Positions 1 through 64,000 of a stretch of 64,000 nt of DNA are shown in pieces. The notes under the pieces were generated by a model. That model searched no databases, had not been told where the DNA came from, and worked only from the letters and a program-made list of their open reading frames with translations. Both the position numbers and the translations under genes were made by a program. Origin of the DNA: Pseudomonas sp. DY-1 (GTDB taxonomy: Bacteria; Pseudomonadota; Gammaproteobacteria; Pseudomonadales; Pseudomonadaceae); NCBI RefSeq assembly GCF_003626975.1, contig NZ_CP032616.1:2914001-2978000 (forward strand), in the 5' to 3' direction. Each line of letters starts with the position of its first letter. The stretch's first letter is position 1.

Positions 1-249
1 ATGGATGCACTCCCTGATGAGGCTTTAGCCGATGTCGTTTTCTGCTACCGTGACTCTTTACAGGGTGATAGCAGGTTACTGCGCCTATCGGACCTTCAAG
101 ATTATGCAGCCTTGGTATCCCAAGGGCCTTTAGGTGAGCTGATCACTAACGGAATAGTTGATCGTTTCGTCAAATCCCCTGTCACCCCGGAAGACAAGAA
201 GAGAAAGGCGCTTGACTGGTTGACCCGCATGCAGGGTGTCGATCAATGA
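1..249 (+). CDS. Small unknown protein upstream of a PIN-like gene (possibly cut by window edge)
   Basis: The reading frame is open from base 1, where an ATG happens to sit, so the true start may lie outside the window. The visible 82 residues are mostly acidic and helical-looking, with a positively charged stretch near the end (PEDKKRKALDWL). I recognise no family. It ends in a four-base ATGA overlap with the PIN-like gene that follows, so the two are translationally coupled. Small gene plus PIN-like gene is a common toxin-antitoxin layout, which makes an antitoxin or partner role an inference only. Confidence 0.55.
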   Translation: MDALPDEALADVVFCYRDSLQGDSRLLRLSDLQDYAALVSQGPLGELITNGIVDRFVKSPVTPEDKKRKALDWLTRMQGVDQ

Positions 250-728
250 GTGCCATTTGCTTAATCGATACAAGTATCTTTCTTAATATCCTGAATGTTC
301 CTGGGAGAAATAATGAGGTCGCACAAGTAACTCAAAGTTATCAAGAATATGTGGAGCTTGGCTGTACGTTTATTCTTCCTATGGCAACCATTCTCGAAAC
401 CGGCAATCATATTGCGCAAAATGGCAATGGCGCAGTTCGACTGTGTACAGCAAAGCGCTTTTGCGAAGCAGTTGCAGGGGCTTTCTCCGGCGAGGCTCCA
501 TGGCGGCCAAGCGAATTTCCCAACAGCTCAGAAGTGACTTCTTGGATTAATGAATTTCCGCCCCTTGCGGGCCAGAACAAGTCGCCCTCAAAAACAACGG
601 AAGGAACCAGTTTCGGAGATCTCAGCATCATAAAAGAATATGAAAAATGCCTTCGTAAATTTAGCATGTCCGAAGTTTTCATCTGGTCCCTGGACTCCGA
701 CCTGTGCAACTACCATCGAAAGCCCTGA
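246..728 (+). CDS. PIN-like domain protein (possible RNase toxin)
   Basis: This 160-residue protein begins with a hydrophobic strand ending in an aspartate (CLIDTSIF, Asp8). It then shows a glutamate in a helix (Glu51 in ATILETGNHI), an aspartate at FGDLSII (Asp125) and another in SLDSDL (Asp150/152). That spacing of acidic residues is the pattern of a PIN-like nuclease, which usually cuts RNA with a metal ion. It overlaps the preceding small gene by four bases. The central region is longer than in minimal VapC toxins, so it may belong to a divergent PIN group. The function is inferred from the motif pattern; no close family is recognised. Confidence 0.55.
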   Translation: MSAICLIDTSIFLNILNVPGRNNEVAQVTQSYQEYVELGCTFILPMATILETGNHIAQNGNGAVRLCTAKRFCEAVAGAFSGEAPWRPSEFPNSSEVTSWINEFPPLAGQNKSPSKTTEGTSFGDLSIIKEYEKCLRKFSMSEVFIWSLDSDLCNYHRKP

Positions 729-929
729 TACTGTTTAGAGTACAGATTTGGTCTCGCTCACGTGCATCCCGAGACAGAGGTGAGTGACAGCTTTTGGCCG
801 AGTTCTGCCGTTGGTGAGAGGCGGCTTTCGGCAGCCAAAAACGCCCATTCTGGCCGGGTCAGCATTCGAGTTAGGACATTGTCGGAAAAAGATCTGTCAC
901 CTGTTCTGATCGCTGGACCACCCACCACT

Positions 930-1753
930 TCATCCCGGGACTCCAGGATGGCCAGTCTGCTGCGGTAGAGCCTTGAATACGCATCGGAAGTAGTGGGGTT
1001 GGTCACAAGAAGAACAGTGTCGCACTTCATCATCCAGTGGGGCTGGGAGGGAGTTTTCAGCTTCACAGCGGGTACAGCGATAATCGAAATAGTGAAGCCT
1101 TTTAACCTTCAACGTGCTCCCGAACCCCTTGATTCTGTATCGAGCTGGACAGGCCGAGTTGTAGCACTCTAATTCGGCCTGAGATCGATTTGCTCGCCAC
1201 TGAAATAAATTGCTGTGCCACATTTGTCACAGGGGACGTGAGCCGTGATGGTGAAGCTCATTACCATGCTGGAGTCCGCAACGTACTCTAGCCTCTCCAG
1301 AATGTTGCTGAGTGATGGCGCGTCTGGCGGAGTGGCGCTGTCCTGCTCGAAAAGAGCGGGAACATGAAGAAACTTGCCGAGCTTGTTGTAGTTCTTGTTC
1401 AACCATTGAACTGTCAATGCACGCGCCTCACCCAGATCTGTCCAGTCTCCTAACGGAGACCCATCCTCTGCGACCGAGCTAATCGACATCGACACGCTTT
1501 GATCTGCTCGCGGTTCAAAACCCAACAGGAGCTTCATGGCTTTGTTGGGCTGCCATGTGCGATACACCTCGGGAGGGTTTTTTCCGGCTAGTTGAGAAAG
1601 CTTCGCGTAAACGATCTTCTCAATGGCGAAGCGCATTTCCAAGCATGCGTACCGAAGTGAGACTTCGTCTCCGGCCCTCAAAAGCGTCCGTGCCCGTTCT
1701 AGATACTCTGCCACATTGAAAACGTCCACCTTCCACTCCCATCGCCTGCCCAA
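930..1753 (-). pseudogene. Frameshifted helical/zinc-ribbon protein downstream of the ubiquitin-like operon
   Basis: Two minus-strand frames read as one broken gene. The first (1753 or GTG 1729 down to 1169) has a helical N-terminus reminiscent of HEPN-type helical domains and ends just after a CDKC motif at a TAG stop. The other frame, entered close to 1175, continues with ECYNSACPARYRI and then two more CxxC pairs (CTRC, CSSC), ending at 930. Joined, they give a CxxC-x20-CxxxxC zinc ribbon followed by a second one, which makes biological sense only with a one-base shift. It lies 51 bases after the DUF6527 gene on the same strand, so it may be a fifth member of that operon. Either the gene is decaying or the sequence has an error. 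The family is not identified. Confidence 0.5.
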
Positions 1754-1804
1754 TGCTTTCGCACCACGCGCTCACCCCAATGCAGAAGTCATGTTCATCT
1801 TCTT

Positions 1805-2158
1805 CTAACGCCCGCTGTCGCGACACCATTCAACATCTCCATTTCTAATCCAATAGTGCCCTCGGCAGGCGTTCAATTGACGGACTGACGGAAACACAGT
1901 CGGGCGACTGAGCCAATCTGAAGACAATCTCCAACTAGGCCTGGTCTTGGGGTTAAGAGATAGCTGCATTCGGTTCCCACATCCACAAGGACAGATGAAG
2001 CAGGCCCATTTCTCCTTACCACCACTTTTCACTAGCACTAGCTCACCAGCTGTGAGCTCTTCTGGAGCAGGATGGCGATCGACAGTCCTTAAAAGGTATC
2101 TAGGAGGTCGAATTACCCGCAATGCGACCATGACGTTTCTGACAAAGTGCTTCAGCAT
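1805..2158 (-). CDS. DUF6527-type zinc-binding protein of the multiubiquitin operon
   Basis: This 117-residue basic protein has a cysteine cluster (CFICPCGC, about residues 53-60), then SLNPKTRPSW, and a distal HYWIRNGDVEWC. This is the layout of DUF6527, a small zinc-binding family known to sit beside bacterial multiubiquitin, E2 and E1 genes. Its biochemical role is unknown; it could be a zinc adaptor or ligase-like partner, which is inference. It begins three bases after the stop of the JAMM-E1 gene, so it is the fourth cistron of the operon. The N-terminus has a hydrophobic/basic segment, but I do not call it a signal peptide. Confidence 0.72.
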   Translation of the reverse strand: MLKHFVRNVMVALRVIRPPRYLLRTVDRHPAPEELTAGELVLVKSGGKEKWACFICPCGCGNRMQLSLNPKTRPSWRLSSDWLSRPTVFPSVRQLNACRGHYWIRNGDVEWCRDSGR

Positions 2159-2161
2159 GAT

Positions 2162-3574
2162 CTAGCCCACTCGATCAAGGAACGGCTCAATGTCACCGCG
2201 CCCCCAGTAAGTCATATCAGTACAAATCGGGCAGTTTGGATTGTGTAGCGCTCCTGGTTTTCGATCCTGGAGAAGGTCAAATCGCCGGACTCTCTGCCAA
2301 GTCCACCCCTGTTCACCCCGAAAATTTGTTAATCCTTGGAGTAACTCATCGACTGCCAAACAAGCAGTTGCTGTTGTGAAGGTCACAACAGCAGGAGCGG
2401 GGTTATCTCCACCCCGGACATATGCTTCTCGCTTTCTACGCTCATGCTCTTCGGGGTTGTGACGCCGAAGGCTTTCTTCGCGCGCGCGAGTAGGGTTAAC
2501 AATGCCTCGACACAGCAGGCAAGATGAGCCCGGCACAAGAATCGTGACTCGACCGCTCAGGTCCAGCATTCCAACGTGCTGCTGGCCTGGTTGAATGGCC
2601 AACCCCATATCGATGACCGGGATGAGGTAGAAGTACGCCAATCTGTTAAGCATCAATCGCCCATCGTGATCGTCGGTGCAGCCAAAAATCACGTCGCAAG
2701 ATTTCAGCGCGTCCCGGCACTCGGGAGATCCAATCCAACTCCTGATCGGCACCACGCGCACCCCAAGGGCAAGTTCGGTGATTTCACGTGCAAGCACTTC
2801 CACTTTGGGGCGCATAGCGTCGGCATCCGCTCTCCTTGCTCCATGCAGACGGTTGAGATTTGTAACCTCAACAATGTCCTCATCGAAGAGGACTATCTGA
2901 CCTACACCCAAGCGTGCCAGGAGCAGTGCTGTCGGACTACCCGTTCCGCCACAGCCAACGATTCCTACTTTGAGCCCTCGGAGCCGCGTATTGATAACAG
3001 GCCCGAACGCTAGCGCTTGGCGGGCGAACGCTTCATTTTGGGGGCATTGCCCATCGGTGACATCAAACACCTTCAGATTACGTCCGATAACTCGAACAGG
3101 ATTGATCGCAATTGGCTCCAGGTCGTTTAGCCAAACACGAGCACGGACCTCGTCCGCCCCGGCCAGCACAATGCTAACCATTACGGCACCAGCGCCGTTA
3201 CGGTTTCGCGCCAAGCGAAACAACTCTGCTTCATTGATGCCATCTTGCTCGGAAAACGACGCAGGTCCGTTTGGGTGCGTATGGACCACGCCCACTACCA
3301 GATTTTCATTGGCCGCGCGCTTGAGCAGCCGGATGAAAGACTGCGTAGACCATGTAACGTGAACCGGGCTGCTGGATATCCAGTCCTCTTCCGGAACGGC
3401 AATCACCTCATGCGAGCTATAACGAGTCCGGCTACGACGATCCCAGGGGTCAGAGGTGATAAGGGCTTGGCCAAAAAGCACATAAGCTGCGGCCTCGCTG
3501 CCATCCTCTCGATGTGTCAGTTCGCGGAGCTGCTCAAGATGCTGCTCCTGAAGCGTCAGGTCCGTAAGAGTCAT
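2162..3574 (-). CDS. JAMM (JAB) isopeptidase-E1/ThiF adenylyltransferase fusion
   Basis: This 470-residue protein joins two enzymes of ubiquitin-like chemistry. Residues about 20-150 are a JAMM metalloprotease with Glu27, His98, His100, Ser108 and Asp111 in exact HxH-x7-SxxD spacing, so the zinc site looks intact. Residues about 190-460 are a ThiF/E1 domain with the GCGGTG nucleotide loop (207-212), a DEDIVEVTNLNR segment, FGCTDDHDGR, and two CxxC pairs (CLLC, CPIC) for structural zinc. The E1 half should adenylate the C-terminus of the ubiquitin-like protein; the JAMM half should cleave it from targets or trim it. It overlaps the E2 gene by four bases (ATGA). The fusion keeps activation and removal in one polypeptide. 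Confidence 0.88.
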   Translation of the reverse strand: MTLTDLTLQEQHLEQLRELTHREDGSEAAAYVLFGQALITSDPWDRRSRTRYSSHEVIAVPEEDWISSSPVHVTWSTQSFIRLLKRAANENLVVGVVHTHPNGPASFSEQDGINEAELFRLARNRNGAGAVMVSIVLAGADEVRARVWLNDLEPIAINPVRVIGRNLKVFDVTDGQCPQNEAFARQALAFGPVINTRLRGLKVGIVGCGGTGSPTALLLARLGVGQIVLFDEDIVEVTNLNRLHGARRADADAMRPKVEVLAREITELALGVRVVPIRSWIGSPECRDALKSCDVIFGCTDDHDGRLMLNRLAYFYLIPVIDMGLAIQPGQQHVGMLDLSGRVTILVPGSSCLLCRGIVNPTRAREESLRRHNPEEHERRKREAYVRGGDNPAPAVVTFTTATACLAVDELLQGLTNFRGEQGWTWQRVRRFDLLQDRKPGALHNPNCPICTDMTYWGRGDIEPFLDRVG

Positions 3575-3951
3575 GCGGCCACCTCCATTGCGGTCTCAAT
3601 TCGCTTCAGCATGGTCCAGATACCATCGATACCCGGACGCCAGTGATTGTTATGCCGGGACCATCGTTGCCAGGATTGCCCCAGATAGGAATGCGCTACG
3701 TCGGCTGCTCGAGGGTAGGTGGTGGAACTTGCCAACTTGAGCCAAGGCAGTGTGTAAAACATGTCTGGTGCACTGTCCGGGTAACTCGTTGGCAGCAGGA
3801 TAAGCACGTCCGCTGCCGGCGCGTCGAAGTGCCCCACCGGCAGAGAAACATTTTTCAGAAGGAGGGCCTTCTGGCCCTCTGCTTCGACTTCCTGAAAATC
3901 CACGCCTCGATCGTCCAAATAGCGACGGCATTTGAGCGGGAGGAAGGACAT
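3571..3951 (-). CDS. Prokaryotic E2 family E-like protein
   Basis: This 126-residue protein carries the E2-like core signature LLPTSYPDSAPDMFY followed by WQRWSRHNNHWRPGIDGI near the C-terminus, as in the Prok-E2_E family found with multiubiquitin proteins. In a normal E2 a catalytic cysteine follows the YP motif and accepts the ubiquitin-like protein from E1. Here the only cysteine is Cys8, far upstream, so a standard thioester transfer is not evident. The conserved Trp/His motif may mark another active site or a binding role (inference). It starts three bases after the multiubiquitin stop and overlaps the E1 start, so it is the second cistron. Confidence 0.82.
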   Translation of the reverse strand: MSFLPLKCRRYLDDRGVDFQEVEAEGQKALLLKNVSLPVGHFDAPAADVLILLPTSYPDSAPDMFYTLPWLKLASSTTYPRAADVAHSYLGQSWQRWSRHNNHWRPGIDGIWTMLKRIETAMEVAA

Positions 3952-3954
3952 AGA

Positions 3955-4476
3955 TCAGCCCTCCGTGGTTTCGACGATGCCAGTGAAGAAGCGCTCAACA
4001 CCCGGCCGCGACAAATCGAAGAGCTCCTGATCGCCGATGCGCAGGTCTTCACCGCGGTGAACCTCCAGCCACACCCCGTACGTCGCGAGATCAACCGCGG
4101 CCAGCTTCTTTAGCGTGAGGCCGGAAATGCGAGTTCCGCCCCATTCGAAGTTGCGGCCATCGAGTTCGAAGCGGAACGAACGATCGTTGCGGAAGATCAG
4201 AAACGCCTCAACTCCGCGAGTCCGTAGGTCGGTAGTCTCATCCGGACGGAGCTCTTCCAGGAGTCCGCTGGAGAGCACCTGAAACACCAGATGCTCTTCG
4301 GCCGGACGAGAGCCAGCAGCTTCCAGGATCTGACGACCGGTTGGCACCGGATCCTCCAGCGTGACAGGGTGGTATTCCAGTTGCTCGTTGCCAACTTGGA
4401 TCAAGTAGGGACCATGATCACGTACGCCCCGACCCGAGCGGACCGCATCTTTCACATCTTCGATTTCACCATTCAT
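3955..4476 (-). CDS. Multiubiquitin-domain protein (two tandem ubiquitin-like folds)
   Basis: From the ATG at 4476, preceded by a Shine-Dalgarno-like AAGGTG, this gives 173 residues. After a charged N-terminal tail (1-22) there are two beta-grasp repeats, about 24-96 (PYLIQVGNEQL to AFLIFRNDR) and 101-165 (FRFELDGRNFEW to RFFTG), as in the Multiubiquitin family. The protein ends ...TTEG, so a single glycine is exposed without processing. It is the first gene of the ubiquitin-like operon and presumably the modifier that the E1 and E2-like partners act on. An in-frame start further upstream (4515) would add 13 residues but lacks a comparable ribosome site. Confidence 0.82.
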   Translation of the reverse strand: MNGEIEDVKDAVRSGRGVRDHGPYLIQVGNEQLEYHPVTLEDPVPTGRQILEAAGSRPAEEHLVFQVLSSGLLEELRPDETTDLRTRGVEAFLIFRNDRSFRFELDGRNFEWGGTRISGLTLKKLAAVDLATYGVWLEVHRGEDLRIGDQELFDLSRPGVERFFTGIVETTEG

Positions 4477-4520
4477 AGCTACACCTTTTCCGTAAGCAGT
4501 CGAGGTTACGACCATGTGCG

Positions 4521-4585
4521 TAATTTATAGCTATTTTTTAGCTAGTCAATAGCTTTGACGTGGCTGTTTTTTGGTGATAACGTCA
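4521..4585. promoter_or_regulatory. Back-to-back promoters with three 11-bp-spaced TAGCT repeats
   Basis: The 145-bp gap between the multiubiquitin gene and the RHH gene holds two promoter-like pairs. Rightward: TTGACG (4555-4560), 17 bp, TAACGT (4578-4583). Leftward: TTGACT (complement of 4544-4549), 16 bp, TAAATT (complement of 4522-4527). TAGCT occurs at 4528, 4539 and 4550, exactly 11 bp apart, covering the leftward promoter and abutting the rightward -35. Ribbon-helix-helix repressors typically bind short repeats at such one-turn spacing, and the first rightward gene encodes one. TGACGT/ACGTCA also form an inverted pair (4556-4561, 4580-4585). Confidence 0.6.
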
Positions 4586-4621
4586 CTGGATCATCCATAA
4601 ATTCGCCCGAAGGATTCACCA

Positions 4622-4837
4622 ATGGCTGCTGCCAAAAAGACCATGACTCTGAACCTGACAGATGCAGAGATGGCCGCTCTGGAGGAGCTTTGTGAGAAGA
4701 AGGATCTCAGCAAGACCTCTGTGGTCCGTCAGGCCTTGCGTCTATATCAGCTGATCGAAGCGAGGATGGAGAAGGGGGATAAGCTGTTTTTTGAGGACGA
4801 GAAGACCAAGCAGAAAGCAGAGGTCATGATGCTATGA
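4622..4837 (+). CDS. Ribbon-helix-helix (CopG/Arc-type) DNA-binding protein
   Basis: This 71-residue protein has a lysine-rich start, a short beta strand (KTMTLNLT) and two helices (AEMAALEELCEK and KTSVVRQALRLYQLIEARM). That is the RHH fold, which binds DNA as a dimer through its strand. The start ATG at 4622 has AAGGA twelve to eight bases upstream. It overlaps the acetyltransferase gene by four bases (ATGA), the usual antitoxin-toxin coupling for RHH-GNAT pairs such as TacA-TacT. It is the best candidate to bind the TAGCT repeats just upstream and so control both divergent operons (inference). Confidence 0.75.
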   Translation: MAAAKKTMTLNLTDAEMAALEELCEKKDLSKTSVVRQALRLYQLIEARMEKGDKLFFEDEKTKQKAEVMML

Positions 4838-5451
4838 CGATCAGCACTGTCCCTCTCTGGCAGCCCAGCACCCAGTCATGGGTAGAAGCCAGCCTTCAAC
4901 CTATAACTCAGAAGGATGCGTCTGACTGGGTACAGTACTGGGTACCTGCCATCCAAAACGGATTGCAGCAAGCCACGATCCGAGCCGCCAGCGTTGACGT
5001 GGGGCAAATCCCACGCTGGAACTGGAAAGACAAAATTGAGGCGATCCATGGATTGCTCAGCAAAAACGGGTTCAGCATCACCTATGAGGGTGTGACTCAA
5101 GGGCTCATGATTTACGACCTATCAGTACATCGGTGTCGTTTGGAAGAGCAGAAAGGAAAGGATCTCGTCTATGTTGAGTACTTGGAGGTCGCTCCCTGGA
5201 ACCGCAATGACCTTATGCAGGGGCAAGCAAGGTTCGGCGGCATAGGCAGCACCCTTTTAGCGGCAGCAATTGAGCTAAGTCGACAAGAGGACTTCAAAGG
5301 GCGCATAGGTCTTCACTCACTGCCGGGGTCTGAATCGTTCTACGCCTATGGCGGTATGTCGGACTTGGGAGTAGATGAAAGTTCTGAAGGCCTACGATAT
5401 TTCGAGATGACAGCAGAACAAGCAACTGCTTTCTTTCGGAAGGGCGATTAA
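4834..5451 (+). CDS. GNAT-family N-acetyltransferase
   Basis: This 205-residue protein has a GNAT core in its second half: strand VYVEYLEVAPWN, then the acetyl-CoA loop QARFGGIGSTLL (about 128-139), then RIGLHSLPGSESFYAYGGM near the C-terminus. GNATs move an acetyl group from acetyl-CoA to an amine. With an RHH gene directly upstream it could be a toxin of the TacT/AtaT type, but it is longer than those and its N-terminal 90 residues are of unknown kind. It is followed after one base by an XRE gene. Its target could equally be a protein of the neighbouring ubiquitin-like system; that is speculation. Confidence 0.7.
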   Translation: MTISTVPLWQPSTQSWVEASLQPITQKDASDWVQYWVPAIQNGLQQATIRAASVDVGQIPRWNWKDKIEAIHGLLSKNGFSITYEGVTQGLMIYDLSVHRCRLEEQKGKDLVYVEYLEVAPWNRNDLMQGQARFGGIGSTLLAAAIELSRQEDFKGRIGLHSLPGSESFYAYGGMSDLGVDESSEGLRYFEMTAEQATAFFRKGD

Positions 5452-5452
5452 T

Positions 5453-5935
5453 ATGAAAATTGAAATTACTAAAGAATGGATGCGTCGAATGGCGACGATA
5501 GAGGAAAACTCTGTTATAGGTGCAGGCCTAGTTGCTAGAGACCCCGCCGCAAAATCTTTTAAAGATTTTATAGTTCCTCCAGTAGATGAAGCAAATTTAG
5601 CATTCGGGCGCTTCGTTTGTCTGATGAGAAGAAAACAGGGGCTAAGCTTAGAAGGATTAGCTGAAAAAGCTGACATTGAGCTCTCCGATCTCGTAGAAAT
5701 CGAAGGTGATACTAGGCATAGGCCAGAGCCTAGAACCGTTTATCAACTAGCCAGTTATTTTCACATAAACAAATCCAATCTAATGCAAATAGCTGGATTA
5801 TCTACAAGAAGAGACGAAAGGTTAGTAAATGAGTCCGTGAGATTTGCAGCTCGCTCAGATCCATCAGCATCACTATCCAAAGAAGAAAGTAGCGCACTGG
5901 ATGCGTTTATCAGGGCGCTAGATAGCCAAGAGTAA
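5453..5935 (+). CDS. XRE-family helix-turn-helix protein partnered with ImmA
   Basis: The 160-residue product has an N-terminal extension of about 50 residues and then a lambda-repressor-type helix-turn-helix (about 52-105: FVCLMRRKQGLSLEGLAEKAD to YQLASYFHINKSNLM). It starts one base after the GNAT stop and lies eight bases before the ImmA-type peptidase gene. XRE-ImmA pairs are known from mobile elements, where the peptidase cuts the repressor upon stress. The coding sequence is AT-richer than the surrounding chromosome, with many AAA and ATA codons, suggesting recent transfer. Confidence 0.75.
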   Translation: MKIEITKEWMRRMATIEENSVIGAGLVARDPAAKSFKDFIVPPVDEANLAFGRFVCLMRRKQGLSLEGLAEKADIELSDLVEIEGDTRHRPEPRTVYQLASYFHINKSNLMQIAGLSTRRDERLVNESVRFAARSDPSASLSKEESSALDAFIRALDSQE

Positions 5936-5943
5936 GGATACCC

Positions 5944-6873
5944 GTGACTAAAAGCTTAATAGTTTCTCCAAAAACAGCAAAAGATATCGACAGTAGAATC
6001 GATAGAGTGTTGAAGGGGCTGGGTTATCCTGAACCGCCGCTGCGACTGGAAGATGTTAGGGAGCTTTTGAGGCTTGACTTGAGGTTTTACACGGCTGATA
6101 ACCCAGGCTACCTTCAAGAGGTCACGAATCGAATATTTGTTGGCACGAAACAAGTCTTTCAGCGACCAGCTCTATTGATGGACGCCATCAGCAAGCTTTC
6201 GCTGCAGGCGCTTTATTTACCTGACCGTAAAAGAATCCTTCTCGACGACAATGTACCTAAATTAAAGCACCGCTGGAACGAAGCTCACGAAATTGGACAC
6301 AGCTTACTGCCATGGCACCAGGAAATGATGCATGGAGATGATGAAAATACCTTATCTCAGCACTGCCATGAACATATAGAGCTGGAAGCAAATTTTGCAG
6401 CTGCACGGCTATTATTTTTGCGTGACAGATTTACTGAAGAGGCCCGCGCAATGGCCGAGAAATTCGCTTCAATCAAGAGCCTTCAAACCGCTTACGGTAA
6501 TACATTATCCACCACCCTTTACCGTTTTGTTGAATGCATCGGCACTGAAAAACCAGTTGTTGGCGTTATATCAGGACATCCACATATTTCAAAAAGAACG
6601 GACAAATTTGATGCAGCCAATCCCTGCAGGCATTTTATTCAGTCACCAGCATTCGCTCAGAAATTTTCTAATGTATCGGAATTAGAGGTTTTCAAATCAA
6701 TTTCGGCATATTGTGGTAGACAAGGTGGAGGCATTCTTGGGGAGGACGAGGTTTTCCTTGAGGATGATAACGGCCAAAAGCATATTTTCCGTTTCGAAAC
6801 TTTTTATAACCGATACGATTGCCTTACCTTAGGAGTCCATCTGGCCCCTGCAAAAAGCCCTATATTCTTTTGA
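5944..6873 (+). CDS. ImmA/IrrE-family metallopeptidase
   Basis: This 309-residue protein starts at GTG 5944 with AAGGA eight bases upstream. The zinc motif HEIGH lies at residues 115-119 and is followed by an HEHIELEANFAA helix that offers further metal ligands, as in ImmA/IrrE peptidases. The C-terminal ~120 residues form a separate domain that may sense a signal. The family cleaves XRE-type repressors in integrative elements, so the gene upstream is the expected substrate. Like its neighbour it is AT-rich. It is the last gene of the RHH-GNAT-XRE-ImmA operon. Confidence 0.82.
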   Translation: MTKSLIVSPKTAKDIDSRIDRVLKGLGYPEPPLRLEDVRELLRLDLRFYTADNPGYLQEVTNRIFVGTKQVFQRPALLMDAISKLSLQALYLPDRKRILLDDNVPKLKHRWNEAHEIGHSLLPWHQEMMHGDDENTLSQHCHEHIELEANFAAARLLFLRDRFTEEARAMAEKFASIKSLQTAYGNTLSTTLYRFVECIGTEKPVVGVISGHPHISKRTDKFDAANPCRHFIQSPAFAQKFSNVSELEVFKSISAYCGRQGGGILGEDEVFLEDDNGQKHIFRFETFYNRYDCLTLGVHLAPAKSPIFF

Positions 6874-7188
6874 TTCATGAAAGGGGAGCGACAAGGTTCT
6901 CCCTGATGCCGTGGAAGTCGCTATTTGAGCAACGGATGGGTCAGCAGATTGCCACGACGGTATGTGGCGATTGGGTGTCGCGAGAGGTTGGGCAACAACG
7001 TGGGCCTGTTGCCTGAGCCGCAATTCAGTGTGAGCTGTCGTCGTCCGTAATAACGTTCAACCCTGAAAGCGCTTGCCATACTTTCAGACGTTTTTTTGGT
7101 CGACGGCGCGCACGTTTCGCTCCCAAATCGGACGCTTATTCAGGTGGATGACAGGATATCTGAGAGGCGCTTACGTAGCGCCAAGTGA
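6874..7188. other. Gene-free stretch after the ImmA gene
   Basis: About 315 bases with no convincing gene on either strand. Short open frames here lack ribosome sites and protein-like composition. The text resembles degraded insertion-element flanks, in line with the inverted repeat that starts directly after it. Confidence 0.4.
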
Positions 7189-7398
7189 ACGTCCGCTTCC
7201 GGCCGATTCTGTTGAAAAACTCCCTCCGCAATGTCTGGCCGCGAAAGTGAGCGGCTGACGTTGAAATCTGAGCCAGCGTCAACACTGAATTGCTCCAGAT
7301 TTCGCATAGCGACGCCTCAATCGGATGTATTTCCGGCCTCGAATGAGTGAATCGTGACGACACCGACTTTTTCAACAGAATCGGCCAGAACCGGACGT
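7189..7398. repeat. MITE-like element or insertion-sequence remnant with inverted ends
   Basis: The left arm 7201-7221 (GGCCGATTCTGTTGAAAAAC plus T) is repeated in reverse complement at 7366-7386 with 20 of 21 bases matching. A further 12 outward bases match at 10 of 12. The inside (about 145 bp) has no gene. Size and structure fit a miniature inverted-repeat element or the two ends of a deleted insertion sequence. The outer right arm overlaps the decayed livF-like fragment. Confidence 0.55.
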
Positions 7399-7560
7399 CC
7401 TGATCTCACCGTTCGCCATCACGGGCAGCTTCAATGCATGGTTGGCGCTTTGCTCGACGAGGACGATAGTCATGCCGGTCTTCGTCTCGCCTTGCTTCAC
7501 CTCCAACGACACCGTTCCTGCAAGGAGTAGGTTGATCTGTGCTATTGCCCGCCCATGCAA
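7377..7560 (-). pseudogene. Internally deleted livF-like ABC ATPase fragment
   Basis: The minus-strand frame reads VSLEVKQGE and then, with nothing in between, TKTGMTIVLVEQSANHALKL and NGEIRTSGSG. The first piece looks like the N-terminal strand of a LivF-type ATPase just before its Walker A, and the second like its H-loop end region. All catalytic motifs are missing. This fits a branched-chain amino-acid transporter gene that lost about 150 codons and was cut by the adjoining inverted-repeat element. The call rests on pattern recognition of short segments. Confidence 0.4.
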
Positions 7561-7572
7561 AGGCGCGCTGGG

Positions 7573-7998
7573 TCAGCCATGTGGGATGCCCTGGAGTTCG
7601 TCATACGCTGCTGCAACTACTTGATCAGGATGTGTGGTCAGTAGGTCTTGAGGTCGTTTGCCACCCAAGTAGCTATTTACGGAGACGAACCAACAAGCGA
7701 CTCCCCAACTGTCCTTCGTAGGTCCAAAGGCTCTCAAGACATCAGACATAGCCTTTATCGGCCTATATCCGTCCAGTTCATCCAGTGCATAACTCGGAAA
7801 ATAGTCGCCGCCATCGTGGTGGATCGAGAATATCTTCCCATCTCGCAGCCACCCCGAAGTCTGATCCGTAGCGCCCTTGCCGTGGACACCACAAAGTCCC
7901 TCGATTTCCGTCGCGGAGAGCCACCGAGTGCTTTCCAGTACACCTTGCTTGGCCCTGGTCAGCATCTGTGCGGTCTTGTGATCCGAAGTGAGTTTCAT
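7573..7998 (-). CDS. Hypothetical protein with a possible Xre/MbcA/ParS-like toxin-binding C-terminus
   Basis: From ATG 7998 the product has 141 residues; starts at 8055 (GTG) or 8025 (ATG) are possible, and the GGAGAG upstream does not clearly choose. The N-terminal half (TRWLSATEIEGLCGVHGKGATDQ) looks like a small DNA-binding or helical segment. The C-terminal half (WFVSVNSYLGGKRPQDLLTT) resembles the toxin-binding domain of Xre/MbcA/ParS antitoxins, in which a conserved glycine and a P-x-D-L-L motif occur. No RES-type toxin gene is next to it. The gene stands alone between a remnant and the helicase operon. Confidence 0.5.
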   Translation of the reverse strand: MKLTSDHKTAQMLTRAKQGVLESTRWLSATEIEGLCGVHGKGATDQTSGWLRDGKIFSIHHDGGDYFPSYALDELDGYRPIKAMSDVLRAFGPTKDSWGVACWFVSVNSYLGGKRPQDLLTTHPDQVVAAAYDELQGIPHG

Positions 7999-8121
7999 AA
8001 TCGTGCCATTTGAAAAAGGAAGCATGACCCAGCGCAATAAGCTCTCCTGGCTCACAGTGTTAGGTTAGCCAACCCATCATTTCCCCGGCTACGACTTCCC
8101 ATTGAGCACGGCGTCGCAGCG

Positions 8122-9525
8122 TTAAAAGCAAGCTAGCAACTGCTGCCTGTAATGCTGGGAAAAACTCACCTGATAACTTGGCTCGGCTGTAGCGCCCCCA
8201 AGAGAAATTATGGTCGTAGCGACTGCTCCGATAGTCTGACCAGTGTTATTTCCCATATTGCCGTCTAGGCCATTGATATTGCCGGGAGCACCAATAAAAC
8301 CAGGTTGCTTGGCATCTGGAGTGAAGGCTGGCATCTGTACCGCGTTTAGTACCGCTAGGTCATCCGGTAGGTCATCCGCAATTCGCTCTGCAAACCCCTG
8401 TAGCGTCAGTTCCGCCAGCATATACATCCATGCCTGATCATCGGCCTCGCCTGTGCGCCGAAGCACTCGCCCCAGCACTTGCCGGTAATGCAACTCGGTG
8501 CGGATGCGGCTGAGATAGCAGCACACTTGCAGCCGTGGGATGTCCGTGCCTTCGCTGATCATTCCAACCGCAACAATCCACCGGCAGGCGCCATGTCTGA
8601 ACGCATTGATCACCTGCTGCGCATCCGCGGTTTTGTTGGTCACGATGCGGCAACCCTCACCCCTGGCGCCCAGGGCTTGAGCAATTTGCTGGGCGTGCTC
8701 TATGTCGCTGGCAACCACCAAACCAGCCGCATCAGGTTTGATCTGGCGAAGCTCATCCAGTTTGCTGCAGCCGAGATCGAGCAGTTGCTCGATCACCTCG
8801 TCATGCCGCAGCAGTTCTTCGTAGGTGACGGGTGATTCCCCCAGCAGCTTGGCAATGCTGGGAAACATCCTCACTGTGCTGTCAGTACCCTGCTCCTCGG
8901 TGAGTTTCACCTTCTGATTGTCGAGTAGGACAATGCGCGGAGAACGGCACACTCCGTCGGCAATGGCTTCTTTCAGGCCATAGCGGTAGTCGCAGATCAA
9001 GTGCCTCTCTGGCGTCGAATAACGCGCCTGGGCAATGGCCCTGTCGTCCGAACGCCATGGTGTGCCGGAGAGAGCCAAGGTGAAGGCAGCCCGGTCTTGT
9101 ATCCGGCACAGTATCTGTTGACCCCAGGCGTTGCTGAGAAGGGGGTCTTGACCAGCGCAGTGGTGGATTTCATCGAAGACCACGAACACTCGATAGTCAT
9201 CAAGAAGCTGCCAGAACCCCTCATCTCGGTATTCCATGGCCTGGTAGGTGAACGCCGCTCCCACTGCGCCTATCTGGCCATCCAGACGCCTGCCGAGCAC
9301 CGCAGCAAAGGTCGAGCGAAAGCCCTCAACAACTTGGCAGGACGGCGCAAAGCACAACACCAGATCGATCTTGTCCTGCTCAAACAGTTTGCCGGCCAGC
9401 TCTGCAGCCATACGCGTTTTGCCGGCACCCGGCGTTGCCTGACAGAAGAAGTGCGGCGTGACGTTAAAGTGCTCCAACGCCATGTTGATGCAGCTGAACT
9501 GCCAGTCTCGTAGCGATCTAGTCAT
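8122..9525 (-). CDS. Superfamily 2 DEAD/DEAH-type helicase
   Basis: This 467-residue protein has a complete SF2 motor: motif I TPGAGKT (31-37), motif II DEIH (118-121), motif III SGTPWR (153-158), motif V EGTDIP and motif VI QVLGRVLRR. It should use ATP to move on or unwind DNA or RNA. The last ~70 residues carry a low-complexity glycine/asparagine-rich stretch (GNINGLDGNMGNNTG) of unknown role. It overlaps the preceding winged-helix/coiled-coil gene by four bases, so the two are co-translated. No methylase or nuclease domain accompanies it, so it is not a standard restriction system. A phage-defence role is possible but unproven. Confidence 0.85.
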   Translation of the reverse strand: MTRSLRDWQFSCINMALEHFNVTPHFFCQATPGAGKTRMAAELAGKLFEQDKIDLVLCFAPSCQVVEGFRSTFAAVLGRRLDGQIGAVGAAFTYQAMEYRDEGFWQLLDDYRVFVVFDEIHHCAGQDPLLSNAWGQQILCRIQDRAAFTLALSGTPWRSDDRAIAQARYSTPERHLICDYRYGLKEAIADGVCRSPRIVLLDNQKVKLTEEQGTDSTVRMFPSIAKLLGESPVTYEELLRHDEVIEQLLDLGCSKLDELRQIKPDAAGLVVASDIEHAQQIAQALGARGEGCRIVTNKTADAQQVINAFRHGACRWIVAVGMISEGTDIPRLQVCCYLSRIRTELHYRQVLGRVLRRTGEADDQAWMYMLAELTLQGFAERIADDLPDDLAVLNAVQMPAFTPDAKQPGFIGAPGNINGLDGNMGNNTGQTIGAVATTIISLGGATAEPSYQVSFSQHYRQQLLACF

Positions 9526-10112
9526 CGTGCAGCAGCAAGCGTCATGAGTGTCTTCTCGATAGCACGGAGATGCCCCAGCAGGCGTGAACTGCGGTCTCTA
9601 GCCTCCAGGTACTCGGCTTCGACCTTGTCACGCAGATGCGGCATATCATCTAGGAGCAGCTTGTATCGTTCCGCCTCGCCCATCGACGACAGGAAGTCCA
9701 ACCGGATCTCATTATGGAGCGCCTCCAAGTGCTGCTCCGCATTGGATGAAGGTTGAAGCGGATCAGACGGATCATCAGGACCTGAAGATTCCTGCACTGG
9801 CTCAGACGCAGTTTTGAGACTGTTCTCGAACCCGTTGTCGATCAGCTCCAGCTGCAGATGGGCCGGTGTGGGTTGCAGGCAGTAGACCTGCCCCCGCGCC
9901 CGACGCTCCTCATCGAGTACAACCCAGCCGATGCGCAGCATTCGGCGGATTTGCTCATACACATAGCGGCGCACATCGCCGATACGGAAAGTCATGCCAT
10001 CCAGGCGCTTGGCATAGGCATCACGCAGTTCACGAGTCGTGAACCTTGCTCGCGCTTCCTCCTGAAGCAGCTCATACAGACGCCTGTCGAAGGTAAACGA
10101 GGCCGTTTTCAT
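9522..10112 (-). CDS. Winged-helix/coiled-coil partner of the helicase (unknown function)
   Basis: The start at ATG 10112 gives 196 residues. Residues 1-75 (FDRRLYELLQEEARARFTTRELRDAY to RRYVYEQIRRMLRIGWV) look like a winged-helix DNA-binding fold. A proline/serine-rich linker follows (105-125), then a long charged helix (130-196) with heptad-like leucines, likely a coiled coil. The stop overlaps the helicase start (ATGA). The pairing suggests a DNA-recognition or loading subunit for the helicase. I do not recognise a named family. Confidence 0.65.
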   Translation of the reverse strand: MKTASFTFDRRLYELLQEEARARFTTRELRDAYAKRLDGMTFRIGDVRRYVYEQIRRMLRIGWVVLDEERRARGQVYCLQPTPAHLQLELIDNGFENSLKTASEPVQESSGPDDPSDPLQPSSNAEQHLEALHNEIRLDFLSSMGEAERYKLLLDDMPHLRDKVEAEYLEARDRSSRLLGHLRAIEKTLMTLAAAR

Positions 10113-10128
10113 CGAGGGACCACAAGAG

Positions 10129-10177
10129 TTAACGCGTAAAAAATACGGATTATAATCCGTGGCTCGTGTGTCCGCAA
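10129..10177. promoter_or_regulatory. Bidirectional promoter centred on a perfect 16-bp palindrome
   Basis: Between the leftward helicase pair and the rightward XRE gene lies ACGGATTATAATCCGT (10145-10160), a perfect palindrome. Its centre reads TATAAT on both strands. Possible -35 boxes are TTAACG (10129-10134) for the rightward gene and TTGCGG (complement of 10172-10177) for the leftward operon. A dimeric XRE protein bound here would cover both -10 boxes, the classic autoregulatory design of restriction-control and phage-type repressors. Confidence 0.6.
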
Positions 10178-10216
10178 ACGCACGATAGTGCCGCCTCAAG
10201 TGAAATTGAGACGGTC

Positions 10217-10438
10217 ATGGACAACTTGGCGAAAGCGTTAGGGGAACGCATCCGAGCCCAGAGGAAGGCCTGCGGAATTTCTCAAGATGCTCTAGCGCTG
10301 GCCTGCAGTATCGACCGCAGCTACATGGGGCGGATCGAGCGCGGTGAAGTAAACATCACCGTCGAGAAGCTATATCGGATCGCAAGCGAGCTCGCCTGCG
10401 AACCGTCCTGCCTTCTGCCTCAGATGTCAGAGCTATAG
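10217..10438 (+). CDS. Small XRE-family controller-type regulator
   Basis: From ATG 10217 the product is 73 residues and almost wholly a helix-turn-helix: RIRAQRKACGISQDALALACSIDRSYMGRIERGEVNITVEKLYRIASEL. This matches small C-protein-like or phage-type regulators (SYMGRIERGEVN is typical). It is divergent from the winged-helix/helicase operon with the 16-bp palindrome between them, so it probably controls both that operon and itself. No strong ribosome site is seen before the ATG. An in-frame start at 10166 would add 17 residues that do not look structured. Confidence 0.75.
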   Translation: MDNLAKALGERIRAQRKACGISQDALALACSIDRSYMGRIERGEVNITVEKLYRIASELACEPSCLLPQMSEL

Positions 10439-10488
10439 CCCAGCATCTGATTGAGAGCGGCGCTCCAAAAGCCCTTTCGAATAGACGT

Positions 10489-10659
10489 TTAGACGAATGG
10501 GCCAGCCAACCGCCCAGTGGGTTCACACTCCTTGCCCTTCTCCAAACCGACCTTAAGGAAACGACGCTGATTGGCGGAAACTTGTCCGGCCAAACGGCGA
10601 GCTTCAGCTTCATACTGCTCGATTGGCGAGGGTAGAGCGTGACGATCCTTAGGTTGCAT
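10489..10659 (-). CDS. Small unknown protein of 56 residues
   Basis: This short gene reads from ATG 10659, with GGTGGAG nine or so bases upstream, to a TAA at 10489. The product begins MQPKDRHALPSPIEQYEAEA and continues as an amphipathic, lysine- and glutamate-rich helix, then a proline/glycine tail. Composition and ribosome site both look protein-like. Its start overlaps the end of another small leftward gene (10649-10807), so the two may form a mini-operon convergent with the XRE gene. I do not recognise it. Confidence 0.45.
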   Translation of the reverse strand: MQPKDRHALPSPIEQYEAEARRLAGQVSANQRRFLKVGLEKGKECEPTGRLAGPFV

Positions 10660-10807
10660 GAGCGATCTCCACCGCAGCGGGATGTGGGGAGAATTTCATG
10701 GGCTCGAGCCGGCCGCAAGCACGGCACAGCCAGCTGACTGTCTGGCTAGCCCCTCTAAGACCCTCCGGTTCTCGGAAATTCGAGATCCTCAATTCAGCTA
10801 CGTACAC
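10649..10807 (-). CDS. Small CxxC-containing protein of 52 residues
   Basis: A GTG at 10807 follows GGAGG at nine bases spacing. The product has a strand-like start (VYVAELRISNFREPE), a single CRAC pair (WLCRACGRLEPM) and an alanine/histidine-rich end, and overlaps the next small gene by 11 bases. One CxxC pair could bind zinc as a dimer. Support is the strong ribosome site and the coupling to its neighbour; no family is recognised. Confidence 0.35.
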   Translation of the reverse strand: MYVAELRISNFREPEGLRGASQTVSWLCRACGRLEPMKFSPHPAAVEIAHAT

Positions 10808-10972
10808 GACCCTGGCCTCCCTCCCTGATTCGTCCACCTTCGGCCTGGGAATAGCCTTAGCGTAGCCTCAGGCTGCACTTACGAAATTGGACAAGCGGCC
10901 ACGCGTGGACACCAGATTGGTACAGCATCATGATCAGGCCGATGGCTAAGGGGATATGCTGAGGGGGCAAGA

Positions 10973-11254
10973 ATGACTAGCAAAGCTGCATACGTATCCT
11001 GCTACCGGACAATCTGCGACTCCGTGGACCGCCACTGTGATGTTCGCGGAAGCGTTCTAAGCGATGTGGTGCATTTGTGCCTCCTGAATCATGGAAAGCT
11101 GGCGCAGGCGCGACGCGAGCAATTTCGTCGCTATGCTCCTGAGGAGGTTTTCGACTACGTCGAGGCCGTAGCAACTACTGTCCTATACGGAAGCCAAGGT
11201 CTGCTCGGAAGGAGTAGAACTATGGCCAACTCTAGTGGGGCGGGAAGGCATTAA
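10973..11254 (+). CDS. Small hypothetical protein of 93 residues
   Basis: ATG 10973 is preceded by GAGGGGG at good spacing. The product has a plausible helical core (SDVVHLCLLNHGKLAQARREQFRRYAPEEVFDYVEAVATTVLYG) with a less protein-like serine/glycine tail, which may reflect decay of the 3' end. There is no recognised family and no operon partner. It sits between the XRE/small-gene group and the island edge. Confidence 0.4.
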   Translation: MTSKAAYVSCYRTICDSVDRHCDVRGSVLSDVVHLCLLNHGKLAQARREQFRRYAPEEVFDYVEAVATTVLYGSQGLLGRSRTMANSSGAGRH

Positions 11255-11496
11255 CGCTGACATTAGCGCTCCAAGTTCTACCTGCCGTCACGTCAGCCCA
11301 CAGGAAACTGTCCTAACGATTGGCTCCTGCGTGGATCGCGAGAGTCATTCCTCCCTGGCTGCTAAATCCACGGTTGCTTAATGAGGTGCTGTGACGCGGC
11401 ATAATTGGGCCCATCGGGTCGGCTTCTGACAGTTTCAACGGACTGAGACCGGCCCGAAGCAGCCCCTTGGAAGTGGTTACAATATCAGGGACGATT
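11255..11496. other. Degraded island-edge DNA
   Basis: No gene is seen on either strand in this 240-bp stretch, nor a convincing tRNA or attachment site. It contains GC-rich imperfect inverted segments (around 11417-11465) and lies between island genes and the umuC-like remnant. Confidence 0.3.
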
Positions 11497-11610
11497 CAGT
11501 CTGATCAGTTGATGAACGTGCTTGACCAGGTAAACAGGAAGTATCGGAAGAATGCGCTTCATTCTAGACGCATCCCCAAGGAGCCAGGGTGGTCATCACT
11601 AGCATCTTCA
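11497..11610 (+). pseudogene. Possible 3' remnant of a umuC/rulB-type DNA polymerase V gene
   Basis: The frame reads SDQLMNVLDQVNRKYRKNAL followed by RIPKEPGWSSL. This resembles the C-terminal region of UmuC/RulB Y-family polymerases, where a (S/D)xxLMxxxDxxNxxxGxGTL segment precedes PxWxM. The expected RRxxLSPxYTT end is not seen, and no upstream polymerase body exists in the window. If right, it marks a lost umuC gene at the island border; rulAB/umuDC loci are known insertion targets in Pseudomonas. The match is short. Confidence 0.35.
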
Positions 11611-11811
11611 AAATCACTAGCGCAAAAGCCCGGCTCTTGGTGTCGTTATCCAGCACTTCAAGCGACAGCTTCTCGTGGCCGGATTGCAACTGTGCAGGTT
11701 GGCAGTCACTCACCCGCTCCGCACAAAAAAACTCGAAAAAAGTTAGATTAGGTAAGTGATTGATTTATGACAGATAAACCACATGTAACAGTTAACAGGG
11801 TTCCGGAACGC

Positions 11812-12837
11812 ATGAGCGAAGAGATTTCCGATCCGTCGCAAACCGAAGCCAGCAGCGCTTCCGCGCCCTCGGCCGCCATCCAGCGTCAGCGCGCCAGCCA
11901 ATTGGCCCAGGCGTTGCGCGTGGAATTGCAGAAGGCCGTGATCGGCCAGGTCGCCGTAATCGACGATGTGCTCACTGCCTTGCTGGCTGGCGGCCACGTA
12001 TTGGTGGAAGGTGTGCCGGGCCTCGGCAAGACGCTGCTGGTCCGCGCCCTGGCCCGCTGCTTCGGCGGCGAGTTCTCGCGTATCCAGTTCACCCCCGACC
12101 TGATGCCCAGCGACGTGACTGGCCACGCCGTGTATGACATGCAGAGCGAGCAGTTCAAGCTGCGCAAGGGACCGGTGTTCACCAACCTGCTACTGGCGGA
12201 CGAGATCAACCGTGCCCCGGCCAAGACCCAGGCCGCGCTACTGGAAGTGATGCAGGAACGCCAGGTGACTCTGGAAGGCCGCGCCCTGCCGGTACCCCAA
12301 CCCTTCCTCGTGCTGGCGACGCAGAACCCTATCGAGCAGGAAGGTACCTATCCCCTGCCAGAAGCCGAGCTGGACCGCTTCATGCTCAAGCTGCGCATGG
12401 ATTACCCGGCCGCTGATGAAGAACTGAACCTGGTACGCCAGGTCACCCGCTCGGCTCGCGCCGATATGCTCGAAGTGGCGCCGTTGCGCACCCTGTTGCA
12501 AGCCCGTGACGTCCTGGCTCTGCAGAGGATCGCCAGCGATCTGCCGGTGGACGACCAGGTGCTGGACTACGCCGTGCGCCTGGCCCGCGCCACACGTAGC
12601 TGGCCTGGCCTGGCCATGGGGGCCGGACCGCGCGCTTCCATCGCCCTGGTCCGCGGTGGCCGTGCCCGCGCACTGCTGCGCGGCGGCGATTTCGTGCTGC
12701 CGGACGACATCAAGGGCTGTGCCCTGGCGGTACTGCGCCATCGCGTACGCCTTTCGCCGGAACTGGATATCGAGGGCCTGTCGGTGGATCAGGTACTCCA
12801 GCAACTCCTAGATCAGGTACCGGCGCCGCGCCTATGA
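11812..12837 (+). CDS. MoxR-family AAA+ ATPase
   Basis: From ATG 11812 the product has 341 residues. After a variable alanine/serine-rich tail comes an AAA+ core with Walker A GVPGLGKT, Walker B LLADEINRAP and the MoxR sensor region (ATQNPIEQEGTYPLPEAELDRF). MoxR proteins act as chaperones that help mature or activate partner complexes, usually with DUF58 and VWA-domain proteins. The DUF58 gene follows with a four-base overlap. An earlier ATG at 11767 would add 15 residues, but these look non-coding. The gene is the first core gene after the island, and its usual upstream neighbours are absent here. Confidence 0.88.
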   Translation: MSEEISDPSQTEASSASAPSAAIQRQRASQLAQALRVELQKAVIGQVAVIDDVLTALLAGGHVLVEGVPGLGKTLLVRALARCFGGEFSRIQFTPDLMPSDVTGHAVYDMQSEQFKLRKGPVFTNLLLADEINRAPAKTQAALLEVMQERQVTLEGRALPVPQPFLVLATQNPIEQEGTYPLPEAELDRFMLKLRMDYPAADEELNLVRQVTRSARADMLEVAPLRTLLQARDVLALQRIASDLPVDDQVLDYAVRLARATRSWPGLAMGAGPRASIALVRGGRARALLRGGDFVLPDDIKGCALAVLRHRVRLSPELDIEGLSVDQVLQQLLDQVPAPRL

Positions 12838-14165
12838 AGCCTTCCCGCGCACTGCTGGTGCTGGTGGCCGGGCTCTTCGGCCTGGCCCTGCTGCTCGGCA
12901 CGCTGCCAGCGTTGGGCATCAAGCTGCCCGAGCAGTTGAACCTGCTCTGGTGGGGTCTACTCTGCGCCCTCATCCTGCTTGGCCTGTTGGATTGCGCCTG
13001 GCTGCGCCGCCTGCCATCACCGCGCCTGGAGCGTAACCTTCCGGGGAATCTGGCACTGGGACGCTGGAGCGATGTCCGACTGACCCTCCATCACGGCTAT
13101 GGCCGCTCCGTGGAAATCGATCTGTTCGACCAGGTCCCGGCCGCCATGGAGTTCGAGCCCCTGCCCCAGCGCGTAGCTCTGCACCCGGGTGAGCACACCG
13201 ACTTCGGCTATCGGGTGCGCCCAGTCAAGCGCGGCCATTTCCACTTCCCAGCCTGCGAAGTGCAACTGCCCAGTCCGCTGGGCCTGTGGCGGCACAAGCG
13301 CGTGCTCGACCTGCCCGGTGAAGCACGCGTCTACCCGGACTTCGCGCGCCTCTATGGCGCGCAACTGAAGGCCGTGGACGACTGGCTCAGCCAACTCGGC
13401 GTGCGCCAGCGACCGCGCCGCGGCCTGGGCCTTGAATTCCACCAGCTTCGGGAGTTCCGCGACGGCGACACCTTGCGTCAGATCGACTGGAAGGCCACCG
13501 CGCGCAAACGCACGCCGATCGCCCGCGAGTACCAGGACGAGCGTGACCAGCAGATCGTCTTTTTGCTCGACTGCGGTCGCCGCATGCGTAGCCAGGACGG
13601 CGATCTCTCGCACTTCGACCACGCCCTCAACGCAAGCCTGCTGCTCAGCTATGTGGCGCTGCGCCAGGGCGATGCGGTTGGCCTGTCCACCTTCGCTGCC
13701 GAACGTGATCGCTTCGTGGCGCCGGTGAAGGGGCCGGCGCAGTTGAATGTGCTGCTCAATGGCGTCTACGACCTGGACAGCACCCTGCGCCCAGCCGACT
13801 ACAGCGCCGCTGCGGACGTGCTGCTGGCACGCCAGCGGCGCCGCGCACTGGTGGTACTGGTGAGCAACTTGCGCGATGAGGACGACACTGAACTGTTCAA
13901 CGCAGTGAAACGCCTCGGTCGCCAACACCGACTGCTGGTAGTCAGCTTGCGTGAGGAAGTCCTCGACAGCCTGCGCCATACCCCGGTCCAGGGCTTCGAT
14001 GACGCCCTCGCCTATTGCGGCACAGTGGACTACCTGAATGCCCGCAACAGCCTGCATGAACGCCTCGCAGCCCACGGCGTGCCGGTACTGGACGCGCGCC
14101 CCAGCGAGCTGGGACCCCAGCTGGTGAGCCGCTACCTGGCGTGGAAGAAGGCAGGAGCGCTGTAG
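12834..14165 (+). CDS. DUF58 domain membrane protein, MoxR partner
   Basis: This 443-residue protein starts in an ATGA overlap with moxR. Two hydrophobic segments at the N-terminus (about 5-24 and 35-52) anchor it in the membrane. Its centre holds the DUF58 signature (GLEFHQLREFRDGDTLRQIDWKATAR), followed by a VWA-like region starting FLLDCGRRM. DUF58 proteins work with MoxR ATPases in envelope-related assembly, with no defined reaction. A strong hairpin follows the stop. Confidence 0.85.
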   Translation: MKPSRALLVLVAGLFGLALLLGTLPALGIKLPEQLNLLWWGLLCALILLGLLDCAWLRRLPSPRLERNLPGNLALGRWSDVRLTLHHGYGRSVEIDLFDQVPAAMEFEPLPQRVALHPGEHTDFGYRVRPVKRGHFHFPACEVQLPSPLGLWRHKRVLDLPGEARVYPDFARLYGAQLKAVDDWLSQLGVRQRPRRGLGLEFHQLREFRDGDTLRQIDWKATARKRTPIAREYQDERDQQIVFLLDCGRRMRSQDGDLSHFDHALNASLLLSYVALRQGDAVGLSTFAAERDRFVAPVKGPAQLNVLLNGVYDLDSTLRPADYSAAADVLLARQRRRALVVLVSNLRDEDDTELFNAVKRLGRQHRLLVVSLREEVLDSLRHTPVQGFDDALAYCGTVDYLNARNSLHERLAAHGVPVLDARPSELGPQLVSRYLAWKKAGAL

Positions 14166-14220
14166 GGGCGAATTCATTCGCCAAGGAGAACGCAGGTCTC
14201 CCCCTCCCTCCCCCAAAGAA

Positions 14221-14247
14221 AAAGGCGAAGCACCTGGCTTCGCCTTT
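14221..14247. terminator. Bidirectional terminator between the DUF58 gene and rhlB
   Basis: A perfect 10-bp stem AAAGGCGAAG / CTTCGCCTTT with a 7-base loop is flanked by A-rich and T-rich ends on both sides. It lies between two convergent genes and can serve both. A REP-like GTAGGGGCGAATTCATTCGC stretch (from 14162) precedes it. Confidence 0.75.
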
Positions 14248-14264
14248 TCCCACTCCACTGAACC

Positions 14265-15740
14265 TCAGTGGTGCTTGCGCGGCACCGACTTGAGCAGTTC
14301 GGCCGGAGGCATCTCACAGTTGATCTTGCGCCCCAGCAGCTCCTCGATCGGCGGCAGTGCGAAGGCATCGTCCTCACCAGCGAAGCTGATGGAGGTGCCG
14401 CTGGCGCCAGCGCGGCCGGTACGGCCGATGCGGTGGACGTAATCGTCCGGATCTTCCGGCAAGGTGAAGTTGATCACGTGGCTGATGCCGTCGATGTGGA
14501 TACCACGGCCGGCGACATCGGTGGCCACCAGTACGCGGATCTTGCCTTCACGGAAGCCTTCCAGGGTCTTGATGCGCTTGTGCTGGGGCACGTCACCGGA
14601 CATCTGGGCGGCGCTGATGCCGTCCTTCGTCAGACGTTCCTCGATACGGCGCACTTCGTCCTTGCGGTTGGCGAAGACCATGACGCGGGTCCAGTCGTTC
14701 TGGGCGATCAGGTTGTAGAGCAGCTTGTACTTGTCGCTGCCAGCCACGGCGTAGACGTGCTGTTCAACGGTTTCGCTGGCAACGTTCTCCGGCTCGATCT
14801 CGACGATGGCCGGGTCGACGGTCCACTGCTTGGCCAGATTCATCACGTCTTCGGTGAAGGTGGCCGAGAACAGCAGGGTCTGGCGCTCCCCCTTGAACGG
14901 AGTCTGGCGGATGATCTGGCGCACTTGCGGAATGAAGCCCATGTCCAGCATTCGGTCGGCTTCGTCCAGCACCATCACTTCGACCATGTCCAGGTGCACT
15001 TCGCCGCGCTGGTTGAAGTCCAGCAGCCGGCCGGGGGTGGCGACCAGGATGTCGCAGAAGCGCGATTCCAGTTGCTTGAGCTGCTTGTCGAAGTCCATAC
15101 CGCCGACGAAGCTCATTACGGTCAGGCCGCTGTGCTTGGTAAGTGCCTGGGCATCCTTGGCGATCTGCACTACCAGTTCGCGGGTCGGCGCGATGATCAG
15201 CGCGCGCGGCTCGCCCATGTAGCGCTCTTTCGGTGGCGGGGTCTGCAGCAGCTGGGTAATGGTGGAAATCAGGAAGGCGGCGGTCTTGCCGGTACCGGTT
15301 TGGGCACGGCCGATTGCATCCTTGCCCTTCAGGGTGTGGCCGAGGACCTGTGCCTGGATCGGGGTGCAGTAGGGGAAGCCCAGATCGTGGATGGCGTGCA
15401 TAAGGCTCGGATCGAGGTTGAAGTCGTGGAAGCGGGTTTTGCCTTCCTGGGGCTCCACCACGAAGTCTTCGAGCTTCCAGTTATCCACAGGGCGCGCAGC
15501 CTTGGTTGGGCGCTCACGACGCGGCTTGTCGGATTTTGGTTTGTCGCTGCGGGGCTTTTTCTCGCCACGGGGCGGGCGTTCGCTGGAGCCTTCGGCCTTT
15601 TCGCCTGCTTCGTGAGGCGCTTTCTTCGGTTTGGCCGGACGCTCTTCCTTGTCGGTACGGGCGGGGGCTGGAGCGGTTGGGGTGGGGCCGGCCTGCGGCT
15701 CTTCACCCTTGCTGAAAATCTTCTTGAGTGCTTTGAGCAC
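14265..15740 (-). CDS. rhlB: DEAD-box ATP-dependent RNA helicase RhlB
   Basis: This 491-residue protein begins with about 95 low-complexity, lysine/proline/glutamate-rich residues. The DEAD-box core follows: Q-motif region ([10 protein letters not shown]), [42 protein letters not shown] and [10 protein letters not shown]. It unwinds RNA and in Pseudomonas is linked to RNA decay with RNase E. It is transcribed alone towards the DUF58 terminator. Similar DEAD-box paralogues (RhlE) exist, but the neighbourhood with the acyl-CoA ligase and esterase supports RhlB. Confidence 0.85.
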
Positions 15741-15791
15741 GGTGGTCTCGTCGATTGATTAAGGAATGAACGGCCGCCAGTGTAAAGCAAG

Positions 15792-15820
15792 ATGCCCGCA
15801 GGGCGAAGAGCTGCGGGCAT
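15792..15820 (-). terminator. Hairpin after the dipeptidase gene
   Basis: ATGCCCGCA and TGCGGGCAT form a 9-bp perfect stem with an 11-base loop, 19 bases after the leftward dipeptidase stop. It is followed in that direction by a T-containing tract, which suits a terminator. Confidence 0.5.
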
Positions 15821-15838
15821 TCAAGGGCTTGACTTGGA

Positions 15839-16996
15839 CTACGGAAGCGTCTCCAGCAGCAGCCTGCGAACGTTTCCGCCCATGATGAGGGCAATGTCCG
15901 CTTCGCTGAATCCGGCGTCCTTGAGGCCTTGGGTCAGTTGCGCCAGGCCACTGGTGTCGAACGGGGTGTGCACGGCGCCGTCGAAGTCCGAACCCAGCGC
16001 TACGTGTCGCACGCCCACCTTGTCGGCGACATAGCGAATCGCCGTGACGATGGCTTTCACCGAGGTCTCGCACACTGCGGTGTCCCAGTAGCCGATGCCG
16101 ATCACCCCGCCGGTGGCGGCAATGCGCTGGACATGTGCGTCACTGAGGTTCCGGGTGCCCGGGCAGGTGCCTTCGACACCGGTGTGGGACACCAGCACCG
16201 GACGCTCGGCCATGTTCAGCACGTCGTCGATCAGCGCACGGGACGCATGGGCCAGGTCCACCAGCATCTTCTTCTCTTCCAGGTGGGCTATGACCCGGCG
16301 GCCGAAGGGGGTCAGACCGCCCTTCTCCAGGCCGTGGGCGGAACCACCAACCTCGTTATCGAAGAAATGCGTCAGGCCCATGATGCGGAAACCCGCGTCA
16401 TACATACGGTCGACGTTCTCCAGCCTGCCCTCCAGCGGATGCAGGCCTTCGGTCGCAAGGATGGCGGCCGTCTGGTTCGAATCCTTCTCCCATGAGGCGA
16501 GGTACCTGGCGAAATCATCGCGGCTGCGCACCAGGGTCAGCTTGCCCTGGCTGCCGGCTGCGGCTTCTTCCAGCTTCTTGCCTTGATACAGGGCACGTTC
16601 CAGCAGGCTGTGCCAGGTCGCACGGGGCCAGCGCTGGGCCATGACCAGCAGGGTGATGTCGTCGGTGTCCGAACCATTGCGCTCGTAGTTGAGGCCGCGC
16701 GGGGTCTTGGTGACGGTGGAGAACACCTGCAGGCCGACATGGCCTTCGAGCAGGCGGGGCAGATCGCTGTGGCCGAAGTCATGGCGCTCCAGCAGGTTGC
16801 GGTTCCACAGCAGCGCATCGTCGTGCAGGTCGGCGACGAACAGGGTCTTGTGCAGTTGCTCGGCCTCGTCCGAGGCGCGATAGGGTGGCGGCGCGGCTAC
16901 CGTGTTCATTTCACGGTCGAGGAACCCCGGCAGGTAGAAGAAGATCCCCAGGCCAGCGGCCGCCAGCAATAGCAAAGCGATAAGGAGTTTACGCAT
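15839..16996 (-). CDS. Membrane dipeptidase (peptidase family M19)
   Basis: The start at ATG 16996 (385 residues) puts one membrane anchor at the N-terminus (KLLIALLLLAAAGLGIFFYL). M19 zinc ligands are visible: the HxD-type DLHDDALLWNR, GLTHFFDN, DLAHASR, VSHTG and GSDFDGAV. Family members hydrolyse dipeptides, and in some bacteria D-amino-acid-containing ones from cell-wall turnover. The protein should face the periplasm. It is transcribed alone. Confidence 0.87.
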   Translation of the reverse strand: MRKLLIALLLLAAAGLGIFFYLPGFLDREMNTVAAPPPYRASDEAEQLHKTLFVADLHDDALLWNRNLLERHDFGHSDLPRLLEGHVGLQVFSTVTKTPRGLNYERNGSDTDDITLLVMAQRWPRATWHSLLERALYQGKKLEEAAAGSQGKLTLVRSRDDFARYLASWEKDSNQTAAILATEGLHPLEGRLENVDRMYDAGFRIMGLTHFFDNEVGGSAHGLEKGGLTPFGRRVIAHLEEKKMLVDLAHASRALIDDVLNMAERPVLVSHTGVEGTCPGTRNLSDAHVQRIAATGGVIGIGYWDTAVCETSVKAIVTAIRYVADKVGVRHVALGSDFDGAVHTPFDTSGLAQLTQGLKDAGFSEADIALIMGGNVRRLLLETLP

Positions 16997-17080
16997 GTCC
17001 AGCTTCCCGGCTGTCTTGTAGTGAACGGACTCTAGCAAACAGACGTTTGAAGGAAGCGGAAATGTAATGCAGGGATGAAA

Positions 17081-18019
17081 TTACCCGTTCAGCCGGTTAC
17101 GCCCATCCTGCTTGGCCTGGTAGAGCGCGTTGTCGGCCCGTGAAATCATGCCCTGCAGGCTGTCCGGACGCTGCATCTCCGCGAGACCGATTGAGATGGT
17201 CACGCCGGGCAATACGCCCAGCGGTGAATAGAAGGAAGGGATCTGCTCCAGGCTGCTCCGCAGCCGCTCGCCGATGGTGCGGGCCTCTTCGCCGCCCATT
17301 TCCGGAAGCAGGATGACGAACTCCTCGCCGCCGTAGCGCGCCATGCTGTCCTTGGGTCGCAGCTGGTTGCGCAGGGTGTGGGACACCAGGCAAAGCGCGT
17401 AGTCCCCTGCCAGGTGCCCGTGGCGGTCGTTGTATGACTTGAAGTGGTCGACATCCAGCATGAGCATCGACATTGGCTGCTCATTGAAGGAACAGCGCGT
17501 GCTTTCGCGCTGGTAGATCTGCTCCAGCCAGCGCCGGTTGAAGAGCCCGGTCAGGGTGTCGATCTTGGCGTTCTGCTCGGTGTCGAGAATGATCCGGTTG
17601 CCCTGACGCACACGGTCGCAAAGCACTTCCAGCAGGTTCTGCATCAACTGCGGCGACTGCTGGAACAGGCTGACGAGCGATTGCCGATGCAGACGCAACA
17701 CGGTAGTGGGTTCTGCGGCCACCACGTAGGCCGAAGGATGGTCGTTGTCGATGAAGCTGATCTCACCGGCGCACTCTCCAGGCCCTATGGAGCTGACGGG
17801 ATTGTTGTCCAGCGAGCCGAGGTAAACCTTCAACCTCCCGCTCACAACGAGATAAAGGTACTGGTTGCGGTTGAACGGACTCAGCACAATCTCGCCGGCA
17901 TCCAGGTCGCAGGCGCGGAACTCCTTGAGCAATTGCCCGAGGCTGCTCGCCGTGACGTTCTGGAACAGACGCAGTCGGCCCAACAGGGCCATGTCTTCTT
18001 GCCAGTGGACATGCTTCAT
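17081..18019 (-). CDS. Diguanylate cyclase with N-terminal cyclic-nucleotide-binding-like domain
   Basis: In this 312-residue protein, residues 10-130 form a Crp-type cyclic-nucleotide-binding fold (LYLVVSGRLKVYLG, SIGPGECAGEISFID). Residues 150-310 form a GGDEF domain with the active motif GGEEF. An inhibitory I-site RPKD lies five residues before it, so product feedback by c-di-GMP is expected. It makes c-di-GMP from two GTP. The nucleotide pocket lacks an obvious cAMP-type arginine-rich loop, so the ligand is uncertain. In this window c-di-GMP would also matter for Alg44. Confidence 0.88.
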   Translation of the reverse strand: MKHVHWQEDMALLGRLRLFQNVTASSLGQLLKEFRACDLDAGEIVLSPFNRNQYLYLVVSGRLKVYLGSLDNNPVSSIGPGECAGEISFIDNDHPSAYVVAAEPTTVLRLHRQSLVSLFQQSPQLMQNLLEVLCDRVRQGNRIILDTEQNAKIDTLTGLFNRRWLEQIYQRESTRCSFNEQPMSMLMLDVDHFKSYNDRHGHLAGDYALCLVSHTLRNQLRPKDSMARYGGEEFVILLPEMGGEEARTIGERLRSSLEQIPSFYSPLGVLPGVTISIGLAEMQRPDSLQGMISRADNALYQAKQDGRNRLNG

Positions 18020-18329
18020 GGCTGCAACGGCCTCGGATGGCAGTCGAAGCGGACGGCACCGCTAACGATCCCTGTCTCAGTTGTTAACCCAGTGCGACAG
18101 TATTCCCGCACTTTTGGACTGACAATGCCCGCCCAAAGTTGGGCCGACGGGCGGCAGGATATCGGTAAGGAACGCGACAATTCCTGATATTCGCCACAAT
18201 TTCGCAACAGTTTTATGGACGCACGGAAACGCCCCGGACAACTACCCAGGGCGCCGGCGCCAAACAATCAATGTTGCAGTGACCAGAAGGCCGCCCGGAG
18301 GCGGCCTTCTGAGGGCAGTATAGATGGCC
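18020..18329. other. Intergenic region with a strong hairpin
   Basis: This 310-bp gap separates two leftward genes. It holds a perfect 10-bp stem AGAAGGCCGC / GCGGCCTTCT (18285-18310), 19 bases after the acyl-CoA ligase stop, a likely terminator without a long T-run. The part next to 18019 should contain the promoter of the diguanylate cyclase gene, but I see no convincing -35/-10 pair. Confidence 0.5.
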
Positions 18330-20231
18330 TCAAGCCATCAGTCTGAACTTCACCGAGTAGCCCGCCATGCGTGCTTCCAGCAGCGCCCGCAGTGACGCAT
18401 CCAGCCCCGGTACGCGGATCTCGGCGACCTGACCGTGGCGATCATCGTTCACCATCTCCACCGTCACGCCTTGGGCGATAGCCCCCAGTACTTCTTCCAG
18501 CACTCGGCGAGTGGCGTCCAAGCGCAGCGCCGGCTTGAAGGTCTTGCCTACCGCGGTCACCGGGATGGCCTCGATGATCCACACATCCTTGGGCACTGCC
18601 GCGCGCTCGGGCACATGAAGCGATGCGTGCGCCAGCAACTCGGCCTCGCTGACGACGGCACCAGGCTTGAGCTGCACATAGGCCACAGGCAGTTCACCAA
18701 CCTTGTCGTCCGGCTTGCCCACAGCAGCGGCCATGGCCACGCCAGGGTGACGATGCAGGGCTTCCTCGATCATCTGCGGATCGATGTTGTGCCCGCCGCG
18801 GATGATCAGGTCTTTGCTGCGGCCGGTGAGCCAGATGTAGCCGTCGGCGTCCATGCGGCCAAGATCACCGGTGTTGAACCAGTCGCCATCGACCCAGATG
18901 TCCTTGTTCTTGCTCGCCTGCAAGTAGCCCTTGAACACGGTCACGCCACGCACGCAGAGGTTGCCGATCTCATCGGAGGCAGCATCGCGCAGGTACTGGC
19001 CCTGCTCGTCGAGTACCGCGATCTTCACCTGGCAATAGGGCATGCGCATGCCGATGGAGCCTGGCCGGCGCTCGCCGTGGGCCGGATTGCCGCAAGTGCC
19101 GCAGGTGGCCTCGGTCAGGCCGTAGCCTTCGATCAGCTTGAGGCCGGTCTTGGCCTCGAACTGGCGGATCAGCTCGACCGGCATGGGTGCAGCGCCGCAC
19201 AAGGCGTAGCGCAGGCTGGACAGGTCGTGCCCCTCGCTGGGTACCTGCAGCAGGCCGGCATAGATGGTCGGCACACCGCTGAAGAAACTCACGCGATAGC
19301 GTTCGATGACTTTCCAGAAGTTCTGGATCAACCGTGTGTTGCGATAGCCCTGTGGCGTGGCGATGAGGATTTCCGCTCCAGCGAAGAATGGGGCAAGTCC
19401 GGTGACCATCACGCCGTTGACGTGGAACAGTGGCAGCCCGCAGAGCGTATTGTCGCCCTCACCCAGGTTGATCGCGTAAGCGAGGATCATCGCCATGGCC
19501 ACTTCGTTGCGGTGGCTGTGGGGCGCCAGCTTAGGCGTTCCGGTGGTGCCACCGGTGTGGAAATAGGAGGCTACATCATCCGGCGCAATCACCCGACCGC
19601 TCTGCAAGTGGTCGGAGGGAAAGCGGTCGAGCAGCTCATCGAAATCCAGCACACCCTCGGGCAACGCTCCGCGCTGAGCCTTGACGGCACTGCGCTGCGG
19701 CTCAGGCAGCAGATTGGCCAGGTCGACCGTGACGATGGCTTCCAGCTCGGGCAAACGGTCACGCAGGCTGGCAACCTTGTCCCAGAGATCAGTACCGGGG
19801 AACGGCGCCAGGGTCACCAGCACCTTGGAGTCGGCGGCATGGACCAGCTCGGCGATGTGCTCCGGCTCCAACAGCGGGTTGATGGCATTGACCACACCAG
19901 CCGCCTCCCCGCCCCAGATGGTGAAGTGCGTATGGGGCAGGTTCGGCAGCAGGAAGGACACCGCCTTGCCCGGACGCACACCCAGATGGTGGAAGGCGTT
20001 GGCGGCCTGGGTCACCCGCGCCAGCAGCTCCCCATAGGTCAGCTCGACGGGCGTCTCTTCAGCGTCGCCCTGAAGCAGGAAGGTCATGACTCGCTTGCTT
20101 GGGTAACGCTCGGCGCTGCGACGGATCAGCTCGTAGGTGCTGTCCGGCATGCCGCGCTGTTCCAGTGAAAGACGCTCGAGTTCTTCGATATCGCGCAGGT
20201 TGGCGATGGGCGGAGCTAAGGTCTGGGCCAT
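18330..20231 (-). CDS. Acyl-CoA synthetase / AMP-binding ligase
   Basis: The start at ATG 20231 gives 633 residues. ANL-superfamily motifs are present: phosphate loop HTGGTTGTPK, GYGLTEATCG, TGDLGRMDADGYIWLTGR and the lysine-containing C-terminal hinge. The enzyme should activate a carboxylic acid with ATP and join it to CoA; the substrate (fatty or aromatic acid) cannot be read from sequence. The esterase gene lies 29 bases upstream on the same strand, so they form an operon, perhaps releasing and then activating an acid. Confidence 0.85.
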   Translation of the reverse strand: MAQTLAPPIANLRDIEELERLSLEQRGMPDSTYELIRRSAERYPSKRVMTFLLQGDAEETPVELTYGELLARVTQAANAFHHLGVRPGKAVSFLLPNLPHTHFTIWGGEAAGVVNAINPLLEPEHIAELVHAADSKVLVTLAPFPGTDLWDKVASLRDRLPELEAIVTVDLANLLPEPQRSAVKAQRGALPEGVLDFDELLDRFPSDHLQSGRVIAPDDVASYFHTGGTTGTPKLAPHSHRNEVAMAMILAYAINLGEGDNTLCGLPLFHVNGVMVTGLAPFFAGAEILIATPQGYRNTRLIQNFWKVIERYRVSFFSGVPTIYAGLLQVPSEGHDLSSLRYALCGAAPMPVELIRQFEAKTGLKLIEGYGLTEATCGTCGNPAHGERRPGSIGMRMPYCQVKIAVLDEQGQYLRDAASDEIGNLCVRGVTVFKGYLQASKNKDIWVDGDWFNTGDLGRMDADGYIWLTGRSKDLIIRGGHNIDPQMIEEALHRHPGVAMAAAVGKPDDKVGELPVAYVQLKPGAVVSEAELLAHASLHVPERAAVPKDVWIIEAIPVTAVGKTFKPALRLDATRRVLEEVLGAIAQGVTVEMVNDDRHGQVAEIRVPGLDASLRALLEARMAGYSVKFRLMA

Positions 20232-20260
20232 GGTCGCTTCTTGTTCTGAAGGGTTGCAGT

Positions 20261-21398
<1,138 letters not shown>

Positions 21399-22427
21399 AT
21401 GAAGATGGTGAAATCCACCCTGGCCGTGCTGACCGCGGCAACCGTTCTCGGTGTCAGCGGTTTCGCGCAGGCGGGCGCTACCCTGGACTCGGTGAAGAAG
21501 AAAGGCTTCGTACAATGCGGCATCAGCGACGGCCTCCCGGGCTTCTCGTATGCCGATGGCAAGGGCAACTACAAAGGCATCGACGTTGACGTTTGCCGTG
21601 CCGTTGCCGCCGCCGTGTTCGGCGATGCCAGCAAGGTCAAATTCAGCCCGCTGACCGCCAAGGAACGTTTCACCGCGCTGCAGTCCGGCGAAGTCGACGT
21701 CCTTTCGCGCAACAGCACTTGGACCAGCTCCCGTGACGCAGCCATGGGCCTGAACTTCACCGGCGTGACCTACTACGACGGTCAAGGCTTCCTGGTGAAC
21801 AAGAAGCTCGGCGTTTCCAGCGCCAAGGAACTCGATGGCGCCACCGTCTGCATCCAGGCCGGTACTACCACCGAGCTGAACCTGTCCGACTACTTCCGCG
21901 CGAACAACCTGAAGTACACCCCCATCACCTACGACACTTCCGACGAGAGCGCCAAGTCGCTTGAGTCCGGTCGTTGCGACGTGCTGACCTCCGACCAGTC
22001 CCAGCTCTATGCACAGCGCATCAAGCTGGCTGCCCCGGACGAGTACGTGGTACTGCCGGAAGTCATCTCCAAGGAGCCCCTCGGCCCGGCCGTACGCCAG
22101 GGTGACGAGGAGTGGTTCGACATCGTGCGCTGGTCCCTGTTCGCCATGGTGAACGCCGAGGAACTGGGCATCGACTCGAAGAACGTCGAGGAAATGGCCA
22201 AGTCCACCAAGAACCCCGACATTGCTCGTCTGCTGGGCACTGAAGGCGAATTCGGCAAGGACCTGAAACTGCCGAAGGACTGGGCGGTGCAGATCGTCAA
22301 GCAAGTTGGTAACTACAGTGAAATCTTCGATCGCAATATCGGTGCCGGTAGCGAGCTGAAGATCGAGCGTGGTCTCAACGCCCTGTGGAACAAGGGCGGT
22401 CTGCAGTACGCACCGCCGGTGCGCTGA
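21399..22427 (+). CDS. aapJ: General/polar amino-acid ABC transporter, periplasmic binding protein
   Basis: ATG 21399 has GGAGG seven bases upstream. The product has 342 residues, with a signal peptide (MKMVKSTLAVLTAATVLGVS, cut after AQA) and a family 3 solute-binding domain (GFVQCGISDGLPGFSYADGK, GIDVDVCRAVAAAVFGD). Length and order match AapJ/BztA, the binding protein of the broad L-amino-acid importer. It is the first of four genes aapJQMP, and the 109-bp gap before aapQ is the only wide one. Confidence 0.88.
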   Translation: MKMVKSTLAVLTAATVLGVSGFAQAGATLDSVKKKGFVQCGISDGLPGFSYADGKGNYKGIDVDVCRAVAAAVFGDASKVKFSPLTAKERFTALQSGEVDVLSRNSTWTSSRDAAMGLNFTGVTYYDGQGFLVNKKLGVSSAKELDGATVCIQAGTTTELNLSDYFRANNLKYTPITYDTSDESAKSLESGRCDVLTSDQSQLYAQRIKLAAPDEYVVLPEVISKEPLGPAVRQGDEEWFDIVRWSLFAMVNAEELGIDSKNVEEMAKSTKNPDIARLLGTEGEFGKDLKLPKDWAVQIVKQVGNYSEIFDRNIGAGSELKIERGLNALWNKGGLQYAPPVR

Positions 22428-22536
22428 CCGTCGCCCGGCGGCCACATGACGTGGCTGCCGGGTTTGAGTTCCGTTTCAACGCGAACCCTGGCCGCCGTCC
22501 CCCATCCGGTCGGCCAGTGGTTCCCAGAGGGCTGTC

Positions 22537-23724
22537 ATGCAAAAACCTGCCAACGCCCCGCGTGCCCCGAAAGGTTCGGTCTGGACCGATCCCAAGGCAC
22601 GTGCGTGGCTATTCCAGATCATCGCCGTCGTCGCAGTCGTGGCACTGGGCTGGTATCTGTTCCAGAACACCCAGCACAACCTGCAACAGCGCGGCATCCT
22701 GTCCGGCTTCGATTTCCTCGAACAAAGCGCCGGCTTCGGGATTTCCCAACACCTGATCGACTACAACGAAAGCCACAGCTACGGCCGCGTCTTCGTCATC
22801 GGTCTGCTTAACACGCTGCTGGTTTCGGTCATCGGTATCATCTTCGCCACCATCCTCGGCTTCATCCTGGGCGTGGCGCGCCTGTCGCCGAACTGGCTGG
22901 TGCGCAAGCTGGCGACCGTCTACATCGAGACCTTCCGCAACATCCCGCCGCTGCTGCAGATCTTCTTCTGGTACTTCGCGGTCATGCTGCCCATGCCGGG
23001 GCCGCGCCAGAGCATGGCCATCGGCGAGCATTTCTTCCTCAACAACCGCGGCCTGTACATGCCGGCGCCAACCATCGCCGATGGCTTCTGGCCGTTCCTG
23101 ATCAGCCTGGTACTGGTACTGGCGGCGATCGTCGGGACTGCCCGCTGGGCCAAGGCCAGGCGTGAGGCCACGGGCCAGCGCTTCCCGGTGCTGCTCACTG
23201 CCCTGGTACTGCTGGTAGTGATTCCGGGCCTGGTGTCGCTGGTGTTCGGCGCGCCTTTCGAGTGGAGCATGCCGGTACTGCAGGGCTTCAACTTCCGTGG
23301 CGGCTGGGTGGTGATTCCGGAACTGATCGCCCTGACCCTGGCGCTCACCGTGTACACCGCGGCATTCATCGCCGAGAACGTGCGCTCCGGCATCCAGGCG
23401 GTCAGCCACGGCCAGACCGAAGCCGCGCGATCCCTGGGCCTGCCCGCCGCCAAGACCCTGCGCCTGGTGATCATTCCGCAAGCCCTGCGCGTGATCATCC
23501 CGCCGCTTACCAGCCAGTACCTGAACCTGACCAAGAACTCGTCCCTGGCGGCCGGCATCGGCTACCCGGACATGGTCTCGCTGTTCGCCGGTACGGTGCT
23601 GAACCAGACCGGCCAGGCGATCGAGGTGATCACGATCACCATGAGCGTCTACCTGGCCATCAGCATCAGCATTTCCCTGCTGATGAACTGGTACAACAAG
23701 CGCATTGCGCTAGTCGAGCGGTGA
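22537..23724 (+). CDS. aapQ: Amino-acid ABC transporter permease AapQ
   Basis: This 395-residue inner-membrane protein has a single membrane helix at the N-terminus, a large loop, and the His/Glu/Gln-type permease domain. The EAA loop is near the C-terminus (GQTEAARSLGLPAAKTLRLVI). It forms a heterodimeric channel with AapM and couples to AapP. The long N-terminal part is typical of AapQ/BztB rather than HisQ-type permeases. It is followed by aapM after 10 bases. Confidence 0.88.
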   Translation: MQKPANAPRAPKGSVWTDPKARAWLFQIIAVVAVVALGWYLFQNTQHNLQQRGILSGFDFLEQSAGFGISQHLIDYNESHSYGRVFVIGLLNTLLVSVIGIIFATILGFILGVARLSPNWLVRKLATVYIETFRNIPPLLQIFFWYFAVMLPMPGPRQSMAIGEHFFLNNRGLYMPAPTIADGFWPFLISLVLVLAAIVGTARWAKARREATGQRFPVLLTALVLLVVIPGLVSLVFGAPFEWSMPVLQGFNFRGGWVVIPELIALTLALTVYTAAFIAENVRSGIQAVSHGQTEAARSLGLPAAKTLRLVIIPQALRVIIPPLTSQYLNLTKNSSLAAGIGYPDMVSLFAGTVLNQTGQAIEVITITMSVYLAISISISLLMNWYNKRIALVER

Positions 23725-23734
23725 GGTCCGAACC

Positions 23735-24832
23735 ATGACGACACACGTATTCAAGCCCGACCAGCCGCCACCCCGGATGAGCGTCGGCGCAGTGGGCTGG
23801 CTACGCGCCAACCTGTTCTCCAACTGGTTCAACACTCTGTTGACCCTGTTCGCCATCTACCTGGTCTGGCTGATCCTGCCGCCGCTGATCAAGTGGGCTT
23901 TCCTCCAGGCCGACTGGAGCGGCACCACCCGTGCCGACTGCACCAGCGAAGGCGCCTGCTGGGTCTTCATCAAGGTGCGTTTCTCGCAGTTCATGTACGG
24001 CTTCTATCCCGAAGCCCTGCGCTGGCGCGTGGACCTGGCGGTGTGGATCGCGATCATCGGCGCTGCGCCGCTGTTCATCCCGCGCTTCCAGCAGAAGGCC
24101 AAGTACGGACTGGCATTCCTGGTGATCTATCCGCTCGTCGCCTACTGGCTGCTGCATGGCGGCTTCCTCGGTATGTCCACCGTCTCCACCAGCCAGTGGG
24201 GCGGCCTGATGCTGACCCTGGTGATTGCTGCCGTGGGTATCGTCGGTGCACTGCCGCTGGGCATCCTGCTGGCGCTGGGACGGCGTTCGAACATGCCGGC
24301 GATCAAGGTCATCTGCGTGACCTTCATCGAGTTCTGGCGCGGCGTGCCGCTGATCACCGTGCTGTTCATGTCTTCGGTGATGCTGCCGCTGTTCCTGCCT
24401 GAAGGCCTGTCCTTCGACAAGCTGCTGCGAGCGCTGATCGGCGTGATCATGTTCCAGTCGGCATACATCGCCGAGGTGGTGCGTGGCGGCCTGCAAGCCA
24501 TCCCCAAGGGCCAGTACGAAGCCGCTGCGGCCATGGGCCTGGGCTACTGGCGGATGATGGGCCTGGTGATCCTGCCGCAAGCCCTGAAGCTTGTGATTCC
24601 CGGCATCGTCAACACCTTCATCGCGCTGTTCAAGGACACCAGCCTGGTGATCATCATCGGCCTGTTCGACCTGCTCAACAGCATCAAGCAAGCCACCACC
24701 GACCCGGCCTGGCTGGGTATGGCCACCGAAGGCTACGTCTTCGCCGCCCTGGTGTTCTGGATCTTCTGTTTCGGCATGTCCCGCTACTCCATGAGCCTGG
24801 AGCGCAAGCTGGACACCAGCCACAAGCGTTAG
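23735..24832 (+). CDS. aapM: Amino-acid ABC transporter permease AapM
   Basis: This 365-residue permease has about eight membrane segments and the EAA motif [21 protein letters not shown]. The central loop with charged residues ([15 protein letters not shown]) lies between early helices, as in AapM/BztC. It pairs with AapQ in the inner membrane. It is followed by the ATPase gene after 10 bases, with a GGAG ribosome site. Confidence 0.88.
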
Positions 24833-24842
24833 GAGTCATTCC

Positions 24843-25604
24843 ATGACTGAAGCAAGCAAGAAAACCGCCGGCGAGCCGATCATCCGACTGCAGGGCGTGA
24901 ACAAGTGGTACGGCCAGTTCCACGTCCTGAAGGACATCAACCTCGACGTGCAGCAGGGCGAGCGTATCGTCCTCTGCGGCCCGTCCGGTTCCGGCAAGTC
25001 CACCACCATTCGCTGCATCAACCGCCTGGAGGAGCACCAGCAAGGTCGCATCGTCGTCGACGGCACCGAGCTGACCAACGACCTCAAGCACATCGAGGCG
25101 ATCCGCAGCGAAGTGGGCATGGTGTTCCAGCACTTCAACCTGTTCCCGCACCTCACCGTGCTGCAGAACTGCACCCTGGCCCCCATGTGGGTTCGCAAGA
25201 TGCCCAAGCGCCAGGCCGAGGAAGTCGCCATGCATTACCTGGAGCGCGTGCGCATTCCGGAGCAGGCGCACAAGTTCCCAGGGCAGCTTTCCGGCGGCCA
25301 GCAACAGCGCGTTGCCATCGCTCGTGCACTGTGCATGAAGCCGAAGATCATGCTGTTCGACGAGCCCACCTCGGCGCTCGACCCGGAGATGGTGAAGGAA
25401 GTGCTCGACACCATGATCGGCCTGGCCCATGACGGCATGACCATGCTTTGCGTGACCCACGAGATGGGCTTCGCGCGCACCGTGGCCAACCGGGTGATCT
25501 TCATGGACAAGGGCGAGATCGTGGAACAGAACGAGCCCAACGCGTTCTTCGACAACCCGCAGAACGAGCGGACCAAGCTGTTCCTCGGGCAGATCCTGCA
25601 CTGA
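24843..25604 (+). CDS. aapP: Amino-acid ABC transporter ATPase AapP
   Basis: This 253-residue ATPase has Walker [10 protein letters not shown], the Q-loop ([12 protein letters not shown]), signature [15 protein letters not shown], Walker [14 protein letters not shown] and the H-loop VTHEM. It powers the AapQM channel. It ends the operon and is followed by a strong terminator. Confidence 0.92.
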
Positions 25605-25622
25605 GGATGGGACGCTGAATGA

Positions 25623-25648
25623 AAAAGGGAGCCTTCGGGCTCCCTTTT
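25623..25648 (+). terminator. Terminator of the aap operon
   Basis: An 11-bp stem AAAAGGGAGCC / GGCTCCCTTTT closed by a TTCG tetraloop lies 19 bases after aapP, ending in TTTT. This is a canonical intrinsic terminator. Confidence 0.85.
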
Positions 25649-25783
25649 CCGTTGGCGCGTGGAAGCTCCCCGTAGGAGCGAATTCATTCACGAAATGGCC
25701 AGGCACCGAGCCAACCGGAGGCAACCCTCACCCCAGTCCTGAGGTAGCCCGTGCAGCGCTCTGACTGCTTTCTTCCAGACAAA

Positions 25784-25809
25784 AAAAGCCGCGCAGATGC
25801 GCGGCTTTT
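25784..25809 (-). terminator. Terminator of the leftward solute-binding protein gene
   Basis: An 11-bp perfect stem AAAAGCCGCGC / GCGCGGCTTTT with an AGAT loop is flanked by a run of seven A (T on the minus strand). It lies 15 bases after the stop of the leftward binding-protein gene. Confidence 0.85.
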
Positions 25810-25823
25810 CACAGCGGCAGGAC

Positions 25824-26600
25824 TCAATCGCCGTAGATATCGAAATCGAAGTACTTGGCCTGGATCGCCTGGTACTTGCCATTCTCACGCAGGGCCTTGA
25901 TTGCGCCATTGAACTTCTCGCGCAGCTCGTTATCACCCTTGCGCACGGCGATCCCGGCGCCTTCGCCGAAGTACTTCGGATCGTTCAGGACCGGCCCAAC
26001 AAACTCGTAGCCCTTGCCGTTATCGGTCTTGAGGAAGCCTTCGTTGAGCGGGAAGACGTCAGCCAGCACACCGTCCAGGCGGCCGGAAAGCACGTCCAGG
26101 TAGATCTCGTTCTGGGTGCTGTAGCGCACGATCTTGATGCCCTTGGGCTCCAGGACCTCGGTGGCGAAGCGATCGGTGGTGGTAGAGCGCTGGGTACCGA
26201 TGGTCTTGCCCACCAGGCTCTTGAATTCCGGGTCGACCGCGGTGCCCTTCTTCATCACCAGGCGCGCCGGGCTGTAGTAGTACTTGCCGGTGAAGTCGAC
26301 GGACTTCTTGCGCTCATCGGTGATGGTCATGGAGGACAGCACCGCGTCCACCTTCTTCACCTTCAGGGAAGGGATCAGGCCATCGAATTCCTGCTCGATC
26401 CACTGGCACTTCACCTTCATTTCCTCGCACATGGCATTGCCAATGTCATAGTCGAAGCCGGCGATCTGCCCTTCCGGGGTCTTGAAGGCGAAAGGTGGAT
26501 AGGCCGCCTCGATGCCGATGCGCAAGGGCTTGTCAGCAGCGAAAACGCTGGAGGCCAGCAGGCTCAGGGCAAGGCTGCCCAGCAGAACGAGTTTCTTCAT
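25824..26600 (-). CDS. Basic amino-acid-type ABC solute-binding protein
   Basis: This 258-residue protein has a signal peptide ([20 protein letters not shown], cut after AFA) and a family 3 binding domain of the HisJ/ArgT/AotJ type ([47 protein letters not shown]). It should bind lysine, arginine, ornithine or histidine in the periplasm. No permease or ATPase gene adjoins it, so it is an orphan that must share a transporter encoded elsewhere. Confidence 0.85.
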
Positions 26601-26962
26601 GGTGCGACTCCCGCATTACGGATGGAGGCTCGCCACATTGCAGGGCAAGCCGGTTCGGAATGGATATTCGAGGCAGAAGAAGGCGCCGCCAGGGCTGGCC
26701 GGCATGGGAATGGAATGAGTAGCTGGCTGTGGATCATCGTGGATGCCGCTAACTTGTACTTGTGAGTCCATACTGGACTCAAATGTACATATCGTCAATC
26801 ACCTATGAAAAAGCCCGGCAAAGGCCAGGCTTGTTCGAACCTTGTAGGAGCGAATTCATTCGCCAAACAGGCCGCAGGCCTGCCATTGGGAGCCCCCCGT
26901 GGGCAGCTACGCTGCCCTTCGCGAATAAATTCGCCTCACAGGAAAAGCAGCCCCGGCCGGGA
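26601..26962. repeat. Intergenic region with REP-like repeats and hairpins
   Basis: This 362-bp gap between two leftward genes holds GTAGGAGCGAATTCATTCGC (from 26844), which recurs near 14162 and 25672, and a partner GCGAATAAATTCGCC (26921-26935). An AAAGCCCGGCAAAGGCCAGGCTT hairpin-like stretch (26812-26834) is also present. These are Pseudomonas REP-type elements. The upstream part should carry the promoter of the binding-protein gene. Confidence 0.5.
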
Positions 26963-27412
26963 TCATTTCCAGCGCTCGGCAGCGGCCTTGTCGCTGCACC
27001 GCCCTTCCACCCAGCGCGGGCCTTCGGCGGTGTCTTCCTTCTTCCAGAAGGGTGCGCGGGTCTTGAGGAAGTCCATGATGAAGTTGCAGGCGTCGAACGC
27101 CGCCTGACGATGGGCGCTGGCTGTACCGACGAAGACGATCGGCTCGCCCGGCTCCAGGCGGCCGATGCGGTGGAGGATATCCACATTGAGCAGCGGCCAG
27201 CGTCCCCGGGCTTCGGCCGCGATTTTCTCCAGGGCTTTCTCGGTCATGCCCGGATAGTGCTCCAGGAACATGCCAGCCACATCCTGGCCATCATTGAAAT
27301 CGCGCACATAGCCGACGAAGCCGACCACCGCGCCAATGCCAACATTGGCCGCGTGCAGCGCGTTGAGTTCAACACCGGGGTCAAAGGCGGTTTCCTGCAC
27401 GCGAATGGCCAT
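26963..27412 (-). CDS. moaE: Molybdopterin synthase catalytic subunit
   Basis: From ATG 27412 the product has 149 residues with MoaE features: GAVVGFVGYVRDFN, LEHYPGMTEKAL, HRIGRLEPGEPIVFVGTASAHRQAAFDAC and the conserved lysine region KTRAPFWKKE. With MoaD it inserts two sulfurs into precursor Z to form molybdopterin in the cytoplasm. It follows moaD after one base. An upstream in-frame start inside moaD is not needed. Confidence 0.92.
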   Translation of the reverse strand: MAIRVQETAFDPGVELNALHAANVGIGAVVGFVGYVRDFNDGQDVAGMFLEHYPGMTEKALEKIAAEARGRWPLLNVDILHRIGRLEPGEPIVFVGTASAHRQAAFDACNFIMDFLKTRAPFWKKEDTAEGPRWVEGRCSDKAAAERWK

Positions 27413-27413
27413 C

Positions 27414-27665
27414 TCAGCCTCCGGTGACCGTCGGGAAGAAGGCGACCTCGTCACCGTCGCTGAGGGCTTCGTCCAGGCTGCAGAGCTCCTGGTTGCGGGC
27501 GCACATCAGGTTCTGTTCGGCGAGGACTTCCCAGACGCCGCCACGGGCCAGCAAGTGCTGGCGCAGATCATCCAGTTTCGCGAACGCCGGGTCACAGTTG
27601 AGCTGCTCGCCTTCGATGCCGAGCGCTTCACGGTAACGGGCGAAATACTGCACGCGAATCATCAT
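27414..27665 (-). CDS. moaD: Molybdopterin synthase sulfur-carrier subunit
   Basis: This 83-residue beta-grasp protein ends in TVTGG, the double glycine that carries the thiocarboxylate sulfur. It starts in a TAATG overlap with the moaC stop (ATG 27665, or 27662). It works with MoaE. It is a distant structural relative of the ubiquitin-like folds at 4 kb, but a clear housekeeping protein. Confidence 0.92.
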   Translation of the reverse strand: MMIRVQYFARYREALGIEGEQLNCDPAFAKLDDLRQHLLARGGVWEVLAEQNLMCARNQELCSLDEALSDGDEVAFFPTVTGG

Positions 27666-28135
27666 TACTCCCCGGCCTGGTAATGGCCGCTCTTGCCGCC
27701 CAACTTTTCCAGCAGGCGTACGTTTTCAATGGTCATGCCGCGATCGACCGCCTTGCACATGTCGTAGATCGTCAGGGCGGCCACGCTGGCGGCGGTCAGC
27801 GCTTCCATTTCCACGCCGGTCTGCCCGGCCAGTTTGCAGCGGGCGACGATACGCACGCAGTCTTCCCCTTCCGCTGCCAGATCTACCTTGACGCTGGTGA
27901 GCATCAATGGGTGACACAGTGGAATGAGATCGGAGGTCTTTTTTGCCGCCTGGATGCCGGCAATGCGCGCCACGGCGAACACGTCGCCCTTGGGGTGGCC
28001 GCCGGACTGGATCATGGCGAGGGTTTCCGGGCGCATGCGCACACGGGCTTCGGCCGTCGCTTCACGGGAGGTCACCGCCTTGTCGGTGACGTCGACCATG
28101 TTGGCGCGGCCCTGGGCATCGAGATGGGTAAGCAC
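27665..28135 (-). CDS. moaC: Cyclic pyranopterin monophosphate synthase MoaC
   Basis: The start is GTG 28135 with AAGGAG nine bases upstream, giving 156 residues. It contains [20 protein letters not shown], the PLCHPL motif ([10 protein letters not shown]) and [20 protein letters not shown], all hallmarks of MoaC. It completes the MoaA product into precursor Z in molybdenum cofactor synthesis. It is the first gene of moaC-moaD-moaE; moaA is elsewhere. Confidence 0.93.
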
Positions 28136-28177
28136 TAAAAGTCTCCTTGGACAGGAGACAGATTGTATACAGAAATC

Positions 28178-28207
28178 CCCGCCGGGCGGCAGCTGCCGCC
28201 CGGCGGG
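28178..28207. terminator. Perfect 30-bp palindrome between moaC and the PhoH-type gene
   Basis: CCCGCCGGGCGGCAG is followed directly by its reverse complement CTGCCGCCCGGCGGG with no spacer. In RNA it would fold into a very stable hairpin. It lies nine bases after the PhoH-type stop on the minus strand and 42 bases before moaC, so it probably ends the PhoH transcript. It lacks a T-run on either side. Confidence 0.6.
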
Positions 28208-28216
28208 AGTCGAGGG

Positions 28217-29608
28217 TCACATATGAGCTTCGGCGTACTCGGCCAGCACGGAACGCGGCACGCCCTGGAGGGTGATGTGCACGCCGTGGGGGAAGTCCTT
28301 GAAGCGTTCGGTCAGGTAGGTCAGGCCCGAGCTGGGGGCGGAAAGGTAAGGGGTATCGATCTGCGCCAGGTTGCCCAGGCAGATCACCTTGGACCCGGTG
28401 CCCGCACGAGTGATGATGGTTTTCATCTGGTGCGGCGTCAGGTTCTGGCACTCGTCGATGATGATCAGGCTTTGCTGGAAGCTGCGGCCACGGATGTAGT
28501 TCAGGGATTTGAACTGCAGTGGCACCTTGCTGAGGATGTAGTCCACGCTGCCATGGGTGTTCTCATCATCCATGTGCAGGGCTTCGAGGTTGTCGGTGAT
28601 CGCACCCAGCCAGGGCTCCATCTTCTCCGCCTCGGTACCGGGCAGGAAGCCAATTTCCTGGTCCAGGCCCTGCACGCTGCGGGTGGCGATGATGCGCCGG
28701 TAGCGCTTGCTGACCATGGTCTGCTCGATGGCAGCGGCCAGCGCCAGGATGGTCTTGCCCGAACCCGCCGCGCCGCTGAGGTTGACCAGATGGATATCCG
28801 GGTCAAGCAGCGCGTAGAGCGCCAGCGCCTGGTACACGTCGCGCGGACGCAAGCCCCAGGCTTCCTGGTGTAACAGCGGTTCCTGATGCAGGTCGAGGAT
28901 CAGCAGCTCATCGGCCTTGATGCCCTTGATCCAGCCCACGAAACCCTGCTCGTCGACGATGAACTCGTTGACGTGCACTGCCGGCAGGTTGTCGGTGAGC
29001 TGCACACGATGCCAGGTACGTCCATGGTCCTGGCGCGTCTCCACCTTGCTCACACGATCCCAGAACGACCCAGGCATGTCGTGGTAGCCACGGGACAGCA
29101 GGGAGACATCATCCACCAACTGGTCGGTGTGGTAGTCCTCCGAGTCGATCCCGCAGGCGCGCGCTTTCAGGCGCATGTTGATGTCCTTGGTCACCAGCAC
29201 CACGGACATGCCCGGCCTGCGGCTCTTCAGCTCCACCAGTTGGTTGATGATCTTGTTGTCGTTGAGGTCTTCAGGCAGCCAGGTGATGGGAGCTGCGTGT
29301 TTGCTCATGAGAATCGAGAGGAAGCCGCAGGGGCCGCTTTTCTCTCGCTGGATGGGTACTCCGTGCTCCACTTCCTCAGGGGTGGCACCGCTGAGGATCT
29401 TGTCGATGTTACGGATGGCCTGTCTGCATTCAGCGGCAACACCCTGCTTGCCAGTCTTCAGCTTGTCCAGTTCCTCCAGCACGGTCATCGGAATGGCCAC
29501 GTGGTGTTCCTGGAAATTGAACAATGCGTTGGGATCGTGGATCAGGACGTTGGTGTCGAGCGCGTACAAGGTTGGAGCGGTAGGGCGGGAGCGTCCGTGG
29601 TCATCCAT
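28217..29608 (-). CDS. PhoH-family PIN-ATPase (YlaK type)
   Basis: In this 463-residue protein, residues 10-150 are a PIN nuclease domain (YALDTNVLIHDP, VTKDINMRLKA, GIDSEDYHTD). Residues about 240-460 are a PhoH-type P-loop ATPase (GAAGSGKTILALA, IIDECQNLTPHQMKTIITRAG). Such PIN-PhoH proteins are proposed RNA helicase-nucleases. It is a single gene, ended by the 30-bp palindrome. Confidence 0.88.
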   Translation of the reverse strand: MDDHGRSRPTAPTLYALDTNVLIHDPNALFNFQEHHVAIPMTVLEELDKLKTGKQGVAAECRQAIRNIDKILSGATPEEVEHGVPIQREKSGPCGFLSILMSKHAAPITWLPEDLNDNKIINQLVELKSRRPGMSVVLVTKDINMRLKARACGIDSEDYHTDQLVDDVSLLSRGYHDMPGSFWDRVSKVETRQDHGRTWHRVQLTDNLPAVHVNEFIVDEQGFVGWIKGIKADELLILDLHQEPLLHQEAWGLRPRDVYQALALYALLDPDIHLVNLSGAAGSGKTILALAAAIEQTMVSKRYRRIIATRSVQGLDQEIGFLPGTEAEKMEPWLGAITDNLEALHMDDENTHGSVDYILSKVPLQFKSLNYIRGRSFQQSLIIIDECQNLTPHQMKTIITRAGTGSKVICLGNLAQIDTPYLSAPSSGLTYLTERFKDFPHGVHITLQGVPRSVLAEYAEAHM

Positions 29609-30026
29609 ACTCGGTCACCTTCTTATAGGGCCAGGCGACGGAATGCCAAGGAGGCGCTCCGCCGCGGAGGGCCGCCGACCTCCCCGCTCCGGGTCGTACC
29701 GGTAGGGAGAAGGTGCCAACAAGGTGAGGGCCGATGGCCGCCACCTGTCTGCAGGGTTCGGCGGTCTGATTTGTTAATACTCCATTCGGGATGACAGAAA
29801 AAAGAACTTTTTTGCCTGTACGAGTCTTTTTTCACAGCAAGACAAAAAGCCCTTGGCGTGTAGGAAAGCGCCCGTTAAAGTCGAAAGTCCCCTCCCCCGA
29901 ATTTTCCCGATTTTTCTGACCTTGGCGGCGAATCCGCGCCTGCATCCAACCTGCCTATCGGCGGGATAGGTGGAGCCAACCGACGCAAATCCCTAGAATC
30001 GTCCCGTTCCCGAAGGAGACGATTCA
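29609..30026. other. Divergent intergenic region between the PhoH-type gene and yaaA
   Basis: 418 bp without a gene. It has GC-rich imperfect hairpins near 29650-29760 and AT-rich tracts with runs of A and T near 29798-29850, likely upstream regions of the two divergent genes. A strong GAAGGAGAC ribosome site precedes yaaA. No clear sigma-70 pair stands out. Confidence 0.45.
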
Positions 30027-30806
30027 ATGCTGTTGGTGATTTCCCCCGCCAAGACCCTGGACTACGAGACCCCACCGGTCACTTCGCGCTTCACTCAGCC
30101 GGAGTACCTCGATCACGCCCAGGAGCTGATCCAGCAACTGCGCGAACTCAGTCCCGCGCAGATCGCCGAGCTGATGCACCTGTCCGACAAGCTCGCCGGC
30201 CTCAACGCCGCGCGCTACGGCAGCTGGCACCCGGACTTCACTCCAGGCAATGCCAAGCAGGCCTTGCTGGCCTTCAAGGGCGACGTCTACACCGGCCTCA
30301 ACGCCGAAGACTTCGTTGAGGCCGACTTCGACTTCGCCCAGCAGCACCTGCGTATGCTCTCCGGCCTCTATGGCCTGCTGAGGCCGCTGGACCTGATGCA
30401 GCCCTATCGCCTGGAAATGGGCACCAAGCTGGCAAACGCCCGCGGCAAGGACCTCTATGCCTTCTGGGGTGAGCGCATCAGCGGCTGGCTGAATGAAGCC
30501 CTCGCAGCCCAGGGTGACGACATCTTGCTCAACCTCGCTTCCAACGAGTACTTCAGCTCGGTGAAGCGCAAGGCCCTGAACGCCCGCATCATCGATACCG
30601 AGTTCAAGGACCTGAAGAACGGCCAGTACAAGATCATCAGCTTCTACGCCAAGAAGGCCCGCGGCCTGATGGCCCGCTACGTGATCAAGGAGCGCCTGCA
30701 GGACCCCGCCGGCCTGAAGGACTTCAGCTATCAGGGCTACCGCTACTCGGCGGAGCACTCCAAGCCTGACAGCCTGGTGTTCCTGCGAGACCAGCCCCAG
30801 GACTGA
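30027..30806 (+). CDS. yaaA: Peroxide-stress protein YaaA
   Basis: The 259-residue YaaA (DUF328) protein is seen from [18 protein letters not shown] onward, with [23 protein letters not shown] and [11 protein letters not shown] as family motifs. YaaA lowers free iron under hydrogen peroxide and so limits DNA damage. The start has AAGGAGA at good spacing. A terminator follows, which separates it from the alginate promoter region. Confidence 0.92.
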
Positions 30807-30813
30807 CCCCACG

Positions 30814-30837
30814 AACCCCGCCATCCGGCGGGGTTTT
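30814..30837 (+). terminator. Terminator of yaaA
   Basis: A 9-bp stem AACCCCGCC / GGCGGGGTT with an ATCC loop is followed by TTCGTTT, seven bases after the yaaA stop. Confidence 0.85.
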
Positions 30838-30985
30838 CGTTTGTGCCTCGCGCATTCCCAGGGGCGCCATGCGCACCGCTCCCATTCCCTCGCGGCGCAA
30901 GATCCGCTGATGTGCGCAGCGCACCCCTACCTCTGCGCGATGCCATTCAATGGCCATCGCAATTTCAATATCACTTCAAGATCAT

Positions 30986-31069
30986 ATGCGTGGCACAAGT
31001 TTGCCTTTGATACTGGCCAACTTGTTTTCTTGATAGTGGCCAAGTTGCCCCGCGATAGTGGCCAAGTTG
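30986..31069. promoter_or_regulatory. Tandem 16-bp repeats upstream of the algD promoter
   Basis: GATAGTGGCCAAGTTG occurs at 31032-31047 and 31054-31069, with a two-mismatch copy GATACTGGCCAACTTG at 31009-31024 and a weaker copy from 30986. Spacing is 23, 23 and 22 bases, about two helical turns, so bound proteins would line up on one DNA face. They end 39 bases before the AlgU-type -35 box. This looks like an activator or silencer array for algD. The GGCCA core is reminiscent of AmrZ sites, but the binder is not known to me. Confidence 0.6.
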
Positions 31070-31108
31070 CAAAATGCAATCACCGATAAATTGCAAACTG
31101 CATGATTG

Positions 31109-31136
31109 GAACTTTTCCCGGGCGCGCCAACTCTGA
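31109..31136 (+). promoter_or_regulatory. AlgU (sigma-22)-type promoter of the alginate operon
   Basis: GAACTT (31109-31114), a 17-base spacer and TCTGA (31132-31136) match the known AlgU consensus GAACTT-N16/17-TCTGA. It lies about 455 bp before algD, leaving a long untranslated leader, as in P. aeruginosa. It implies envelope-stress (AlgU/MucA) control of the operon. Confidence 0.8.
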
Positions 31137-31193
31137 GAATGCCACGAGCCTTACACGGGGCGTAGTCAAAAAACTGCAATAAGCAAAATCAGG

Positions 31194-31202
31194 GACGAAC
31201 GG
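31194..31202 (-). promoter_or_regulatory. AlgR-type binding box
   Basis: GACGAACGG is the exact reverse complement of the AlgR core CCGTTCGTC. It lies some 58 bases after the AlgU -10 box, so inside the transcribed leader. P. aeruginosa algD has several AlgR sites; I see only this perfect one here. Confidence 0.55.
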
Positions 31203-31245
31203 TAGGAACTATCCGAAAAGATGGACACTCATACCCCCGTGACTT

Positions 31246-31319
31246 AATTCTTCACACCATATTTCGGTGTGATCTCAAACTGCCTTGAAAACTATCGGCG
31301 CGAGCCGAGGGGTAGTTTT
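31246..31319 (+). promoter_or_regulatory. Structured leader of algD
   Basis: Two hairpins can form in the leader: CACACC / GGTGTG around ATATTTC (about 31252-31272), and AAAACTA / TAGTTTT (31288-31319) enclosing CGGC-GCGA-GCCG. Structured leaders can affect mRNA stability or RsmA-type control; that role is inference. Confidence 0.45.
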
Positions 31320-31591
31320 TATCTGGCGAAAGCCAAATAAGTTAGTTAAGGAGAAGCGCAACAAACTCGACCTACTGGACAAAACCAACGAGCCAGAGCC
31401 CACGCGGCGATCAGCTCAGGACTCTACCCGGGCAAGCAATACGACATGCCCAGTTCAGGCGCCCTAACTTTGGCGTCCGGTATTACTCATGCCTGTGCAC
31501 TTTAAAGTTGCAACTGCGACATAAAGGTGCAAACGGAAGTGACACTAACGTCACATATTAAACAGCGTGCTTAAAGGACGAGGTGAATACG

Positions 31592-32902
31592 ATGCGAATC
31601 AGCATCTTCGGTTTGGGCTATGTTGGTGCAGTGTGCGCCGGCTGCCTCTCTGCTCGTGGTCATGAAGTTGTCGGTGTCGACGTTTCTCAGACCAAGATCG
31701 ACCTGATCAACAATGGCAAATCGCCCATTGTCGAACCGGGTCTGGAAGAACTTCTGCAGCAAGGCGTGAAGAGTGGCCGCCTGCGCGGAACTACCGATGT
31801 CGCCGGTGCCGTTCGCGATACCCAGGTTTCCTTCATTTGCGTCGGCACTCCGAGCAAGAAGAACGGCGACCTGTCGCTGGACTACATCGAGGGCGTCTGC
31901 CGCGAGATCGGCTTCGCCCTGCGCGACAAGGCCGATCGCCACACCGTGGTAGTCCGCAGCACCGTGCTGCCGGGCACCGTGAAGAACGTGGTGATCCCGA
32001 TCATCGAAGACTGCTCCGGCAAGAAGGCCGGCGTGGACTTCGGCGTAGCGGTGAACCCCGAGTTCCTGCGCGAGAGCACCGCGATCAAGGACTACGACTA
32101 CCCACCCATGACCGTCATCGGCGAGCTGGACAAGGCTGCTGGCGACGTCCTGGAAACCCTGTACCGCGAGCTCGACGCCCCGATCATCCGCAAGGACATC
32201 GAAGTGGCGGAAATGATCAAGTACACCTGCAACGTATGGCACGCGGCCAAGGTCACCTTCGCCAATGAGATCGGCAACATCGCCAAGGCGGTTGGCGTCG
32301 ATGGCCGCGAGGTGATGGACGTGGTCTGCCAGGACAACAAGCTCAACCTGTCCAAGTACTACATGCGTCCCGGCTTCGCCTTCGGCGGTTCCTGCCTGCC
32401 CAAGGACGTGCGTGCGCTGAACTACCGCGCCACTTCGCTGGACGTGGAGTCCCCGCTGATCGGCTCGCTGATGCGCAGCAACGCCGGCCAGGTACAGAAA
32501 GCCTTCGACATCATCTCCAGCCATGACAAGCGCAAGGTCGCTCTGCTCGGTCTGTCCTTCAAGGCGGGTACCGATGACCTGCGCGAAAGCCCCCTGGTGG
32601 AGCTGGCCGAGATGCTGATCGGCAAGGGTTTCGACCTCAGCATCTACGATCGCAACGTCGAGTACGCCCGCGTCCACGGCGCCAACAAGGACTACATCGA
32701 GTCGAAGATCCCCCACGTGTCCTCGTTGCTGGACAGCAACTTCGACTCGGTGGTCGACAAGGCCGACATCATCGTCCTGGGCAACCGTGACGAGCTGTTC
32801 GCCCCGCTGGCCCAACAGGCTCCAGCCGGCAAGCAGGTGATCGACCTGGTGGGCTTCATGCCCAAGGGCACCCAAGGCAACGCCGAGGGGATCTGCTGGT
32901 AA
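31592..32902 (+). CDS. algD: GDP-mannose 6-dehydrogenase
   Basis: The start ATG 31592 (MRISIFGLGYVGAVCAGCLS) has AAAGGACGAGG upstream and gives 436 residues, the usual AlgD length. It contains the NAD-binding GLGYVG and the catalytic cysteine in FGGSCLPKDV. It oxidises GDP-mannose to GDP-mannuronic acid, the committed step of alginate synthesis, in the cytoplasm. It is the first gene of the twelve-gene operon. Unlike most later genes it is separated from alg8 by 256 bp. Confidence 0.96.
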   Translation: MRISIFGLGYVGAVCAGCLSARGHEVVGVDVSQTKIDLINNGKSPIVEPGLEELLQQGVKSGRLRGTTDVAGAVRDTQVSFICVGTPSKKNGDLSLDYIEGVCREIGFALRDKADRHTVVVRSTVLPGTVKNVVIPIIEDCSGKKAGVDFGVAVNPEFLRESTAIKDYDYPPMTVIGELDKAAGDVLETLYRELDAPIIRKDIEVAEMIKYTCNVWHAAKVTFANEIGNIAKAVGVDGREVMDVVCQDNKLNLSKYYMRPGFAFGGSCLPKDVRALNYRATSLDVESPLIGSLMRSNAGQVQKAFDIISSHDKRKVALLGLSFKAGTDDLRESPLVELAEMLIGKGFDLSIYDRNVEYARVHGANKDYIESKIPHVSSLLDSNFDSVVDKADIIVLGNRDELFAPLAQQAPAGKQVIDLVGFMPKGTQGNAEGICW

Positions 32903-33158
32903 GAACCTGCTTGCGATCCGCTGCGCGTCGGAATAACTGCGTTGAAAATGGCTTCGGAAAGCCGCTTGCGGCTAACGCGCTTTAGCGCGGCCCGAAGGGC
33001 GAGCAGAGCGAGTAATGCTCATTTACCACTCGTAAATTCCGCTTCCTCAACCATTTTCGCCTTGTTCTTCTCTAGCTCGCGAGATCGTAAACAGGTTCTG
33101 AGCGCCCTGCCCCCTTCCCTCGGGAAGGGGGCATCCGCAACGATCCCAGGACGACTCT
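32903..33158. repeat. Repeat-type insert between algD and alg8
   Basis: This 256-bp spacer holds inverted segments such as AAGCCGCTTGCGGCTAACGC and GCGCTTTAGCGCGGC (about 32955-33000), then a CCCCCTTCCC-TC-GGGAAGGGGG hairpin (33109-33130). It looks like an intergenic repeat of the kind found in several Pseudomonas genomes rather than coding DNA. A hairpin here may lower expression of genes downstream of algD or stabilise the algD mRNA. Confidence 0.5.
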
Positions 33159-34640
33159 ATGGACAAGATCAAGCATGGCCTGCTCGAAGCCTCGGGCTGG
33201 CTGTTCTACCTCCTCGCACTGATGCTGCTGGCACTGGCACTGCCGAAGTCCGTATTCGACCCCGATTCGAAGCACTTCCTGCTGCTGATCGGGGCTGTGG
33301 GCATCTGGCGCTATTCCATGGGCGCCCTGCACTTCGTGCGCGGCACGCTGTTCCTCTACTTCGTCTACCCCTGGTACAAGCGGCGCCTGGCCAAACTCGG
33401 CAACGCAGCGGACCCGTCCCACGTATTCCTGATGGTGACGAGCTTCCGCATCGAGGCCCTGACCACCGCCATGGTCTACCGCTCGGTGATCCAGGAAGCC
33501 ATCGACTGCGGCTACCCGACCACTGTTGTCTGCTCCATCGTCGAGCTGTCCGATGAGCTGCTGGTGAAGAACCTCTGGACGAAGCTCGCACCGCCGCCGC
33601 GAGTCAAGCTGGACTTCGTGCGTATTCCCGGCACCGGCAAGCGCGATGGCCTGGCCTACGGTTTCCGCGCCATTTCGCGGCAACTGCCGGACTCGAACGC
33701 GGTCGTGGCGGTGATCGACGGCGACACGGTGCTGGCCGAAGGCGTTGTGAAGAAGACCGTGCCCTGGTTCAAGCTCTTCCCGAATGTCGGCGGCCTGACC
33801 ACCAACGAGTTCTGCGAGGTACGCGGCAGCTACATCATGAGCGAGTGGCACAAGCTGCGGTTCGCCCAGCGCCACCTCAACATGTGCTCGATGGCACTCT
33901 CCAAGCGTGTGCTGACCATGACCGGGCGGATGTCGGTCTTCCGTGCCAGCGTGGTGACCGATCCGGACTTCATCGCCGACGTGGAAAGCGATCACCTGGA
34001 CCACTGGCGTCTGGGTCGTTTCCAGTTCCTCACCGGTGACGACAAGTCCAGTTGGTACAGCTTGATGCGCCTGGGCTACGACACCTTCTACGTTCCGGAT
34101 GCCGCCATCAACACCGTCGAGCACCCGCCGGAGAAGAGCTTCATCAAGGCCAGCCGCAAGCTGATGTTCCGCTGGTACGGCAACAACCTGCGGCAGAACT
34201 CCCGCGCCCTCGCGCTCGGCCCACGTCGCCTCGGCTGGTTCACCACCGTGGTGCTGGCCGACCAGCGTGCGTCGATGTGGACCTGCCTGCTGGGTCTGGC
34301 CGTGGCCATCATCGCCAGCCTGAAGTACAGCATCGCCTACCTGCTGGTGTACCTCCTGTGGATCGGCCTCACCCGTTTCGTCCTGACCCTGCTGCTCAGC
34401 ATTACGGGGCACCGGATCGGACCGGCCTACCCCTTGATCCTCTATTACAACCAGATCGTCGGGGCCCTGGTGAAGATCTACGTCTTCTTCCGCCTCGACC
34501 AGCAGTCCTGGACCCGCCAGAACACCAAGCTCAACCGTGACCTCGCGAGCTTCTCGCGCTGGTTCAACACCTGGTCCTCACGCGCCATGACCTTCTCCGC
34601 AACCAGCGTATTCATCGCCACGTTGCTGGCGATCGTGTGA
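33159..34640 (+). CDS. alg8: Alginate polymerase Alg8 (GT2 glycosyltransferase)
   Basis: This 493-residue inner-membrane protein has membrane helices at both ends and a GT2 domain in the middle ([28 protein letters not shown]). It joins mannuronic acid from GDP-mannuronate into the chain, with Alg44 as co-polymerase. Length matches the P. aeruginosa protein (494). alg44 follows after 29 bases. Confidence 0.95.
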
Positions 34641-34669
34641 GCACAAGGAACCTGACAGGAATCGAAGCC

Positions 34670-35830
34670 ATGAATACAGCCGTCAATCTCAATGTGGTGC
34701 ATGAATCCGAAGCCCAGCGCCAGCACGCGCGGGTGAAAATCCCCGGCAAGATCCGCTACATCGCCCGTGGCGAACGCTTCGAAGCGTCGCTGCTGGACGT
34801 GTCCGCCGGAGGTTTCGCCTTCACCGCCGGCCGCGCCAGCGCCAACATCGGCGACCACCACAAGGGCCGCCTGATGTTCCAGATCGACGGCCTCAGCCTG
34901 GGCCTGGACGTGGAGTTCCAGGTACGCGCCGTGGATTCGCGCAACGAGCGCGTCGGCTGCGTCTTCCATGGCCTTCAGCCGCGCGACATCGCCACCCTGC
35001 GCTACCTCATCAGCTCGCACCTCTCGGGCGAACTGGTCAGCGCCGGCGACCTGCTCAACACCCTGCAGCGCGAGAACTTCACTAAACCGCGCAAAGGTGG
35101 CGCCGGTGGCGGCATGGGCCCCCTCGCCCGCCTCAAGGCAGTCGGCCTGAGCGCCGGCATCTTCGTCGTTGGCGTCGGTGCCTTCGCCTACATCCTCAAC
35201 TCACTGTACGGCCTGTACTTCGTCACCCACGCTGACTCGGCGATGGTGGCAGTGCCCTCCATGCAGGTCACCATGCCCCGCGAAGGCACGGTACAGAGCC
35301 TGGTAAGCGCCGACGCCAGCGTGGAGAAAGGCGCGCCCATCGCATCCTTCAACGCCACCATGCTGGAGATGCTCAAGGGCCACCTGACCGACGACCAGCT
35401 CACTCCGAAGAACGTCGAAGAACTGTTCGGCAAGCAGATGAAGGGCACCCTCACCAGCCCCTGCAACTGCAAGATCGCGCGCCAGCTCGTGGCCGACGGC
35501 CAGTTCGCCAGCAAGGGCGACGTGATCTTCGAACTGGTGCCCCAGGACACCCAGGCCACCATCCAGGCGCGCTTCCCCTTCCGCAACATCGCCCAGGCCA
35601 AACCGGGTGCCCGCGTCACCTTCCAGGTCGCCGGCGAAGATCAGGTGCGCCACGGCAAGATCCTCAGCAGCAACCTGCATGACGGCAGCATGTCCGCCGA
35701 CATCCGCGCCACCATCCAGCCCGACGAGCCGCTGCCCAGCACTTTCGCCGGCCAGCCGGTGGAAGTCAGCATCGATCGCGGCCCGTCCCTCGACTGGCTG
35801 ATCGACCGCGCCCTGGCCGCGGGCTTCTGA
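34670..35830 (+). CDS. alg44: Alginate co-polymerase Alg44 with PilZ domain
   Basis: From ATG 34670 the product has 386 residues. The N-terminal PilZ domain keeps c-di-GMP ligands Arg17, Arg21 (RQHAR), Asp43 and Ser45 (DVSAGG). One membrane helix follows at about residues 160-185 and then a periplasmic HlyD-like segment. Binding of c-di-GMP is required for polymerisation in P. aeruginosa, so this operon should be switched after translation by cyclic di-GMP. The upstream in-frame start inside alg8 is unlikely. Confidence 0.95.
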   Translation: MNTAVNLNVVHESEAQRQHARVKIPGKIRYIARGERFEASLLDVSAGGFAFTAGRASANIGDHHKGRLMFQIDGLSLGLDVEFQVRAVDSRNERVGCVFHGLQPRDIATLRYLISSHLSGELVSAGDLLNTLQRENFTKPRKGGAGGGMGPLARLKAVGLSAGIFVVGVGAFAYILNSLYGLYFVTHADSAMVAVPSMQVTMPREGTVQSLVSADASVEKGAPIASFNATMLEMLKGHLTDDQLTPKNVEELFGKQMKGTLTSPCNCKIARQLVADGQFASKGDVIFELVPQDTQATIQARFPFRNIAQAKPGARVTFQVAGEDQVRHGKILSSNLHDGSMSADIRATIQPDEPLPSTFAGQPVEVSIDRGPSLDWLIDRALAAGF

Positions 35831-35843
35831 GGAGGGCGCGACC

Positions 35844-37217
35844 ATGGCCCATCACGCCACCCCCGTCCTGCTGCTGGCCGCGGCTATCGCCCTGGCCGGC
35901 TGCGCGGGACTTCCGGACGAACGCCTCGCCCGCGAGGCCCTGAAGCGCGGCGACAGCACCACTGCCGAGCAGAACTTCCGCCAGTTGGCCGATCTCGGTT
36001 ATGCCGATGCCGCGGTCGGTCTGGCCGACATGCAGGTCGCCAGTGGCGATCCGGAGCAATTGCAGAAGGCCGAGCAGACCTATCGCCAGGCCATGGACCA
36101 GTCGCCCCGCGCCAAGGCCCGCCTTGGCAAACTGCTGGCGCGCAAGACTGCGCTGAGTCAGGCCGAGCGCCGCGAAACCGCGCAACTGTTGGAGGAGTCC
36201 TTCGAAGCCGGTGAAGAAAGCAGCCTGCTACCGCTGGTGATGCTTTATCTGCAGTACCCGCAGGACTTCCCATCCGTGAACGTCCCAGCACGTATCGCCA
36301 AGTGGCGCGCCGAAGGCCACATCCAGGCAGACCTGGCGCAGATCCTCGTCTATCGCACCCAGGGTACCTACGATCAGCACCTGGGCGAGATCGAACAGAT
36401 CTGTGCCCGCAACCTGGCGGTCGCCGACGTCTGCTACGTCGAGCTGGCCACGGTCTATCAGAAGCAAGGCAATGCCGAAGCCCAGCAGAAACTGCTGGAC
36501 CAACTGATGGCCGGCTACAAGGCCGGGCGCATTCCCGCCCAGCGCGTGGAATCAGTGGCTCAGGTACTGGCCGACGCCGATATCGGCAAGCCCGATGAAG
36601 GCAAGGCCCAGGAAATGCTCGAAGCCGTGGCACCGACCTACCCCGCTGCCTGGGTAAGCCTGGCCAAGCTGCTGTACGAGTACCCCGGCCAGGGCGATAC
36701 CGAGCAGATGCTGGGCTACCTGGAGAAGGGTCGCGCCGCCTCCCAGCCCCGCGCCGAACTCCTGCTGGGCCGCTTCTACTACGAAGGCAAGCTGGTGCCC
36801 CTGGATCCGAAGAAGGCCGAGGAACACCTGCTCAAGGCGGCCCCGACCGAGCCCACCGCCAACTATCTGCTGGGCCAGATCTACCTGCGCGGCTACCTGG
36901 GCGACATCGCCCCGGACAAGGCCCTGGAGCACCTGCTCAGTGCCGCACGCAACGGCCAGATCAATGCCGACTTCGCGCTGGGCCAGATGTACGCCCAGGG
37001 CAAGGGCATCCAGCCGAACCTGGTCAATGCCTACGTCTTCAGCCAACTGGCCCTGCCCAAGAACACCCCGCAGGCCCTGGAACTTGCCCAGCGCGTTGAT
37101 CAGCAGCTGCCGCCCGCCGAACGCGCCCGCGCCGAACAACTGCTGCGTGAAGAACGCGCAGCACGTGGCGCCGCCGCACCTGGCACGCCCCAGATGCAGG
37201 CCATGCAGACCCAATAA
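35844..37217 (+). CDS. algK: Alginate export lipoprotein AlgK (TPR/Sel1 repeats)
   Basis: This 457-residue protein has a lipoprotein signal (LLLAAAIALAGC) and many Sel1/TPR-like helical repeats (for example GYADAAVGLADMQVASGD, NYLLGQIYLRGYLG). AlgK sits under the outer membrane and helps place AlgE and join the periplasmic complex. It starts 13 bases after alg44. Confidence 0.94.
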   Translation: MAHHATPVLLLAAAIALAGCAGLPDERLAREALKRGDSTTAEQNFRQLADLGYADAAVGLADMQVASGDPEQLQKAEQTYRQAMDQSPRAKARLGKLLARKTALSQAERRETAQLLEESFEAGEESSLLPLVMLYLQYPQDFPSVNVPARIAKWRAEGHIQADLAQILVYRTQGTYDQHLGEIEQICARNLAVADVCYVELATVYQKQGNAEAQQKLLDQLMAGYKAGRIPAQRVESVAQVLADADIGKPDEGKAQEMLEAVAPTYPAAWVSLAKLLYEYPGQGDTEQMLGYLEKGRAASQPRAELLLGRFYYEGKLVPLDPKKAEEHLLKAAPTEPTANYLLGQIYLRGYLGDIAPDKALEHLLSAARNGQINADFALGQMYAQGKGIQPNLVNAYVFSQLALPKNTPQALELAQRVDQQLPPAERARAEQLLREERAARGAAAPGTPQMQAMQTQ

Positions 37218-37232
37218 GGACCCGTACCGACG

Positions 37233-38678
37233 ATGAACAACAAACCCTGGATCCGCGCAGGCCTCGGCCTGTCCCTGCTGGCCGCGAGCATCGCCCACGC
37301 CGCAGAGCCCAACGGCAAGAACTACGGCCTGGACGTGAAGATCACCGCGCAATCCGAAGACGACCGCGACCTCGGCACCCGCGACGGTGGCGACGTCAAC
37401 GGTATCGGTCTCGACCTGCGTCCCTGGGTCTATGGCGAGCGTGGCGACTGGAGCGCCTTCGCCATGGGCCAGGCCGTTACCGCCACCGATATCGTCGAAA
37501 CAGACACCCTGGAATCCAGCGACATCGAAGCCGATGCCGGCCAGCGCAACAACGGCCGCGAGCCGGACAAAAGCTACCTGGCCATGCGCGAGTTCTGGGT
37601 CGACTACGGCGGCCTGACCGCTTACCCGGGCGAGCACCTGCGCTTCGGTCGCCAGCGCGTGCGCAGCGAAGAAGGCACCTGGTGGGACACCAATATCGAA
37701 GCCCTGCGCTGGAGCTTCGACACCACCCTGCTGCGTGCCCATGCCGGAGTCGCCGAGCGCTTCAGCGAGTACCGCACCGACATCGACGAACTGGCCCCTG
37801 AAGACGAGGACCGCCAGCACTTCTTCGGCGACATCTCCACCCAGTGGCAACCAGGCCACTGGGTCGGCGCCAAACTGCACCACAGCCGTGATAACGGCGA
37901 CCTGCCCAACGTCGGCGAGGAAGTCGATGAACTCGACAAGCGCACCACCGGCGACCTGACCTGGCTGGGCCTGGAAGCCGACGGCGGCTTCTTCGATCGG
38001 CGCTCCACCCTGCCGCTGAACTACTGGGCCCAGGCCACATGGCTGACCGGCGATGTAGACGAACTGCAACAGACCACCGTCGGCAATCAGAACGTCGCCA
38101 GCGGCAAGCGCAACGTCGACGTCGACGCCTGGGCACTGGATCTCGGCCTGCGCTGGAATATCGATGACCAGTGGAAGGTCGGCGGCGCCTACGCCCGGGG
38201 CAGTGGCGGCGGCGATGACGACAGCTCCGAGCAGTTCCGCCAGACCGGCCTGGAAAGCAACCGCTCCAACTTCACCGGTACCGAAGCCCGCATGCACCGT
38301 TTCGGCGAGGCCTTCCGTGGCGAGCTGAGCAACCTCCAGGTGGCCACTGCCTTCACCTCCTGGCAGATGGGCGAGGACTACGACGCGAGCGTCGTCTACC
38401 ACCGTTTCTGGCGCGTGGACGACAACCAGGACGTGGGCCAGAGCGGAATCATCGCGCCCCTGGAAGACGGCGAGAAAGACATCGGCCAGGAGATGGATCT
38501 GGTGGTCACCCGCTACTTCAAGCAGGGCCTGCTGCCGGCCTCCATGGCCGAACACCTGGACGAGCGCTCCGCCCTCGTGCGCTTCCGTGGCGGCGTGTTC
38601 AAGCCGGGCGATGCCTATGCCAGCGGCACCGACTCGCTCATGCATCGCGCCTTCGTCGACTTCATCTGGCGCTTCTGA
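37233..38678 (+). CDS. algE: Alginate outer-membrane export porin AlgE
   Basis: The 481 residues begin with a signal peptide ([13 protein letters not shown]). The mature protein has alternating beta-strand patterns to its end (FVDFIWRF, a terminal aromatic as in outer-membrane barrels). AlgE forms the 18-strand channel through which the polymer leaves. It lies 15 bases after algK. Confidence 0.94.
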
Positions 38679-38707
38679 TGAGCATCCGGCGCAAGGGAGG
38701 AACAGCC

Positions 38708-40267
38708 ATGAAACGCAGCATGGGAACCACAATGCTGATGGGCGGCGTCGTGCTCGGCGCCCTGCAGTTCGCCGCACCCTGGGTACAAGGTGCGGAACCG
38801 ACCCAGGAGCTCAAGGAAACCAAGAACTACACGGTTTCCACCGCGCCGGTGGAACAACTGCACATGGATACGCCGAAGGCGCCAGACCTGTCTGGCTACA
38901 CCGCCGCAGCGGTGGAAGCGAAGATCGATCGCGCCACCCGCGGCCACGTAGCGGTCAGGCGCATGCTCCAGCAGGATGCGCTGAAGGACTTCATCGGCGG
39001 CGACGAGCGTCTGCGTGAGTGGGTCAAGCGCCAGCAGAACATGCCGCAGGCGATCTTCGTCGAAGGGGGCTACGTGACCCCGGAAGACCTTGCCAAGGCG
39101 CTTCCCGAGAGCCAGTTCAGCGAAACCGAGCCGGGCGTCTACATCGCCCGCCTGCCAATCGTGGTGGCCCAGGGCGCGAGCCTGCAGATCGGCAAGGAGA
39201 CCCGGGAATTCCGCATGTCCCAGGAGCGCGGCGCGTTCCTGGTCAACGACGGCAAGCTGTTCATCACCGGCACCCAGCTCACCGCCTGGAACGAAAAGAA
39301 CAATTCCCCGGCCTGGTTCCAGAAGCCCGAGGAGTTCCGCCCGTTCCTGGTGTCCTGGGGCGGCAGCGAGCTGTACATCGTCGGCAGCAAGGTCACAAGC
39401 CTCGGCTACGACAACTCCAAGTCCTACGGTGTCTCCATCACCCAGTACACGCCAGGCCAGGCCAAGCGCCTGAAGCGCCCTGCGCCGACCGGCTGGCTGC
39501 TGGATTCGGAGTTCGTCGACCACTGGTACGGCTTCTACTGCTTCGAAGCGGAGAACGTGGTCATCAAAGGCAATACCTACCGCGACAACATCGTCTACGG
39601 CATCGACCCGCACGACCGATCGAGCGGTCTGGTCATCGCCCACAACACCGTCTTCGGGACCAAGAAGAAGCACGGCATCATCATTTCCCGTGAGGTGGAC
39701 GACAGCTGGATCATCAATAACAAGAGCTATGACAACAAGCTCTCCGGCATCGTGATCGACCGTAACTCGGTGAACAACCTTGTCGCCTGGAACGAGGTGT
39801 ACCAGAACCACTCCGACGGCATCACCATCTACGAAAGCTCCAACAACCTGCTCTGGGGCAACAAGATCCTCAGCAACCAGCGCCACGGCATCCGCGTGCG
39901 CAACAGCGTGAACATCCGTCTGTACGAGAACCTCTCCGCGGCCAACGGCCTGACCGGCGTGTATGGCCACATCAAGGACCTCTCCAACACCGACCGCAAC
40001 ATCAAGCTCGACCCCTTCGACACCAAGGTCTCGCTGATCCTGGTCGGCGGCAAGCTCGCAGGCAACGGCTCCAGCCCACTATCCATCGACTCGCCCTTGT
40101 CGGTCGAGTTGTACCGCGTCGAGCTGCTCGCGCCGAGCAAATCCACCGGTATCAGCTTCGCCGGCATCCTCGGCGAAAAGCAGGACGAAATCCTCGACCT
40201 GATGGTGCGCCGCAAACAAGCGGTGCTGATCGACCCCGTCGAAACCCAGGCCGAACTCCAGGATTGA
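38708..40267 (+). CDS. algG: Alginate C5-mannuronan epimerase AlgG
   Basis: The ATG at 38708 (MKRSMGTTMLMGGVVLGALQ) gives 519 residues with a signal peptide. The C-terminal right-handed beta-helix repeats contain the epimerase motif DPHD (YGIDPHDRSSG). AlgG turns some mannuronate into guluronate in the periplasm and protects the chain from AlgL. It sits 29 bases after algE. Confidence 0.95.
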   Translation: MKRSMGTTMLMGGVVLGALQFAAPWVQGAEPTQELKETKNYTVSTAPVEQLHMDTPKAPDLSGYTAAAVEAKIDRATRGHVAVRRMLQQDALKDFIGGDERLREWVKRQQNMPQAIFVEGGYVTPEDLAKALPESQFSETEPGVYIARLPIVVAQGASLQIGKETREFRMSQERGAFLVNDGKLFITGTQLTAWNEKNNSPAWFQKPEEFRPFLVSWGGSELYIVGSKVTSLGYDNSKSYGVSITQYTPGQAKRLKRPAPTGWLLDSEFVDHWYGFYCFEAENVVIKGNTYRDNIVYGIDPHDRSSGLVIAHNTVFGTKKKHGIIISREVDDSWIINNKSYDNKLSGIVIDRNSVNNLVAWNEVYQNHSDGITIYESSNNLLWGNKILSNQRHGIRVRNSVNIRLYENLSAANGLTGVYGHIKDLSNTDRNIKLDPFDTKVSLILVGGKLAGNGSSPLSIDSPLSVELYRVELLAPSKSTGISFAGILGEKQDEILDLMVRRKQAVLIDPVETQAELQD

Positions 40268-40278
40268 GGTACCCGATC

Positions 40279-41703
40279 ATGCCCAGAATTTCCCGCAAAT
40301 GGTTCACCCCTTCGGCCCTTGCAGCCGCCCTGCTGGCCGCCGCCCAAGGTGCGCACGCCGCGCCCGAGTTCAGCGTGCAGCGCACCGGGCCGCTCTGCGC
40401 CGCAGCGCAGAATCCGGCCAACTACAACACCAAGTACCTCAGCTTCTTCACCACCCTGGTTCAGGGTCAGGGCGACTGGCTGTTCCGGACCCAGTACGAT
40501 CTGCGTACCGACTTCGGTACCACCCCCTTCGGTTGGAGCCAACTGAAGCGTCTGCGCGATGCGCTCAAGGCCAAGGGTGTGGAGCTGATGGTGGTCTACC
40601 AGCCCACCCGTGGCCTGGTGAACCGCGAGAAGCTCACGCCCGAAGAGAAGGCCCACTTCAACTACGAGCTGGCAAAGAAGAACTACCTGGCTGCCGTCGA
40701 CCATTTCCGCAAGGCCGGCATCTGGGTCACCGACCTGTCGCCGCTCTTCGATGAGAAGGGCGTGGGCACCGACTACTACTTCAAGGCGGACCACCACTGG
40801 ACGCCGGCCGGCGCCGACCGTACCGCCGCGCTTGTCGCCGAAACCCTGAACCAGATTCCCGGCTTCAGCGACATTCCGAAGAAGGACTACCAGAGCAAGG
40901 TGGTGGGCCTGCTGTCCAAGGCCGGCACCCTGCACAAGACCGCGGCCCAGTTCTGCGGCACCGGCTATGCCACCCAGTACGTCGACCGCTACGAAACCGA
41001 GGCGGCGGGCGATGGCGGCGACAGCCTGTTCGGCGACGAATCCAACCCGAAGGTGACCCTGGTGGGCACCAGTAATAGCGGTCCGGCCTACAACTTCGCC
41101 GGATTCCTGCAGCAGCACACCGGTGCCGAGGTGCTCAACATGGCGGTCAGTGGCGGCGGTTTCGAAAGCGCCCTGATGCAGTACATGAGCAGCCCGGAGT
41201 TCCATCAGAACCCGCCCAAGGTCCTGGTCTGGGAATTCGCCACCCACTACGACATGGCCGAAGCGAGTTTCTACCGCCAGGCCGTGCCCATGGTGAACAA
41301 CGGCTGCGAAGGCCGGACGGCGGTGCTGAAGAACAAAGTCACGCTCAAACCTGGCGCCAACGAGGTACTGGTCAATGGCAAGGGCGCGCCACTGCGTGAC
41401 CTGCGCGGAGGCGATTACCAGGTGGACCTGCGACTCAGCGATCCGTCCATTCACGACCTCAAGACCACCATCTGGTACCTCAACGGCCGACGCGAGAACT
41501 TCAAGCTGGAACAGAGCGACCGCATCGATACCGGTGGTCGCTACGCCTTCGAGCTGCGCAACGACCCCGACTGGGCCGATCTGAACATGCTCGCCCTGGA
41601 AATCCACAGCCCCGAACAAATGCCCCAGGATCTCAGCGTCGAGGTCAGCCTCTGCGCGCGTTCCGGCAAGGGCGGGGACAACCTCACGGCCAAGGCCGAG
41701 TGA
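40279..41703 (+). CDS. algX: Alginate O-acetyltransferase AlgX
   Basis: 474 residues from ATG 40279, the exact P. aeruginosa length, with a signal peptide ([15 protein letters not shown]). The SGNH-like catalytic residues are visible in [12 protein letters not shown] and VGTSNSGP, and a carbohydrate-binding domain follows. AlgX transfers acetyl groups to the polymer and links AlgG, AlgK and MucD. It lies 11 bases after algG. Confidence 0.95.
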
Positions 41704-41717
41704 GGAAGGAGGTACCC

Positions 41718-42815
41718 ATGACTACCAGACCCTGGCTGATCGCTCCGCTGCTCGCGGGGATCCTGCTCGCCGGGCAAGGCCACGCCGCAGACCTGGTGCC
41801 GCCCAGGGGCTACTACGCCCCTGTGGATATCGACGCCAAGTCCGCCGGCACCTGCAAGGCGCCACCCACGCCCTATACCGCGAAGCTGGAGTTCCGCAGC
41901 AAGTACGAAGGCTCCGACAAGGCCCGCGCGACGCTCAACCCGAACGCGGAAAAGGCCTTCCGCGAGAAGACCGCTGACATCACAGAGATGGAGCGTGGCA
42001 TCAGCAAGATGGTCATGGAGTACATGCGCAAGGGCCAACGCACCCAGCTCGAATGTTCCCTGCAGTGGCTGGGCAGCTGGGCCCAGGCGAATGCGCTGCT
42101 GAGCCCCCAGTACAACCACACCGGCAAGTCGATGCGCAAATGGGCGCTGGGCAGCATGGCCTCGGCCTACCTGCACCTGAAGTTCTCCGAGTCGCAGCCC
42201 CTGGCGCCCTACCGCGCCCAGACCCGGATGATCGAGTCCTGGTTCTCGCGCCTTGCCGACCAGGTCGTCCACGACTGGAGCGACCTGCCGCTGAAGAAGA
42301 TCAACAACCACTCCTACTGGGCCGCCTGGTCGGTGATGGCCACCGCCGTGGCGACCAATCGCCAGGACCTCTTCGACTGGTCGGTGCAGCAGTTCCGCGT
42401 CGCCGCCGGCCAGGTCGACCAGGACGGCTTCCTGCCCAACGAACTCAAGCGCCGCCAGCGCGCGCTCGCCTACCACAACTACAGCCTGCCACCGCTGGCG
42501 ATGATCGCGGCCTTCGCCCAGGCCAACGGCGTGGACCTGCGCGAAGCGAACGACGGCGCCCTGCGCCGCCTCGGCGAGAACGTGATCGCCGGCGTGGATG
42601 ACCAGGAAGCCTTCGATGAGAAGACCGGCAACGACCAGGACATGAGCGAGCTGAAGAAACACGCCAAGTTTGCCTGGCTGGAGCCCTGGTGCTCGCTCTA
42701 CCAATGCTCGGCCGCGACCCTCGAACGCAAAGAGGAGATGGGGCCCTACAAGACCTTCCGCCTCGGCGGGGATGTGACCCAGGTGTTCCATCCGAAGAAG
42801 GAGGGTGGGAGCTAA
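41718..42815 (+). CDS. algL: Periplasmic alginate lyase AlgL
   Basis: From ATG 41718, with GGAGG nine bases before it, the product has 365 residues and a signal peptide ([14 protein letters not shown]). The lyase motif NNHSYWAAW is intact. AlgL degrades misplaced polymer in the periplasm by beta-elimination. A 177-bp spacer with two hairpins separates it from algI. Confidence 0.95.
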
Positions 42816-42992
42816 ACCCCCGCTCGGACAGCCCCCTCTCCCCCTGGGAGAGGGTTGGGGTGAGGGCGGACGGACTCCACGCGGAGCCCAACATCCCTTA
42901 CCCCCTGCCCCTCTCCCAATGGGAGAGGGGAGAAAAACGCCCCCGCCCCAACGTGGCGGGCCAGAAATCAAACGTTCAACGGAGAGACTCGG
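42816..42992. repeat. Hairpin repeats between algL and algI
   Basis: Two copies of a CCCTCTCC...GGAGAGGG hairpin family occur at about 42833-42854 and 42908-42930 (the second a 10-bp perfect stem followed by AGAAAAA). The same family recurs near 48530-48650 and 55940-55970. They may reduce read-through or protect the upstream mRNA inside the alginate operon. Confidence 0.65.
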
Positions 42993-44486
42993 ATGGTCTT
43001 TTCTTCAAACGTGTTCCTGTTCCTGTTCCTGCCGATCTTCCTCGGCTTGTACTACCTGGTCGGGACACGCTATCGAAACCTGTTGTTGCTGGTCGCCAGC
43101 TACATTTTCTACGCCTGGTGGCGCATCGACTTCCTGGCACTGTTCGCTGCGGTGACGGTGTTCAACTACTGGATCGGCCTGCGCATCGGCGCAGCCGGGG
43201 TGCGCACGAAAACAGCGCAGAAATGGCTGCTCCTCGGCGTAGTGGTGGACCTCTGCGTCCTCGGCTACTTCAAGTACGCCAACTTCGGCGTCGACAGCCT
43301 CAACGCCATCATCACCTCCTTCGGCCTGGAGCCCTTCGTGCTCACGCACATCCTGCTGCCGATCGGGATTTCCTTCTACGTCTTCGAATCCATCAGCTAC
43401 ATCATCGACGTGTACCGAGGCGACACCCCGGCCACGCGCAACCTGGTGGACTTCGCGGCCTTCGTGGCGATCTTCCCGCACCTGATCGCCGGCCCGGTAC
43501 TGCGCTTCAAAGACCTGGTGGACCAGTTCAACCACCGTACCCATACGGTGGACAAGTTCGCCGAGGGCTGCACGCGCTTCATGCAGGGCTTCATCAAGAA
43601 GGTCTTCATCGCCGACAGCATTGCGCCCATCGCCGATCACTGCTTCGCACTCTCCGACCCGACCACGGGCGATGCCTGGCTCGGCGCACTGGCCTATACC
43701 GCGCAGCTGTACTTCGACTTCTCCGGCTACAGCGACATGGCCATCGGCCTAGGCCTGATGATGGGCTTCCGCTTCATGGAGAACTTCAACCAGCCCTACA
43801 TCAGCCAGTCCATCACCGAGTTCTGGCGGCGCTGGCACATCAGCCTCTCCACCTGGCTGCGCGACTACCTGTACATCAGCCTGGGCGGTAACCGTGGCAC
43901 CACCTTCCAGACCTACCGCAACCTGTTCCTCACCATGTTGCTGGGTGGCCTTTGGCACGGCGCCAACTTCACCTACATCATCTGGGGCGCCTGGCACGGT
44001 GCCTGGCTGGCCATCGAACGCGCGCTGGGCGTGAACGCCGCGCCCCGCGCGATCAACCCGCTGAAGTGGGTCTTCACCTTCCTGCTGGTGGTGATCGGCT
44101 GGGTGATCTTCCGCGCCGAGAACCTGGATGTTGCCTGGCGCATGTATGCCGCCATGTTCAGCTTCGGTGACTGGCAGCTCTCCGAGCTCAACCGCGCGCA
44201 ACTCACCAGCCTGCAGATCGCCACCCTGGTGCTGGCCTACGTCGTGCTGGTCATCTGCGGCATCCGTCAGTTCTATGCCCAGCCACTGGCTGGCGCGCCA
44301 AAGGCCAAGGCCCGTGAGGACGACGACGGCATCGCTATCAATGCCGACGGCAGCGCCACCCTGCCCCGCGCCCGCATACAGATCGGCGCCCTGGCCTTCC
44401 ACGCCGCTGTGCTCCTGCTGTTCGCCGCCTCGGTGCTGAAGCTCTCGGCGCAGAGCTTCTCGCCCTTCCTGTACTTCCAGTTCTGA
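42993..44486 (+). CDS. algI: MBOAT-family alginate O-acetylation protein AlgI
   Basis: This 497-residue membrane-bound O-acyltransferase has about ten hydrophobic segments, with the MBOAT signature around FWRRWHISLSTWLRDYLY and the conserved histidine in GGLWHGANFTYIIWG. AlgI carries acetyl groups across the inner membrane for AlgJ, AlgF and AlgX. A CGGAGAG site precedes the start. The protein is slightly shorter than in P. aeruginosa. Confidence 0.95.
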   Translation: MVFSSNVFLFLFLPIFLGLYYLVGTRYRNLLLLVASYIFYAWWRIDFLALFAAVTVFNYWIGLRIGAAGVRTKTAQKWLLLGVVVDLCVLGYFKYANFGVDSLNAIITSFGLEPFVLTHILLPIGISFYVFESISYIIDVYRGDTPATRNLVDFAAFVAIFPHLIAGPVLRFKDLVDQFNHRTHTVDKFAEGCTRFMQGFIKKVFIADSIAPIADHCFALSDPTTGDAWLGALAYTAQLYFDFSGYSDMAIGLGLMMGFRFMENFNQPYISQSITEFWRRWHISLSTWLRDYLYISLGGNRGTTFQTYRNLFLTMLLGGLWHGANFTYIIWGAWHGAWLAIERALGVNAAPRAINPLKWVFTFLLVVIGWVIFRAENLDVAWRMYAAMFSFGDWQLSELNRAQLTSLQIATLVLAYVVLVICGIRQFYAQPLAGAPKAKAREDDDGIAINADGSATLPRARIQIGALAFHAAVLLLFAASVLKLSAQSFSPFLYFQF

Positions 44487-44498
44487 GTGGAACCGACC

Positions 44499-45647
44499 AT
44501 GAACAGAACCCTGAACCTGCTCTACATCCTGCTCTTCTGCGGCCTGCTGCTGGCGCTGAGCCTGTGGTCCATGCGCTCGATCCTCGGTTTCTCCGTGGCA
44601 AAGGAAACCAGCGTGCTGGATGGCAAGCTGGCCCTGGCCTTCGAGAAGCGCTACGACGAGGAATTCCCGGTCAAGCAACTGGGCACCAACCTCTGGGCCC
44701 TGGTGGACTACAAGCTGTTCGGCGAAGGCCGCCAGGGCGTAGTCATCGGCCAGGACGGCTGGCTCTACTCGGACGAGGAGTTCGACCCGGTAGCCGACGG
44801 CTCCCGTCAGGTCCGCGACAACCTTGCGCTGATCCAGGGCGTGCGCGACGAGCTGGCGCGGCACAATGTGGAACTGGTACTGGCGATCATCCCGTCCAAA
44901 TCGCGCCTCTACCCCGAGCACGTCGGCGAGGTCACCCCCACTGCCCTGCGCCAGGACCTCTATGAGCGCTTCCGTGGTGCCGCGCGCAAGGCCGGGATCA
45001 CCGCCCCGGACCTGCTCGCCACGCTGGAAGACGCCAAGAACCAGGGCCAGGTCTTCCTGCGCACCGACACCCACTGGACCCCGCTGGGCGCCGAAGTGGT
45101 GGCCGGTCGCCTGGGCCAGGCGGTGGGCCAGGCCATGAGCCTGCGCGGCACTCCGCAGCAGTACGTCACCGAGGTGGTGGGGAATGAGGACTACAAGGGC
45201 GACCTGACCCGCTTCCTGCCCCTGGACCCGCTGTTCGAAAACCTGATGCCGGCCCCGGACCAGTTGCAGAAGCGCGCCACCCGCAGCCAGGACGAAGCGA
45301 ACGCCGGCGACGATGCCCTGTTCGCCGAGAACGATGTACCGGTCGTGCTGGTGGGCACCAGCTACAGCGCCAACGACCGCTGGAACTTCGCCGGCGCCCT
45401 GCGCCAGTCACTGCAGCGCGACCTGGTGAACCACGCGGAGGACGGCCACGGCCCGATCCTGCCGATGCTCAAGTACCTCAGGAGCGACGAACTGAAGGAC
45501 GCCCCGCCGCAGCTGGTGATCTGGGAGTTCCCGGAACGCTACCTGCCGATGCTGAGCGACCTGTCCGAATTCGACCCCGAATGGGTCGCCAGCCTGCGCA
45601 AGGGTGTGGGTTCCGACGAACGCCTGGCTTCGCGCTCGGGCAACTGA
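44499..45647 (+). CDS. algJ: Alginate O-acetylation protein AlgJ
   Basis: From ATG 44499 the product has 382 residues: an N-terminal membrane anchor (LLYILLFCGLLLALSLW) and a periplasmic SGNH-like domain with RTDTHWTPLGAE and VGTSYSANDRW. It resembles AlgX but lacks the carbohydrate-binding part. It acts with AlgI and AlgF in acetylation. It starts 12 bases after algI. Confidence 0.94.
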   Translation: MNRTLNLLYILLFCGLLLALSLWSMRSILGFSVAKETSVLDGKLALAFEKRYDEEFPVKQLGTNLWALVDYKLFGEGRQGVVIGQDGWLYSDEEFDPVADGSRQVRDNLALIQGVRDELARHNVELVLAIIPSKSRLYPEHVGEVTPTALRQDLYERFRGAARKAGITAPDLLATLEDAKNQGQVFLRTDTHWTPLGAEVVAGRLGQAVGQAMSLRGTPQQYVTEVVGNEDYKGDLTRFLPLDPLFENLMPAPDQLQKRATRSQDEANAGDDALFAENDVPVVLVGTSYSANDRWNFAGALRQSLQRDLVNHAEDGHGPILPMLKYLRSDELKDAPPQLVIWEFPERYLPMLSDLSEFDPEWVASLRKGVGSDERLASRSGN

Positions 45648-45714
45648 ATACCCCGTGAACGGGAACACAGGGCCGGACACGGCCCGATCAAGAGAGAAGA
45701 TGGAGGTACACCTC

Positions 45715-46359
45715 ATGAACCGACAGAACAACCGCAGCTGGACGTCTTATGCCTGCGCCCTGGTGCTCGGCCTCGGTGCCCTGCACGCCCAGGCCAACGA
45801 AGGTGGACTGTACGGCCCCCAGGCGCCCAAGGGCTCCGCCTTCGTCCGCGCCTACAACGCCGCCAGTAACGAGCTCAGCGTCAACGTCGGCAACACCGCA
45901 CTGACCGACGTTCCGCCGCTCGGCTCCAGCGACTTCAAGTTCCTCCCGCCAGGCAACTACAGCGCCCAGGTCGGCAGCAGCAACCTCTCGGTGAAACTCG
46001 AGGCCGACCGCTACTACACCCTGGTCAACCAGACCGGCAAAGACCCGCAGCTGGTGGAAGAGCCGCCGTTCCGAAACAAGCAGAAGGCCCTCCTGCGCGT
46101 ACAGAACCTGTCGGACGCCAAGCTCACCCTGAAGACTGCCGACGGCAAGACGCCAGTCGTGGCGGACGTAGCCCCGCAGGGTCGCGGCGAGCGCGAGATC
46201 AATCCGGTGAAAGTCGGCCTCGCCCTGTTCGACGGTGACAAGAAGGTCAGCGACCTCAAGCCCGTCTCGCTGCAGCGCGGCGAAGTGGTCTGCCTCTACA
46301 TCACCGGCAGCGGCGGCAAGCTCTCTCCTGTCTGGGTCAAGCGCCCGGCGGAGTCCTGA
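45715..46359 (+). CDS. algF: Alginate O-acetylation protein AlgF
   Basis: 214 residues from ATG 45715, preceded by GGAGG, with a signal peptide ending AQA. The mature protein is beta-rich (AFVRAYNAASNELSVNVG, GNYSAQVGSSNLSVKLEADRY in two parts). AlgF is a periplasmic adaptor needed for O-acetylation and has no recognised catalytic motif. Confidence 0.94.
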   Translation: MNRQNNRSWTSYACALVLGLGALHAQANEGGLYGPQAPKGSAFVRAYNAASNELSVNVGNTALTDVPPLGSSDFKFLPPGNYSAQVGSSNLSVKLEADRYYTLVNQTGKDPQLVEEPPFRNKQKALLRVQNLSDAKLTLKTADGKTPVVADVAPQGRGEREINPVKVGLALFDGDKKVSDLKPVSLQRGEVVCLYITGSGGKLSPVWVKRPAES

Positions 46360-46493
46360 TTAGCAACGAAGAAACAACCGGCGCGGATTGAACCACGCCG
46401 GTACCTACCCGCCCCGCAGAGGGTGGGAAAAGAAAGAAATGTGATTTGTGGAAGCAGCGCCTACAACCCATGACTGAGTTAGGAGAAACACCC

Positions 46494-47936
46494 ATGATTC
46501 CCGTGATCCTCTCTGGCGGTAGCGGCTCTCGCCTCTGGCCTCTTTCGCGCAAACAGTATCCCAAGCAGTTCCTCGCCCTCGCCGGCGACCAGACCCTGTT
46601 CCAGCAGACTCTTCAGCGCCTGAGCTTCGAAGGCATGCAGCCGGCCGTGCTGGTGGCCAACCAGGATCACCGCTTCATCGTCCAGGAGCAGCTCGATGCC
46701 ATCGGCCTGCAACCCCAGGCCATGCTGCTGGAGCCCTTCGGCCGCAACACCGCGCCGGCAGTAGCGATCGCCGCCATGCAACTGGTCGCCGAGGGCCGTG
46801 ACGAGCTGATGCTGGTGCTCCCGGCAGACCACGTACTGCGCGACCAGCAAGCCTTCCAGCAAGCCCTGGAACTGGCCACCAGCGCCGCCGAGAAGGGCGA
46901 GATGGTGCTCTTCGGCGTACCCGCCGAGCGCCCGGAAACCGGTTACGGCTACATCCGCAGCAAAGCCGACGGCGCCCTGCCGGAAGGCATCAGCCGCGTG
47001 GCGCAGTTCGTCGAGAAACCGAACGAAGACAGGGCCCGCGAGTACGTGGCATCCGGCGACTACTTCTGGAACAGCGGTATGTTCCTGTTCCGCGCCAGCC
47101 GCTTCCTGGAAGAACTCAAGCAGCACGATGTGGACATCTACGACACCTGCCTGCTGGCCCTGGAGCGCAGCAAGCGCGACGGCGTCGCGGTGAGCATCGA
47201 CTCGGCCACCTTCGCCTGCTGCCCGGACAACTCCATCGACTACGCGGTAATGGAGAAGACTGCCCGCGCCTGCGTGGTACCGCTCTCCGCCGGCTGGAAC
47301 GACGTGGGTAGCTGGAGCTCCATCTGGGAAGTGCACGAGAAGGACAAGAACGGCAACGTCACCAAGGGCGACGTGGTAGTTCAGGACAGCCACAACTGCC
47401 TGGTGCACGGCAACGGCAAGCTGGTCTCGGTGATCGGCCTGGACGACGTGGTGGTGGTCGAGACCAAGGACGCCATGATGATCGCCCACAAGGACCGCGT
47501 GCAGGACGTGAAGAAACTGGTCAACAAGCTGGACGCCGACGGCCGCAGCGAAACCCAGAACCATTGCGCCGTGTACCGCCCCTGGGGCTCGTACGACTCG
47601 GTGGACATGGGCGGCCGCTTCCAGGTCAAGCACATCACCGTGAAGCCCGGTGCACAGCTTTCGCTGCAGATGCACCACCACCGCGCCGAGCACTGGATCG
47701 TGGTTTCCGGCACCGCCCAGGTGACCTGCGACGACAAGGTGTTCCTGCTGACCGAAAACCAGTCCACCTACATCCCGATCGCCTCGGTCCACCGCCTGGC
47801 CAACCCCGGCAAGATCCCGCTGGAGATCATCGAGGTGCAGTCCGGCAGCTACCTGGGTGAAGACGACATCGAGCGTCTGGATGACGTCTACGGTCGCGCC
47901 CCGCAGTCCGCTACCGTACACAGCATCGCCCGCTGA
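46494..47936 (+). CDS. algA: Bifunctional phosphomannose isomerase / GDP-mannose pyrophosphorylase
   Basis: 480 residues from ATG 46494, preceded by TAGGAGA. The N-terminal nucleotidyltransferase motif (LSGGSGSRLWPLSRKQYPKQ) and a C-terminal cupin-type isomerase site (QMHHHRAEHWIVVSGTA) are both intact. AlgA makes mannose-6-phosphate from fructose-6-phosphate and then GDP-mannose for AlgD. It ends the operon; a repeat-type hairpin follows. Confidence 0.95.
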   Translation: MIPVILSGGSGSRLWPLSRKQYPKQFLALAGDQTLFQQTLQRLSFEGMQPAVLVANQDHRFIVQEQLDAIGLQPQAMLLEPFGRNTAPAVAIAAMQLVAEGRDELMLVLPADHVLRDQQAFQQALELATSAAEKGEMVLFGVPAERPETGYGYIRSKADGALPEGISRVAQFVEKPNEDRAREYVASGDYFWNSGMFLFRASRFLEELKQHDVDIYDTCLLALERSKRDGVAVSIDSATFACCPDNSIDYAVMEKTARACVVPLSAGWNDVGSWSSIWEVHEKDKNGNVTKGDVVVQDSHNCLVHGNGKLVSVIGLDDVVVVETKDAMMIAHKDRVQDVKKLVNKLDADGRSETQNHCAVYRPWGSYDSVDMGGRFQVKHITVKPGAQLSLQMHHHRAEHWIVVSGTAQVTCDDKVFLLTENQSTYIPIASVHRLANPGKIPLEIIEVQSGSYLGEDDIERLDDVYGRAPQSATVHSIAR

Positions 47937-47940
47937 CCTG

Positions 47941-47995
47941 TAAGAGCCGGCTTGCTGGCGAAGGGGCAACCTTTCGCGAGCAAGCTCGCTCCTAC
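47941..47995. repeat. REP-like repeat after algA
   Basis: AGAGCCGGCTTGCTGGCGAA and TTTCGCGAGCAAGCTCGCTC form an imperfect inverted pair right after the algA stop. This is the well-known Pseudomonas intergenic repeat type and may act as the end of the alginate transcript. Confidence 0.6.
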
Positions 47996-48055
47996 ATCGC
48001 CCTCGGCGGCCGTGGGCGCTCTTGCTAGCATGGAAGGCCTCACGGAGGTCTTTCC

Positions 48056-48520
48056 ATGCTCATTGGCGCTGTTCTCTTCCTGACCTGGCTGGTCCTGCTG
48101 CTGCGCTACCCGGCCAAGGCCCTGCCGCTGTCCCTGGCGGCCGTGCTTGGCGTCGCCCTGATCGCCGTCTGGGTGCTCTGGGAAGAACGCGGCGAGGAAC
48201 ACCGCTTCGCCCGGCTCGATATCCAGCTCACCTACGCCCCGCAAACCTGCCCCGCCGACCGTCCACTGGAAATCCGCGTGCGCAACGGCGACGACGCGGT
48301 GCTGCGCGATTTCGCCTGGCAGGTCCAGGCCTTCCGCCCCGGCGATACCATCAACCTGGCCCAGCCCAGCTACGACCATCCACGCTACCTCGGCCCGTCC
48401 GAACTGCAGCCCGGTACCCAGTGGCAGGACTGCCTGGCCCTGCCGCCCATTCGCCAGGGTTATCGCGCACAATCCCTGGAGTTTCGCGCCGCCAATTTGC
48501 GTGGCAAATTCGTCGACTGA
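48056..48520 (+). CDS. Small membrane-anchored hypothetical protein
   Basis: This 154-residue protein starts at ATG 48056 with GGAGGT seven bases before. Two hydrophobic helices (about 2-17 and 22-43) are followed by a soluble beta-rich domain with a pair of cysteines (QTCPADRPLEIRV, WQDCLALPPI) that could form a disulfide. The protein probably sits in the inner membrane facing the periplasm. No named family is recognised. Confidence 0.7.
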   Translation: MLIGAVLFLTWLVLLLRYPAKALPLSLAAVLGVALIAVWVLWEERGEEHRFARLDIQLTYAPQTCPADRPLEIRVRNGDDAVLRDFAWQVQAFRPGDTINLAQPSYDHPRYLGPSELQPGTQWQDCLALPPIRQGYRAQSLEFRAANLRGKFVD

Positions 48521-48524
48521 ACTG

Positions 48525-48655
48525 ACAGCGCCCCCTCCCCCGGCCCCTCTCCCGCTTGCGGGAGAGGGGGACAAGCAATCCGCGCAGACCTCGACGGTGG
48601 CACGGACGGCCCCCTCTCCCTTCAGGGAGAGGGCTGGGGAGAGGGCGAACCGGAT
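48525..48655. repeat. CCCTCTCCC-type hairpin repeats
   Basis: Two more copies of the CCCCTCTCCC...GGGAGAGGGG hairpin family seen inside the alginate operon. They separate the membrane protein gene from the SDR gene. Confidence 0.6.
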
Positions 48656-48677
48656 GCCCCCCAGCAAAGGACTCGAG

Positions 48678-49508
48678 ATGCCCAATCCCACCGCCCTGAT
48701 CACCGGATGCTCCAGCGGCATCGGCCGCGCCCTGGCCGACGCCTTCAAGGCCGCCGGCTACAGCGTCTGGGCCACCGCCCGCAAGCCGCAGGACCTGGCC
48801 ACGCTGGAAACCGCCGGCTTCGTCGCCGTGGCGCTGGACGTGAATGACCAGGCCGCCGTCGCCGCCCTTGCCGAGCGACTGGAACGGGAGGAAGGTGGTC
48901 TCGACGTGCTGGTAAACAATGCAGGCTTTGGCGCCATGGGGCCGCTGCTGGACGGCGGCGTCGATGCCTTGCGCAAGCAGTTCGACACCAACGTCTTTGC
49001 CCTGGTGGATGTGACCCGCGCCTGTTTCCCGCTGCTGCGTAAACGCCGGGGCCTGGTGGTGAACATCGGCAGTGTATCGGGCGTTCTGGTCACGCCCTTC
49101 GCCGGTGCCTATTGCGCCTCCAAGGCCGCGGTCCATGCACTCTCCGACGCCTTGCGCCTGGAGCTGTCGCCCTTCGGCATCGAGCTGATGGAGGTGCAGC
49201 CAGGCGCCATCGCCTCCAGCTTCGGTGCCAGCGCCACTCGCGAGGCCGAAGCCCTGATCGCCGAAGATTCCCCTTGGTGGCCGGTGCGCGAAGGCATTCG
49301 CGCACGAGCCCGCGCCTCCCAGGACAACCCCACTTCAGCCACAGACTTCGCCCGCACCTTGCTCGCTGCCGTACAACGCAAGCCCCGTCCGACGCTGGTG
49401 CGCATCGGCAACGGCAGCCGCGCCCTGCCGCTGCTGGCGCGCTGGGTGCCAAGAGGCGTGCTGGAGCGGGTGCTGAAGAAGCGCTTCGGACTGGGCGTCG
49501 AACTCTAG
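48678..49508 (+). CDS. Short-chain dehydrogenase/reductase
   Basis: From ATG 48678 the product has 276 residues: Rossmann motif TGCSSGIGRA, NNAG (LVNNAGFGAMG), catalytic Ser region (NIGSVSGVL) and YxxxK (YCASK). These identify a classical SDR that oxidises or reduces an alcohol/ketone with NAD(P). The substrate is unknown. It is convergent with the bufferin operon. Confidence 0.88.
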   Translation: MPNPTALITGCSSGIGRALADAFKAAGYSVWATARKPQDLATLETAGFVAVALDVNDQAAVAALAERLEREEGGLDVLVNNAGFGAMGPLLDGGVDALRKQFDTNVFALVDVTRACFPLLRKRRGLVVNIGSVSGVLVTPFAGAYCASKAAVHALSDALRLELSPFGIELMEVQPGAIASSFGASATREAEALIAEDSPWWPVREGIRARARASQDNPTSATDFARTLLAAVQRKPRPTLVRIGNGSRALPLLARWVPRGVLERVLKKRFGLGVEL

Positions 49509-49534
49509 GAAAAGCCGGTCGGACGACGCCAGAC

Positions 49535-50302
49535 TCAGCCTGCGCGCCTGACCACACCCTCACTTATCCACAGTTTCAGCCAGCCAGCCGCCAGCATCGG
49601 ATCGCCGAGCTCCGCGCACAGGCCAGCAAAGCTCCAGCCCTGCGCCACCATGCCCAGCAATGCATGGCCTTCTTGCTCGGCAAGGCTGCGGTATTGCCCC
49701 ACCAGCCCCTGACGCCAGACCAGGCACAGTTCGGCTCGCTCCAGCAGCTCGCTGCCAGGGAACTCGCGACCATCCTTCACCGCCCGCCACAGGGCCAGGC
49801 TGTTATGCCGACAAGGCACCCGCTGCACACTGGGCACCAGCGCCAGCTGCAGCTCGGGCCAGTCTTCAGCAGGCAAATGCGCCATCTGCTCCAGGGTCAG
49901 CGGCTCATCCGCCGGAGCATCGAAGGCCAGGGTGAAGGCCCACTCAAGCCGCGCCAGCTCGGCCAAGGGCGCGGACTGATCCGGCACCAGCCAGGACTCG
50001 ATGAAATCGGCGAGACTCGCCCCCAGCCAGCGCAGGCTGAAATGCCGCGACGGATGGGCACGCAGGTAGGCGTGGGCCAAGGCCTCGAACTCATCGTCGC
50101 CGAGCCAGTGATGCAGTGTCGGGTAGTCGCCACGCAACGCCTCGACCAGCCGTGCGCGGAAGGCATGATGGTAAATCTGCAAGCCCTCCAGCGCGCCCAG
50201 TTCCGGGCCGCCACGAATGGCTGCGAGCAGTTCGGCGTCGGCTAGGTCGCATTCATCCAGCAAGTAGGCCTCGAAGCGCTGCTGAAATTCGCTCAAGCGC
50301 AT
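49535..50302 (-). CDS. BufC/HvfC-like DUF2063 protein
   Basis: This 255-residue protein begins [15 protein letters not shown] and contains the DUF2063 pattern ([41 protein letters not shown]). DUF2063 proteins act as partners of DUF692 enzymes, probably presenting the peptide substrate. It overlaps the end of the DUF692 gene by ten bases and is the last gene of the operon. Confidence 0.87.
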
Positions 50303-51138
50303 ACCACCTCCTTTCCCAGGGTGACGTCCGCCAGTTCCCGTGCCTTGCCCAACTCGGCCAGCAGCTCATCCAAAGGCGGCAGGTGGTCGTCACGCTCCAG
50401 CAGGGTGGCAACCGGCCCCAGGTGTTCAAGGGTGCGCTGGTAAAGCTGCCAGACCGGATCACAGATCGGTGCATCGTGGGTATCGATCAGGTAGTGGCCG
50501 TAGTCGCTATGACCAGCCAGGTGCAACTGGCGGATGGCGGTTTTCGGCAGTGCGCGGATGAAGTCCCAGGGCTCGAAACCCTGGTTACGCGCGCTGACGT
50601 ACACGTTGTTCACATCCAACAGCAGTTCGCAGCCGCTGAGTTCCACCAGGGCGGCGAGGAATTCCCATTCGCTCATCTCGCTGTCGGCACAGCGCAGGTA
50701 ACTGGAAACGTTCTCCAGCACCAGCGGCCGGCCCAGCGCGTCCTGCACCTGCCGGACCCGTTCGGCCACATGGGCCAGGCTCTCTTCGGTGAAGGGCAGC
50801 GGCAGCAAGTCATGGAGCTGGTGGGCGTTGCCACGGCTCCAGCAGAGATGATCAGAGACCCAGCGAGGCCTGATGCGCTGGGCAAGTGCCTTCAACTGCA
50901 GCAGATGATCGCGGTCCAGCGGGTGCGGGCCGCCAATGGACAGCGACACCCCGTGCATTACCAGCGGATAGCGCTCGGCAATGGCGTCCAGGTAGTAGAG
51001 CGGCTTGCCGCCGCCTACCAGGTAGTTCTCGGAGATCACCTCGAACCAGTCCACCGTGGGCTGTCGTTCGAGAACCTCCTGGTGATACTGGCTTCGCAAG
51101 CCCAGGCCGAAACCCAGGCTGGATGGGTGCTCATGCAT
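50293..51138 (-). CDS. DUF692 multinuclear iron enzyme (BufB-type)
   Basis: From ATG 51138 the product has 281 residues with the TIM-barrel pattern of DUF692/MbnB-type iron oxygenases: [73 protein letters not shown]. The His/Asp/Glu/Asn ligands for iron are present. In bufferin systems this enzyme turns peptide cysteines into copper-binding heterocycles. The substrate gene lies directly upstream. Confidence 0.9.
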
Positions 51139-51156
51139 GGCCGGTCTCCCTGGATC

Positions 51157-51178
51157 GGGGTGGCCCGCAGGCCACCCC
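51157..51178 (-). terminator. Hairpin between bufA1 and bufB
   Basis: A 9-bp perfect stem GGGGTGGCC / GGCCACCCC with a CGCA loop sits in the 47-base gap after the peptide gene. It lacks a long T-run. It could stop part of the transcription or protect the bufA1 3' end, so that more peptide than enzyme is made. Confidence 0.6.
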
Positions 51179-51185
51179 AGCCTCA

Positions 51186-51446
51186 TCAGGGACCGACCTT
51201 GCCGCCGGCGGAATTGCACTCGGCCAGCGTGGTGCTCTTGAAGCCCTGGCCTTTACAGGCACCCTGTCCCTTGCACGAGTTGTTAGCGGTCTTGCAGTCG
51301 TTCTGACCTTTGCAGGCGTTGATGCCGTAGCAGTGCACCATGGCTTCTTCGGCCATGACCTGGGTCGGCAGGCTGGCGAACAGACCGGCAGCGGCGAGGG
51401 CCAGGGCGACGCCGGCAGCGGTGGTGGTGGAAGTCTTGGTAGTCAT
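51186..51446 (-). CDS. Bufferin-type DUF2282 copper-binding peptide precursor
   Basis: ATG 51446 (GAGG nine bases upstream) gives 86 residues; a second ATG lies three codons earlier. A signal peptide ([20 protein letters not shown]) precedes a mature part with six cysteines: [26 protein letters not shown] and a last one in AECNS. This is the DUF2282 bufferin pattern, a periplasmic peptide that is modified by the DUF692 enzyme and binds copper. It is the first gene of the three-gene operon. Confidence 0.88.
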
Positions 51447-51620
51447 TTTGTGCATCCTCGGGATGGTTGACTTTGGCCGGCTTGCTGCGCCGGACATAGA
51501 GATAGAGAACGCAGCCGAGCTAGCGTTACAGGCGTGGAAAAAAATTTGCGATACCACCTGAATCGGTTGCCCGGATAGCATTCGGCTACAGTTGCCACAG
51601 CCCAACAACGAGATCCCGTC

Positions 51621-51989
51621 ATGTCGCTTACCTTGCGCTACGCCGTCGGCGGCGTGGCCCTGGCCATCGTCCTGAACCTGCTCCTTCGCAGCTTCGTGAA
51701 AATCGGCGGCATCTTCGCCACGCTGTTGATCGCTGCCGCCACGGCCGCCCTGCTGGCCCTCGCGTTCCGCCTCATCCAGCGCCGCTTACCCGAGCCCGGT
51801 GAGCGTTGGCGCATCGTGCTCACCTACGGCGGCCTGCTTGGGCTGCTATACCTAGGACTGCTAGCGATGATGACTCTGCAGGACACGCCCAGCCCCATGG
51901 GCGTACTGCTGTTCCTGGTCCATTACCTCTGTTATCCGGTGATGGCCGCATTGCTGCTGTCGGAGCGGGTATTCACGAAGGTCCGCTGA
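51621..51989 (+). CDS. Small four-helix membrane protein
   Basis: This 122-residue protein has four hydrophobic segments (about 8-24, 27-48, 63-82, 91-113) with few charges between, so it is an inner-membrane protein. No family motif is recognised. It precedes the GNAT gene by 21 bases and could be co-transcribed with it. It is divergent from the bufferin operon, but a link to copper is not shown. Confidence 0.65.
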   Translation: MSLTLRYAVGGVALAIVLNLLLRSFVKIGGIFATLLIAAATAALLALAFRLIQRRLPEPGERWRIVLTYGGLLGLLYLGLLAMMTLQDTPSPMGVLLFLVHYLCYPVMAALLLSERVFTKVR

Positions 51990-52010
51990 CGGCCAACAAG
52001 GATGTCCACC

Positions 52011-52547
52011 ATGAACTACCGCCCCTTGCGCGTGCCGGCCGATAGCGAGCGGCTCGCCGCTTTCGATGCCTCCTACATCACCTCGCACATCTGGCGCGTC
52101 GAGGCCGATGGCCTTGCACTGCGACTGGTCGAGGAGAAACTCGCCGAGCCCTTCCACAAGGCCTATGACGCCGCCGGGTTTCCCGATGATGTAGCCGATG
52201 CCGACTTCGCCCTTGCAGCCGAAGCCCGCGACGGCAGCCTCGCCGGTTTTGCATGCGTGCGCCTGGTGCCGTGGAACCGCAGCGCTGAACTGAGTGCGCT
52301 GTTCGTTGCACCGGCGCACCAGGGCCAGGGCATCGGTCGTGCACTGCTGGAAGGGGCCATGGCCTATGCCCGCAGCCAGGCGATGCGCTGCCTGTGGCTG
52401 GAGACCCAGACCAGCAACTACCCTGCCATCGGTTTCTACCAGCGCGCCGGTTTCACCTTCTGCGGGTTGAACACCATGCTTTACGATCCGACGGAAGTGG
52501 CGGCCGAGGAAATCGCCCTCTACCTGAGCCACCCGCTCAACGGCTGA
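52011..52547 (+). CDS. GNAT-family N-acetyltransferase
   Basis: The second ATG at 52011 is preferred because AAGGA lies ten bases before it. The 178-residue product has a GNAT core (LSALFVAPAHQGQGIGRALLEGAM, LWLETQTSNYPAIGFYQRAGF), with a full acetyl-CoA pyrophosphate loop QGQGIGRA. The substrate cannot be told. It is a chromosomal housekeeping-type enzyme, unlike the island GNAT at 4.8 kb. Confidence 0.85.
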   Translation: MNYRPLRVPADSERLAAFDASYITSHIWRVEADGLALRLVEEKLAEPFHKAYDAAGFPDDVADADFALAAEARDGSLAGFACVRLVPWNRSAELSALFVAPAHQGQGIGRALLEGAMAYARSQAMRCLWLETQTSNYPAIGFYQRAGFTFCGLNTMLYDPTEVAAEEIALYLSHPLNG

Positions 52548-52607
52548 TTCGATGGAACCGCCGCTGCATCGCTCGCCACTAAGCAGAAGGCGTGCGAGGA
52601 ATTGGCG

Positions 52608-52841
52608 ATGGACTACCTGGACCTGCTGCAATGGCCGGCGATGCTGGTGACCGTCCTGGCTGCCTGGCTGATCGGCTCCAATCAGGAGTCACGACGCAAT
52701 GTAGGTTTCTGGGTGTTCATGACGAGCAATGCGCTCTGGATCGCCTGGGGGCTGTACGCCCACGCCTATGCGCTGATCGTGCTGCAGCTCTGCCTCGCGG
52801 CGATGAACATGCGAGGGGTGAAGAAGACCCAGAACGACTAG
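52608..52841 (+). CDS. Small membrane protein of 77 residues
   Basis: From ATG 52608, with GAGGA eight bases before it, the product has three hydrophobic stretches (WPAMLVTVLAAWLIG, VGFWVFMTSNALWIAWGLY, ALIVLQLCLAAM). It probably spans the membrane, with a lysine-rich C-terminus. The pattern is reminiscent of small SemiSWEET-like or YgaP-linked membrane proteins, but no family is assigned. Its end overlaps the convergent cupin gene by four bases. Confidence 0.65.
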   Translation: MDYLDLLQWPAMLVTVLAAWLIGSNQESRRNVGFWVFMTSNALWIAWGLYAHAYALIVLQLCLAAMNMRGVKKTQND

Positions 52842-53158
52842 ATGCTCCCCTCCCGCTCGATCACCAGGACTCGGGCGGCGCCAATCGGATGGGCGACATG
52901 TTCGCAACCTACCTCGGCGAAGAAGATATCCCCTGCCCCTAGCAGTACCCGCAATTCATCGCCTTCCTCGCGATAACGCATCTCCACCTCGCCATCGAGT
53001 ACGGCGAAGACTTCAGGCCCGTCGTTGACGTGCCAGACATAGGGCTGGTCGGTCCAGTGCAAACGCACTGTGGTTCCGCCCATATTGACCAGATCCATCG
53101 CGCCCCACGCCCGCTCCGCGGTGAAGTCTCGGCTGCGTACCACGCGCCCGGCGCTCAT
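52838..53158 (-). CDS. Small cupin-domain protein
   Basis: This 106-residue protein carries a single cupin: LHWTDQPYVWHVNDGPEVFA, then GEVEMRYREEGDE, GAGDIFFAEVGCEHVAHP. The metal site (HxN...E...H) is at least partly kept. Cupins bind small ligands or act as simple enzymes. It overlaps the EamA exporter gene (ATGA), so the two are co-translated. Confidence 0.8.
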   Translation of the reverse strand: MSAGRVVRSRDFTAERAWGAMDLVNMGGTTVRLHWTDQPYVWHVNDGPEVFAVLDGEVEMRYREEGDELRVLLGAGDIFFAEVGCEHVAHPIGAARVLVIEREGSI

Positions 53159-54060
53159 GCGCGACCCGCCGTGGCAGCAGCCGGCATGGACGTCTTGGGC
53201 TTGCGGAACACCAGTACGTTACCCGCCATCACGAGGCCCAGCCCGAACAACGCGGGCAAGGTCCATTGGTAGCCTTCGACGAAGGCCGAGATGTTCAGCG
53301 CCACCACCGGGAACAGCACGGTGCAGTAGGCGGCGCGCTCCGGGCCCATGCGTCCCACGAGGGTCAGGTAGGCGGTGAAGCCGATCACCGAGCCGGGAAT
53401 CGCCAGGTAAAGCAAAGAGCCGACGTAGCGGGTGTTCCACTCCATGCCAAAGGGCGTACCGCTGACCAGGCACCAGGCGGCCAGCATCAGGGCACCGTAG
53501 AACATGCCCCAGGCGTTGGTGGTCAACGGCTTGAGTCCGGCTTTCTGCTGCAGGCTGGAGAGCATGTTGCCGGCGGAGAAACACAGTGTGCCGAGCAGCG
53601 CCAGGCCAAGACCGATGAAAGTTTCACGGCTGGCGGTGTGGTGAGACAGCTCTGGCCAGAACAGCAAGCCCAACCCCAGCAGGCCAAGACCGCCGCCACC
53701 GAGCACGTTGGGTGCAATGCGCTGGCCAAAGAAGATTCGTGCATTAAGGGCGTTCCACAGGGTGGCGGTGGAGAACACTACGGCGATCAGCCCGCTGGGT
53801 ATCCACTGGCTTGCGGTGTAGAAGCACATGAAGTTGACACAGAACAGGCACAGGCCCTGGGCCAGGCAGATCATCTGCGCTCGACCATCGAGCTTCTGCA
53901 GGCGCCGGCTGATCAGGAGCAGGGCGAACAGCACCGCGGCGGCCAGGGCGAAGCGGTAAGCGATCGACGCAGGAATGGCGACGCTGCCCATCTGCAGCTT
54001 GATGGCGATCCAGGTAGTGCCCCAGATCAGGACGGTGAGCAGGTAGAGGGACAGGTTCAT
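53155..54060 (-). CDS. EamA/DMT-family exporter
   Basis: The start at ATG 54060 (MNLSLYLLTVLIWGTTWIA) gives 301 residues with ten predicted membrane segments in two EamA halves; the WGTTW motif is typical. Such proteins export metabolites or amino acids across the inner membrane. The gene is divergent from an AraC regulator, which likely controls it, and is followed by a cupin that may sense or process its cargo. Confidence 0.85.
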   Translation of the reverse strand: MNLSLYLLTVLIWGTTWIAIKLQMGSVAIPASIAYRFALAAAVLFALLLISRRLQKLDGRAQMICLAQGLCLFCVNFMCFYTASQWIPSGLIAVVFSTATLWNALNARIFFGQRIAPNVLGGGGLGLLGLGLLFWPELSHHTASRETFIGLGLALLGTLCFSAGNMLSSLQQKAGLKPLTTNAWGMFYGALMLAAWCLVSGTPFGMEWNTRYVGSLLYLAIPGSVIGFTAYLTLVGRMGPERAAYCTVLFPVVALNISAFVEGYQWTLPALFGLGLVMAGNVLVFRKPKTSMPAAATAGRA

Positions 54061-54207
54061 CACGGCGACTCCGGTTTCGACGGAACCAGTCTCCATCCAC
54101 CACCTGCCACCCGCTTGCACAAACTTGCGCTTATCTCGTCGGATGGCTGCCCGTCGGTTTACACGCGCGCTAGGATGAACTCCATTCGTACACCGGCCGC
54201 TCCGTCC

Positions 54208-55080
54208 ATGTCGTTACTCGAACAGAATCAGGTCTTCCAGTCCCTCAGCAGTTCGCCTCATGCTCGCCTTGAGCACAGCGCGGAGCTGGGTGACGGCCTG
54301 GGCGCGGCACTCTGGAGCAACCACCACGACGCGCGGGAATACCAGGGGCCGAAAGTCCACACCCTGTCCTGCTACCTGGAGGGCGGCACCGGCACCTACC
54401 GCCGCGAGCGGCCGGATACCAAGGGCGCACCGGGCAAGCTGTGCATCCTGCCGGCCGGCCACGAATCATCCTGGGTGATCAACGGCGAGATCCGCCTGGC
54501 GCATCTCTATTTCAGCGCGGAGCACTTCGCCCAAGCGGCGGTGACCCTGCTGGACCGCGAACCCCGCGAACTGCAATTGTGCGAGCGCACCTTCCTCGAT
54601 GACCCACAGCAGGCGCAGAACTTCCATCAGTTGGTCCGCCTGGACTGGGACGAACCCGGCGAGCGCCTGCGCGCCACCAGCCTGGCGCACGAGATGATCC
54701 ATCACAGCCTGCTGACTCAGGTGGGAATGCGTGAAGGGCTGCGACTGAAAGGTGGATTGGCGCCGGCCTTGCGCAAGCGCCTGGCGGACTACATCGAGAC
54801 CCGCCTGGCCGAGCCCATCAGCCTGGGCGAGTTGGCGACCTTCTCGGCGCTGTCGGAATATCACTTCGCGCGAATGTTCCGCGAAAGCTTCGGGATGCCG
54901 CCGCACCAATATGTGCTGGCGCGACGCTTGGAACGGGCGCGCAAGCTGCTGCGTGAGACCGAGCTGCCCCTTGGCGAAATCGCCCTGGCCTGCGGCTTCG
55001 CCAGTGCCAGCCACTTCAGCAATCGCTTCCGCTCGGCGGTTGGCGGCACGCCAGGAGCTTTCAGGGCCGCATTTCGCTGA
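54208..55080 (+). CDS. AraC-family transcriptional regulator
   Basis: From ATG 54208 the product has 290 residues (a start at 54175 is possible). The N-terminal part is a cupin-like ligand domain (KVHTLSCYLEGGTGTYRRER, GHESSWVINGEIRLAHLYF). The C-terminal AraC DNA-binding domain reads ISLGELATFSALSEYHFARM through EIALACGFASASHFSNRFR. It should regulate the divergent exporter-cupin pair. The stop directly abuts that of the convergent YqfO-like gene. Confidence 0.87.
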   Translation: MSLLEQNQVFQSLSSSPHARLEHSAELGDGLGAALWSNHHDAREYQGPKVHTLSCYLEGGTGTYRRERPDTKGAPGKLCILPAGHESSWVINGEIRLAHLYFSAEHFAQAAVTLLDREPRELQLCERTFLDDPQQAQNFHQLVRLDWDEPGERLRATSLAHEMIHHSLLTQVGMREGLRLKGGLAPALRKRLADYIETRLAEPISLGELATFSALSEYHFARMFRESFGMPPHQYVLARRLERARKLLRETELPLGEIALACGFASASHFSNRFRSAVGGTPGAFRAAFR

Positions 55081-55398
55081 TCAGAACACCAGGTCGGACA
55101 GGCGCCACACTTCGAAGGCCGGCGTTTCGTATGGGTGAGCCTTCTTCAGTGCCTTGACCGCATCGTGGATGAGCTCATCGGCCACCACCATTTCCACTTT
55201 CCATTCCGCCACCTGCTCGACGATCCCGGACTGGCCCAGGTAGGGATTGCTACCCTCCAGCGGACGGAACTGTCCCTGGCCGAGCGCCTGCCAGCAACAG
55301 CTGTCATAGGCGCCGATACGCCCGCCGCCAGCGGCGAAGATGGACTTTTTCACAGGTTCCAGATGGCTCTCCGGAACGTAGAAACACAGCTTGTACAT
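55081..55398 (-). CDS. YqfO/NIF3-like small protein
   Basis: This 105-residue protein begins YKLCFYVPESHLEPVKKSIF and contains GAGGGRIGAYDSCCW-like and AHPYETPAFEVWRL motifs. This is the CutA-like insert domain of NIF3/YqfO proteins found as a free-standing protein in Pseudomonas. The fold is PII/CutA-like. Its function is unknown; a metal or small-ligand role is likely. It is a usual neighbour of purL in the genus. Confidence 0.82.
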   Translation of the reverse strand: MYKLCFYVPESHLEPVKKSIFAAGGGRIGAYDSCCWQALGQGQFRPLEGSNPYLGQSGIVEQVAEWKVEMVVADELIHDAVKALKKAHPYETPAFEVWRLSDLVF

Positions 55399-55568
55399 CG
55401 GGTCCTCCGCGTGGCTCCGAATACGGGTTCATGCCAGGAAATGATGTCACGAATGATGGCATTTTGACGTCATATTGCCGAGGCACGGTTCACATACGGC
55501 GATTTGGACCCGTAGCGCAGCAATGCGTTCTGCGTGGGGATAGTGCGTCTGGTGATAAAGGTGAAGTG

Positions 55569-55829
55569 CTACTCACCTTTCCAGAAGCGCCGCCAGCGCT
55601 GGCCGAGGCTGGGTGTGGGCGGGCTGTGACTGCCATCGCACCACGGCAGCCGCGCGGACAGGCCACAGCGGCAGAGCAGTAACCGCTGCTCGCGACGAGC
55701 GGTCAGGTCGAAGCCGTCAGAGCAAGAGGAAGGACAATCAGGCAGCTGTGGCGAACGACCACAGCGGCAGAGCCGGCAGCGATCGCCGGGTTGGAGCAGG
55801 CGGACTTCAGGAAGAATCGGGTCCGGCAT
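55569..55829 (-). CDS. CDGSH-type iron-sulfur protein with a degenerate first motif
   Basis: From ATG 55829 the product has 86 residues. Near the C-terminus it has the full CxCx(S)x3PxCDGxH motif (CRCGLSARLPWCDGSH), which binds a 2Fe-2S cluster through three Cys and one His. An N-terminal sister segment (CRCGRSPQLPDCPSSC) keeps cysteines but lacks the CDGxH histidine, so it probably lost its cluster. The role in bacteria is redox or iron-related and not well defined. Confidence 0.82.
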   Translation of the reverse strand: MPDPILPEVRLLQPGDRCRLCRCGRSPQLPDCPSSCSDGFDLTARREQRLLLCRCGLSARLPWCDGSHSPPTPSLGQRWRRFWKGE

Positions 55830-55849
55830 GGGTGAGGCTCGAAAACAAA

Positions 55850-55882
55850 AAAGGCGGGAGAAGATTGCCTTCTCCCGCCTTT
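55850..55882 (-). terminator. Strong hairpin between purL and the CDGSH gene
   Basis: A 13-bp perfect stem AAAGGCGGGAGAA / TTCTCCCGCCTTT with a 7-base loop, flanked by A-rich DNA (T-rich on the minus strand). It ends the leftward purL transcript. A CCCTCTCC-type repeat lies beside it (about 55950-55972). Confidence 0.85.
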
Positions 55883-55997
55883 CACTGTCGATGTCCGAGT
55901 GGGCCAATCATGCGGAGCTGGCTGAAACGCCCTCTCCCGCCCTTCGGGCACCCTCTCCCCGGGGGAGAGGGTCATCAGAACGGCCTGCAGCCGGCTA

Positions 55998-61524
<5,527 letters not shown>

Positions 61525-61543
61525 GCCGCCCCTTCCGGCCAAG

Positions 61544-61570
61544 AAAAAGCCCGCATCAAGCGGGCTTTTT
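61544..61570 (+). terminator. Terminator of mltF
   Basis: A 10-bp stem AAAAAGCCCG / CGGGCTTTTT with a 7-base loop ends in a T-run, 19 bases after the mltF stop. Confidence 0.87.
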
Positions 61571-61623
61571 CATGTCGGACCATCACCTGACCTTGACCGG
61601 ACCGCCTGTCGCAAGCTTCCGCC

Positions 61624-62115
61624 TCAGGCGTCCTTGCGCGCAGCTCGACGGGCCTGGAAGAAACCGGAGAGCATCTCGCTGCACGCCAGCGCCAGCACGC
61701 CACCTTCAACCAGCACACGGTGATTGAGAAATTCCTGGTCGAAGAACTGGCCACGGCTGACCACCACGCCCGCCTTGGGTTCTGTGGCGCCGTAGACGAC
61801 GCGGGTTATCCGCGAATGGACGATGAGCCCGGCGCACATGCTGCAGGGTTCGAGCGTAACGTACAGCGTGCTGCCTACCAGACGATAGTTCTCCAGGCGG
61901 CTGGCAGCATCGCGCACCGCCACCATCTCGGCATGGGCACTGGGGTCATGGCCGGAGATCGGGCAATTGAACCCGCGCCCGACGATCTCGCCGTCCTTGA
62001 CCAGCACCGCGCCTACCGGCACCTCCCCCAGCGCCGCGCCCTGCTGGGCCAGGGCGAGGGCTTCGCGCATGAAGTGTTCGTCGCGGCTGCGGTCGATGAT
62101 CTGGGGCTGGCGCAT
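61624..62115 (-). CDS. tadA: tRNA-specific adenosine deaminase TadA
   Basis: From ATG 62115 the product has 163 residues with the deaminase zinc motifs HAEMVAV and PCSMC (TLEPCSMCAGLI). TadA converts the wobble adenosine of tRNA-Arg(ACG) to inosine and is essential in most bacteria. The start lies just inside the region of the multicopper oxidase stop, so the genes are closely linked. A TTG start at 62130 is less likely. Confidence 0.92.
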   Translation of the reverse strand: MRQPQIIDRSRDEHFMREALALAQQGAALGEVPVGAVLVKDGEIVGRGFNCPISGHDPSAHAEMVAVRDAASRLENYRLVGSTLYVTLEPCSMCAGLIVHSRITRVVYGATEPKAGVVVSRGQFFDQEFLNHRVLVEGGVLALACSEMLSGFFQARRAARKDA

Positions 62116-62122
62116 GGCAGGT

Positions 62123-63487
62123 TCAGACAACCTCGATGGCGGCCATCAGGCCGGTTTCCATATGGTCGATGACGTGGCAGTGGAACATCCAGACACCCGG
62201 GTTCTCCGCCACCAGCGCGATGCGCGCGGTCTCGTTCTTGCCCAACAGGTAGGTGTCGGTGAAGTAGGGAATGATCGACTTGCGGTCCGAGTCCAGCACC
62301 TTGAACGCCATGCCGTGCAGGTGAATGGGATGCAGGTACTGAGCCATGTTGCGCAGCTCGAAGATGTAGTGGCCATCCTTCCTCAGCCTGGCAATGGGAC
62401 GATCCGCGCAAGTCTTGTCGTTGATATCCCACGCCTTGCCGTTGATCTGCCAGTAGTTGCTCGGCCGTCCGGCGGCGCTGGCCAGGGTGGCGGCCCACTC
62501 GAAGTTGAAGCGCAGCACCTGGGCTTTCTCCAGGTCGGGCTCGGGTACCGGGTTGTCCGGTAGCGGCGCCGGCCAGTCGCCCGGTGCTTCACTGCTGGCC
62601 ACGCTCTTCAGCGTCGCCAGGCGCAACGGACCATTGCGCAGGGGCAGTTCGGTACCTTCAGCCGGCACCTTGATCGCCAGCTCGATGCGCATGCCCGGCC
62701 CCAGCCAGTACTCCTTGCCCAGGTCGCGCGGCTTCACCGGATGGCCGTCGAGGGAATAGATGCGCGCTTCCGCCCCCGGCATGTTGAGCCGATAGGTAAC
62801 GGTGCTGTCCAGGTTCAGGATACGCAGACGCACCACTTGCCCCGCGGGCAGCTCGATGGTCGGGAGCGACTTGCCGTTGATGGTACTCAGGCGACCACGG
62901 GTACCTTCACGGGCAGCCTCGCGGGGAACGCTGAAGGCGGTGAAGGCGCCTTCCTGGTCCACATGCCAGGTCTTCAGGCTGAGCACTTTTTCGTGTTTGA
63001 AGCCAGAAGGTTCACGCTCCTCGACGATTAGCGGGCCAACCAGGCCGCGCCCCAACTGATGGGCACTGGACAAGTGCGGGTGGTACCAGAAGCTGCCCGC
63101 GTCGTCGGTCTTGAAGCGATAGTCGAAGTACTCGCCGGGCAACACCGGCAACTGCGAAACGTAGGGGACGCCGTCCATCTCCAGGGGCACACGGATGCCA
63201 TGCCAGTGGATCGTGGTTGGCTCTTCGAGCTTGTTGATGAAGCGCACCCGCAGCCAGTCCCCCTGGCGCGAGCGCAGTTCCACGCCAGGCGCCTGCCCGC
63301 CATAGGCCCAGGCAGGCGTGGTGTGGCCGGGAACCAGTTCGAGGTCCAGCGGTGCGGCGATCAGTTCGTAGTCGTGGGTCTTTGCATCCAGGGTGCGGCC
63401 CAGCCAGTAGCGGGCACCACCGGCGCCAAGGCCAACAACGCCGAGGCCGGCCAGGCCGCCGAGAATCTGTCTGCGAGTGAAGGACAT
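62123..63487 (-). CDS. Tat-exported multicopper oxidase
   Basis: The start at ATG 63487 gives 454 residues, with a twin-arginine signal (MSFTRRQILGGLAGLGVVGL). Type 1-3 copper motifs are in order: HWHG (TIHWHGIRVPL), WYHPHL, HLHGMAF and the C-terminal HCHVIDHMETGLM. It oxidises a substrate with four copper ions and reduces oxygen to water; it may oxidise Cu(I) or other metals in the periplasm like CueO. No methionine-rich CueO loop is evident. It is divergent from an intradiol dioxygenase. Confidence 0.9.
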   Translation of the reverse strand: MSFTRRQILGGLAGLGVVGLGAGGARYWLGRTLDAKTHDYELIAAPLDLELVPGHTTPAWAYGGQAPGVELRSRQGDWLRVRFINKLEEPTTIHWHGIRVPLEMDGVPYVSQLPVLPGEYFDYRFKTDDAGSFWYHPHLSSAHQLGRGLVGPLIVEEREPSGFKHEKVLSLKTWHVDQEGAFTAFSVPREAAREGTRGRLSTINGKSLPTIELPAGQVVRLRILNLDSTVTYRLNMPGAEARIYSLDGHPVKPRDLGKEYWLGPGMRIELAIKVPAEGTELPLRNGPLRLATLKSVASSEAPGDWPAPLPDNPVPEPDLEKAQVLRFNFEWAATLASAAGRPSNYWQINGKAWDINDKTCADRPIARLRKDGHYIFELRNMAQYLHPIHLHGMAFKVLDSDRKSIIPYFTDTYLLGKNETARIALVAENPGVWMFHCHVIDHMETGLMAAIEVV

Positions 63488-63702
63488 GGGGGTCAGGCTC
63501 CTCTGGGGAAGAACAGGGCTGTCCCATCGGCTAATCGAACCAGCCTCTGTCGGGCTGGCTTTGGGGCGCACAAGATACACCCGGGAACTGTGAAAGATAA
63601 GTGAAAGCATCTGCATTGGCCGCGACCGATGGGCGCAGCAGTCGTTTCGTGCCAGGTCTAGGATGAAAGAGATGTCCCGACTCTCTTCAGAGGAGCGTCT
63701 CC

Positions 63703-64000
63703 GTGCATCCTACCCGCCGCCAACTGATGCAATTCGGTCTTGGCGGCCTGGTGTTGTTGAGCTGGCCGAGATTCAGCCTGTCCGATAACACCAGGGCCTG
63801 CCATCTCAGCCCGGAGCAGACCGCCGGGCCCTTCTATCTGGAAGATGCGCTGTTGCGCCAGGACATCACGGACGGCAAACCAGGCACTGCGTTGCGACTG
63901 CAGTTCGAGGTGCTGCAACTGGACGGCTGCCATCCCCTGGGCGATGCCGCCCTGGAAATCTGGCACTGCGATGCGCAGGGCGCCTATTCGGGCGCAGGAA
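63703..64000 (+). CDS. Intradiol ring-cleavage dioxygenase-like protein (cut by window edge)
   Basis: The gene starts at GTG 63703 with AGAGGAG upstream and runs off the window. The visible 99 residues show an RRQ-containing hydrophobic leader (VHPTRRQLMQFGLGGLVLLS), suggesting Tat or Sec export. Then come the intradiol dioxygenase entry (SPEQTAGPFYLED) and the core start ALEIWHCDAQGAYSG. Typical members open catechol-like rings with Fe(III), but exported ones have unknown substrates. Confidence 0.8.
   Translation, partial: MHPTRRQLMQFGLGGLVLLSWPRFSLSDNTRACHLSPEQTAGPFYLEDALLRQDITDGKPGTALRLQFEVLQLDGCHPLGDAALEIWHCDAQGAYSGAG

What the first reader, a model, noticed from the sequence alone, without database searches (positions are those of the whole stretch)
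1805..4476. Bacterial ubiquitin-like conjugation operon: multiubiquitin, E2-like, JAMM-E1 fusion, DUF6527
Four tightly coupled leftward genes (gaps of 3 bases or ATGA overlaps) encode a two-domain ubiquitin-like protein, a family-E E2-like protein, an isopeptidase-E1 fusion with an intact JAMM site (Glu27, His98, His100, Ser108, Asp111) and GCGGTG loop, and a zinc protein. This gene set is known from comparative genomics of prokaryotic ubiquitin relatives, but its targets and role are not settled. It is distinct from CBASS Cap2/Cap3 (no CD-NTase is present) and from the four-gene BilABCD layout, because E1 and protease are fused and a DUF6527 is added. A defence or stress role is inferred.
Basis: partly seen in the sequence, partly recalled or inferred. 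Interest (0 to 1): 0.85.

Follow-up and report, generated by a model that had tools for sequence, protein, structure and literature searches.

The report
Bacterial ubiquitin operon with swappable switch
The finding is a bacterial ubiquitin-like tagging operon of an already known family (Bub), and next to it lies a four-gene control block with its own conserved DNA site that also sits beside other immune operons, so it looks like an undescribed swappable on/off switch for bacterial immunity.

Summary
Four coupled leftward genes at 1805-4476 encode multiubiquitin, Prok-E2_E, a JAB-ThiF fusion and DUF6527. It is not a new system: it is a Bub (bacterial ubiquitination-like) operon. The fusion and the E2 match solved Citrobacter BubCD and BubB (E 1e-38, 4e-9), and the layout was predicted in 2006 (PMC1779556, type 6e). 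A role in phage defence is not shown (PMC13373217).

Four rightward genes (RHH, GNAT acetyltransferase, Xre-HTH, M78 protease; 4622-6873) face the operon. All four recur at 15 of 34 Bub loci with upstream DNA. On plasmids the block also faces CBASS, other ubiquitin-like operons and DUF2188 genes. A site of TAGCTA boxes 11 bp apart lies between: 0-2 mismatches of 19 in 26 of 34 block loci, and at none of 18 block-less Bub operons. In diverged pairs it is 75% identical, its flanks 27-28%.

Best reading: an exchangeable immune-operon controller, partly akin to CapH+CapP, with RHH as repressor. The acetyltransferase's role is open. No description was found in the papers available here.

The parts
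3955..4476 (-). BubA-like multiubiquitin protein, 173 aa, two Ubl domains, ends in Thr-Glu-Gly
   Evidence: PF14452 1.1e-34, two stretches; PDB 9cd2 1.4e-33; 15 of 17 free-standing BubA of Bub loci, window included, end in TEG; L030 and L055 run two residues further
3571..3951 (-). BubB-like E2-fold protein, 126 aa, no conserved Cys, invariant QRWSRH
   Evidence: PF14462 2.9e-46; Citrobacter BubB 9eae 3.8e-9; Ser98 and His100 in 121 of 121 rows
2162..3574 (-). BubCD-like JAB isopeptidase fused to ThiF/E1, 470 aa
   Evidence: PF14464 and PF00899; Citrobacter BubCD 9ea4 1.3e-38; JAMM residues in 38 of 41 rows
1805..2158 (-). DUF6527 (called BubE here), 117 aa, zinc-finger-like, invariant C56, P90, S91, H101
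   Evidence: PF20137 2e-23; 42 rows of A6; model pLDDT 93.7 with no PDB match at E<=0.001
4528..4555 (.). operator: boxes TAGCTA 4528-4533, TAGCTA 4539-4544, TAGCTT 4550-4555, 11 bp apart
   Evidence: 0 mismatches to the shared 19-base pattern at 4528-4553; only place in the genome at <=3 mismatches; 30 of 34 block loci at <=5 mismatches; 75.5% identity against 27-28% in flanks
4522..4549 (-). promoter-like site of the bub operon (TTGACT, 16 nt, TAAATT) inside the operator
   Evidence: consensus scan only: 1 found, 0.4 expected
4622..4837 (+). RHH (CopG-type) protein, 71 aa, proposed operator-binding repressor
   Evidence: PF01402 1.5e-5; profile matches CopG 2cpg 4.8e-4; K5-L12 kept at 97-100% in 34 rows except K6 at 74%
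4834..5451 (+). GNAT acetyltransferase, 205 aa, overlaps the RHH gene by 4 bases
   Evidence: PF13673 6.7e-5, just under cut-off; GNAT fold by model
5453..5935 (+). Xre-type HTH protein, 160 aa, conserved C-terminal RFAARS motif
   Evidence: PF12844 3.1e-10; PADLOC capH 0.0014; A3
5944..6873 (+). M78 (ImmA/IrrE-type) metalloprotease, 309 aa, intact HExxH
   Evidence: PF06114 1.1e-7; PADLOC capP 3.8e-13; A2

Best explanation
The four leftward genes are a Bub operon: a two-domain ubiquitin-like modifier, a Cys-less E2-fold protein, a JAB-E1 fusion and DUF6527, which together should activate the modifier, attach it to proteins and remove it. It is driven from a divergent promoter held by a four-gene controller block: RHH, GNAT, HTH and M78. 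Proposed working: the RHH protein sits on three TAGCTA-type boxes, one per helical turn, that overlap the bub promoter, and keeps the operon silent. The HTH and M78 proteins form a second, CapH+CapP-like repressor and protease pair, in which a stress signal (in CapH+CapP, single-stranded DNA) makes the protease cut the HTH protein. The GNAT enzyme acts on the RHH arm, by acetylating or binding the repressor, or else as a toxin held by RHH. Shown here: operon identity, the conserved block, the shared operator, exchange between immune operons. Inferred: which protein binds the operator, the direction of control, the signal, the GNAT target, and conjugation by this copy.
For: Bub identity. Cassette: window 1824-6869 (operon plus block) matches P. 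fluvialis as one 5046-bp piece at 88% with no other blastn match at 1e-5. Block: all four genes divergent to bub in 15 of 34 loci with upstream DNA, plus one with RHH alone at the contig edge; profile hits to all four in 16 of 16 non-cyanobacterial plasmid records opened. Other partners: three CBASS operons by annotation, one of them checked by PADLOC as cyclase, HORMA, TRIP13 and SAVED nuclease; multiubiquitin-ThiF-DUF6527; Metal_CEHH-JAB-E1; DUF2188. Operator: 30 of 34 at <=5 and 26 of 34 at <=2 of 19 mismatches; shuffles give 0.08 of 26 loci at <=5, observed 24; 75.5% identity against 26.8% and 27.8% in flanks over 288 diverged pairs; present at the CBASS-linked blocks (0, 2, 4 mismatches) and not at the 18 block-less Bub operons. 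Exchange: 5 changes of the block label on the BubCD tree, shuffles 13.9. The RHH profile was found in 2 of 398 genomes, both with the block. CapP likeness.
Against: L030, L055, L072 and L073 carry the block but not the full operator; single boxes remain in L030, L055 and L072, none in L073. In one genome (G704) all four genes are hit but GNAT and M78 are cut short, the best operator match has 5 mismatches, and no immune operon faces it. The -10 hexamer at the fixed 17-bp spacing is not the best-scoring offset, so the promoter overlap rests on the -35-like element and one consensus scan. The link of RHH to the operator is indirect; the HTH protein could bind it instead. HTH and M78 match CapH and CapP only partly: capH is weak (0.0014), and the block's M78 profile scores the CapP-like proteins of five block-less Bub loci at only 6e-8 to 8e-4. 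The GNAT fold search ranks toxins and protein acetyltransferases close together. Nothing here shows conjugation or defence.
Confidence: 0.75

Rival explanations
1. The block is simply CapH+CapP in a diverged form; RHH and GNAT are a passenger toxin-antitoxin pair that came along and do not control the operon.
For: M78 hits PADLOC capP and the HTH profile hits HTH 7t5u. RHH-GNAT pairs are a known toxin-antitoxin-like class (PMC2701414, passages). HTH+M78 pairs without RHH and GNAT take the same place in L002, L008, L022, L032 and L036.
Against: RHH and GNAT were present in every non-cyanobacterial block examined except L061, which has GNAT alone, and RHH lies nearest the operon with the most conserved sequence. 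The operator is absent at those five CapH+CapP-like Bub operons (L022 has one stray 4-mismatch site about 7 kb away). Short symmetric boxes one turn apart fit RHH proteins better than Xre proteins (established knowledge, not tested).
Confidence: 0.25
2. GNAT-RHH is a guard: a tRNA-acetylating toxin (TacT/AtaT-like) freed when the operon or its RHH repressor is attacked, giving abortive infection as back-up.
Against: Protein and N-terminal acetyltransferases score as high or higher. Pfam gives CopG-type RHH_1, not the DUF1778 antitoxin. Conserved placement against immune promoters speaks for control.
Confidence: 0.3
3. The Bub operon is a general stress or housekeeping modifier pathway rather than phage defence, and the block reports DNA damage only.
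For: Bub has not been shown to protect against phage, and PMC13373217 allows a stress role.
Against: The same block faces CBASS; neighbours at 1-728 match candidate defence pair PDC-M07; the unit moves as a cassette.
Confidence: 0.3

Closest known systems
Bub operons (Ye et al. 2026 and Gong et al. 2025, not held here; counted in PMC13373217; type 6e of PMC1779556)
   Same: Same four protein families in one operon; BubCD and BubB homologous to the solved Citrobacter proteins
   Different: Nothing decisive in the operon itself; free two-domain BubA here, while BubA and BubB are one protein in 19 of the 36 genome loci
CapH+CapP, CapW and CapK+CapS immune-operon controllers (PMC13373217)
   Same: Controllers beside the promoters of Bub, CBASS and (CapK+CapS) YegP-type genes; HTH+M78 recalls CapH+CapP
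   Different: Four genes with RHH and GNAT; a TAGCTA operator; no WYL, STAS or GHKL domain. The paper's main text has no 'GNAT', 'acetyltransferase' or 'RHH'
RptR repressor of type I restriction islands (PMC12255303)
   Same: Binds three TAGCTA boxes in a defence promoter (abstract and sections 22, 25, 26)
   Different: RptR is all-helical, 79 aa, boxes as 9-bp repeats; here CopG-type RHH and 11-bp spacing; RptR's 9r2z is not among the RHH profile's PDB hits
GNAT toxin-antitoxin pairs: TacAT, AtaRT, and PacTA (PMC9561280, abstract)
   Different: Embedded in a four-gene block tied to immune operons; CopG-type RHH; the fold match stands level with many other GNATs

Membership tests
Bub | Multiubiquitin, Prok-E2_E, JAB-ThiF fusion and DUF6527 in one operon | tested here: met
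Bub | Sequence homology to characterised Citrobacter BubCD and BubB | tested here: met
   1.3e-38 and 3.8e-9
Bub | Covalent conjugation activity | not testable with these tools
   needs biochemistry
CBASS | CD-NTase cyclase in the operon | tested here: not met
   none among the 10 proteins scanned at 246-6873
BilABCD | Separate BilC (JAB) and BilD (E1) genes | tested here: not met
   JAB and ThiF are one protein
CapH+CapP | HTH repressor plus M78 protease beside the promoter | tested here: inconclusive
   both present, capP 3.8e-13 but capH 0.0014; RHH and GNAT lie between them and the promoter
CapH+CapP | ssDNA-activated cleavage of the HTH protein | not testable with these tools
   HExxH intact; activity unknown
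CapW | WYL-domain regulator | tested here: not met
   no WYL match among the block proteins
CapK+CapS | HTH-STAS-GHKL kinase and STAS-wHTH protein | tested here: not met
   no STAS or GHKL match among the block proteins
RptR | RptR homology | tested here: inconclusive
   RHH profile hits CopG; 9r2z not listed
GNAT-RHH toxin-antitoxin | GNAT fold next to an RHH gene | tested here: met
GNAT-RHH toxin-antitoxin | Toxicity neutralised by the RHH protein | not testable with these tools
   needs an experiment

The most novel reading that the evidence does not exclude
RHH-GNAT-HTH-M78 is a further family of exchangeable immune-operon controllers, with its own triple TAGCTA operator, in which protein acetylation (GNAT on the RHH repressor) and proteolysis (M78 on the HTH protein) are combined to release Bub, CBASS and other operons, as phosphorylation does in CapK+CapS.
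Probability: 0.35. Interest if true: 0.82.

Novelty: new variant of a known kind. Interest (0 to 1): 0.63.

Why it matters
How bacteria keep self-harming immune operons silent and release them in time is an open field with few known controllers. A four-gene block with one conserved operator, shared by Bub, CBASS and other operons, gives a directly testable switch: one protein, one 28-bp site. It supplies a way to turn on Bub, whose targets and role are unknown, under its own control. An acetyltransferase in such a switch would be a new kind of signal input.

Tried and rejected

Selections: of the 50 plasmid records with a GNAT match I opened 21, 16 non-cyanobacterial and 5 cyanobacterial; the 5 cyanobacterial GNATs have no HTH or M78 hit and no neighbouring RHH. 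Of the 550 E2 homologues and 2145 GNAT homologues only the best 120 of each were listed; all 120 E2 rows and 40 GNAT rows were used. The 34 loci of the operator count include L021, where only RHH is visible, and leave out L066 (G704, 5 mismatches); L066 and L040 (part of L060) were also left out of the block tree. The first BubCD tree (6 changes) counted L016 as block-less although its upstream DNA is off the contig; it was redone without L016 and L055 (5 changes). In the block tree the join of L031 with L073 is flagged as a meeting of long branches. One search was cut in the middle, so the neighbours of L015 to L022 were seen only in part.

Not in print: the claim that the block is undescribed rests on searches (and, for Bub, 10, 12, 13, 18), and on finding no 'acetyltransferase', 'GNAT' or 'RHH' in the main text of PMC13373217. 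The two primary Bub papers and the CapH+CapP paper are not held, so they may mention it. Seen: PMC13373217 section 7 and passages; PMC12255303 abstract, sections 22, 25, 26 and passages; PMC1779556 section 14 and passages; PMC12687455, PMC2701414 and PMC8649781 passages; PMC9561280 abstract; all others search listings only.
Full report
THE OPERON. Pfam matches all four above cut-off: Multi_ubiq (two stretches), Prok-E2_E, Prok-JAB plus ThiF, DUF6527. Against solved structures, the fusion protein matches Citrobacter BubCD (9ea4, 1.3e-38) and the E2-like protein matches Citrobacter BubB (9eae, 3.8e-9); the modifier matches four multiubiquitin chains, among them a Methylobacterium BilA. This is therefore a Bub operon. 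The layout was first predicted as operon type 6e: one to three Ub-like repeats, an E2-like domain lacking the conserved cysteine, a JAB-E1 fusion, and a zinc-finger protein (PMC1779556 section 14). PMC13373217 counts 544 Bub operons, 219 of them with CapW or CapH+CapP and 59 with the CapK+CapS gene pair, and says that protection against phage has not been shown.

CHEMISTRY READ FROM CONSERVATION. In 121 aligned E2 rows (window plus the 120 listed of 550 homologues) no cysteine is conserved throughout, while Ser98, His100 and Asp109 are invariant; diverged relatives and Citrobacter BubB keep QRWSRH too. In 41 BubCD rows the JAMM residues are kept in 38; the Sphingomonas loci L012, L014 and L018 lack them. 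The Cys residues kept in all or nearly all rows are C299, in the FGCTD stretch, and C352, C355, C448, C451, which I read as zinc ligands. So neither enzyme shows a conserved thioester cysteine. A mechanism without such a cysteine fits my memory of the Bub structure paper, which I could not read here. The modifier ends in Thr-Glu-Gly, as do 15 of 17 free-standing BubA of Bub loci with the window counted; L030 and L055 run two residues further. DUF6527 keeps C56, P90, S91 and H101 in all 42 rows; its model is confident (pLDDT 93.7) but has no PDB match at E 0.001, so removal or maturation of the modifier is only a guess for it.

Facing the operon across 145 bp are four plus-strand genes: RHH (4622), GNAT (4834, 4-base overlap), Xre-type HTH (5453) and M78 protease (5944). 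In Pseudomonas fluvialis the operon and the block are found together as one 5046-bp match at 88% (window 1824-6869), with no other blastn match at 1e-5. Of 36 Bub loci from genome contigs, 34 have upstream DNA. In 15 of them all four block genes face the operon, in one only RHH is seen at a contig edge, and 18 have something else. The 15 include a Gemmatimonadota and a Planctomycetota record. Five of the 18 (L002, L008, L022, L032, L036) have an HTH of 107-144 aa and an M78 of about 300 aa, as in CapH+CapP; the block's M78 profile scores these at only 6e-8 to 8e-4, and its HTH profile finds the HTH of L036 alone, at 4e-3. So the block's pair is a separate branch.

THE BLOCK IS NOT TIED TO BUB. 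tblastn of the GNAT against 72,556 plasmid records hit 50. I opened 21. All 16 non-cyanobacterial ones have hits to RHH, GNAT, HTH and M78 in order; in L058 the M78 is shorter, and in L051 it falls into two overlapping frames. Their neighbours: a Bub-type operon facing the block in 7 (L049, L052, L054, L067-L070); a Bub operon on the other side in 1 (L055, with its own HTH and M78, while transposases lie on the divergent side); multiubiquitin-ThiF-DUF6527 in 1 (L048); CBASS in 3 (L050, L051, L053); metal-binding-JAB-E1 in 1 (L073; its JAB match is just under cut-off); multiubiquitin with other genes in 1 (L071, unannotated, read by eye); DUF2188 in 2 (L058, L072). The CBASS set was checked in one of the three (L050): cyclase, HORMA, TRIP13 and SAVED nuclease; the other two go by their annotation. 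One sampled genome (G303, L060) has the block facing multiubiquitin, DUF6791-ThiF and DUF6527. Another (G704, L066 and L078) has hits to all four genes, but GNAT and M78 are cut short and the genes it faces read by eye like an efflux pump, with no immune operon. The block is rare: GNAT in 3 of 398 phylum genomes, one of them (G357) without the other block genes; 2 of 385 genomes of G303's class, G303 and G704; RHH in 2 of 398, both with the block.

THE OPERATOR. Between block and partner lies TAGCTA-N5-TAGCTA-NN-CAATAGC. The window has it with 0 of 19 mismatches at 4528-4553, the only place in its 5.9-Mb genome at up to 3. In 34 block loci the best match has at most 5 mismatches in 30 and at most 2 in 26; L030, L055, L072 and L073 miss. 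The misses still show TAGCTA boxes: one in L030, two in L055 (33 bp apart), two in L072 (22 bp apart), none in L073. Shuffling the first 26 intergenic stretches gave 0.08 loci on average at up to 5 mismatches, against 24 observed. None of the 18 block-less Bub loci has it at up to 4 mismatches, except one stray in L022 at 1866, about 7 kb from the operon. CBASS-linked blocks have it (0, 2 and 4 mismatches). It is not just shared descent of DNA: in 288 pairs of loci whose GNATs are at most 50% identical, the site is 75.5% identical and the flanks 26.8% and 27.8%. So the site belongs to the block, not to the operon it faces. In the window a sigma-70-like site for the bub operon (TTGACT-16-TAAATT, 4549 to 4522) runs through it. 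The -35-like TTG lies at the same place in 27 of 30 loci, but the -10 test was not decisive.

WHO BINDS. The RHH N-terminal strand, which in this fold reads DNA (established knowledge), is nearly invariant: K5 to L12 is 97-100% in 34 rows except K6 at 74%; the HTH domain varies much more (33 rows). The RHH profile hits CopG. Short symmetric boxes one helical turn apart suit RHH proteins bound side by side. A repressor of another fold, RptR, also uses three TAGCTA boxes (9-bp repeats) to silence a restriction island (PMC12255303), so defence promoters may have come to this site twice. RHH as repressor is my inference.

EXCHANGE. On the BubCD tree (42 rows, 24 with the block) the block label changes 5 times (bootstrap 4-5; starred branches force at least 3; shuffles 13.9). 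On the tree of the joined block proteins (33 rows, midpoint root) the CBASS-linked ones form one clade among Bub-linked ones, and multiubiquitin-ThiF-DUF6527 appears twice (three rows in no group were left out of the count, and long branches meet at L031 and L073). [quoted passage not shown]

VERDICT. The operon is a new member of a known kind. The block is a new variant of a known kind, the immune-operon controllers, and no description of it was found in the searches listed under Tried and rejected; the primary Bub papers could not be read, and some of their CapH+CapP cases may be this block.

Noticed in passing
window 930-1753, minus strand: Downstream of DUF6527 a frame with a Cys-pair end stops at 1169, and a second frame (1223-930) continues with more Cys pairs: it reads like one gene interrupted by a frameshift. 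No hit in the 36 Bub loci.
   Followed up: partly
window 1-728, plus strand: Matches to candidate defence pair PDC-M07A (C-terminal end) and PDC-M07B, so the cassette sits beside another possible defence system.
   Followed up: partly
window 8122-9525, minus strand: Helicase with weak RadD and PbeA-like matches.
   Followed up: no
L007, L009, L011, L029, L033, upstream of bub: Large proteins of about 1120-1170 aa, mostly with two smaller ones (about 180-200 and 220-230 aa), precede the fused BubA-BubB gene: possibly yet another controller.
   Followed up: no
L010 6670-6909 and L035 2960-3184: Short proteins that read by eye like DUF2188 (YegP-type) near bub genes, recalling the DUF2188 partners of the block in L058 and L072.
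   Followed up: no
L001 4934-6106 and L060 2652-3641: TniQ-like proteins near the cassette (L001 by PADLOC; L060 by eye), hinting at transposon carriage.
   Followed up: partly
19 of the 36 genome loci (such as L006, L020, L024-L029, L031-L034) and 7 plasmid loci (L049, L052, L054, L067-L070): BubA and BubB are one protein, so the modifier's C-terminal Gly would be internal and would need a cut before use.
   Followed up: partly
L012, L014, L018 (Sphingomonas): The JAB part of BubCD has lost its JAMM metal residues while the operon, block and operator are kept.
   Followed up: no
L056, L057, L059, L074, L075 (cyanobacterial plasmids): GNAT relatives followed by a protein of about 105-180 aa, with no HTH or M78 hit; L057 lies beside a DNA methyltransferase and a DISARM DrmD gene.
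   Followed up: partly
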